Shown: piece after piece, positions 1 through 38,736 of the stretch
Layout: every line of letters begins with the position of its first letter
Numbering within the stretch: position 1 is the first letter of the stretch
From: a bacterium
GTDB taxonomy: Bacteria; SM23-81; DAOVCL01
DNA: 38,736 nt
Assembly: GCA_029932675.1 (NCBI GenBank)
Contig: JAOZPP010000026.1
Span: 1 to 38,736, forward strand
Direction: 5' to 3'
Position numbers and translations under genes: made by a program
Notes under the pieces: generated by a model
Database searches by the model: none
What the model was told of the DNA's origin: nothing
What the model saw: the letters and a program-made list of their open reading frames with translations, nothing else

Positions 1-48
1 CCTAAAAGCAAACACAATTTTTAAAAACAACCTAATTATACCAGGGAC

Positions 49-325
49 AGGTCTTCAGACCTCTCCGCAGGGTTTCCTGAGCTAAAGCAGGTACCGCACT
101 CGTAGTGCGGGTAGCACCCCCGAGCGGTCAGATGCCCACATCTGACCGCAAGGATGAAAGAGTGACCTCAGTGGAAATGAGCCGTCAGATTCCCTGATCT
201 GATGGAGAAAGGAAGAGTGGCAGAACTGGGGTTCTGCCACCTCAGAAGCGGACAGACATAAATGTCTGGCCCTACAAAACAAATTGGGCTAAAGCCCGAA
301 TAAGGTTACCCCGGCTAAAGCCGGG
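49..325. repeat. Array of short perfect palindromes (REP-like)
   Basis: At least eight separate hairpins follow one another: AGGTCT/AGACCT (49-62), CCGCACT/AGTGCGG (94-110), CGGTCAGATG/CATCTGACCG (125-148), TCAGAT/ATCTGA (185-202), GTGGCAGAAC/GTTCTGCCAC (217-240), CAGACAT/ATGTCTG (253-268), GGGCT/AGCCC (286-297) and CCCGGCT/AGCCGGG (310-325). Loops are 2-6 bases. Related units recur at 21482-21507 (GGTGGC..GCCACC) and 35891-35984 (the stretch AGCGGTCAGATGCCC is shared exactly). No convincing gene lies in 1-710 apart from the start at 711. These resemble REP/BIME-type intergenic palindromes; no transposase of that kind is in the window. Confidence 0.75.
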
Positions 326-463
326 TAGAAGGGGTTTCTTGGGCTTATGGTTTTTGACAACTTGATCGGGAATGATCCAGTGAACCTTCAGCCTTGGGCA
401 TTCAAGAGGAGTTTCCTCCTCCTTGATGGGGAGGGCTAAGTTCCCCTTCAATCCATTTTCTTG

Positions 464-492
464 TTGACAAATTACCATCAATCTGGTAAATT
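464..492 (+). promoter_or_regulatory. Sigma-70-type promoter upstream of the truncated gene at 711
   Basis: TTGACA at 464-469, 17-base spacer, TAAATT at 487-492. The -35 is consensus and the -10 has one mismatch in a key position. It points at the gene at 711, leaving a leader of about 210 bases. Confidence 0.55.
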
Positions 493-710
493 CAATAAAG
501 AGGTCCTTCAGGGGTAGATTAATCAGAAGGAGACTGATTTCCTGCCCTCATCTATGATAACCTCCCTTTCTCAGCAGTTTTTTTGGGATTTGTGCTTTCT
601 CTGAGACCCCGTTGAGGTAACTTTCTCCCATAACTTTACCTCAGTGGTTTTCAATCCATATTTGTCTAATGCCTAATTTGCTTCAAGCTACGAAATAGGG
701 GGTAGATAAG

Positions 711-1082
711 ATGAAAAAATGTCTGTGCTTAGGAATTCTGCTCATCCTTTTATTTTTTGGGATGGTCCGGAGTAATAGCTCTGCCCAGGGGATAACCTTC
801 TCCCCCAGTATCAGGGTGGATGATGATACCACCGCTGAACCCCAGTCTTCCCCTTGTATGGCTGCCTATGGGGATAGCAACATCTATATAGCGTGGCATG
901 ACTGGCGGGATTGGCACTCCACTGGATGTCTAAACCTCTATTTCTCCAGTTCCTTTGATGGGGGGAGAACCTGGACGAAGAATCTGAACATAACCAACAA
1001 CTCCACACCATGGCCAGACTTACCTAATAGCCTGATGGTATTTCATAAACCCATTGGGATCAATGAACCCATTTTTCCTTGA
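711..1082 (+). pseudogene. Truncated exported sialidase/BNR-like protein
   Basis: Reads 123 residues. Residues 1-26 form a signal peptide (MKKC followed by a hydrophobic core and a cleavage-like SSAQG). Residues 30-100 look like the first blade of a BNR/sialidase-type beta-propeller: an IRVDDDTTAEPQSSP start, AAYGDSNIYIAWHDWR, then SSFDGGRTWTKN, which matches the Asp-box pattern SxDGGxTW. Such proteins normally run several hundred residues with several blades; here the reading frame stops after about one blade, without a sorting domain. I see no downstream remainder in the other frames before 1371. A poly-G-rich SD-like stretch precedes the ATG. Most likely a decayed remnant; a short functional product is less likely. 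Confidence 0.6.
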
Positions 1083-1107
1083 CAGAAGTAGTGAGAAGGT
1101 GTATATT
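1079..1107 (+). promoter_or_regulatory. Sigma-70-type promoter for the exported protein at 1371
   Basis: TTGACA at 1079-1084, 17-base spacer, TATATT at 1102-1107. It overlaps the stop codon of the truncated gene and would give a leader of about 255 bases before the ATG at 1371. The rest of 1108-1370 shows no gene. Confidence 0.6.
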
Positions 1108-1370
1108 TAAAATAGAATATAGACCAAGAAGTTCGTTTACAATTTCTCCTCTTTTTGCTGGGCTCAGTTGAAAATCTACACCTAATTTTGGACCTTGTTT
1201 ATGGTTAAATTAGTCTTCTCTCCTCTGATCTCAGTGAAGAATTCTCCTCTGAATTTCCCTCTTCATTAAGAGATTCTCCCTTTCCCTTTCATCCTCCTGT
1301 GCAATGCTCTCCATCAGATAAACTCCAAGAAATTTTCGGTGAAACTTAAACCCTTAACCGGGAGGACAAA

Positions 1371-3515
1371 ATGAGAAGAAGTGCAATTACTTTAGCAATC
1401 TTGGTGGTTGCAGGAGTAGCTTTTGGAAATCCGAGTATCAGCTCTGCAATATCTAAAGAGAGGGCCAACATTACCCTTTCCTTTGTGGCCGATGATGGGG
1501 CCATTCACTCCCTGGGGTTAGCTAAAGGGGGAGTGGCTATTGATACCATCCAGTATTGCTTTGATATTGGAGATCCAAATACGCCTGCAGGAGCCCTTGA
1601 TTATACCTGCACTCATGACTCCGTCTGGTGGCAATTTACACCAATTGCCGACGGAACCCTAATGGCAGTGCAAGGCTGTTTTCACACATCGGGCATGGCC
1701 AAACTATACGTTTGCCGTTATATGAAAGACGAGTGTTATTATCTAATGGATGATCCAACTATCAATCCCAATCTTCTACCCTCTCAACTATTTTGGAATA
1801 TAACCAACAATGATAGTATCTGGCAGACTAAGGATCTTATGGCTTACTCAGATGACTATCATGTTCCTTTGTTAGCTGACACGGATTATGCAATAGGCTA
1901 TCGCACAGATAATGAGGGTCATCCATATATTAACTACGATTATCCAGATGAAAGGTATACACCACCCCACTGGCGTTTTTCATATTGCCATCAAACGATT
2001 GATTCAAATTGGCTTCCCTGCCTTGCTCATTTTCCTCCTCATGTGAGAACCTATTGGGTTTATAACCCTTATGGCTCCTGGCCTCCCTATGTAGAAATTA
2101 TGTTACGAGTCATAGTAGAATACCCTTCTCCCCCTCCCATAGCTACCGACCTAAGTCAGTTGATGGATTCCTTTCCAGGGAATCTCAGCAAGGTGGTTAA
2201 TGTCCAGGTGCGAGAATTGGATGGCTATCTCCAAAGGGCTGAACTCTATTGGAAGGTGAGAAACACAGGGTTTTTGGACAGTACCCGGATGCAGCTTGAA
2301 TCTCCCCAGGCTACTTACTACACCGCTTGGGGAAATATCACCGGCAGCTATTCTTCTGGTGATACCATAGACTACTGGTGCCATTTCTGGGATGATGATG
2401 GTCAAAGGGAAAGGTGGGTTAAAGGAGAGGAGCCTGTAAAGACCTTTATCATAAGAAAGTTGCATTCTGATGCAGACATACTTTTGGTTAATGACCAGGG
2501 AGGGGATAGAGAAGGGTTTTACCGGCAAATCCTGGATAATTTAGGATACCAGTATAACTACTGGTCGGTAAGTGATTTTCACGGGTTAAATCAATCAGTA
2601 ATCGGGGCGGGGGACTGGAACACAGCGATAATCTTCGGTGATTGGGCAGCAACTCTCCCTGGTAAGGATTATCTTCCCGATGATCTCTGGGTTTCCTTCT
2701 TAGAAGGGGGAAGTGATACCCTATCACGCAATGTCCTCTACATAGACCAAGATTACTTTTGTGCTCATCGAGAGGATTATGACTGCGATTTCGATGGTGG
2801 TCTCAGCCCAGGGGAGTTTTTGTATGACTACTTTGGGGTGAGGAAGGCCCAAAGCGATGTGCCCAACAGGGATACCCTTTTTACCTTCATTGATACCCTA
2901 ACGGCCAATGGTCTGGTTGGTCATACGTTTCAGTTATCTCCGGATTCTGTCAATGGTGCTAGTTGGACCGACTATACCAGGGCGAGAGAAGGAGGAGCAG
3001 ACCTGTTCTTCGCCGATGTGGGTGGAGATACCTGTGGGGTGAGGTATGAGGGTCCCGGATTCAAGACGGCCTTTCTACCTTTTTTATTAGAGGCAGCAAT
3101 TGATCCGGCGACCAAGGAGCCCTTAGCCGAGGCCGACAGCCTCATTCACGGCATTCTCCGCTGGTTTGGCACTAAGGATTCTCTGAGTGTAGTAAGGGGT
3201 AGTAGGGGGACTCAGTTATTACCCGTGAGGTTTGGCCTCTCCCAGAATTATCCCAACCCCTTCAACTCCACCACCCTCATCCGCTACACTGTTCCAGCCA
3301 TCAGCCATCAGCTACCAGCAGTCACTCTGAAGATATACAACATCCTGGGGCAGGGAGTAAGAACCTTGGTGGATAAGGAACAAGGGGCTGGCTACCATCA
3401 GGTTCTGTGGGATGGGAGGGATAACAAAGGTCATCAGGTGGCCAGTGGTATCTACCTCTTTCGATTGAAGGTAGGGGATTATGCAAAAGCAAGGAAAGCT
3501 GTGTTGCTCAGGTGA
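1371..3515 (+). CDS. Large exported protein with C-terminal type IX sorting domain
   Basis: 714 residues. An N-terminal signal peptide (MRRS, hydrophobic core, AFGNPSISSA) targets it to the Sec pathway. The middle is not a family I can name; residues about 365-580 begin with DADILLVNDQGGD and carry a YWSV / AIIFGDW pattern similar in layout to the VVDDD domain of the next gene. From about residue 622 there is a classic type A sorting domain: [12 protein letters not shown], an S/T-rich strand, [33 protein letters not shown] and a final KAVLLR. This domain is recognised by the type IX secretion machinery and removed after outer-membrane passage. GGGAGGAC precedes the ATG by about six bases. Likely a surface-attached or released protein; substrate unknown. 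Confidence 0.8.
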   Translation: MRRSAITLAILVVAGVAFGNPSISSAISKERANITLSFVADDGAIHSLGLAKGGVAIDTIQYCFDIGDPNTPAGALDYTCTHDSVWWQFTPIADGTLMAVQGCFHTSGMAKLYVCRYMKDECYYLMDDPTINPNLLPSQLFWNITNNDSIWQTKDLMAYSDDYHVPLLADTDYAIGYRTDNEGHPYINYDYPDERYTPPHWRFSYCHQTIDSNWLPCLAHFPPHVRTYWVYNPYGSWPPYVEIMLRVIVEYPSPPPIATDLSQLMDSFPGNLSKVVNVQVRELDGYLQRAELYWKVRNTGFLDSTRMQLESPQATYYTAWGNITGSYSSGDTIDYWCHFWDDDGQRERWVKGEEPVKTFIIRKLHSDADILLVNDQGGDREGFYRQILDNLGYQYNYWSVSDFHGLNQSVIGAGDWNTAIIFGDWAATLPGKDYLPDDLWVSFLEGGSDTLSRNVLYIDQDYFCAHREDYDCDFDGGLSPGEFLYDYFGVRKAQSDVPNRDTLFTFIDTLTANGLVGHTFQLSPDSVNGASWTDYTRAREGGADLFFADVGGDTCGVRYEGPGFKTAFLPFLLEAAIDPATKEPLAEADSLIHGILRWFGTKDSLSVVRGSRGTQLLPVRFGLSQNYPNPFNSTTLIRYTVPAISHQLPAVTLKIYNILGQGVRTLVDKEQGAGYHQVLWDGRDNKGHQVASGIYLFRLKVGDYAKARKAVLLR

Positions 3516-3579
3516 TCCCGCGTAAATTGCTTTTTTGGGTTTAATCCTTTCGTCAAAGAGCCTATAGGAGGTGAGGAAA

Positions 3580-6363
3580 ATGGGTTTGGTTAGATTCCGA
3601 GGGGGAAAGGTCCTCAAGGCCTTAGTCTTTCTTTTATCTTCTGCCTGTTTCATATTCCTCATTTTAGCCTCACCAGGGAGATGTAGGCACCATAAGAGGT
3701 CTACGTCTATTCCTTCTCTTGGTGAGCAGATGGGGAAGTGCAACCTGATAAAAGGGGATAGTGCTTTCACTCCCATGGTGACCTGGATCGGGGGAAGGAA
3801 CTTAGCTAGGATTCCCATCAGCAATGGGGGGTTGACCGGTCTCTATGAGGCCCCCTCTGACTGGGATGGAACCTATGATGGGGATATAGTTGAGGGTTAC
3901 ACTGTTTGGAACGGATATTGTGCGGAGTATCCAACAGGGACAGGCCAATATTACCTTTTCTCCTCTGGCATCTGGGTAGGAGCCATCTGTCCTATCATAG
4001 TTGGTGGAGACACGATTGGCTATGAGCCCAGGGTAGCCACGGGTGCCTATACCCCGGATATGAGTGTGATGAGCCCACTCTATTTGAGCAGCCAGATAAT
4101 TCCAGAGGGTGAACCTGGGGCAGGGGATTACCTTTTTGCCCGCCCTGGAGTTGATCCGGAACCATATCAAAGGCGCTGGCCCTATGCCGACACTGCCTCC
4201 ATTAATCCTAAGAGGAGGGCATACTTTGGCACGGACGAATATGATCTGGATCGAGGTCGTGGGGATATGGTCTCTCTTCAAGATTCCTGGGCGGTGATGG
4301 GGGATTGGATCCCCGAAGATGAGGGAAATTTCTTGTGGCCCTCCTCTGGCTATGATACAAAAGGTCTGGGCATCCGACTTGAGCAGAGAACCTACTCTTG
4401 GGGTTACGGGTTTCCTATTGGGGATTTTATTTACCTTAACTACAAAATACGGAATATGAATGACTTCCCCCTGGACAGCGTATATTTAGGATTTTATATC
4501 GACGGGGACGTAGGGCCAGCTCCCCTTACAGGTTTTGAGGGCCCAAATGATGATCTGACTGGCTTTGACAGATCTCGCCATTTAGGATATATCTATGATC
4601 ACAATGGATGGGAGCCTGGGTGGCTATCTAAAGGAGGTTACATAGGTGTTGCTCTCTGTCAAACTCCGACCAATCCAGGTGACTCGGTCCAATTGGGAAT
4701 GACTGCCCTCTCCACCTGGGTGAGGGAGGACCAAGGGGATGAGGGTTTCGTTGATCATGAAGGGATGGATGCCCTTAAGTATGCCGAGCTTACTGGTATA
4801 AACATCCCTAATGATAACCAACCCGATGAGATATTTGAGGTCTTGACTATCCCTTGTGATGTTAGATTCCTTATTTGCAGTGGGCCATACCACACTTTAG
4901 CCCCGGGAGAGGAGATAGAGATAACCCTCGCTATTGCTGTGGGCTCAACTTATGATGAGTTCATAGCCAATGTGGATTCGGCAATTTCGTTCTATCAAAG
5001 GGGATATGTCTATTTCGATGATGATCCACCGGAGGTCAATTGTTGGCTTTCTGCGGTAAGGCCAGTTTACTCGGCTCCAGGGACGGAGGATACCATTTCC
5101 GTCTATGTGGGAGACCCGTCTGGGGTCTCAAAGGTTACCGCCCAAATCGGAGGTAAGGAAGGTGAGATCTTGGATAGCCTTGATCTCCCGGTGGGCAAGG
5201 GGGGATTCTGTAAAGGAATCTGGAGGAATCCACCAGATAAAGAAAGTGATTATACCGTAAGCGTTACGGCTAAAGACCGATTAGGCAATGAGAAAAGTTG
5301 GGCTAATGTCTGTGGCTTTACCACAAAGCGCTTTGAAAAGACAGCAGATATTTTGGTTGTTGATGATGACAATTACAACTGCCCTAACTGGGGACCTACT
5401 CGCAAACCTTATGAGATTTACTATACCACTGCCTTAGAGGCTGAGGGTCTCCCTTATGATCTTTGGAGCGTCTACCTTTATGGTATTCCCAGTGATACCA
5501 TTATGAGCCAATATGCCGACGGGGTGGTCATCTGGCTAACCGGGGACAAAGCTGGATTAACCCAGGAGGAGAAGGATTGTATACGATCTTTTCTGCAGGA
5601 TGCAGGGGGCAATATCTTTCTCTCTGGACAGGAGATCTATCAGGATGATCCCGTATTCTTTCTGGAGAACTTTTGGATATACCAGAAGGGTGATGTGGAC
5701 TTAGCCAATCTTTGGGTATCAGGGGTGGAAACCGATTCTATGACTATGGGGATGAGATTCAACTTAGAAGGTGGAACAGGCGCTGGTAACCAGAGATACC
5801 CGGATAGGGTGGAGCCAAACACCTGGTTGGGGGCTAGCTCGATATTCACCTACGAGGGGTACTCCGGTTCCGGCAAGGCTACGGCAGGGGTTAAGTTTGT
5901 TAATGATAAATACAAGGCCATCTACCTCGGCTTTGGGTTTGAGGCCATAGGTTCTGATAGCCTGAGAAGGGGATTTATGAAGAACGCCATTGAATGGTTG
6001 ACCAGACCAAGTGGCATTGGTCGGGAAGATAAAGGGGGAACTCTTCCCGAACCCTTTTCCCTCTCTCAGAACTACCCTAACCCCTTCAACTCAACGACAG
6101 TGATCAGCTACCAGTTGTGCCATTCCGAGCATAGGTCAGCGGTCAGTCCGCTCCACACCACCCTGAAGATATACAACATCTTGGGAGAGGAAGTAATTAC
6201 CTTAGTTGATGGGGAACAGAGAGCAGGAGACCATCAGGTTACTTGGAATGGGAGAGATAGCGATGGGAAGGAGATGTCCAGCGGGATCTACTTCTGCAAG
6301 TTATGGGTGAAAGGGGATAGGTTAGAGGTGGTAAGGACACGAAAGATGCTCCTTTTACGTTAA
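3580..6363 (+). CDS. Large exported protein with type IX sorting domain
   Basis: The start is placed at ATG 3580: the upstream in-frame GTG at 3571 lies inside the Shine-Dalgarno AGGAGGTGAGG and cannot be the start. About 927 residues. A basic N-terminus and hydrophobic segment ([21 protein letters not shown]) form a signal peptide. The first ~450 residues are rich in Gly, Asp and aromatic residues and look like a beta-rich surface domain without a named family. Around residues 465-560 there is an Ig-like stretch, followed from about 590 by a [11 protein letters not shown] domain with [14 protein letters not shown] and [11 protein letters not shown], the layout of ThuA/class I amidotransferase-like folds seen in exported proteins. 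The C-terminus is a sorting domain ([12 protein letters not shown] ... KMLLLR). It sits 64 bases after the previous gene, so the two are probably co-transcribed. Confidence 0.8.
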
Positions 6364-6569
6364 CGTAGCCCAGGCAGTGATCACTGAACGAGTGGTGCAA
6401 TAGGAGGCTATTGTAGCTCCCCGCTCGTCTGATTCTTTGGGTTTGACCTTTCGTCATTGGCTTAGGACCTCCACCCCTGGTGAGCTTTGGCAAAGAGAAG
6501 GTATGGTTGGCCGGGGCAGAGCGGAGTCCTCCTGGGTCCAGTAGAAGATTCTTTCGCTCTGCTAAGCCC

Positions 6570-8960
6570 CTACCTTTCCCTCCAGATCTGTTTATATCTC
6601 ACATAATCCTTGAGGACCATCTTCAGGTAAGCCCTTGTCTGGCTGTAATCTATCCTTTCTACAAAGCAGTCTATATCCAGGGGTTCCTTTAGTCCCCTCT
6701 TCCACCTGAGCACGTTGGTTGGTCCTCCATTGTAGGCGGCCAAGGCCATCTCCGGTCTTCCGCCAAAACGATGCAACTGTTGGAGCAGGTAGCGGATTCC
6801 CAGGTCTAAATTGAGATCCATCTGGTAAAGTTCCTCAGGGGAAGTATGCATCCTTCCCAGAGAATGGGCCACTTCCTTCCCTGTGGAGGGCATAATCTGC
6901 ATTAGACCCAGTGCCCCAGATCTTGAAGTGGCAGCAGGGTCAAACCTGCTCTCCCTCCTAATCAGGGCTAAGACGAAGAGAGGGTCCAGATTAGCTCTGT
7001 GGCATCGCTGCCAGACTTCATCTAAGAGATGAACTGGGTAGAGCCAGCGGTGAAGATAAGGGGGGAGGTCATTTTGCCCATTTTTCTGAGCCCAGCTCTC
7101 TATCCAAGAGGCGACCTTATGGCCTCTTAAGTTCCAACCAAATTGGGAATATAAACTCAAAAGGTTAGAAAGTGCTAAAGGATCTCCCCATTCAGCCTTT
7201 TCCACCCAGGTAAACTCCGCTTTGGCTTCCTTTATCAACCCAAGATTTGCCAAGAGCCTTCCCTTTTGGAAGTGGGGATTTTCCTCTAAGGACGGAGAAC
7301 CACTGAGGCGGAAATTTCTCCTTACCCAATGGGCGAAGTGGGATCTCTCCCTGACTATTTCCCTGAACCTTTTGACCTTTATCATCAATCCGGAGGATGA
7401 ACTGATGAAGGGAGTGAATTCATCCCTCCCACTAAGGAGGGATTTAGCCTTTAAGCCATAATAGGAATAGGGATACTCCTGGGCCAATTCTTTCAGCACC
7501 CTCTTCGCTTGATTGATCTTGCCCATCCTTTGATAGATCTTGAATCTCCAGTAGAGGGTGGTCTTCAAAAAAGGGCTTTGTCCATAGAGCTGGGAGAACC
7601 GTCTCAGCAATGAAAGGGATCTGAGCCAATCTTCGGTTTGGTAATAGCAGAAGGCAGCCCTCCACAAGGATTGATCTGCCAGCCTCCCTTGAGGATAATG
7701 GGTTTGGGCCATCAAATATTGAGTGGCTGCCCCGGGGTAGTCCCCGCTTTCCTCCAAGACCCTTCCAGCCAAGAATAGTGCCTTCTCCGCCTCAGCTTCC
7801 TTTGGGTAGCGGAGGGAGAAGTCCCGGAACCTCCAAAAGGCATCATGCAAGTTTCCCAGTTTCCAATCACATAGGGCAACCTTGATTTTGGATTTGATGG
7901 CGAAAGGACTTTGGGGAAATCTTGCAATTACAGATAGATAGGTTGACCGAGAGGGTAAATATTCACCCAGCCTGAAGAGTGAGCTCGCTTTCAGGAAGGT
8001 AGCTTCATCTGCCCATCTTCCTCTTGGGTGGGAATTTAGGTAGGCCTCAAATTGCTCGATGGCTTCCCTCCACTTCCTTTTGTGGAAGTAGACCCTGCCT
8101 ATAAGGAATCTCTCCAGAGGGTTGAGTCTTTCCCCTTTTATTCTCTTAATTTTCTCTACTACCTTACAGGCAAGGGGATTCTGAGGGAAGGATTGAATTG
8201 CCCTAATGTAGTGGTTCAAGGCTGTGGAGGTCTTTCCCATCGATTCATAAATTTCCCCAGCCTGTAATAGGAAGTCGATGTTGTCCCCCCAGTTCTTAAT
8301 TATGTCCAGGGCCTGGGGGAAATTCCCTAACTGGATGTGAGCTTTTACTATCAGTCTCTGAGATCTCCGGTAGAGGCTGCTCTGCTCTGGGACCTGGGAG
8401 AGGAGATGAACAGAGTTTGCTGGTTCCCCCAAATTGAGGTAGCATTTCCCAAGAAGATAAAGGGCATAATCGTAAAGGGGGTAATCCCTGTTGAGGGTTT
8501 TCAAATGATCTATTGCCTTTCGCCACTCCCCTAATTTAGTGAATGAGTATCCCATTAGGAAGTGGAGAGCAACCCCCTTCTCCCCACAGGCAGCCAGCCA
8601 CGCTGTAGCGGCGCGGTAGTTCCCCTCCTTCAGGTATAATCTGGCCAAAGCCCATTTGGCCTCTTCTGCTTGGGGGAGATGGTAGAGGAGAAGCTGATAA
8701 GCTCTGATCGCTTCTCCTCCCTGGCCGAGCTTCTCATAGCAACGGGCTAACCTTTGCCTCCATCTTATCAGAAGCTCTGGATCTGCCCAGAGGGAGATAA
8801 GATCGAGGTAATCCCCTTTGGCCCTTTGATAATCCCCCCAGATGAAGGCCTCCTCCGCATCCCTCTCTAACCTTGCCAGCCTTTGCGGGAGTTGAGCAGC
8901 AGGGGCAGGGTGGAGGGGAAGAAAGAGCCAAACTCCCACTATTATTGATCCAAATCTCAT
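6570..8960 (-). CDS. TPR-repeat soluble lytic murein transglycosylase
   Basis: The ATG at 8960 is preferred to the TTG at 9005, because it starts directly at a signal peptide (MRFGSIIVGVWLFLPLHPAPAAQ). 796 residues: an all-helical array of tetratricopeptide-like repeats (residues ~25-600, with many ALARLYLKEGNYRAA-type units) followed by an SLT domain near 645-795. The catalytic glutamate lies in IRRESRFDP (about E670), followed by GALGLMQIMPSTG and AAYNGGP, the standard family-1 transglycosylase motifs. It cleaves the MurNAc-GlcNAc bond of peptidoglycan to form 1,6-anhydro ends, in the periplasm. Organisation matches Slt70, with a longer TPR region than the E. coli enzyme. An 8-bp inverted repeat (GCAGAGCG, 6516-6562) just past the stop could act in termination but lacks a T-run. 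Confidence 0.9.
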   Translation of the reverse strand: MRFGSIIVGVWLFLPLHPAPAAQLPQRLARLERDAEEAFIWGDYQRAKGDYLDLISLWADPELLIRWRQRLARCYEKLGQGGEAIRAYQLLLYHLPQAEEAKWALARLYLKEGNYRAATAWLAACGEKGVALHFLMGYSFTKLGEWRKAIDHLKTLNRDYPLYDYALYLLGKCYLNLGEPANSVHLLSQVPEQSSLYRRSQRLIVKAHIQLGNFPQALDIIKNWGDNIDFLLQAGEIYESMGKTSTALNHYIRAIQSFPQNPLACKVVEKIKRIKGERLNPLERFLIGRVYFHKRKWREAIEQFEAYLNSHPRGRWADEATFLKASSLFRLGEYLPSRSTYLSVIARFPQSPFAIKSKIKVALCDWKLGNLHDAFWRFRDFSLRYPKEAEAEKALFLAGRVLEESGDYPGAATQYLMAQTHYPQGRLADQSLWRAAFCYYQTEDWLRSLSLLRRFSQLYGQSPFLKTTLYWRFKIYQRMGKINQAKRVLKELAQEYPYSYYGLKAKSLLSGRDEFTPFISSSSGLMIKVKRFREIVRERSHFAHWVRRNFRLSGSPSLEENPHFQKGRLLANLGLIKEAKAEFTWVEKAEWGDPLALSNLLSLYSQFGWNLRGHKVASWIESWAQKNGQNDLPPYLHRWLYPVHLLDEVWQRCHRANLDPLFVLALIRRESRFDPAATSRSGALGLMQIMPSTGKEVAHSLGRMHTSPEELYQMDLNLDLGIRYLLQQLHRFGGRPEMALAAYNGGPTNVLRWKRGLKEPLDIDCFVERIDYSQTRAYLKMVLKDYVRYKQIWRER

Positions 8961-9066
8961 CTCTTCTAAGGAACTAAAATTACCTTGTAGGTCGATATTT
9001 GCCAATTGGGATCCAATGAACTGGGCTGAGAAACCCTTAGCAACTAAAGTCTCCCTGAATTAGAGG

Positions 9067-9094
9067 AATATATCTTTTAAATTTTTAAAGTCAA
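9067..9094 (-). promoter_or_regulatory. Promoter of the lytic transglycosylase gene
   Basis: On the minus strand TTGACT (9094-9089), 16-base spacer, TATATT (9072-9067). It reads towards the ATG at 8960 and lies back to back with the plus-strand promoter at 9131, about 37 bases away. Confidence 0.6.
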
Positions 9095-9130
9095 GCCATC
9101 ATTTTTCTAAAAATTGGAGTTAAAAAGACC

Positions 9131-9159
9131 TTGACAGAGGCATAATTTTTTGGTATAAT
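9131..9159 (+). promoter_or_regulatory. Perfect-consensus sigma-70 promoter
   Basis: TTGACA at 9131-9136, exactly 17 bases, TATAAT at 9154-9159: both hexamers match the consensus completely. Transcription would start near 9166, giving a leader of only about 15 bases that consists mainly of the GGAGG ribosome site at 9171. Such strength is unusual for a gene of this type and suggests either high expression or repression by a bound regulator. Confidence 0.85.
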
Positions 9160-9180
9160 TACACCATCAAGGAGGTAAGG

Positions 9181-9891
9181 TTGGTAAAAAATGTAAAGAA
9201 AAAGATAGAGAGGTTCAACCGTAAGTTCAAATCCAAGGGGGGGATAGCTCAATTCAGAAAGATGGTAGAGAGGCGTAATACTCTTCAGCAGATAGGGAAC
9301 CATTTTGGTTTCTCTCGGCAGAATGCTTGGCAATTATACAATGACCTCTATGATGAACCCTATTCTAAGATACGGAAGGAGAGGACTACTCTGGCGATAG
9401 AGAGGAGGACGAACACCTTAGAGGGAAAGTTGGAATTGTACCGCAAAGGAGGGAGTGCTTGGAGAAGGATATTTTATACTAAGGTGGTGAGGGAGGAGGC
9501 GATGCAGAGGGGGTTGGAGGTAAAACTTATAGGTAACACTTCCTCTTATGTGGGACTTTATATTAATGGTTACCGGGTTATCGTCTCTGGGACAAAGACC
9601 AAAAGGGTTTTCTATAACACCAAAGGGAGAGAACCTCAGATCTACTACCGTTTTCACGTCTCGCCCCGGGAATGCGACTTTTATGTCTTCGTCTTGGATA
9701 GAGGGAAGAAGAATTATCTCTTCTACATAATCCCCCGCGAAAAGATAGAGAGCCTCAGGGGGGTTAATCTGAAGGCCAATTACGATGTCCAACTACCTCC
9801 CGGATCATCCGGAAGGCCCCCTTACAACTTAGGGAAGAGCAAGTATAAGGAGCATCTGGGGGCATGGGATGTGTTTGCCTCTCCAAAGTGA
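9181..9891 (+). CDS. HTH protein with PD-(D/E)XK-like C-terminal domain, unknown function
   Basis: Start is TTG 9181, five bases after GGAGG (9171-9175); the nearby ATG is out of frame. 236 residues. The basic N-terminus is followed by a helix-turn-helix at about residues 33-56 (TLQQIGNHFGFSRQNAWQLY), like those of site-specific recombinase or resolvase tails. The C-terminal part (about 95-215) has alternating strands: VKLIGNTSSYVGLYINGYRV, VIVSGTKTKRVFY, YYRFHV, CDFYVFVLD, KNYLFYIIPREKI. This order resembles the fold of group I intron-type PD-(D/E)XK endonucleases, where the equivalents would be DxxL and VQVKxA; here those catalytic acids and the key Lys are not obvious, so the fold would be inactive. 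The fold assignment is inference. It overlaps the lipoprotein gene by 28 bases and is probably co-expressed with it. Could be an autoregulator of the divergent promoter pair. Confidence 0.6.
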   Translation: MVKNVKKKIERFNRKFKSKGGIAQFRKMVERRNTLQQIGNHFGFSRQNAWQLYNDLYDEPYSKIRKERTTLAIERRTNTLEGKLELYRKGGSAWRRIFYTKVVREEAMQRGLEVKLIGNTSSYVGLYINGYRVIVSGTKTKRVFYNTKGREPQIYYRFHVSPRECDFYVFVLDRGKKNYLFYIIPREKIESLRGVNLKANYDVQLPPGSSGRPPYNLGKSKYKEHLGAWDVFASPK

Positions 9892-10778
9892 AACCCATCT
9901 ACTTTTTTCTTATACCCCTTCTTCTCCTTGGGTGTGCAAAAAAGAAGGGGACGAACCACGATGGGAATCCCCCCCCGTTCTCTCCGGCAGTCAACCTCTA
10001 CCCTCCATCTCATATCACCGGGCGCTCTCTGCTCATCTCCTGGAGCCCCTATAGGGGCTCAGACTTTAAATCCTACCTGCTTTACCGTTCAACCACTACC
10101 CAAGTGGATACCACCTCCCCTCTTCTGCACACCGACACCACCGCTTATGATACGACCTTTTGCGATAAAGGGTTGGCAGAAGGGGTCCGATATTACTACA
10201 GGGTCTACGTTGCCGGCGCGGATAGCCTTCTGGGGGCAAGCGACCCCACCTCTGCGCTCACCAAGGGTGGTGACTATTGCTTCTACTTGCAGATGGGAGA
10301 TGGTTCTGGATTACCAGGGGGGGTAGTAACTATTCCTCTTACCCTTATTAGGTGTGCCCCTGTGGCTGGCTATACTGCTGTCTTAAAGTGGGAGAATCTC
10401 CCAGTGGACTCCTTCCATATAGAGCAAGGAGGTTACTTTGTAGATGGAAGCAGGTTCTACTTCGATAGTTTTAGTGTCCATTTGGAATCTGTGGATGACT
10501 CCACCAAGGTCATCGTGTTTGGAATGGCCGGTAATAGTCCCCCGATGAGGGCCAGTGAGGAAGCAGATACTCTAGCCTTATTTACCTTCTGGCTCAGCCC
10601 TGACTGGGATGGCCTCCCTATTCACCTTGGTTTTTTTACGGAATTCCCTTACAGAGAAAATACAATCAGTGACCCTGCTGCTACTTTATATTGCGCATCA
10701 AGTGCTTATCCAGCCAATACTTGCCCACCCAATCCAGCAATAAAGCTATATGATGGAGAGATAACCCTTCAGCCATAG
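9864..10778 (+). CDS. Lipoprotein with FN3-like and cohesin-like domains
   Basis: 304 residues. The N-terminus (KPIYFFLIPLLLLGCAKKK) is a lipoprotein signal with lipobox LLLGC, so Cys24 would be lipidated and the protein anchored in a membrane. Residues ~45-130 form a fibronectin type III-like domain (LLISWSPYRGSDFKSYLLYRS ... GVRYYYRVYVAG). Residues ~138-290 resemble a cohesin-type sandwich (GGVVTIPLTLIRCAPVAGYT, VLKWENLPV, LALFTFWLSPDWDG). Start: ATG 9864 has AAGGAG ten bases upstream; an alternative GTG at 9888 overlaps the previous stop as GTGA and would still keep the signal. The 28-base overlap with the HTH gene suggests translational coupling. Role unknown, perhaps surface scaffolding. 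Confidence 0.7.
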   Translation: MGCVCLSKVKPIYFFLIPLLLLGCAKKKGTNHDGNPPPFSPAVNLYPPSHITGRSLLISWSPYRGSDFKSYLLYRSTTTQVDTTSPLLHTDTTAYDTTFCDKGLAEGVRYYYRVYVAGADSLLGASDPTSALTKGGDYCFYLQMGDGSGLPGGVVTIPLTLIRCAPVAGYTAVLKWENLPVDSFHIEQGGYFVDGSRFYFDSFSVHLESVDDSTKVIVFGMAGNSPPMRASEEADTLALFTFWLSPDWDGLPIHLGFFTEFPYRENTISDPAATLYCASSAYPANTCPPNPAIKLYDGEITLQP

Positions 10779-10787
10779 GGAGGAGAG

Positions 10788-10988
10788 ATGGCAGTCAACT
10801 GCGAAAACTATGATGAGAACCTAAAATTCTGCAACTGCACCTACCCTGGTTGTCCCCACAAGGGCAACTGTTGTTCCTGTATCAGATACCACCTAAAGAG
10901 GAAAGAACTTCCCGCTTGTTGCTTTCCGGATGGAGTGGAGAAGACCTATGATAGGACTTTTGATAAGTTTATTGAGGTTTACGGATAA
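10788..10988 (+). CDS. Small cysteine-rich DUF6485-type protein
   Basis: 66 residues with nine cysteines (C5, C15, C17, C22, C28, C29, C31, C44, C45) and the recognisable string CENYDENLKFCNCTYPGCP followed by CCSCIRYH. This matches the DUF6485 pattern of small, probably metal-binding cytoplasmic proteins whose function is not known. A strong GGGAGGAGAG ribosome site precedes the ATG. It lies nine bases after the lipoprotein gene and six bases before gatA, so all may be one transcript. The cysteine spacing could hold two zinc ions or an iron-sulfur cluster; that is inference. Confidence 0.8.
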   Translation: MAVNCENYDENLKFCNCTYPGCPHKGNCCSCIRYHLKRKELPACCFPDGVEKTYDRTFDKFIEVYG

Positions 10989-10994
10989 GGGAAT

Positions 10995-12449
10995 TTGAAG
11001 CTCCATTTGCTACCAGCTCATAGTCTGCTTGCACTCTTAGGGAGAGGAGAGGTTTCCGCCGAGGAGGTCGTCTCCTCTTTTTTGCATAGGGTGGAGGAAG
11101 TGGAGGGCGATCTGAATGCCTTTATTACCCTCTTCTCCCAGGATTCCCTCACCCAAGCGAGGGAGGTTGACAAACTACGGGCAAAAGGGGAGAGGGTGGG
11201 GAGGCTGGCCGGGGTTCCTATAGCCATAAAGGACAACATCTGTGTTCAAGGCAAGAGGATGACCTGTGGTTCCCGGATGCTCTCCAATTTTGTCCCCCCC
11301 TATGATGCCACCGTAGTGAGGAGGCTGAAGGAGGAAGGGGCGATCATCATCGGGAAGACCAATATGGATGAGTTTGCTATGGGTTCCTCCAATGAGAATT
11401 CCTTCTTTGGCCCGGTAAAGAATCCCTTTGATTCACAAAGGGTCTCCGGTGGCTCAAGCGGTGGATCAGCAGCAGCGGTGAGCGCTGGGGAAGCCCCTAT
11501 GGCCTTGGGTTCAGACACCGGTGGCTCTGTGCGGCTTCCCGCCTCCTTCTGTGGGGTTGTGGGCCTCAAGCCTACCTATGGGTTGGTCTCCCGATTTGGG
11601 TTGGTCGCCTTTGCCTCCTCCTTAGATCAGATAGGTGTCCTGACCAGGGATGTAGAGGACTGTGCTCTCCTTTTGGAAGTTATCGCTGGATACGATCCCC
11701 AGGATTCTACCTCCATCGATCAACATCTGCCCGATCTCGTCCTGGAGATGAAGAAGGGGATCAAGGGGTTGAGGGTTGGTCTTCCTGAGGAATACTTTTC
11801 CCCAGAGGTTGATCCTCAGGTCAAGGAGGCGGTGCTTAGGGCCGTAAATCAATTAACCCTTGAAGGTGTAGAAGTAGAGAGGGTCAATTTGCCTCACACC
11901 ACCAGTGCCATTGCTACTTATTACATCATAGCTGATGCAGAAGCCTCCTCCAATTTGGCCCGTTACGATGGGGCAAGATATGGCTATCGGGCTCAAGGAA
12001 CCAGGGTGCTTTTAGATATGTATAGCCGGACGAGGAACGAGGGCTTCGGCGATGAGGTAAAGAGGAGGATAATGTTGGGGACCTATGTCCTCTCCTCTGG
12101 CTACTACGATGCTTACTACCTGCAAGCGCAAAAGGCGCGCACCCTGATCAGAAAGGATTTTGAGGAAGCCTTCTGTAGATGTGATCTTCTGGTGACCCCT
12201 ACCTCACCGACTCCTGCTTTTAAGTTAGGGGAAAAGATGGATGACCCTCTGCTTATGTATCTCTCTGATAGCTTCACCGTCCCGGCCAACCTGGCCGGCC
12301 TGCCTAGCCTATCGATTCCTTGTGGAATGACACGGGAGGGGCTTCCTATTGGTATGCAGATAATAGGCCCCCCATTGGGGGAGAGCCAGATCCTTGGGTT
12401 GGCCTCTATTTATGAGCAAGTTGCTTCGAAGGGGAGAGATGGATTATGA
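10995..12449 (+). CDS. gatA: Aspartyl/glutamyl-tRNA amidotransferase subunit A
   Basis: 484 residues, the usual length. GatA frees ammonia from glutamine or asparagine and passes it to GatB, which converts misacylated Glu-tRNA(Gln)/Asp-tRNA(Asn). The amidase-signature catalytic triad is intact: K79 in IAIKDN, S154 in VSGGSSGGSAAAV and the second Ser in GSDTGGSVRLP (about S178). The start is TTG at 10995, preceded by a modest AAGGGA. The gene overlaps gatB by 11 bases (the gatB ATG lies before this stop), a typical coupled arrangement. No gatC is seen on either side, so the third subunit must be encoded elsewhere. Confidence 0.97.
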   Translation: MKLHLLPAHSLLALLGRGEVSAEEVVSSFLHRVEEVEGDLNAFITLFSQDSLTQAREVDKLRAKGERVGRLAGVPIAIKDNICVQGKRMTCGSRMLSNFVPPYDATVVRRLKEEGAIIIGKTNMDEFAMGSSNENSFFGPVKNPFDSQRVSGGSSGGSAAAVSAGEAPMALGSDTGGSVRLPASFCGVVGLKPTYGLVSRFGLVAFASSLDQIGVLTRDVEDCALLLEVIAGYDPQDSTSIDQHLPDLVLEMKKGIKGLRVGLPEEYFSPEVDPQVKEAVLRAVNQLTLEGVEVERVNLPHTTSAIATYYIIADAEASSNLARYDGARYGYRAQGTRVLLDMYSRTRNEGFGDEVKRRIMLGTYVLSSGYYDAYYLQAQKARTLIRKDFEEAFCRCDLLVTPTSPTPAFKLGEKMDDPLLMYLSDSFTVPANLAGLPSLSIPCGMTREGLPIGMQIIGPPLGESQILGLASIYEQVASKGRDGL

Positions 12450-13881
12450 GCCAGTAATTGGATTGGAGGTTCATATCCAGCTTTTGACCTCCTCAAAGCT
12501 CTTCTGTGGCTGCTCCACCCAGTTTGGTGCCCCTCCAAACAGCCAAACTTGTGCCATATGCTTGGGGCTCCCCGGGGTTCTCCCTGTGGTGAATAGAAGG
12601 GCGGTGGAGTATGGGATGAGGTTGGCCCTGGCCACTGGATGCAGGATTCTCCCTGAGTGTAGCTTTTCCCGAAAGAACTACTTCTACCCCGATTTGCCTA
12701 AGGGGTATCAGATAACCCAGTATGAAAAGCCCTTGGCTAAGGATGGTGGGCTGGAAATTTGTTTGGATGGCGGGAGAAAAAAGAGGGTAAGGATTGAGAG
12801 AATCCAACTGGAGGAGGATGCAGGGAAGTCCCTCCATTTAGAGGAAGGGCCAACTGGAGGGGAGACATTCATTGACCTCAACCGTTGTGGGATTCCCCTC
12901 TTGGAAGTAGTCAGCTACCCGGATATGCGTTCTCCAGAAGAGGCGCGCATTTACTTGGAGACCCTGAGGCAATTGGTGCAATGGTTGGAGATATCCGATG
13001 GGGATTTGGAAAAAGGTTCCTTTCGCTGTGATGTAAATGTCTCTCTAAGGCCGCGGGGAGCAACCAAATTGGGCACAAGGACTGAGGCCAAGAACCTGAA
13101 TTCCTTCAAAGGTGTGGAGAGGACCCTGCGATTTGAGATCTCCAGGCAGCACGCACTTCTTCGGTCAGGCAAAGGGGTGAGGCAAGAGACCCTCCAGTGG
13201 GATGCCAGGGCGCAGGCGGCCCTTCCTGCCCGTAAGAAGGAGGAGGCCTATGATTACAGATACTTTCCTGAGCCAGACCTTGTCCATCTACAGATAGGGA
13301 AAAAATGGATTGAGCAGATAAGGGAAAGCCTGCCTGAACTTCCCTCCCAGAGGCGGGAAAGGTTTATGAATCAATATGGTCTGAGAGCTGATGACGTGAG
13401 GATCTTGGTCTCTACTCGTCAGCTTGCCGACTACTATGAGGGATGCTTACGGTTATATAACAGACCGAAGATCGTGGCCAACTGGATTATAAGGGAGTTG
13501 CTTAGGGAGCTCAACCAGAGGAGGTGGGGACCTGAGGAGTTTAAGGTGAGGCCGTCTGATTTGGTTGGACTTTTCAGGCTCATCGACCAAGGGGTTATAT
13601 CGGAAAGGATTGCTAAGGAAGTATTTGCCCAGATGGTCGAGACGGGGGAGAAGCCGAAGAGGATAGTAGAGGAGAGGGGTATGGTGCAAGTTCAGGATGA
13701 AAGGGAGATCTCCTCGGCCATAGGAGAAGTTCTTCGGGAGGAGAAGGAGAACCTTGCTAAGTATCGAGCGGGAAAGATTGGGCTCTTCCACTACTTCGTC
13801 GGCCAGGTGATGAAGAAGACCAGAGGAAAGGCCAACCCTCAGTTGGTAAACAGAGTTCTGAAGGAGAAGCTGGGTGATTAA
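12439..13881 (+). CDS. gatB: Aspartyl/glutamyl-tRNA amidotransferase subunit B
   Basis: 480 residues from ATG 12439 (MDYEPVIGLEVHIQL); the longer in-frame extension to 12394 lies inside gatA and is rejected because MxYEPVIGLE is the family's normal start and AAGGGGAG sits just upstream. GatB phosphorylates the mischarged Glu or Asp with ATP and amidates it with the ammonia from GatA. Visible motifs: LFCGCST and TCAICLG zinc cysteines near the N-terminus, SRKNYFYPDLPKGYQITQYE, and EPDLVHLQI in the middle, then the helical YqeY-like tail (about 410-480) that holds the tRNA elbow. Ends 152 bases before the next gene. Confidence 0.97.
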   Translation: MDYEPVIGLEVHIQLLTSSKLFCGCSTQFGAPPNSQTCAICLGLPGVLPVVNRRAVEYGMRLALATGCRILPECSFSRKNYFYPDLPKGYQITQYEKPLAKDGGLEICLDGGRKKRVRIERIQLEEDAGKSLHLEEGPTGGETFIDLNRCGIPLLEVVSYPDMRSPEEARIYLETLRQLVQWLEISDGDLEKGSFRCDVNVSLRPRGATKLGTRTEAKNLNSFKGVERTLRFEISRQHALLRSGKGVRQETLQWDARAQAALPARKKEEAYDYRYFPEPDLVHLQIGKKWIEQIRESLPELPSQRRERFMNQYGLRADDVRILVSTRQLADYYEGCLRLYNRPKIVANWIIRELLRELNQRRWGPEEFKVRPSDLVGLFRLIDQGVISERIAKEVFAQMVETGEKPKRIVEERGMVQVQDEREISSAIGEVLREEKENLAKYRAGKIGLFHYFVGQVMKKTRGKANPQLVNRVLKEKLGD

Positions 13882-13949
13882 CCCTCAAAATTGCTCCTCA
13901 ATGGGCAGTAAGAATCGCAATTTCTATTCTTTGAGGAGGAGGAAAGATC

Positions 13950-13978
13950 TTGACAGATCAAACTATATCTGCTATTTT
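13950..13978 (+). promoter_or_regulatory. Promoter of the DUF483/sorting-domain fusion gene
   Basis: TTGACA at 13950-13955, 17-base spacer, TATTTT at 13973-13978, followed by a leader of about 50 bases and an AAGGAGGTG ribosome site at 14021. The gene is thus independent of gatAB. Confidence 0.65.
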
Positions 13979-14033
13979 AAAGTAACTGGGTGAATTTAAG
14001 ATCTACCCTCTACCCCCCTCAAGGAGGTGTGGT

Positions 14034-15809
14034 ATGAAACCTTTTAAGCGATTGGGCTTTGATTTAAGCTATTTAGCGTTGCTCACCAAAAGGGGTGTAA
14101 AACCCTTGAGCCGCTGGGAGGCGGGGGTTACCGCTCGGAAGATAAGGGCATTGCGGTATCTGGGCTTGAAGACTGAGGTAGTGGAGAGGAGGCTTTTAAA
14201 CGGTGGCACAACTGATGAACTCATCTTTAGCAACTCCTCTAATTATCTGGACTTTTACAAAAACCGTTATGATAAGAGACCCATTAAGAAGGATTATGAG
14301 ACCATAATTACTGAGGGGTTCTTATTTGGGTATCCAAGCTGTTGCACCCACAATTTCGCGGAAAATGGCTATACCAAGAACAGGTATGGGGGTAACGGCC
14401 AGGAGATCCTCTTCCATTGGGTGTGTCCGGAGTGTAGGATAACCCCTTCACTTCTTCCCTATTATGAGAAGGTCCACAAAGAGTGTAAAGGCATATTTAC
14501 CGAGCAAGCTATATCAAACAGAGGTTTACTGAGGACCTTAGTGCCTGCCGCCGCGCTATCCCTCCTTGTCTCGGTTGTACCAACCCATGTTAGGGGGGAA
14601 GACCCCCACTGGCTTCCCCTCGGAGCAGGTGATCCAGATAATGATTATCTAACCTACCCTGAAGAGGTGCTCTTGGGGACCCATCTGAATTATTTCCCCT
14701 TAGATAGCTTAGCTGGACCGGCCAAGGCCCTGGAGTTCAAAGCGATCATCGATTCCTTGCCTATAGTCTCTCTCTTTACTGCCCCAGATTCCACCTGTTA
14801 CATAATTGAGCACCCAGCCTATGGGATGGAGACGTGTCAGGTCTGCGGTGCAGTAATGAATATGGGATTTGTAGAGGTCATCAACCCGATGCGGGGGTTA
14901 TCCATTCAAATACCCTATATGGGGCTTCATTTCCTGGAAAACGGTAGCTTTTCCTTCGATGGAACCTACAATTCAGGCAGGATCGATGTGGGATTACTGA
15001 AGGAGGTGCTGGCCCATTATGACACCACCCATTATTCCATAGTTACCCCCAATGACGAGGATGTCGATGGTTTGAACGATGGTTACGAGGATGACTTTGG
15101 CACCCAGCCAAACAACCCTGATACTGATGGGGATCAATTGGTCGATGGGGCTGAAGTAGCGGAGGAGCTAATTAAGGCAATTTCACAGTTGCCAGTGGTG
15201 GTTTGGCCCGAGGAGCCACCAAATGATTCAATCTACATTGAATACTGGGAAGAGGATGGGATGGAGACCTGTGATATCTGTGGGATTCTGATGAATATGG
15301 GTGACGTTCGTATTGTGAATCCACTGGAGGCCAAGGAGATCAGCTTTCCCATAATCGGGCTTCACTACTTAGCTCATGGGAGATTTGCTTATGGGGGGAG
15401 TCGTAACTCTGGGGAGGTCGATGCCTTACAATTAGCCCAGATCCTGGGGAAACAAACCATAGTTTCTATGTTAGAGCAGCTTTTCGATAAGGAGGATTTT
15501 GGCCTAAGGAGCTACCCCACCCCCTTTAACTCTACCACTGTTATCAGTTATAGCCTAACACAGCCCGGCTATGTCACCCTTACAGTTTACAACCTCCTTG
15601 GTCAAAGGGTTAAGAGCTTGGTTGATGAATTCAAACCATTAGGGGAATATAAGATCCTCTGGGATGGCAGGGATGATCAGGGGCGGGAGGTGAGTTCTGG
15701 GGTATATATTTACCAGTTGCGCATTGGGCCTGGAGGTGAGCACTCCGTCCCAGGGGGAGGAGAGGGGAGAAGTTTTATTAGATCTGGGAAGCTAATGTTG
15801 ATAAGATAG
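14034..15809 (+). CDS. DUF483-like domain fused to duplicated Cys module and type IX sorting domain
   Basis: 591 residues; strong GGAGGTG upstream. Residues 1-155 look cytosolic and DUF483-like: GYPSCCTHNFAENGY, then HWVCPECRITPSLLPYY and a final HKEC. Residues ~163-190 contain a hydrophobic stretch (TLVPAAALSLLVSVVP) ending in a cleavage-like THVRGED, as if a signal peptide were buried inside. Next come two copies of a ~70-residue module: copy 1 (about 255-325) METCQVCGAVMNMGFVEVINP ... GLHFLENGSFSF ... SGRIDVGLL; copy 2 (about 407-477) METCDICGILMNMGDVRIVNP ... GLHYLAHGRFAY ... SGEVDALQL. Between them is a calcium-binding-type Asp-rich segment (DEDVDGLNDGYEDDFG, NNPDTDGDQLVDG). The end is a sorting domain in which NYPNPFN is replaced by SYPTPFN. 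I recognise no family for the module; function unknown. Confidence 0.75.
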   Translation: MKPFKRLGFDLSYLALLTKRGVKPLSRWEAGVTARKIRALRYLGLKTEVVERRLLNGGTTDELIFSNSSNYLDFYKNRYDKRPIKKDYETIITEGFLFGYPSCCTHNFAENGYTKNRYGGNGQEILFHWVCPECRITPSLLPYYEKVHKECKGIFTEQAISNRGLLRTLVPAAALSLLVSVVPTHVRGEDPHWLPLGAGDPDNDYLTYPEEVLLGTHLNYFPLDSLAGPAKALEFKAIIDSLPIVSLFTAPDSTCYIIEHPAYGMETCQVCGAVMNMGFVEVINPMRGLSIQIPYMGLHFLENGSFSFDGTYNSGRIDVGLLKEVLAHYDTTHYSIVTPNDEDVDGLNDGYEDDFGTQPNNPDTDGDQLVDGAEVAEELIKAISQLPVVVWPEEPPNDSIYIEYWEEDGMETCDICGILMNMGDVRIVNPLEAKEISFPIIGLHYLAHGRFAYGGSRNSGEVDALQLAQILGKQTIVSMLEQLFDKEDFGLRSYPTPFNSTTVISYSLTQPGYVTLTVYNLLGQRVKSLVDEFKPLGEYKILWDGRDDQGREVSSGVYIYQLRIGPGGEHSVPGGGEGRSFIRSGKLMLIR

Positions 15810-15853
15810 CCCGATCTATTCAGGACTTTACGGGCATAGCTAACTAAGTTCAA

Positions 15854-15887
15854 GAGGGGCAACCAGCGATTTTATTGGTTGCCCCTC
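15854..15887. terminator. Strong hairpin between convergent genes
   Basis: GAGGGGCAACCA (15854-15865) pairs perfectly over 12 bp with TGGTTGCCCCTC (15876-15887) around a 10-base loop. It lies between the convergent ends at 15809 and 15956 and could stop transcription from both sides, though the following T-run (CTTCTTC) is poor. Confidence 0.7.
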
Positions 15888-15955
15888 CTTCTTCAGCAGG
15901 GCTAATTGCTGATTAAAGGATTGGCCTTCAATCCACCTCCCTTAGGTGTTCTTCC

Positions 15956-18448
15956 CTAATCTTCCACCTCCATTGGGGAGAGGAACTTGCCTCCCCTTTT
16001 GGCGTAGAGGCCGATTCTCTCTATCCTGGCTAAGGCTATCTCGTCTGGGCTAAGGCCTAATCCAGTTTCCAAAATCTCCTTCAATTTTATATGATTTTGT
16101 CCTCCTATCTTGAGGAGTATCCTCAGTTGGTACGGGTTGGTGAGGGAAGATTCTTCAATGCCGGCAAAATTATCCCTCAGGCCTTTAGCTTTTTTCTCCA
16201 GGCCCCGGATTTTCATAGGAGGAAGCTCAACCAGATACTCCCCATATTCGATCAATGAATTCAGGGAACGGGTTTTGGGCAAAATTGGTTTAACCTGCGC
16301 CACCCATAAGCCTGGAGGAAGATAATTGTTTAAAAAGCTGACTATATCTCCGACAAATGGCTTGTTAAGCTCCATATCCAGGTATTCTGCGCGCGAGGTG
16401 TAGCCAAGGGGGAGGGGGGGACCGGAGGCCAGCTTGGGGTGGGGATGGTACCCCTCGGAGAAGGAGATGGGTATCTGGGAACGGCCCAAGGCCCTGATAA
16501 AAGCCCTCATCAGGTCAAGATGGGAGATAAACCGTAGCTCTTTCCCCTTGTTGTATTTTAGCCTGTATCTGAACCTCTGTAGAGGAGCTGATTGAGCTTT
16601 CCTTTTTCTCCCGCGACCGAACCCTAACTTAATTGGCCCACCCCCTGCTGGGGAATCGATCCGCGGAGCAAGTCCCTTTTCACAGACCCCACACCGATCC
16701 TGACACCCCGCCTGACGACAATCTGGGGTAGGTTCCTCCCTCCTTGATTTTTCCCTCTCTCGGAGAAGGAACTCCTTTGTCACCCCGCTATGGATGTGAT
16801 CCCAGGGCAGGGGGGATCGAGGGTCTACCTCTTTCAAATAAGAAGTGGGGTCAATCCCTTCCTCCTCAAAGGCCTCCTCCCAGAGCCTGGGTTGGAACTT
16901 CTCGCTCCAGGAGTCAAGCCTCGCCCCCTTTTTCCAAGCCCGATGGATTACTCTACCCAATCTCCTGTCCCCCCTGCCCAGTATCCCCTCTAACTGGGCG
17001 GTCTCCGGATCCCTCCATTTAAAGTGTGCTCCCTTGATAGGGGGAGAGATCAAGACGTCGATCTTTGACCATACCTCTTCCGGGGTGCTCTGTCTCTCCC
17101 ATTGAAAGGGGGTATGGGGTTTGGGGACAAAGGGGGAGAGGGATATGTTCACCCTCTTTCCTCCAAACCTTTTCCCAATTCGGGAAACCTCCCGGACCAT
17201 CCTCCAGATCGCTCTAATGTCCTCCTCCCTTTCAGTGGGAAGGCCAATCATGAAGTAGAGCTTAATTAAGTTCCACCCCTCTTGGTAGGCTATCTCCACC
17301 GCCCGAAAGAGCTCCACCTCAGAGATCTCCTTGTTGATCACCCTTCTTAACCTCTCCGTCCCAGCCTCAGGGGCAAAGGTTAAACTGCTCTTTCGCACCC
17401 TTTTCAACCACCCAGCCAGGGAGGGAGAGAATGTATCCGGCCTCATAGAGGGTATCGATGTGGCTACCTTGGTTGGGGGAAGGCTATGGAATCTCTCTAA
17501 GAGGGGGAGGAGGTTGGTGTAATCTGGAGAGGAGAGGGAGACGAACGAGACCTCATCCCAGCCTGAATGCCCGATCTTTTGAAGGGCCTCCTGGAGGAGG
17601 TCATCTATCTTCCTTTCCCTCACTGGACGGTAGACTATCCCTGCATTACAGAACCTACATCCGCGGGTGCAACCCCGCATAATCTCCACCGTGGCCCTAT
17701 CGTGGACTATCTCCATATAGGGGGTAATTGGCTTAAAGGGATAGAACTCCGGGAGGAGTTCTTTTACCTTGCGCGCCTTGATTAGAGGGGGAACATCCCT
17801 TCGCCGAGGCTTTAACCTATGGTTTTCGCTCGCGTAGAGGGAGGGGACATAGACCCCAGGGATCTGGGAGAGAGCTAAGAGTAGAGCGCTCCTCTCCGGA
17901 TTGGTTTTAACTACTTCTACTATCTCCCCAATAACCTCTTCCCCATCTCCAATAACGAAGGCATCGATGAAATCAGCCAAAGGCTCCGGATTGAAGCTAC
18001 AAGGGCCGCCGGCAAGGATAAGGGGTTCCTCATCTCCCCTCTGAGCGGAGAAGAGGGGAATGCGGGCTAAGTCAAGCATATTCAGAATATTTGTGTAGTT
18101 CAGCTCATACTGCAGGGAGAATCCAATTATGTCAAACTCCTTGAGCGGGGTGCGAGATTCCAGGCTGAAGAGGGGGATACCCCTCTCCCTCAGCTTTTCT
18201 TCCATATCCCACCAGGGGGTATAGGACCTTTCTGCCAGGGTATCTTCCCGCCCATTGAGGATGTGGTAGAGGATCTTCAGTCCGAGATGGGACATCCCCA
18301 CTTCATAAAGATCGGGAAAAGCCAAGGCGACCTTGACCTCTACTTCCTTGGGATCCTTCCTGATCTGATTAAGCTCACCCCCCGTGTAACGGGAGGGCCT
18401 CTGCACCAGAGGGAGGATTTCCTCTATCCTTGTACTGAGTTCACCCAT
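15956..18448 (-). CDS. TIGR03960-family radical SAM protein fused to DUF2344 domain
   Basis: 830 residues. The N-terminal ~200 residues have the cobalamin-binding-like fold seen in this family (ALAFPDLYEVGMSHLGLKILY, DIIGFSLQYELNYTNIL, ILAGGPCSFNPEP, DAFVIGDGEE). The radical SAM core carries the [4Fe-4S] motif CTRGCRFCNAG near residue 260. A short Cys-rich patch (CRQAGCQDRCGVCEKG) follows near 590. From about 610 comes the DUF2344/TIGR03936 domain (YRLKYNKGKELRFISHLDLMRA, FSEGYHPHPKLASGPPLPLG). In many bacteria these two parts are separate or fused and lie near RNase G or ribosomal protein genes; that link is not seen here. The reaction is not established, with a role in RNA or protein modification being the usual guess. 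It is divergent from prfB. Confidence 0.9.
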   Translation of the reverse strand: MGELSTRIEEILPLVQRPSRYTGGELNQIRKDPKEVEVKVALAFPDLYEVGMSHLGLKILYHILNGREDTLAERSYTPWWDMEEKLRERGIPLFSLESRTPLKEFDIIGFSLQYELNYTNILNMLDLARIPLFSAQRGDEEPLILAGGPCSFNPEPLADFIDAFVIGDGEEVIGEIVEVVKTNPERSALLLALSQIPGVYVPSLYASENHRLKPRRRDVPPLIKARKVKELLPEFYPFKPITPYMEIVHDRATVEIMRGCTRGCRFCNAGIVYRPVRERKIDDLLQEALQKIGHSGWDEVSFVSLSSPDYTNLLPLLERFHSLPPTKVATSIPSMRPDTFSPSLAGWLKRVRKSSLTFAPEAGTERLRRVINKEISEVELFRAVEIAYQEGWNLIKLYFMIGLPTEREEDIRAIWRMVREVSRIGKRFGGKRVNISLSPFVPKPHTPFQWERQSTPEEVWSKIDVLISPPIKGAHFKWRDPETAQLEGILGRGDRRLGRVIHRAWKKGARLDSWSEKFQPRLWEEAFEEEGIDPTSYLKEVDPRSPLPWDHIHSGVTKEFLLREREKSRREEPTPDCRQAGCQDRCGVCEKGLAPRIDSPAGGGPIKLGFGRGRKRKAQSAPLQRFRYRLKYNKGKELRFISHLDLMRAFIRALGRSQIPISFSEGYHPHPKLASGPPLPLGYTSRAEYLDMELNKPFVGDIVSFLNNYLPPGLWVAQVKPILPKTRSLNSLIEYGEYLVELPPMKIRGLEKKAKGLRDNFAGIEESSLTNPYQLRILLKIGGQNHIKLKEILETGLGLSPDEIALARIERIGLYAKRGGKFLSPMEVED

Positions 18449-18653
18449 TGGCTCAAGCCTTCTTCATCTGTTTTTGATCCCTTATCAACCGAGGGAGAGC
18501 TTAGCTCCCTGCAGTCACTCACTTCTCCGCAATCCTGCGCCAGCGCGGCTTACCCCCTTCCAAACATCCCCCACCTTGCGGGATCTCTAAGAAATTCCGA
18601 GACATTAAGATAAGGGTTCTCCTCCTTATTGTCAATTGATAAAGAAAAAGGAT

Positions 18654-18682
18654 TTGCTTAGTAGCTGGGCAGATTGTATATT
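18654..18682 (+). promoter_or_regulatory. Promoter of prfB
   Basis: TTGCTT at 18654-18659, 17-base spacer, TATATT at 18677-18682. The same hexamers and spacing recur before the methyltransferase gene (32652). It gives a very short leader before the ATG at 18702 and probably drives the prfB-lysS unit. Confidence 0.55.
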
Positions 18683-18701
18683 ATATCAAATGGGAGGAGA
18701 G

Positions 18702-19803
18702 ATGTTTGAGGATTTAGAGGAGAGACTCCAAGATTATACTAAAAGGCTCTCTAGCCTCAGGGGGTATCTTTGACCTGGAGGGGAAGAAATCGGAGGTCGC
18801 GGGGTTAGAACGTAGGCTGGGAGAGCCTGGCTTCTGGGATGATCCAAATTCGGCACATAAGGTTTTGGCGCGCATAAAATCGATCAAGGGGTTGATCGAG
18901 AGGTGGGAGAGGGTAAATGCGGAACTGGAAGAGTTATCCCTTCTCCTCCAACTGGCCGAAGAGGAGAAAGATGAATCCACGGCTAAGGAGGTTGAGGAGG
19001 GGTTGCAGGGGTTCGGGGAGCTCATTGGGAAGATGGAGATAGATTTTCTCTTAGGGGGAGAAGATGACCCTAAGGACGCCCTGCTTACCATCCACCCAGG
19101 AGCAGGGGGGACTGAATCTCAGGATTGGGCACAGATGTTGATGAGGATGTATCTGAGGTGGATGGAAAGGAAGGGCTATCAAACCTCTATTTTGGATCTT
19201 CAACCAGGAGATGAAGCAGGGATAAAAAGCGTTACCATAGAGGCTAAAGGAGAGTATGCTTATGGTTATCTCAAAGCTGAATCCGGGGTACACAGGCTGG
19301 TGCGTATCTCCCCTTTCGATGCTAATCGTCGCAGACATACCTCCTTCGCCTCTGTCTGGGTCTATCCTGAAGTAGAGGATTCCCTGGAGATAAAGATAGA
19401 GGACTCTGACTTGAAGATAGATACCTTTCGGGCAAGTGGTGCTGGGGGGCAACATGTGAACAAGGTCTCCTCGGCGGTGAGGATTACCCATCTGCCTACA
19501 GGTATTGTAGTCCAGTGTCAATCGGAGAGGTCGCAACACCGCAACAGGGAGAACGCACTAAAGGTCTTAAGGGCCAGGCTGTACAGATACTATCAGGAGA
19601 AAGAGGAGGCAGAGAAAAGCAGCAAGGAGAGTGAGAAGAAGAAGATAGAATGGGGGAGCCAGATTAGATCCTATGTCTTCCATCCTTACAGTTTGGTTAA
19701 GGACCACCGCACCGGTTTGGAGAAGGGGGATGTGCAGGCGGTAATGGATGGGGAGATCGATGAGTTTATTGAAGCTTGGTTAAGAAAGCCATCCACAGCC
19801 TAA
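18702..19803 (+). CDS. prfB: Peptide chain release factor 2, with programmed +1 frameshift
   Basis: Start is ATG 18702, right after GGAGG (18693-18697). The first frame reads 23 codons and meets UGA at 18771-18773; the remainder continues from GAC at 18772 in the +1 frame, giving a 366-residue RF2, the normal length. RF2 recognises UGA and UAA and triggers peptide release on the ribosome. Motifs: SPFDANRRRHTSFASV, and GAGGQHVNKV with the catalytic GGQ. The tripeptide region specifying UGA recognition should lie just before. An annotation that ignores the shift would start falsely at 18865. lysS follows after 120 bases, the common prfB-lysS order. Confidence 0.96.
18759..18774 (+). promoter_or_regulatory. 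RF2 autoregulatory frameshift site
   Basis: The string AGGGGGTATCTTTGAC is identical to the classic E. coli prfB site. AGGGGG acts as an internal Shine-Dalgarno that strains the ribosome; CUU in the P site slips to UUU when UGA in the A site is read slowly because RF2 is scarce. This gives feedback control of RF2 level. Confidence 0.96.
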
Positions 19804-19818
19804 CAATTTTTAGACGAG

Positions 19819-19845
19819 GTTGACAAGATAAACTAGATTGTCGAC
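19819..19845. promoter_or_regulatory. Inverted repeat in the prfB-lysS gap
   Basis: GTTGACAA (19819-19826) faces TTGTCGAC (19838-19845), complementary at seven of eight positions around an 11-base spacer. TTGACA within it resembles a -35 but I see no matching -10 at 16-18 bases. It may be an operator or a small hairpin; the role is open. Confidence 0.3.
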
Positions 19846-19923
19846 AGTAAACACCAAAAATAATTTGAAATATGATCTTGTGAATTCGGTTATCCTGTCA
19901 AAAAAGTTTAGCTGAGGAGGAAA

Positions 19924-21375
19924 TTGAAAGAGGAAAGCTATCTTTTACAGGCAAGAAGGGGAAAATTGGAGAAGATCAAATCCTTGGGGATAGACCCCTA
20001 CCCTTATCGATTTGAGAGGACCCATTCCTTTGAGGCCGTTATCGAGCGGTTCGATGCCCTCTCTGCCGCCGAGGAAACCGTGACCCTGGCAGGGAGACTG
20101 ATCTCCCTCCGTGGCCATGGGAAGACGAGCTTTGCCCATCTCACCAATGGGAGGTTGAAGATCCAGATCTACATCCGCCAGGATGAGGTTGGGGAAAGTG
20201 TATATTCCCTTTTTAAACTTCTGGATGTGGGAGACTTTCTGGGCGTAAAGGGAAGACTCTTCAGGACAAAGACAGGTGAGCCAACCCTAAAGGTGGAGGA
20301 GTTTAAGCTTCTCTCCAAATCCCTGCGGCCTTTGCCGGAGAAGTGGCATGGTTTAAAGGATAAGGAACTTAGATATAGGGAGAGGTATTTGGACCTGATA
20401 GCCAATCCCCAAACAAGGGCCGTTTTTGAAAAAAGGACGGAGATAATTCGATTCCTGAGGAGTTTCTTGGATAAAAAGGGTTTCTGGGAAGTGGAAACCC
20501 CCATCCTCCAACCACTTTATGGAGGCGCCTTTGCCCAGCCATTTCTTACCCATCATCAGGCCCTTGATCAAACCCTCTTTTTGAGGATAGCAGATGAGCT
20601 CTATCTGAAGAGGTTGATAGTGGGTGGGTTTGAGATGGTCTATGAATTTGGTAAGGATTTTAGAAATGAGGGTATGGATCGCACCCATAACCCAGAATTC
20701 ACCCAATTGGAACTCTATCAGGCGTATGCGGATTACCAGGACATAATGGAGCTTACCGAGGAGATGATCACTGGGTTAGCCCAGTTCCTCAATGGTTCCA
20801 CCCGGCTTAGCTATCAGGGAGAGGAGATAGACCTGAGCCCACCGTGGAGGAGGATTTCGGTAAGGGATTCCCTCTTAGAATGGGGAGGGGTGGATATAGG
20901 GTTGGCATCTGAGGGGGAGCTGAGGGAGCTCTGTGGTTCCCAAGGAATCGATACCACGGAGATTTCGGGCAGGGGGAAACTGATCGAGAAGCTATTAGAC
21001 CAGTTGGTGGAGCCTAAACTGCAGCAACCAACCTTTTTAATTGACTATCCACAGGAGATCTCTCCTCTCGCCAAGTCCCATCGGAGCAAGCCTGGGGTAG
21101 TAGAGAGGTTTGAGCTTTTCATCTGTGGCTTAGAGTTAGGGAACGCCTTCTCAGAGTTAAACGACCCTTTGGAACAGAGAAAGAGGTTCCAGGCACAGGC
21201 CGCCGAGAGAGGAGGAGAAACAAAGATAGATGAGGACTTTCTCAGTGCCTTGGAATATGGGATGCCCCCCACTGGAGGACTGGGTATTGGCATTGATCGA
21301 CTGGTGATGCTCTTCACCGATCAACCCTCGATAAGGGATGTGATCCTCTTCCCCCAACTTCGGCCAGAGGAATAG
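19924..21375 (+). CDS. lysS: Lysyl-tRNA synthetase, class II
   Basis: 483 residues; start is TTG 19924, just after GAGGAGG (19914-19920). Charges tRNA(Lys) with lysine in two ATP-dependent steps. The N-terminal OB fold binds the anticodon (residues ~50-150, TLAGRLISLRGHGKTSFAHL). Class II motif 1 lies near RTEIIRFLRSFLDKKGFWEVETPIL, motif 2 at FRNEGMDRTHNPEFTQLE, motif 3 at TGGLGIGIDRLVMLF. All expected family blocks are intact. Slightly shorter than the 490-500 of E. coli LysRS. After the stop comes accessory DNA rather than the lol genes it would be expected to adjoin. Confidence 0.97.
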   Translation: MKEESYLLQARRGKLEKIKSLGIDPYPYRFERTHSFEAVIERFDALSAAEETVTLAGRLISLRGHGKTSFAHLTNGRLKIQIYIRQDEVGESVYSLFKLLDVGDFLGVKGRLFRTKTGEPTLKVEEFKLLSKSLRPLPEKWHGLKDKELRYRERYLDLIANPQTRAVFEKRTEIIRFLRSFLDKKGFWEVETPILQPLYGGAFAQPFLTHHQALDQTLFLRIADELYLKRLIVGGFEMVYEFGKDFRNEGMDRTHNPEFTQLELYQAYADYQDIMELTEEMITGLAQFLNGSTRLSYQGEEIDLSPPWRRISVRDSLLEWGGVDIGLASEGELRELCGSQGIDTTEISGRGKLIEKLLDQLVEPKLQQPTFLIDYPQEISPLAKSHRSKPGVVERFELFICGLELGNAFSELNDPLEQRKRFQAQAAERGGETKIDEDFLSALEYGMPPTGGLGIGIDRLVMLFTDQPSIRDVILFPQLRPEE

Positions 21376-21481
21376 GTTTTCTCAATAACCATAGCAGAAA
21401 CTGGTTCTTAGATCTGTCCAAGGAAAGCGCACAGACTACACCAAATGGTTGCATAGTCAGATCCCCTGAGTTAGCCGTGCG

Positions 21482-21507
21482 GGTGGCAGAAGGGGGCTTC
21501 CGCCACC
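21482..21507. repeat. REP-like hairpin GGTGGC...GCCACC
   Basis: GGTGGCAGAAG (21482-21492) pairs with CTTCCGCCACC (21497-21507) with one mismatch. The same GTGGCAGAA arm occurs in the array at 217-240. It lies in the 180-base gap between lysS and the first HicB-like gene. Confidence 0.65.
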
Positions 21508-21558
21508 TCGCCTCTGTCTCGTGCAGGGATCTGGAGGGCCGGTAATTATGATTTGAGA

Positions 21559-21807
21559 ATGGAGGTAAAAGTGTTAACCAAGTATATAAGCGCCGCTATG
21601 AATGCTGCACGCTATGAGATAATGGATGATGGAAATTATTACGGGGAAATCCCCCCTTGTCCAGGTGTTTGGGCTTCAGGAAAAACCTTAGAGAAATGTA
21701 GGGAGGAGTTACAGGAAGTTCTGGAGGAGTGGCTCATTCTTAAGTTAAAAGACGGGGATTCAATTCCTGTTATTTCCGGTGTAGATTTGAAGGTAGAGGT
21801 GGCATAA
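21559..21807 (+). CDS. HicB-like antitoxin
   Basis: 82 residues from ATG 21559. The N-terminal partial RNase H-like fold of HicB is visible: YEIMDDGNYYGEIPPCPGVWASGKTLEKCREELQEVLEEWL, matching the usual pattern of strand, GxxPxxPGxxxxGxTxExA and helix. The C-terminus ends in ISGVDLKVEV. HicB neutralises the HicA mRNA interferase by direct binding and usually represses its own promoter. No separate DNA-binding domain is seen here. The HicA-like partner begins six bases after the stop. The order antitoxin-toxin is reversed relative to E. coli hicAB but is common in other phyla. No strong ribosome site is seen. Confidence 0.8.
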   Translation: MEVKVLTKYISAAMNAARYEIMDDGNYYGEIPPCPGVWASGKTLEKCREELQEVLEEWLILKLKDGDSIPVISGVDLKVEVA

Positions 21808-21813
21808 ACGGAT

Positions 21814-22026
21814 ATGTTTAAGGCTATTTCAAGAAGGGAGTTGATCAGGAAGTTACGTAAATTCGGTTTTGAAGGCCCCATCTCCGGTGGTAAACACCAG
21901 TTTATGAAGAAAGGCGAACTTAAACTTCATATACCTAACCCACATAAGGGGGACATAACGGCAGGTTTAGTTAAACGCATAGCGCATCAAGCGGGGATAC
22001 ATGAGGAAGAGTGGCAGAGAATATAA
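21814..22026 (+). CDS. HicA-like mRNA interferase toxin
   Basis: 70 residues with the compact double-stranded-RNA-binding-like fold of HicA: SRRELIRKLRKFGFEGPISGGKHQFM, then KLHIPNPHKGDITAGLVKRIAHQAGI. The conserved histidine expected for catalysis is present in GGKHQFM. HicA proteins cut mRNA and tmRNA and arrest growth until the partner antitoxin is restored. It is paired with the preceding HicB-like gene. Both are complete, so the module may be active. Confidence 0.85.
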   Translation: MFKAISRRELIRKLRKFGFEGPISGGKHQFMKKGELKLHIPNPHKGDITAGLVKRIAHQAGIHEEEWQRI

Positions 22027-22036
22027 AGATAACCAG

Positions 22037-22054
22037 CTCTTCTCTAGAGAAGAG
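22037..22054. repeat. 18-bp perfect palindrome
   Basis: CTCTTCTCTAGAGAAGAG reads identically on both strands and lies 11 bases after the HicA-like stop. It could be a terminator stem without loop, an operator or recombination site. No other copy was noticed. Confidence 0.5.
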
Positions 22055-22142
22055 AGTGGACAGAGCTTCAGGGAGCCTTCGGCTAAAGTCGGATAGGAGT
22101 AAAAAAGTAAAACCGTGAACCTCAAAAGCGGAAGTTTTTGAA

Positions 22143-22838
22143 ATGAAGGCATGCAAGTTTTTCTGTTTTGTAGCTATGGTCTTGGTAGGCGTTGTGGCTA
22201 TGCCGGCTTTTAGCCAGAACCAATTTTTCAAAACTCTGGGGGGAACCAGCCGTAATTGGAGTTGCTCTGTAGTAAAGGTTTTCGATAGGGGGCTTGTTGT
22301 TGCTGGAGGCACTGAGAGTTACGGTGCAGGTAATGGTGATCTTCTCTTAGCTAAGTTTGATGCTTCTGGGAATTCCTGTTCGGGGGAGTTTGTTACTCCT
22401 GTGGTCGATACAATCTATCCCAGTGTAAACACTGTCGATCCTACGGTAACCTCCGTTGAGCCGGATACCGCAACCTGGGATCCCACGGTTACCTCAGCTA
22501 CTCCAACCATAACCGTGGTGTGTGAAGAAGGTGTAGAACACGGTGAATCGTTCTCTCTGCCCCATGAATTCCCTCTCTCCCAGAACTACCCTAATCCTTT
22601 TAACTCTACCACCGAGATCAAATATGCCTTGCCGAGGGATTGCTATGTCCAGCTCGATGTCCTCAACATCTTAGGCCAGAAGGTGGCGGGTTTGGTTGAT
22701 GGGGAGCAAAAAGCTGGATACAAGACTGTCAGGTGGGATGTGGGTTCCTTGGCCAGCGGAATCTACTTCTGCAGGTTGAAGGTGATGGGTGATAGGTTAA
22801 AGATAACGAAGACGAGGCAGATGATTCTTTTAAAGTAA
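22143..22838 (+). CDS. Internally shortened exported repeat protein with type IX sorting domain
   Basis: 231 residues. A signal peptide (ACKFFCFVAMVLVGVVAMPAFSQ) is followed by a single beta-propeller-like unit: KTLGGTSRNWSCSVVKVFDRGLVVAGGTESYGAGNGDLLLAKFDASGN. In relatives this TYGG..D.A.SV...DGG.IVAG unit normally recurs six or more times. Next is a low-complexity linker with repeated DPTVTS/TPTIT-type words (residues ~95-125), then the full sorting domain [12 protein letters not shown] ... VLNILGQKVAGL ... RWDVGSLASGIYFCRL ... QMILLK. The ends of the protein are intact but the middle is reduced to one unit, as if repeats were lost by recombination. It may no longer work. It lies between two HicB/HicA-like pairs. 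Confidence 0.7.
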   Translation: MKACKFFCFVAMVLVGVVAMPAFSQNQFFKTLGGTSRNWSCSVVKVFDRGLVVAGGTESYGAGNGDLLLAKFDASGNSCSGEFVTPVVDTIYPSVNTVDPTVTSVEPDTATWDPTVTSATPTITVVCEEGVEHGESFSLPHEFPLSQNYPNPFNSTTEIKYALPRDCYVQLDVLNILGQKVAGLVDGEQKAGYKTVRWDVGSLASGIYFCRLKVMGDRLKITKTRQMILLK

Positions 22839-22889
22839 GACTTGAGCTAAATCGTGAATCCAAATAGAGAATGGTTGTTAGGATAATAT

Positions 22890-22917
22890 CCGTTGAGGGA
22901 GATAATGCTCTCAACGG
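22890..22917. terminator. Hairpin after the exported repeat protein
   Basis: CCGTTGAGGG (22890-22899) pairs with CTCTCAACGG (22908-22917), ten base pairs including one wobble, loop of eight. It follows the stop codon by about 50 bases but lacks a T-run, so a terminator role is only likely. Confidence 0.4.
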
Positions 22918-22957
22918 CTGAAATTAAAAGAGGTAAGCATAGGGAGGTTTATAAACT

Positions 22958-23293
22958 ATGAAACTTTTAATGAAAGAAAAAGATACAGCTATTCTTATCC
23001 CGAAAAAGAGGTTAGATGTTGTTATTTTCAGGGATGATGACCAATACACCGCTTTCTGCCCAGATCTTGATCTTGCTACCGCCCAGGACACTCCAGAGAA
23101 AGCGATGGAGGACATCATCGTAGCAATAAAGGAGTATAGCAAGGACTATATGAAAAACTACGATGCTTACTCCCGAAGCCCGAATAGAAAACAGCATCTT
23201 CCATTGGTTCGCCACATTGCCGATGTAAAGGAAGATTGGGAGATCAGAGAGATGATTGAGGTAAGATACGGTGACCTATACATACGACCTTAA
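22958..23293 (+). CDS. HicB-like antitoxin (second pair)
   Basis: 111 residues. The core is DVVIFRDDDQYTAFCPDLDLATAQDTPEKAMEDIIVAIKEYSKDYM, the HicB/DUF1902-type pattern with the characteristic FxAxCPDLDLxTxGxTxExA order. A longer tail (about 75-111) could carry the toxin contact. The start is the ATG at 22958; an ATG at 22970 is also possible. It overlaps the following toxin gene by 23 bases. Distinct in sequence from the first HicB in this region, so this is not a simple duplication. Confidence 0.75.
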   Translation: MKLLMKEKDTAILIPKKRLDVVIFRDDDQYTAFCPDLDLATAQDTPEKAMEDIIVAIKEYSKDYMKNYDAYSRSPNRKQHLPLVRHIADVKEDWEIREMIEVRYGDLYIRP

Positions 23294-23486
23294 GAAAATC
23301 GGGTTCACACTCATTAGGTCAAAGAAGCACGAGACCTGGCATAAGATCCTGGAAGATGGGACCGTGTACTACATCCGAGTTAGCCACAAGGGTAACAAAA
23401 CTATCCCCAAATGGCTCTTTTCTAAAATGCTTAAACAGGCTGGGATTAGTAGAGAGGAGTTCGAAAAGATATTAGGGAGAGATTAG
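23271..23486 (+). CDS. HicA-like mRNA interferase toxin (second pair)
   Basis: 71 residues from GTG 23271, which overlaps the antitoxin end by 23 bases; a GAGGT about 12 bases upstream can serve as ribosome site. The sequence LKKIGFTLIRSKKHETWHKILEDGTVYYIRVSHKGNKTIPKWLFSKMLKQAGISREEF follows the HicA plan: helix, RSKKHETW with the catalytic-type histidine, strand, SHKGNKTIP and the closing KQAGISREEF helix. Predicted RNA-cleaving toxin of a type II system. The overlap suggests strict coupling to the antitoxin. Confidence 0.8.
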   Translation: MTYTYDLKKIGFTLIRSKKHETWHKILEDGTVYYIRVSHKGNKTIPKWLFSKMLKQAGISREEFEKILGRD

Positions 23487-23654
23487 GAAGTTGAGGAATT
23501 TGCACACTCTCAGGTTTGGAGATCCGCGATTAACTGAGCCGCAGGCCCTTTGCTTCCCAAAAGGCAAGGTCGATTTTCTTTAAGAGAAAACGAGCGGTCA
23601 GAGCTGATGGTCTATCCCCCTAAGGAACATCCTTAACGGTGGAAGGTATACTAA

Positions 23655-24863
23655 GTGTCCTACGAATTCTACATAGCCAAAAGGTATCTTACGGCCAGGA
23701 AGAGGTCAAAATTCATCTCCCTGATAACCTTGATCTCCGTGGGAGGGGTCTTGGTGGGGGTAGCAGCGCTGGTGATAGTTCTCTCGGTGATGAATGGTTT
23801 TGAGACAGAAGTTCGTTCCCGCATCATCGGAACCACATCCCATATCACAGTTTATTCTATGGAGGGAGGGGGGATGGCCGATTATTCGCTGGTCATTGAA
23901 AAGGTGGAAAAATTTAAGGATGTGGTTGCCGCTTCACCATTTATCTTTTTTAAGGCGGCGATCGCCTCGGCCACAGCAAGTGATGGTATTGCGGTGAGAG
24001 GGGTTCTGCCCCAAAAGGAGGTAGAGGTTACCAACATAGGGGAGAAGATTAAATCCGGAGCTTTTGATCTCCGGAACGGAATCTGTCTGGGATCAGACTT
24101 GGCCGAAGAGCTAAGGGTCTCCGTTGGAGATCAGGTGAACCTCTTCAGCCTGGAAGGGGAAGAGATGGAATCTGGCCTCTCGGTGCCCAAGGTTACCAAG
24201 TTTAAGGTAACCGGGATCTTCGAGACAGGGATGTATGAATATGATTCCCAATTGGCGCTGATTTCCCTTGACAAGGCACAAAAACTTTTTAATTTAAAGG
24301 GCAGGGTAAGTGGGGTGGAGATAAGGACCAAAGACTATTATCAGGCGGGGAGAATCGCCAACGAACTTGACGAGTATCTTGGTTTTCCTTACTATGCAGT
24401 AGACTGGATGCATCAGCACAAAAACCTCTTCTCCTGGATGAAGATCGAGAAATGGTCTATGTTTCTCATCCTCTGTTTGATAATCCTGGTAGCAGCCTTC
24501 AACATCATCAGCACCCTAATTATGGTGGTGATGGAGAAGACAAAGGAGATAGGGATCCTGAAATCGATGGGGGCTACCCCTCAGGGGATAAGGCACATCT
24601 TCTTAATTGAGGGATTGGTTGTGGGAGCAGTAGGGGCAGTTCTGGGAAGTGGTATCGGATATGGCCTCTGTTGGGCTCAGGAGACCTTTAAGTTTATTTC
24701 TTTGCCTTCCCAGATATATTTTATTAACTCCTTGCCCATCGATATGCATCCCTTGGATTTCATCTTGGTGGTTTTAGCTTCCTTAGGAATATGTACCTTG
24801 GCCTCACTCTATCCAGCTTATAAAGCAGCCAGGCTTGTCCCAGTGGAGGCGATCAGGTATTGA
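23655..24863 (+). CDS. lolC: Lipoprotein-releasing system permease LolC/LolE
   Basis: 402 residues from GTG 23655 with GGAAGG eight bases upstream. Inner-membrane permease that, with LolD, lifts lipoproteins out of the inner membrane and hands them to the carrier LolA. The N-terminus EFYIAKRYLTARKRSKFISLITLISVGGVLVGVAALVIVLSVMNGFE is the family signature and first membrane helix; a periplasmic domain (about 50-265) follows, then three helices near 270-300 (SMFLILCLIILVAAFNIISTLIMVV), 315-345 and 370-395. The MEKTKEIGILKSMGAT coupling loop that contacts LolD is intact. Only one permease gene is present, so the complex is probably a homodimer (LolF-like) or has a partner elsewhere. Confidence 0.93.
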   Translation: MSYEFYIAKRYLTARKRSKFISLITLISVGGVLVGVAALVIVLSVMNGFETEVRSRIIGTTSHITVYSMEGGGMADYSLVIEKVEKFKDVVAASPFIFFKAAIASATASDGIAVRGVLPQKEVEVTNIGEKIKSGAFDLRNGICLGSDLAEELRVSVGDQVNLFSLEGEEMESGLSVPKVTKFKVTGIFETGMYEYDSQLALISLDKAQKLFNLKGRVSGVEIRTKDYYQAGRIANELDEYLGFPYYAVDWMHQHKNLFSWMKIEKWSMFLILCLIILVAAFNIISTLIMVVMEKTKEIGILKSMGATPQGIRHIFLIEGLVVGAVGAVLGSGIGYGLCWAQETFKFISLPSQIYFINSLPIDMHPLDFILVVLASLGICTLASLYPAYKAARLVPVEAIRY

Positions 24864-24921
24864 AGGATAATGGAAACAGATGTTACTTGCTACCCATCAA
24901 ACCACTGATTGAGGGGATGGG

Positions 24922-25599
24922 GTGACTTTGCGGGCAAAGGGCATATATAAGGGATTTACCTCTGGTAGTGGGTTTCTTCCTGTTCTCAAAGGGGTGGAGA
25001 TGGAGGTAGGGGAGGGGGAAATAGCTTCCGTAGTGGGGGCTTCTGGGGCGGGAAAGAGTACCCTCCTGCACATTTTGGGAACTTTGGATCGACCCGACCA
25101 GGGGGAAGTGGAGATCAATGGCAAAAACGTCCTTGGCTATAGGGGGAAGAGATTGGCGGAGTTCAGAAATAGGGAACTGGGATTTATCTTTCAGTTTCAT
25201 CATCTATTGCCTGAATTCTCTGCGTGGGAGAATGTTGCTCTTCCTCAGTTGATAGCGGGTTTTCCCTTATCAGTGGCCAGAAAGAGGGCCTACGAGCTCT
25301 TAGAAGAGGTGAATCTGGCAAAACATTCTGAACAGTTTCCCAACCAACTCTCTGGTGGTGAACAGCAGAGGTTAGCAGTGGCCAGGGCCTTGGCCAATCG
25401 GCCAAAGTTGGTCCTCGCCGATGAGCCCTCCGGGAACCTTGATAAGAAGAGCAGTGAGGAATTGCATGATCTGATCTGGGAGCTTAATCGCACCTATGGC
25501 CAAGTCTTCATTCTGGTTACCCACGATGAGGAGCTCGCTCATCGAGCCCATCGGGTTTACAGGCTCAAGGATGGAATTTTGGTCGAGGAGAAGGGTTAA
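24922..25599 (+). CDS. lolD: Lipoprotein-releasing system ATPase LolD
   Basis: 225 residues from GTG 24922 with GAGGGG five bases upstream. ABC ATPase that powers lipoprotein release by the LolC/E permease encoded directly before it. All motifs are visible: Walker A GASGAGKST (about 38-46), Q-loop FIFQFHHLLPEFSAWENVALP, signature LSGGEQQRLAVARALAN, Walker B LVLADEPSGNLD, and H-loop VTHD. The FQFHHLLPEF string is typical of LolD rather than of macrolide or FtsE transporters. Its TAA stop shares a base with the ATG of mcsA. Confidence 0.95.
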   Translation: MTLRAKGIYKGFTSGSGFLPVLKGVEMEVGEGEIASVVGASGAGKSTLLHILGTLDRPDQGEVEINGKNVLGYRGKRLAEFRNRELGFIFQFHHLLPEFSAWENVALPQLIAGFPLSVARKRAYELLEEVNLAKHSEQFPNQLSGGEQQRLAVARALANRPKLVLADEPSGNLDKKSSEELHDLIWELNRTYGQVFILVTHDEELAHRAHRVYRLKDGILVEEKG

Positions 25600-26099
25600 T
25601 GCTTTGCGATGACTGTGGCAAGAACCCAGCAACAATAAAGTTTACCCAGATAGTGAACAACAAAAAAACGGTCCTCCACCTCTGCCGCGATTGTGCAGAG
25701 AAGAGAGGGCTGAAGGAAGCGATAAGCAACGTTTCGTTCTCCTTGGGGGACCTTTTTGCTGGAATGACCAAGGAGAAATCAGATAAGGTGGAAGGTGAAA
25801 AGGCAGAAATCCTCTGTCCGGGATGTGGACATAGCTTTGCCGAATTTCAGAAGATAGGCAAGCTTGGTTGTGGGATCTGCTATGAGACCTTCTCCTCCCA
25901 GTTAAAGGACCTGTTGCGCCGAATCCATGGGAGCAATCAGCATGTGGGGAAATCACCCCCCCAACTGACCCCAAAGATGGAACTAAAGAGGGAGGTAAGG
26001 AAACTGCGGGAGGATTTGCGCAAGGCGATAGAGAGCGAGGAGTTTGAGAAGGCGGCCGAGCTCAGGGACAGGATAAGGGAGCTGAACAAAGGGAGTTAA
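25599..26099 (+). CDS. mcsA: McsA, zinc-binding activator of the arginine kinase McsB
   Basis: 166 residues; ATG overlaps the lolD stop (TAATG). Four CxxC pairs bind zinc: CDDC at residue 3, CRDC near 29, CPGC near 73 and CGIC near 91. The C-terminal UVR motif (about 135-163: REDLRKAIESEEFEKAAELRDRIREL) is the McsB/ClpC contact surface. In Bacillus McsA stimulates McsB autophosphorylation and is controlled by the redox and metal state of its cysteines. It starts the mcsA-mcsB-clpC unit. A ctsR repressor gene, usual just before it in Firmicutes, is absent. Confidence 0.93.
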   Translation: MLCDDCGKNPATIKFTQIVNNKKTVLHLCRDCAEKRGLKEAISNVSFSLGDLFAGMTKEKSDKVEGEKAEILCPGCGHSFAEFQKIGKLGCGICYETFSSQLKDLLRRIHGSNQHVGKSPPQLTPKMELKREVRKLREDLRKAIESEEFEKAAELRDRIRELNKGS

Positions 26100-27179
26100 A
26101 TGTTTAACTTAAATGACCTGAAGGAGAAACTGGCCACTTGGCTTGATGGAAGTGGTCCCCATCCCGATCTTGTCCTCTCCAGCCGGGTGAGGTTAGCCCG
26201 CAACCTGAAGGGATTCCCCTTTGTCCATTATGCCAACAAAGATCAGTTAAACCAGATTTTGGTGACTGTGCGGGAGGGGGTTAAAGATTTCTGGCCTTCC
26301 CAGGATGGCCTTTTCCTCCAGATGGATAGCCTCTCCGACCTGGATAAGGATTTCTTAGTGGAAAGACATTTGAGTTCCCCTGGGTTTGGCCGGGAGAGGG
26401 AGGGGGGAGGGCTCTTTGTGGGTGAAGGGGAGGAGGTGAGCATTATTGTTAATGAGGAAGACCATATTCGTATCCAAGTAATCAAGTCGGGATTTCAACC
26501 TCAAACCGCCTGGGAGATTGCCGACCAAACAGATGATCAGCTTAGTCGAGGGATGGAATTTTCATTCTCCGAAAGGTTTGGTTACCTCACCGCCTGTCCC
26601 ACCAATACGGGTACTGGTCTCAGGGCCTCGGTGCTCATTCACCTTCCTGGATTGGTGTTGACCAATGATATAAACAAGGTGCTTAAAGGTGTTTCTCAAG
26701 TTGGTTTTGTGGTACGGGGTTTCTATGGGGAAGGGACCAATGTCTTGGGGAACCTTTTCCAGATTTCCAATCAAACCACCTTGGGCAGATCAGAGGAGGA
26801 GATAATCGAGAACTTGGAGCGGATAACCCAACAGGTCATCTCCTATGAGGAGAAGGCCAGGGAGACCTTAATCAAGGATGCCCGGGACCAGATTGAAGAC
26901 AAGATTTGGCGTGCCTACGGCATCCTGAGGAATGCGCGGCTTCTCACCTCCCAGGAGGTGATGAATCTTCTCTCTGCCCTCAGGTTGGGTTTAGGGATGG
27001 GGGTAATAAGTTCTCTCTCCCTTTTGACCATAAACCAGTTGCTTCTATTGACTCAACCCGCCCACCTCCAGAAGAGATTGAATCGAGTAATCGATGCTCC
27101 AGAAAGGGATTTAGAGAGGGCTGCCTTAGTGAGGAAGAAACTTTCTAAAGGAGAAGAGGATGGATGGAATGTTCAGTGA
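26100..27179 (+). CDS. mcsB: Protein-arginine kinase McsB
   Basis: 359 residues, begins right after the mcsA stop. A phosphagen-kinase-fold enzyme that phosphorylates arginine side chains, marking proteins for ClpC-ClpP degradation. Seen: SSRVRLARNL near residue 27, the active-site NEEDHIRIQ near 118, and CPTNTGTGLRASVLIHLPGL with the conserved Cys near 165. The C-terminus has ERDLERAALVRKK; the RDLERA string (about 336-341) fits the RDxxRA phospho-arginine allosteric motif of the Bacillus and Geobacillus enzymes. It overlaps clpC by 20 bases, a coupled arrangement. Confidence 0.95.
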   Translation: MFNLNDLKEKLATWLDGSGPHPDLVLSSRVRLARNLKGFPFVHYANKDQLNQILVTVREGVKDFWPSQDGLFLQMDSLSDLDKDFLVERHLSSPGFGREREGGGLFVGEGEEVSIIVNEEDHIRIQVIKSGFQPQTAWEIADQTDDQLSRGMEFSFSERFGYLTACPTNTGTGLRASVLIHLPGLVLTNDINKVLKGVSQVGFVVRGFYGEGTNVLGNLFQISNQTTLGRSEEEIIENLERITQQVISYEEKARETLIKDARDQIEDKIWRAYGILRNARLLTSQEVMNLLSALRLGLGMGVISSLSLLTINQLLLLTQPAHLQKRLNRVIDAPERDLERAALVRKKLSKGEEDGWNVQ

Positions 27180-29634
27180 GAGGGTAAAAAGGGTGATCCA
27201 GTACGCCAGAGAGGAGGCAGGAAGGTTAAGGCATGACTATATCGGTACCGAACACCTCCTTTTGGGAATGATTAGGGATGGGGAGGGGATGGCCATATCC
27301 ATCCTTTTGAACTTGGACTTAGAGTTAGATGAGTTGAAACAGTCCATCGAAGAGGCGGTTGCTTCTACGGGTGGAACCCTGACCATTGGTCAGATTCCCT
27401 TTACCCCGCGGGCGAGGAGGGTGTTGGAAATTGCTGCCCAGGAGGCCAGGGTGACCAATTCCAAGAATGTGGGAACTGAACACCTCCTTCTGGCCATCCT
27501 TAAGGACCCCAAGAGCGTAGCCTCCCAGATACTGGCTATGTATGACGTCGATTATCAGACCGTCTTTGAGGAGCTGAAGAAGATCTCCTCTGGGGAGGCC
27601 TCTGCAGGTGCTCCTGGAAGGAAGAGCAGGACCCCCGCCTTAGATCATTTTGGCCGAGACCTTACCGACCTGGCCCGCAAGGGGAAACTTGACCCTATAA
27701 TTGGTCGGAAGAAAGAGATCCAAAGGGTGGCTCAAATCTTGAGCAGGAGGAAGAAGAACAATCCTGCCCTTATTGGTGAGCCCGGAGTGGGGAAGACCGC
27801 CATAGTGGAGGGGTTGGCCCAGCGGATAGTTGCCGGTGAAGTCCCCCAGGTCCTTAGCGAAAAGAGGGTAGTCACCTTAGATATGGCTGCCTTGGTTGCT
27901 GGAACCAAGTACCGCGGCCAGTTTGAGGAGAGGATCAAGGCGGTGATTAACGAGATAAAGAACAGTGGTAATGTAATCCTCTTCATAGATGAGCTACACA
28001 CCATAGTGGGAGCAGGAGGAGCAGAGGGTTCACTGGATGCCTCTAATATATTTAAACCTGCCCTCTCCCGGGGAGAGTTACAGTGTATAGGAGCCACCAC
28101 CTTGGATGAATACAGGAAGCACATTGAAAAGGATGGGGCCTTAGAACGAAGGTTCCAACCGGTGATGGTTGATCCCACCACCTATGAGCAGACGGTGGAG
28201 ATCATCAGGGGGCTGAGGATCAAATATGAGGAGCACCACAAGGTGGTGATAAGCGATGATGCGATAGAGGCGGCTGTTCAACTATCCGATCGATTCATCT
28301 CCGGAAGATACCAACCGGACAAGGCCATCGATGTCATCGATGAGGCGGGTTCCCGGGCACATCTCAACTCCTTGATCAAGCCTTCCTCCATTGTGGAGAT
28401 AGAGGCAGAGATGGCTCAGGTGGAGGCTAAAAAACAAGAGGCGGTGAAGAACCAGGAGTTTGAGAAAGCAGCCAAGCTGCGGGATAAGCTGAGAAAGCTT
28501 GGGCAGAGGTTAGAGAAAGCTATGGGGGATTGGGAAAAGGAGAGAAAGGAGAAAAAGGTTCTCCTCACTGCCTCAGACATTGCCGATGTCATCTCCAAGA
28601 TGACCGGTATTCCGGTGCAGCGCCTGGAGGAGAGCGAATCCCAAAAGCTTCTCCGCATGGAGGAGGAACTTCGTAAGAAGGTAGTTGGCCAAGATGAGGC
28701 GATCAGGGCCATCTCGCGGGCCATTAGGCGAACGAGGGCAGGATTAAAGGATCCCAATCGCCCCATAGGATCTTTTGTCTTCTTGGGCCCGACCGGGGTG
28801 GGGAAGACTGAACTGGCCCGTGCCTTAGCCGAGTTCCTCTTTGAGGACCCTGAAGCTTTAGTGAGGATAGATATGTCCGAATATATGGAGAAATTTGCTG
28901 TTTCCAGGCTTATTGGAGCTCCCCCTGGTTATGTTGGGTATGAAGAGGGAGGACAACTTACCGAAAAGGTGAGGAGGAAACCTTACTCCGTCGTTCTTCT
29001 CGATGAAATCGAGAAGGCTCACCCTGATGTCTACAACCTGCTCCTCCAGATGCTCGATGAGGGAACCCTCACCGATAGCTTCGGTCGGAAGGTTAGCTTC
29101 AAGAACACGGTGGTGATAATGACCTCTAATATGGGGGCTAGGGAGATAGAAAAGGGGAAGTCGATGGGTTTTCAGAAGACCGACGAGGGGGCCCTCTACG
29201 AACAGATGAAGGAGAGGCTGCTTGATGAGTTGAAAAAAACCTTCAACCCAGAGCTCCTCAATAGATTGGATGAAGTAATCGTCTTCCGCGCCTTGAGCAA
29301 GGAGGATATGGTGAAGATAGTGGACATCCTCCTTGAGGAGGTAAACCAGAGGCTTAAGCAGAGGAGGATTAGCTTTAAGCTGACTAAAGAGGCGAAAGAA
29401 CTTCTGGCCGACAAGGGCTACGATCCATCATTTGGAGCCAGGCCGTTGAAGAGGGTGATCAGGAGGCTTATCGAGGATCCATTAGCAGAGGGGATATTGG
29501 ATGGCGATGTGGTAGATGGTGCCGAGATAGAGGTGAAAAGGGAAGGCAATGAGCTCAGTTTTGTGAGCAGATGGGAGGGAGGGGAGAAGAAGTTGACCCC
29601 CCATCGCCCTCCCCAGATTACCTCTGAGAAATAA
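27160..29634 (+). CDS. clpC: ATP-dependent Clp protease ATPase subunit ClpC
   Basis: 824 residues, start ATG 27160 with AAAGGAG six bases upstream. Two N-domain repeats (about 1-75 and 80-145, the [22 protein letters not shown] pair) bind phospho-arginine and adaptors. AAA+ module 1 has Walker [10 protein letters not shown] near 207 and Walker B LFIDELHT; a UVR-containing middle domain near 425-455 ([18 protein letters not shown]) matches ClpC rather than ClpA/ClpB; module 2 has GPTGVGKTE near 543 and [13 protein letters not shown]. The [15 protein letters not shown] and [16 protein letters not shown] strings are standard. It unfolds substrates for ClpP, which is not in the window. The mcsAB-clpC order suggests pArg-directed proteolysis. 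Confidence 0.97.
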
Positions 29635-29969
29635 TCAAGCTTTGGCAGGTCCGATCTGTGGCCTTGTCACCCCACTTCTGGGGACCAGATCATTCCTCGG
29701 GGTGGCCAGGGTTGCTTTCTTAGGTTCAAGGGAGTTACTTTTGATCCTTTAGAGGTGATGAGAAGTGAAGATAGATGAGGCTCTCCTTTTGCCTTTGGGC
29801 AGAGTGGGGGGCCTTTTTTGTTTTTATAGATGATTGGAGCCAAAGTTTGGTTGGAGAAAGGAGGGTAGATTTATTTAAAGACCAACCTTGGCTCTTCACA
29901 TAGATTCTTTAGCCGCCTTTGTGTGCTGATCACTGAGGATGATGAGGCAAACTTGAAAGGAGGTAAGCT
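29635..29969. other. Intergenic region after clpC, 335 bases
   Basis: No gene seen. It contains two competing stems: GATCTG/CAGATC (29653-29691) with an inner CCCC/GGGG pair, and CACCCC (29668-29673) with GGGGTG (29699-29704); both cannot form together. Then come the terminator at 29778 and a weak promoter-like pair (TTGGTT, 17 bases, TTTATT) near 29850. The exported protein start follows. Confidence 0.45.
29778..29825 (+). terminator. Rho-independent terminator of the clpC transcript
   Basis: AGGCTCTCC (29778-29786) pairs with GGGGGGCCT (29806-29814) through seven Watson-Crick and two wobble pairs, followed by TTTTTT G TTTTT up to 29825. This is the best terminator in the window. Confidence 0.75.
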
Positions 29970-32600
29970 ATGGAAAGGGAAAGATTTTTGCTGGCTATGG
30001 CCATTTGTATCATCTTCGCTTCTTTTATGGGCAAATCAGTTGTCAGCGCACAGACAGGCTCTCTCTCTTTCGGGCAGCCAGTCTATGGTTACCCTGGGCA
30101 GACCAATATTCGCATTCCAGTCGTCTACACCTCTGATGTCGATCTCTGCGCCTTTCAATTCGTCATGGACTTGGAGGAAGGGGTCCTGACCTTTGCCGAT
30201 CCGCCTGTGGATACCGTGAAAACCGTCTGCGGGGAAGCAGGGCCGATGTTTATATGGACCCCCAACGTCTGTAATGTCGATAGCCAGTGGTTCGAGTTAG
30301 TCTGCCAGCCGAGTCTTATGTGTGATAAGTTAATCCCTGCAGAGTCAACCGGTGACACCCTTTTCTACATCGTGGTCAATGTGGATCCAAACGCCACACC
30401 AGGAACCGAGACGAGCCTCGATCTGCGTGATGGCCTCTGTTCCCCTCCGGCCGATAATTCTTTCATCGATCAGAGTTCAACCCCGTTTCCTCCAACTCTT
30501 ATCGATGGCAACTTCCAGGTTACGGCTGCGCCTAATATAGTGTTGATTGGCAATGTCCCCGATGAGAACCAACCACCTCCCAGTGGGAGTTCCAATTGGT
30601 GCGCTCCTACGGCAGCGGTAAATATCATAGACTATTGGGATAGGGTTATGCACCATACCAATGCGGTGGGGGTGATGGACAATTGGACCCGCGGCCAGGC
30701 ATCCGATCACTTGGGCTGGTTTATGAACACCAATGATTGTGGCTCTCCAAGAGGTATTTTCAAAGGTGATGGACATAAGGGAACATATATACCAGATGAA
30801 AAGCTCGGTCTTATAGAGTTCTCGCTTTGGGATACGACTTGGACGTTTGGCCATGGGAAGCCTGATACAAGCAAGAGAGGCCGCTGCTGGCAGGTGAAGA
30901 CAGATTATCTGGGAGGCTGGGGTACTTATAAGGCGGAGATAGACGCGGGAAGGCCGGTGAAAGTCGATTTTATGTATTGGAATCCGGTGCCCACGGGATC
31001 AACTTATGTGGATACTGCGACTGGAGAGACAATAGAAGTTTATAGTTGGGGCGATACGGTCAATCAGTCAACCGACGATTCAGTGGATGAGCAATGGGAT
31101 TTTGTTCATGAGATCGGTCATGCGGTCACTGGAGTCGGATACATAGCCAACTGGGATCCCGATGGCGGTGGTCCCCTCCCGCGCACTAATTATGCAATTG
31201 TCCACGACAATTGGCCCTCTACCGCCAGGAATGTGACCATTCCCTGGAACAATTGGAGGGCGAATATCACTGTAAATCCCAATCAACCGCCCAGGTTAGT
31301 CGCCGTCTTACCTACTCAGTATGGGTGGAGAGGCCATCCTGGCGATACATTGGAGATTCCCTGGAACATCTTCAACCTCGGCTATGAGCCTGACGATTAT
31401 GAGATACTGTGCACCGACTCCCTGGGCTGGGACCTGTGGCCCGAATTGACCTTGGTACATATTGACCCGTGCGACGGTTTCCGAGTAAAGGGCCTTATCG
31501 CCATCCCCAGCCTTGCTACCCCAGGCTCGATCAACCGCATAACCCTAACTGCTGCTTCTCAATATAAGCAGTTGGTTCGAGACTCGGCATCCGTTGTGCT
31601 CACGGTAGCGGTGGCACCGCAGATTACCTCCATCACCGATGTAGGCAATGACCAAGGCAAACAGGTGAGGGTTAGTTGGAGGCGGTGCGATTACGATCAA
31701 TCCGGTTCGCCGGTGACGATCACCGAATACGGCCTGTGGAGAAGGATCGACAGTTATAAGAGGAATGGTTCACCTGAGGTGATCCCATCATCAGGGAAAG
31801 GTCCTATCCGGGACGGGAAGTATCCCCCTGGCAACTGGGACTTCCTCAAGACCGTCCCCGCACGGGGAGAGTCAACCTATAGCACGATTTGCCCCACCTT
31901 AGCAGATTCAACAGTCACCGATGGGATGTACTGGTCTGTCTTCTTCGTCTCGGCAATGACTTCTGATCCTCTGGTCTACTACGACTCAGACCCAGATAGC
32001 GGCTACTCGCTGGATAATCTCGCCCCTTCGACCCCAAAGGGCCTGATGGCTTCCTCAGGGGATACCTCCATAGATCTGCTGTGGAATGCTATACCAGACG
32101 AGGACTTCAGGTATTATACCCTCTATAGGGGGACCGAGAGCGGTTTCACACCGGATAGCTCAAACTTGCTGGGGACGACGATAGACACGGTCTTCAGTGA
32201 TATAAAGGTCTACAGGGATAGCACCTATTACTATGTGGTTTCTGCTCTTGACTTCGCCGGAAATGAGAGCGAGCACTCCAACGAAGTAAGTTGCACATTC
32301 GTTGGCCTCCACGTCACCAGAGCTGGTGGGTTACCAAAGGATTTCTCCCTCTCCCAGAACTATCCCAATCCCTTCAATCCTGTAACTGAAATCAAGTATG
32401 CCCTGCCTCGTGATTCCTATGTAAGGCTTAAGGTGTTCAATATCTTGGGAGAAGAGGTAACCACCTTAGTTGACGGAGAACAGAAGAGAGGATATAAGAC
32501 GGTGAGGTGGGATGCCGAGAATGTAGCTTCCGGAATCTACCTTTATCGGTTGCAGGCCGGTAATTTCACCTCAGTCAAGAAGATGATCTTGTTGAAGTAG
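29970..32600 (+). CDS. Exported papain-like (C39-type) peptidase-domain protein with sorting domain
   Basis: 876 residues, GGAGGTAAG upstream. Signal peptide 1-27 (FLLAMAICIIFASFMGKSVVSAQ). Residues ~30-190 resemble a cohesin-type sandwich (GQTNIRIPVVYTSDVDLCAFQF, GDTLFYIVVNVDPNATPG). Residues ~200-430 look like a C39-type papain fold: nucleophile C211 in NWCAPTAAVNIIDYW, H384 in GHAVTGVGY, and the third residue in AIVHDNW. A CARDB-like and an FN3 domain follow (about 445-535; 690-780, DEDFRYYTLYRG, YYYVVSALDFAGNES), then the sorting domain from ~788 ([12 protein letters not shown] ... KKMILLK). Probably a surface or secreted cysteine peptidase, or an inactive relative. A terminator follows, so it is its own transcript. 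Confidence 0.75.
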   Translation: MERERFLLAMAICIIFASFMGKSVVSAQTGSLSFGQPVYGYPGQTNIRIPVVYTSDVDLCAFQFVMDLEEGVLTFADPPVDTVKTVCGEAGPMFIWTPNVCNVDSQWFELVCQPSLMCDKLIPAESTGDTLFYIVVNVDPNATPGTETSLDLRDGLCSPPADNSFIDQSSTPFPPTLIDGNFQVTAAPNIVLIGNVPDENQPPPSGSSNWCAPTAAVNIIDYWDRVMHHTNAVGVMDNWTRGQASDHLGWFMNTNDCGSPRGIFKGDGHKGTYIPDEKLGLIEFSLWDTTWTFGHGKPDTSKRGRCWQVKTDYLGGWGTYKAEIDAGRPVKVDFMYWNPVPTGSTYVDTATGETIEVYSWGDTVNQSTDDSVDEQWDFVHEIGHAVTGVGYIANWDPDGGGPLPRTNYAIVHDNWPSTARNVTIPWNNWRANITVNPNQPPRLVAVLPTQYGWRGHPGDTLEIPWNIFNLGYEPDDYEILCTDSLGWDLWPELTLVHIDPCDGFRVKGLIAIPSLATPGSINRITLTAASQYKQLVRDSASVVLTVAVAPQITSITDVGNDQGKQVRVSWRRCDYDQSGSPVTITEYGLWRRIDSYKRNGSPEVIPSSGKGPIRDGKYPPGNWDFLKTVPARGESTYSTICPTLADSTVTDGMYWSVFFVSAMTSDPLVYYDSDPDSGYSLDNLAPSTPKGLMASSGDTSIDLLWNAIPDEDFRYYTLYRGTESGFTPDSSNLLGTTIDTVFSDIKVYRDSTYYYVVSALDFAGNESEHSNEVSCTFVGLHVTRAGGLPKDFSLSQNYPNPFNPVTEIKYALPRDSYVRLKVFNILGEEVTTLVDGEQKRGYKTVRWDAENVASGIYLYRLQAGNFTSVKKMILLK

Positions 32601-32603
32601 GAG

Positions 32604-32638
32604 GGAAAGGGGGCTCTGTAGAGCCCCCTTTCCTTATT
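32604..32638 (+). terminator. Strong terminator after the papain-like protein
   Basis: GGAAAGGGGGCTCT (32604-32617) pairs perfectly over 14 bp with AGAGCCCCCTTTCC (32620-32633), followed by TTATT. The loop is only GT, so the closing pairs probably open. Confidence 0.8.
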
Positions 32639-32651
32639 GTTGAAAAATCCC

Positions 32652-32680
32652 TTGCTTCAAATAAGGAAGGGGAATATATT
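32652..32680 (+). promoter_or_regulatory. Promoter of the methyltransferase gene
   Basis: TTGCTT at 32652-32657, 17-base spacer, TATATT at 32675-32680; the same hexamer pair as before prfB. Leader of about 40 bases to the ATG at 32726. Confidence 0.55.
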
Positions 32681-32725
32681 GGATTGCGGGAAAAACCATA
32701 GATTTAAGACTTAATCAGGGGAAAT

Positions 32726-33370
32726 ATGTCCCCATATAACAGGAAGGAACTCGCTCAGTTATTTGATCAATTGGCCTCAACCCCGGAGGGAAAAGGCCAG
32801 GGTATCCCCCAAATCATTGGGCAGATAGCCTACAAGCAACTGGAGCTAAGTTCAGACGATGTGTTGTTAGATGTGGGCACGGGTACAGGTGATATGGTAA
32901 TCGACGCAGCCAATATATGCCAAAAGGCAATCGGCATTGACATCAGCAGGAAAAGCCTTGAGCTCGCCCGGCAAAAGGCGGAGGGTTTAAATCCAAGGAA
33001 TGCGATTTTTGCTTATGGGTCGTTTGAAAATCCTTCCTCAGAGCTCAATTTGGCTTCCTATGGGATTACAAAGATCCTTATGGTATATTCCCTGCACCAT
33101 CTCCCTGATGCGCTGAAGAAAGAAAGCCTCCATAGGTTGGTTCCCCTACTCCACCCTCCAGGGCGAATGGTGATTGGTGACCTTATCTTCTTTGAGGACC
33201 CAGGGGAACATTATCAGAGGTTTGATGAAGTGCACTACGATGGAGGGGATACGGACTTCCCCTCCACTGCAGAATATCTGACCGACTGTTTAAGGGGATT
33301 AGGGGCAGAGGTGAGGGTGGAGCAGTTTCACCTCTTAGCCGGAGTGCTCACTGCCGACTTTGGTATTTAA
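32726..33370 (+). CDS. Class I SAM-dependent methyltransferase
   Basis: 214 residues, AGGGGAAAT upstream. Rossmann-type methyltransferase with motif I LLDVGTGTGDMVIDAA (residues ~48-62), acidic motif II in AIGIDISRKSLELARQKAE, and post-motif KILMVYSLHHLPDALKKESLHRLVPLLHPPGRMVIGDLIF, the UbiE/small-molecule style. The C-terminal part contains a YLTDCLRGLGAEVRVE strand. The substrate cannot be read from the sequence. A 20-base gap to the next gene suggests an operon with it. Confidence 0.85.
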   Translation: MSPYNRKELAQLFDQLASTPEGKGQGIPQIIGQIAYKQLELSSDDVLLDVGTGTGDMVIDAANICQKAIGIDISRKSLELARQKAEGLNPRNAIFAYGSFENPSSELNLASYGITKILMVYSLHHLPDALKKESLHRLVPLLHPPGRMVIGDLIFFEDPGEHYQRFDEVHYDGGDTDFPSTAEYLTDCLRGLGAEVRVEQFHLLAGVLTADFGI

Positions 33371-33390
33371 GCCAATTGGAAGGCTGAGAG

Positions 33391-34068
33391 ATGGGAAGAG
33401 ATAAGAAAAGAAGACAAAAAGCACTGATGAAGAAGCGACAGAAGGACAAGTTGAGGCAGAAGAGGGCCAAAAGGACTGGGCTTCCCCTGGGGCGACTAAC
33501 CGCCAAAGGTGTTCTCTCCCATGCTCGCCACTATCCCATTAAAGAATGCTTGATAAATGCTTCGTGGAAAGAGCGTGGTTTGGCAAACATCCTCCTTGCG
33601 CGTCAGCAGCCAGATGGAAGCATTGCCTTTGGGGTCTACCTGGTCGATATCTTTTGCCTCGGCCTGAAGAACACCTTCTGCAATGCCAACTTCCCGGTGT
33701 CAAGATATGAAGGGGAATTGAAAGCCAAGGTATACCGGGGAGAAACCCCCATCGAATGTTCAGTTGACTTGGCCCATCAGATCATCTATGGGGCAATTGA
33801 CTACGCTTCGGAGTTGGGCTTTAAACCCCAAAGGGATTTCAAGCTTTCCCAGTATATCTTGGAGGAGAGGGACAAATTTGGGGAGATCACCGAGGTGGAG
33901 TTCGGCAAAGATGGGAAGCCATTTTATATCGCTGGTCCAGATGACAATGTGCCGGCAATTATGAAGAAGCTGGAGGCCAAGTTGGGCCCAGGCAATTTCC
34001 CCTTCATCTATTCAGGGGATCAGATTCCCGGGGATTGGGGAGAAGAGGGAAGGGGAAAGGGTGAATAG
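33391..34068 (+). CDS. Conserved protein of unknown function, very basic N-terminus
   Basis: 225 residues. Residues 1-28 are almost all Lys, Arg, Gln and Asp (GRDKKRRQKALMKKRQKDKLRQKR), an RNA- or ribosome-binding type of tail. The rest is a compact globular domain: PIKECLINASWKERGLANILLARQQPDGSIAFGVYLVDIFCLGLKN (shown in parts: ECLINASW, GLANILLARQ, GVYLVDIFCLGLKN), then CSVDLAHQIIYGAIDYASELGF, and EVEFGKDGKPFYIAGPDDN. I have the impression of a conserved bacterial family but cannot name it. No signal peptide or membrane segment. Position in a likely operon between a methyltransferase and a sirtuin. Confidence 0.7.
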   Translation: MGRDKKRRQKALMKKRQKDKLRQKRAKRTGLPLGRLTAKGVLSHARHYPIKECLINASWKERGLANILLARQQPDGSIAFGVYLVDIFCLGLKNTFCNANFPVSRYEGELKAKVYRGETPIECSVDLAHQIIYGAIDYASELGFKPQRDFKLSQYILEERDKFGEITEVEFGKDGKPFYIAGPDDNVPAIMKKLEAKLGPGNFPFIYSGDQIPGDWGEEGRGKGE

Positions 34069-34109
34069 AAATGTTTTCAGTGAAAACTAAAACGACTGAG
34101 CTCTGTTAA

Positions 34110-34850
34110 GTGGAGATCAGCGGATTAAAAAGAGCTGCCCAATTGATAAAACAGAGCCGTAAAACGGCAGCTTTTACTGGTGCGGGAATCTCGGTGGAGA
34201 GTGGTATCCCTGATTTCCGAGGGCCAGACGGACTCTGGTCAAAATATGATCCTAAACTCTTAGAATTGGACTATTTCTACAGCCACCCTGCAGAATGCTG
34301 GGAGGTTATCAAGAAGATTTTCTACGAATTCTTGGAGGATACCCAGCCAAATGACGCTCACCTGGTCCTAGCCTGGATGGAAGAGAAAGGGTTGCTTCAG
34401 GGCATAATCACCCAGAATATCGATAATCTCCATTATAAAGCCGGGAACAAAAATGTTATAGAATACCATGGCAACACCAGGCAGTTATATTGTCACCGAT
34501 GTGACAAGTATTGGGAAGCAGACCTCTCCCCAATCAACTTTCCCCCTGTTTGTAAGGATTGTGGCACGATACTGAAGCCGGACTTCGTCTTCTTTGGAGA
34601 AGCTATTCCAGTTAAAGCATTAAAAGGGGCTGGAGAGATGTTGGAAAAGTTGGAGGTGCTGCTGGTCATTGGGACAACGGGAGTAGTCTATCCTGCTGCA
34701 GCTATACCCAGAATTGCCCACAGCCAGGGAGCAAAGATTATCGAGATAAATATAGAAAGATCAGAGTACACGGAGACTCTTACCGATATCTTCATTAAGC
34801 TTCCTGCCTCCCAGGCCCTACGCGCCCTCAAAGAGCTCCTCTCTTCATAG
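34110..34850 (+). CDS. cobB: NAD-dependent protein deacylase (sirtuin, CobB type)
   Basis: 246 residues from GTG 34110; no clear ribosome site, so the start is moderately sure. Removes acyl groups from lysine with use of NAD+, giving nicotinamide and O-acetyl-ADP-ribose. Motifs: GAGISVESGIPDFRGPDGLW (NAD-binding, about 24-43), TQNIDNLHYKAG, catalytic His in EYHGNTRQ, zinc cysteines in LYCHRCDKYW and VCKDCG, then PDFVFFGEAIP and VIGTTGVVYPAA. The class III type bacterial residues (Y/R for desuccinylation) are not clearly present, so plain deacetylation is more likely. It closes the conserved part; accessory DNA follows. Confidence 0.93.
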   Translation: MEISGLKRAAQLIKQSRKTAAFTGAGISVESGIPDFRGPDGLWSKYDPKLLELDYFYSHPAECWEVIKKIFYEFLEDTQPNDAHLVLAWMEEKGLLQGIITQNIDNLHYKAGNKNVIEYHGNTRQLYCHRCDKYWEADLSPINFPPVCKDCGTILKPDFVFFGEAIPVKALKGAGEMLEKLEVLLVIGTTGVVYPAAAIPRIAHSQGAKIIEINIERSEYTETLTDIFIKLPASQALRALKELLSS

Positions 34851-35018
34851 AGAAAAGGGAATGTAGAATTAAAAAACTCTTTATCAGAACGCAGATTTTC
34901 ACAGATGAACGTAGGGTAGCAAAACCTAAAATCTTAGCAATTAGTGTTTAAAAACCAGTGTTTCCACCCACACGGTTATGGCAACCTTGGAGATTTGGGT
35001 AATAATCGAAAAAGGTTA

Positions 35019-35047
35019 TTGACAAATTAGAGGTAATTCGCTATTTT
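35019..35047 (+). promoter_or_regulatory. Promoter-like start of structured repeat copy 1
   Basis: TTGACA at 35019-35024, 17-base spacer, TATTTT at 35042-35047. In copy 2 the same place reads TGGACA, 17 bases, TATTTT. Transcription would start just before the first stem of the repeat. Confidence 0.55.
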
Positions 35048-35198
35048 CACAGTAACTCCCGATGATGAAAAGAGAAAACTCTCTTGCAGAACGAAGTGTG
35101 GCAAGGGGGGAAATCGGGAGGAACAAAGCCACGGTGCTCAACGATGCATTCTTGAGCCGAAGTTCCATAACCAAAGATAGCCAAGCTGTCTTGAGGAT
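35021..35198 (+). repeat. 178-bp structured element, copy 1
   Basis: Nearly identical to 36115-36291 (about eight differences including one indel). It folds well: CTCCCGAT (35056-35063) with ATCGGGAG (35113-35120), enclosing CTCTCTTGC (35079-35087) with GCAAGGGGG (35101-35109); then GAAC (35121-35124) with GTTC (35162-35165) enclosing GCTCAA (35136-35141) and TTGAGC (35152-35157); then GATAGC (35176-35181) with GCTGTC (35185-35190). Differences in copy 2 keep these pairs as wobbles. It may encode a small RNA, or be a remnant of a mobile element; an open frame (MKRENSLAERSV..., 54 codons) also runs through it. The rest of 34851-35319 holds nothing I recognise. Confidence 0.75.
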
Positions 35199-35319
35199 TA
35201 AGTTAGAGCGGATTGGGTTTTGTTTTTGAACAACAACTAAATTATAACCAGAGGTTGGTATTTTATCCAATCTGTCGACTCAATAGTTAAGCCTATAAGT
35301 TAAAAAAGCGAGGTTAGTT

Positions 35320-35547
35320 ATGACAAAGGCAAATGAGTTGATTTCAATGGTTGAGTCTTTACCAGTAGACATTAAAACTAAATTAATTGATAAACTTCTT
35401 AATAGTTTACACCCATCACAAAAAGAAATTGATGAGTTATGGGCAAAAGAAGTTGAAAGAAGAGTGGAAGAGATTAAAACCGGAAAAGTTAAGACTATAC
35501 CTGGGGAAGAGGTCTTCAAGGAAATTCAGGAACGATTCTCAAAATGA
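35320..35547 (+). CDS. Addiction-module antitoxin (PF09720/TIGR02574 type)
   Basis: 75 residues: helical N-terminus (ELISMVESLPVDIKTKLIDKLLNSL) followed by DELWAKEVERRVEEIKTGKVKTIPGEEVFKEIQERF. The DELWAxExxRRxxExxxGxVxxIPxEEVFxxI pattern is diagnostic for this antitoxin family, partner of RelE/ParE toxins. Its stop overlaps the toxin start as ATGA. A GCGAGG lies upstream. Since the toxin is broken, the antitoxin may be an orphan remnant. Confidence 0.85.
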   Translation: MTKANELISMVESLPVDIKTKLIDKLLNSLHPSQKEIDELWAKEVERRVEEIKTGKVKTIPGEEVFKEIQERFSK

Positions 35548-35802
35548 AATATTCCTTTCACCCCTCTGCAAAAATAGAACTCCAAAAAGCAATCAATTAT
35601 TATGAAGAATGTCAACCTGGACTTGGATTAGAGTTTGCAAGGGAAGTATATTCAACTATTCAACGGATTATCCATTTTCCAGAGGCTTGGTCTAAATTAT
35701 CCAAGAATACCAGAAGGTGTTTAACAAACCGCTTTCCATATTATTATTGCAGTTATGCAACTAAACAGAGAGCCGGATTATTGGAAAAAAAGAATAAAAT
35801 AA
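35544..35802 (+). pseudogene. RelE/ParE-type toxin disrupted by a frameshift and small deletion
   Basis: The start (KYSFHPSAKIELQKAINYYE, GLGLEFAREVYSTIQRI, TRRCLTNRFPY) is a normal ParE/RelE toxin up to about residue 66. From 35740 the expected ending is in the +1 frame: IIIAVMQLNREPDYWKKRIK, stopping at 35800-35802, the usual I(I/L)AVMHxxREPxYWKxR tail. The usual link of about ten residues (of the type GVIYQIxDDE) is missing between FPY and IIIAV. So a deletion that was not a multiple of three joined the parts out of frame. The intact frame instead runs on to 35852 with a meaningless tail. The tail's His/Arg residues are needed for RNA cleavage or gyrase inhibition, so it is probably inactive. 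Confidence 0.8.
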
Positions 35803-35852
35803 GGCATAACAAAGAGCATCTTAGGGTCAAACCTCTAATTACCAATAATTAG

Positions 35853-36114
35853 GCCGAATTGCTCATAAGATCCTGCTCAGAGACCTCGTAAGCGGTCAGA
35901 TGCCCTCATCGCACTATCATCCCGGCGAGCCCTCAGGTGTCCTCACTTGACGGCAAAGGGGAGCGGGTCGGATGAATCCGACCCCTACAAAAATTCATTT
36001 CGTTACACCTGTCAGGGCGCAAGAAAATTTCTAAAATCTTGAAGATCTGCGTTTATCAGCGTCCTACCAGCTCCAGAAACTTGTAGGTCCAATTTACCAA
36101 TCAAAAAAGTCCTG
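35853..36114. repeat. Gap with REP-like palindromes
   Basis: Contains AGCGGTCAGATGCCC (35891-35905), identical to part of the array at 124-138, and GGGTCGGAT (35965-35973) with ATCCGACCC (35976-35984), nine perfect pairs around GA. No gene seen. The region up to the second structured repeat is otherwise unremarkable. Confidence 0.6.
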
Positions 36115-36291
36115 GACAAATTAGAGGTAATTCGCTATTTTTAAGTAACTCCCGGTGATGAAAAGAGAAAACTCTCTTGCAGAACGAAGTGTGGTGAGGG
36201 GGGAAATCGGGAGGAACAAAGCCACGGTGCTCAACGATGCATTCTTGAGCCGAAGTTCCATAACCAAAGATAGCCGGGCTGTCTTGAGGAT
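36115..36291 (+). repeat. 178-bp structured element, copy 2
   Basis: Second copy in the same orientation as 35021-35198. It replaces CTCCCGAT by CTCCCGGT, still pairing with ATCGGGAG through a G-U pair, and GCAAGG by GTGAGG, still pairing with CTCTTGC through wobbles; the third hairpin loop changes from CAA to CGG. It ends about 90 bases before the next antitoxin gene. Confidence 0.75.
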
Positions 36292-36380
36292 GCTGCTTTT
36301 CCCCAGCCGTCTGGCAATTTAGCGTAGCCCTTAGAGGTCAAAATTATATTGTGTGCTATAAGTATGAATGGAGGGATAAT

Positions 36381-36593
36381 ATGAACTTGGTAGAAAAAAT
36401 TATCAAAAATATACAAGTATTGCCGAAGTCTAAACAGGTAGAAGTTCTTGATTTTGTGGAATATCTACGCTCAAATGTAGAAAAACAGGAGAGAAAAGAC
36501 TGGACAGACCTTTCTCTGTCTTCTGCGATGCGAGGAATGGAAGACGAAAAGTCTCCCTATTCACTGGATGATCTTAAGGAAATTTTCTCATGA
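36381..36593 (+). CDS. DUF2281-type antitoxin
   Basis: 70 residues from ATG 36381, preceded six bases earlier by GGAGGG; the in-frame ATG at 36351 is rejected because it would place this ribosome site inside the gene. NLVEKIIKNIQVLPKSKQVEVLDFVEYLRS is the DUF2281 helix pair, and the tail (MRGMEDEKSPYSLDDLKEIFS) is the short acidic segment typical of antitoxins that wrap around a toxin. Its stop overlaps the MazF-like start as ATGA. Confidence 0.8.
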   Translation: MNLVEKIIKNIQVLPKSKQVEVLDFVEYLRSNVEKQERKDWTDLSLSSAMRGMEDEKSPYSLDDLKEIFS

Positions 36594-36937
36594 TTTCCGA
36601 AGGACAAATTGTTTTATTCAAGTTTCCACAAACTGATCAAGAGGCCGGAAAGCTTCGTCCAGCCCTTGTTTTGCGCAGATTGCCTGGGGAATATGATGAT
36701 TGGCTTATTTGCATGATTTCTTCCCAGCTTCACCAGCAACTACCTGAATTGGATGAAGTTATCACTTCAGAAGATTCGGATTTTTTGCAATCTGGGTTGA
36801 AATTCCCAAGCGTTATTCGAACCAGCAGGCTTGCTGTTGTAGATGGTGAAACTCTCATTGGAAAATTGGGCCGAATAAACCAGGATCGCCTCCTCAGACT
36901 AGGGCGAAAGCTCGCGAAATGGATTAAGGGCGCATAA
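36590..36937 (+). CDS. PemK/MazF-like mRNA interferase toxin
   Basis: 115 residues. The SH3-like fold start EGQIVLFKFPQTDQEAGKLRPALVLRR matches the MazF pattern GxIVLxxFPxxDxxxxKxRPAxVL, followed by ICMISSQ, PSVIRTSRLAVVDGETLIGKLGRINQDRLLRLGRKL. The invariant RPALVL and T/S residues for RNA cleavage are present. Intact, unlike the first toxin in this area. Its TAA stop lies in GCATAAC, the form of an integron R-box (see findings). Confidence 0.85.
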   Translation: MISEGQIVLFKFPQTDQEAGKLRPALVLRRLPGEYDDWLICMISSQLHQQLPELDEVITSEDSDFLQSGLKFPSVIRTSRLAVVDGETLIGKLGRINQDRLLRLGRKLAKWIKGA

Positions 36938-37442
36938 CTATTCGCTCAACCAGACCTCAAACAATATGGGTTAAATTTAGATTTGAATCTATTCGACTCA
37001 GGGTATGCTTGACAACCGTCGCAAGAACTTGGAGAAATAACAGCTCATGAATTTATCAAGTGGGAGGTAAGCCCGAAGACCAAGTATCGGTTCCAGGTGT
37101 ATTTTCCGAGGCGTCAGGTCTTTGCGTTGTAAACGCAAGAATGCGGTTGTCCGCAGCGCCCTCACCTGCTTGGGATACCTCCCACTTTCTTTTCTAAAGG
37201 ATACGGGATGCAGCCTTCTGAGGGTCTTGTTGATAGGAACTAGCAAAAGACAACAGAAATTTATACTCATGTGAGCACAAAGAATTTATCTGCTATAAAA
37301 AACCCACTTGATAGCCTTTTAACAGGCGGTAAGACATGATTAAGAAAACGAAAACATATAGTCGTCCAGAGGGATGTATATGCGAACTGTTCGCAGATCT
37401 TCCTGATTTGGCGGTATATCCGAACAGTTCGGATATGAATGA
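36938..37442. other. Non-coding gap with a 130-bp inverted repeat
   Basis: AAGTGGGAGGTA (37058-37069) and TACCTCCCACTT (37176-37187) are perfect 12-bp complements; between them are TTGCGTT/AACGCAA and TGCGG/CCGCA hairpins, so the unit could fold as a branched structure. A second palindrome, TATCCGAACAGTTCGGATA, is at 37412-37430, next to GCGAACTGTTCGC at 37383-37395. No gene is supported here; frames found overlap the palindromes. Might be a small mobile element or attC-related unit. Confidence 0.45.
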
Positions 37443-37458
37443 GTTAGGCGAAATTGTC
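37443..37458 (+). repeat. Cassette-boundary core, copy 1
   Basis: GTTAGGCGAAATTGTC: an integron-type GTTRRRY core plus nine bases that recur at 38583 (14 of 16 identical) and, with one base missing, at 38382. It lies 47 bases before the nucleotidyltransferase start. Confidence 0.5.
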
Positions 37459-37489
37459 TTTTTTACTTACTTGAAGCAAAATAGATCAG

Positions 37490-38266
37490 ATGAACAAAAA
37501 ACCAACCCAATACGAAAATGTGAACTCAATCGTCCTGTTACTCCTACAAAAGTCGCAGGAGATTTTGGGTAAAAATCTTTTAGCAATGTATCTACATGGT
37601 TCACTGGCAACTGGCGACTTCGATCAAGAAAAAGGCAGCGACATTGACTTCATCGTAGTCCTCGATAAAGAAGTATCAGACGAGACGATTCAAAAACTGC
37701 GAGAAATGCTCGGCGAACTGACTCAACATGATCCAAAGTTATCCAAAAAATTGGAAGGTTCCTATGTCCCAAAAGATTGGCTCAAAAACAATGAACCACC
37801 CAAAGCAGTTCGTCCGTATATCAACGGAGTCGGCCTAAATCTGTATCCTTATGGCTATGAGTGGGTGCTTGAAAAATTTTTGATAAGAGAAAAAGGAATT
37901 GTTGTTTTTGGGCCGCCTCCTGCAACATTCATTGAACCAGTTTCTTCTGATGACGTTAGCCGAGCAAATGCAAAAATCCTTATTGGAGATTGGCAACCAA
38001 TGCTCACGGAATCGTCTCGTCTGAAAGATGATGAATACCAAACCTATGCAGTACTGACAATGTGTCGCTGCCTTTTTCTTTTTGCTAATAATGAAATGAC
38101 ATCTAAACCAAAGGCTGTTGCATGGATGAAAGAGAAATTTCCTGAATGGAAAGAATTGGTTGAAGTCGCCTCAAATTGGAGAGAGGGACAAACATTTGAT
38201 CGCTTAAACGAGGTAAAAGATTTTATCAAGTTCACGATTGAGTTCACTCATGCTAATGAGGGGTGA
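37490..38266 (+). CDS. AadA-like nucleotidyltransferase with DUF4111 domain
   Basis: 258 residues. Pol-beta-type nucleotidyltransferase core with GSLATGDFDQEKGSDIDFIVV (residues 37-57; metal-binding D51 and D53) and a C-terminal four-helix DUF4111 domain. Streptomycin/spectinomycin adenylyltransferases of the AadA and ANT(9) type are built this way and have the same length. The middle part (LEGSYVPKDWL, FLIREKGIVVFGPPP) follows the broader DUF4111 group rather than true AadA (no LEVTV string), so resistance is possible but not shown. No strong ribosome site. The gene sits between repeated integron-type cores, the usual home of aadA genes. Confidence 0.75.
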   Translation: MNKKPTQYENVNSIVLLLLQKSQEILGKNLLAMYLHGSLATGDFDQEKGSDIDFIVVLDKEVSDETIQKLREMLGELTQHDPKLSKKLEGSYVPKDWLKNNEPPKAVRPYINGVGLNLYPYGYEWVLEKFLIREKGIVVFGPPPATFIEPVSSDDVSRANAKILIGDWQPMLTESSRLKDDEYQTYAVLTMCRCLFLFANNEMTSKPKAVAWMKEKFPEWKELVEVASNWREGQTFDRLNEVKDFIKFTIEFTHANEG

Positions 38267-38321
38267 AAAAGACAACTCAAGGGGACGCTGCTGCGCTTTT
38301 GCCTCCGCCGCTCGAGCCATA

Positions 38322-38363
38322 TTTGCTGGTGATTGCGCTTCGCGCTATTATATCACCAGCAAA
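38322..38363. repeat. 12-bp stem hairpin after the nucleotidyltransferase
   Basis: TTTGCTGGTGAT (38322-38333) pairs perfectly with ATCACCAGCAAA (38352-38363); the tip carries GCGCTTCGCGC. Such tips are common in attC sites. It is followed 19 bases later by the core at 38382. Confidence 0.6.
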
Positions 38364-38381
38364 CATCAGATATACTGAAAC

Positions 38382-38396
38382 GTTAGGCTAAATGTC
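38382..38396 (+). repeat. Cassette-boundary core, copy 2
   Basis: GTTAGGCTAAATGTC, the same core and shared flank as 37443 and 38583 allowing one missing base. It would end the nucleotidyltransferase unit (939 bp from core to core). Confidence 0.5.
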
Positions 38397-38476
38397 GCTG
38401 GCTACGCCACGAAGCCGAGGTGTAACCAAACTTTGGAGCTTATATAAGCCACCAAGCTAAATAGAGGTGCCATTTA

Positions 38477-38589
38477 GCTTATCGGGGTGGGTAAGCGATA
38501 CCAGAGAGGCTTTGGGTCGCTTTTGATGCCTACGGCATCAACCCCGACTGCATCGGGGCCAGTGCCACTCCACGCCCGCCCCGTTAGGC
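38477..38589 (+). repeat. attC-like site in a 201-bp non-coding unit
   Basis: GCTTATC (R''-like, one mismatch to RYYYAAC) followed by GGGGTGGG at 38477-38491 pairs with CCCGCCCC followed by GTTAGGC (R') at 38575-38589, with one internal mismatch and two wobbles; pairing extends by TTT/AAA outside. Inner stems: TTGATGCC/GGCATCAA (38523-38541) and CCCCGA/TCGGGG (38542-38558). Length 113 bp is in the attC range. The usual unpaired spacer between R and L boxes is not clear, so it may also be a plain nested hairpin. The unit 38397-38476 carries only another hairpin (TTGG..GCTTATATAAGC..CCAA, 38433-38455). Confidence 0.5.
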
Positions 38590-38614
38590 GAAAGTGCCTT
38601 TATGAGGTGATTAT

Positions 38615-38704
38615 ATGGGAAACCTGATCATAAATAGGATTAACCTTAATAATCTTGAGGTAGTAGCCAATCTTAAAAAAGGGCATTGTCCCGAAGTTGT
38701 ATGA
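38615..38704 (+). CDS. Possible short peptide gene after the last boundary core
   Basis: 29 codons from ATG 38615 with GAGGTGATTAT directly upstream, a convincing ribosome site; reads MGNLIINRINLNNLEVV and ends in KKGHCPEVV. It starts about 25 bases after the core at 38583, as expected for a cassette gene. No family recognised; it may be a fragment, or the product may be truncated by a mutation. The sequence after the stop to 38736 is AT-rich. Confidence 0.35.
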   Translation: MGNLIINRINLNNLEVVANLKKGHCPEVV

Positions 38705-38736
38705 TTTTGGGTTTTTATTCAACATTAATAATAGTC

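Follow-up and report, generated by a model that had tools for sequence, protein, structure and literature searches.

The window analysed here, a single stretch of 38,736 nucleotides, contains an ORF whose product joins a predicted HTH to a degenerate nuclease-like domain, flanked by a divergent lytic transglycosylase gene and a lipoprotein-like ORF (Table 1). Comparison with a sister species (G001) confirmed at the sequence level that ORF 9181-9891 is a real gene, as a full-length homolog with 81% identity was present and dN was far below dS. The divergent gene was recognised in Pfam by its SLT transglycosylase domain (E 6e-27) and TPR repeats. The GTGA overlap of the ORF with the lipoprotein-like fn3 ORF (window positions 9888-9891) is present in both species.

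Table 1. Features of the locus (window coordinates) and homologous stand-alone HTH proteins at other loci
Feature	Position	Strand	Basis and remarks
Divergent lytic transglycosylase with TPR repeats	6570..9005	-	probable start ATG at about 8961
Promoter-like site TTGACT-N16-TATATT for the transglycosylase	9067..9094	-	10/12; read from 9094 down to 9067
ORF promoter TTGACA-N17-TATAAT	9131..9159	+	exact, 12/12; TGG before the -10
Ribosome-binding site AAGGAGG	9169..9175	+	read from sequence; 5 bases before TTG at 9181
ORF for HTH plus degenerate PD-(D/E)XK protein	9181..9891	+	236 aa, TTG start; homologs, model
Helical HTH domain at the N-terminus, approximately residues 6-56	9196..9348	+	recognition helix 46-56; model, homologs
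Degenerate PD-(D/E)XK domain, residues 89-236	9445..9888	+	2ost Z 13.2, profile comparison
Hairpin NG..VIVSGTKT, residues 129-140	9565..9600	+	former Gln/Lys catalytic positions; homologs, profile comparison
Lipoprotein-like ORF, weak fn3 match	9888..10778	+	GTGA stop/start overlap with ORF 9181-9891; ORF listing starts it at 9864
Stand-alone two-HTH proteins, second HTH homologous	L033:5764-6213; L041:1351-1725; L004:1402-1836

Elsewhere in the window, a small Cys-rich DUF6485 protein (10788-10988) is encoded just upstream of two putative gatA-like and gatB-like ORFs. Two large ORFs (3571-6363 and 14034-15809) clustered as mutually similar and have an alike C-terminal stretch, perhaps a sorting tail.

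Promoters and neighbouring genes

The original prediction placed the ORF under a perfect promoter opposed to one for the transglycosylase gene, and both sites were found, with 36 bases separating their -35 boxes and with conserved copies aligning in the sister species. With the start site placed from the position of the -10 box, the leader would be about 15 bases long. The region from 7500 to 11000 held five promoter-like sites including that of the ORF, against a mean of 3.6 in shuffles; the number of sites is therefore not above chance, but the quality of the ORF promoter is. Twelve sites in the window matched TTGACA-N17-TATAAT with at most two mismatches (2.6 expected). The exact sequence occurred 15 times genome-wide compared to 0 for the reversed control, indicating that the strong consensus promoter is real but not unique in the genome. 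Two homologs from the small candidate phylum of G006 (L008 and L010) have an exact TTGACA-N16-TATAAT about 250 bases upstream, which leaves a leader some 220 bases long; Rfam gave no match there.

As the two promoters are divergent and are kept together with the gene order in the sister species, the protein might be a local repressor that binds within the 9067-9160 gap and lowers expression of the transglycosylase gene as well as of its own operon. The GTGA overlap in both species also means that both flanking genes are envelope genes. However, only the two genomes from the window's genus showed the divergent arrangement and the transglycosylase neighbour, and neighbours differ in the 11 loci outside it (L022-L032). 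The gene directly upstream in those loci is a putative folD-like ORF in six and a helicase/exonuclease in three, and a DUF362 iron-sulfur gene lies downstream in six of the 11. In two loci (L024 and L029) the ORF filter used for listing neighbours lost the homolog itself, as an opposite-strand ORF was longer.

No conserved operator was detected by searches for inverted repeats, direct repeats or shared words. Inverted repeats (at least 7 matched bases per arm, gap up to 8), sought in the 260 bases upstream of the 15 homologs, gave no candidate above chance. Among repeats in the gap, examined in both species, a 13-base direct repeat is not kept in the sister species. No 9- or 10-mer was shared among eight upstream regions above the level of 15 shuffles, and no shared words turned up other than the promoters. 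The suggestion that the protein represses both promoters is therefore not supported, given the genus-restricted neighbour and the missing operator, and we consider local repression unlikely.

Predicted fold and the former active site

Structure prediction confirmed the proposed HTH and nuclease-like strands. The AlphaFold model, built from 15 homologs (a set that includes one truncated sequence, L012, and the near-duplicate pair L016/L017), had a pLDDT of 83.4 and a pTM of 0.64, and consists of a helical N-terminus with the HTH, a helical linker, and a helix packed on a mostly antiparallel sheet. When the model was compared with all PDB chains, the top Foldseek match was I-Ssp6803I (2ost; E 3.3e-4, TM 0.36 by query and 0.55 by target). 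The same structure ranked first in VIA-align, with a Z of 13.2 and 123 residues aligned at 2.7 A between model residues 89 and 236, whereas the second entry reached Z 9.2. BFVD structure matches included a phage PD(D/E)XK protein. The expected PF11645-type fold was thus recovered rather than an unrelated one. Weaker agreement came from a profile-profile comparison of 13 core domains with 10 PF11645-type sequences, at E 8.4e-6 and a probability of 83%; an earlier, thinner comparison had given 45%. Sequence searches of the PDB by phmmer and profile returned histone H2B, PBP1b and hydroxylases, all chance-like, and I-Ssp6803I was not among the matches listed.

Structure matches to the HTH alone, which included sigma region 4 and recombinase domains, did not exceed Z 5.4 and were thus all low-scoring. 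SRQN at residues 45-48 was invariant in all 15 homologs, and invariant residues in the recognition helix argue for the reading of a specific sequence. They likewise count against a structural or repair accessory, that is, a protein that would use its dead nuclease domain to bind damaged or branched DNA, in the manner of Hjc-like folds, while the HTH serves as an anchor and no transcription is regulated. Hjc resolvases do appear lower in the list of fold matches, at Z 8.8, and the helicase/exonuclease gene lies directly upstream in three of the 11 loci outside the genus, but it is not the direct neighbour in the remaining eight, and we regard such an accessory role as improbable, slightly more so than local repression.

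The claim that the catalytic positions are lost was borne out for the Gln and Lys but only partly for the acid. All 10 PF11645-type sequences have Tyr35, Asp36, Gln49 and Lys51, and we take the last three to be catalytic. The SPARDA DREN domain, an active nuclease, keeps D41/Q60/K62 (PMC12205087), a set that parallels Asp36/Gln49/Lys51. In our protein, Gln49 maps to residue 134 (I, N, A, S, T or H in the homologs) or 136 (S or A), and Lys51 to 136 (S in 12, A in 3) or 138 (T in 13, S in 2). Neither candidate Gln column contained Gln, Glu or Asp in any of the 15 homologs, and neither candidate Lys column contained Lys. Counting back without gaps from the aligned G111 places the equivalent of Glu11 at residue 100, where the homologs have T, I or V. 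For Asp36, hhalign leaves a gap beside V124, and pairing around the NG turn would put it at 123 or 125; position 125 is acidic in 6/15, Lys or Arg in 7/15 and Gly in 2/15. A full catalytic set, at these or other positions, was present in none of the 15.

Conserved residues of the domain are Y99, N129, G137, T140, Y155, R157, D166, K198, Y201, S220-K221-Y222 and W229. If the active site had been rearranged and the nuclease were still active, it could draw on the acid at position 125 in six homologs and on the conserved R157, K198, K221, Y99 and Y155. However, position 125 is basic or Gly in the other nine, the Gln and Lys columns are empty of suitable residues throughout, and D166, the sole conserved acid of the domain, is Asn in one homolog. 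We therefore consider retained activity very improbable.

Distribution and selection

The window protein matched no Pfam family at E up to 5, and the 15 homologs gave scattered weak Pfam matches only (best 0.02), PF11645 not among them. NCBIfam gave nothing above cut-off and weak sub-threshold matches for four proteins. PADLOC assigned the window protein to 0 families, with weak matches (best 0.002) in one or two of the 15 members each.

Outside the genome of origin, a single-protein search of 98 genomes identified full-length relatives in G001 and in G006 (43%), and four further matches in three genomes, all short. By profile search, the G006 phylum has the gene, always as one copy, in 13 of its 17 genomes, including all nine of high quality, whereas the window's own phylum has the gene in two of four genomes. 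A domain-wide profile search identified 7 of 386 genomes, five with full-length proteins and two with the HTH only. The named genome collection yielded 14 loci, namely 12 family members (one ended by a contig end) and two HTH-only proteins. The core-domain profile alone, searched against the 386 genomes, returned the same five and a weak match in G195 with in-frame stops, and revealed no active fused ancestor.

Between the window and the sister species, dN was about 0.11, and dS, at about 1.75, was close to saturation; by part, dN was 0.05 for the HTH and 0.12 for the dead nuclease domain. The ORF protein is 81% identical between the two species, much like GatB, a core protein, at 78%. The gene is single-copy and, judged by these comparisons, under purifying selection in the HTH and the dead domain alike. 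The low dN and GatB-like identity indicate that selection maintains the dead domain, and a decaying selfish gene does not fit. GatB, used as a yardstick of descent, was matched in 16 of 27 genomes, too few to separate vertical descent from transfer. No relatives of the ORF protein were found among phages, plasmids or viral contigs, which makes a current phage gene unlikely, and no PF11645 relatives were confirmed in viral contigs.

A possible regulatory role and comparison with known systems

What the analysis shows is the predicted fold, a catalytic set that has been lost, and a conserved, single-copy gene retained across the G006 phylum. Our preferred explanation, to which we give a probability of about 60%, is that the ORF encodes a domesticated, catalytically dead protein of homing-endonuclease type that acts as a DNA-binding regulator. 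Under this explanation, an I-Ssp6803I-like PD-(D/E)XK domain would have lost its metal-binding and catalytic residues and become fused behind an HTH. The HTH, through its SRQN recognition helix, would read a specific DNA site, while the dead domain may provide oligomerisation and additional contacts to DNA or a partner. Regulation would be exerted on chromosomal genes, the majority of which probably lie away from the protein's own locus. We infer the DNA binding, oligomerisation, regulation and targets, as well as descent from an intron enzyme.

A role as DNA-binding regulator is plausible, and is favoured by the fold match, the loss of Gln and Lys, the invariant SRQN, the occurrence of the same HTH in stand-alone two-HTH proteins, purifying selection, single copy, retention in the G006 phylum and the precedent of WhiA. 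It is weakened by the low Z of the HTH matches, the profile probability of 83%, the lack of an operator, the lack of a conserved neighbour as a possible target, and the absence of the gene from two of four genomes of its own phylum. More tentatively, and at less than even odds, an independently domesticated PD-(D/E)XK homing endonuclease may have become a global regulator of transcription that defines its lineage and is kept throughout a candidate phylum, in parallel to WhiA in Gram-positive bacteria; the invariant recognition helix would then probably imply a conserved regulon. A literature search that covered few subscription papers listed no report of such a protein.

If true, this would be a second, independent conversion of a selfish endonuclease into a cell regulator, and a second homing-endonuclease fold serving as a core regulator. 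It would also propose a function for a family lacking a Pfam or NCBIfam entry whose gene is kept by two little-known bacterial lineages. The homologs are conserved and single-copy in these little-known phyla, and a single binding experiment could reveal their DNA target.

Among known systems, I-Ssp6803I (2ost, PF11645 PDDEXK_5) is the best fold match over residues 89-236, and a C-terminal (S/N)..Y..AW stretch was also aligned by profile comparison. I-Ssp6803I is tetrameric. Unlike I-Ssp6803I, the ORF protein lacks the catalytic set, has an added N-terminal HTH, and is encoded by a chromosomal single-copy gene. A search of the genome of origin for PF11645 at E up to 10 gave no sequence match, and none exceeded the curated cut-off for the ORF protein; Rfam, including its group I introns, gave no match at gathering score in the window or at seven homolog loci. 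Location in a group I intron is a feature of the founding PF11645-type member, and free-standing copies exist, for example at phage loci. By sequence score, catalytic residues and intron location, the ORF protein lies outside PF11645.

The SPARDA DREN domain and Hjc resolvases share the fold class of the ORF protein, with Z from 5.7 to 8.8, but are active nucleases. The stand-alone two-HTH proteins (L033 from Desulfobacteraceae, and those of G232 and G051) have a homologous HTH, with FGFSRQNAW in L033, but differ in having no nuclease domain and an extra HTH in front. A proposed functional analogue is WhiA (DUF199), a transcription factor which combines a degenerate LAGLIDADG homing endonuclease domain with an HTH and is conserved lineage-wide (PMC3781837, PMC3984707). 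No WhiA or LAGLIDADG Pfam match was obtained for the window protein or the 15 homologs. As WhiA has a LAGLIDADG domain and a C-terminal HTH, whereas the ORF protein has a PD-(D/E)XK domain and an N-terminal HTH, the two would appear to be works-alike proteins of independent origin.
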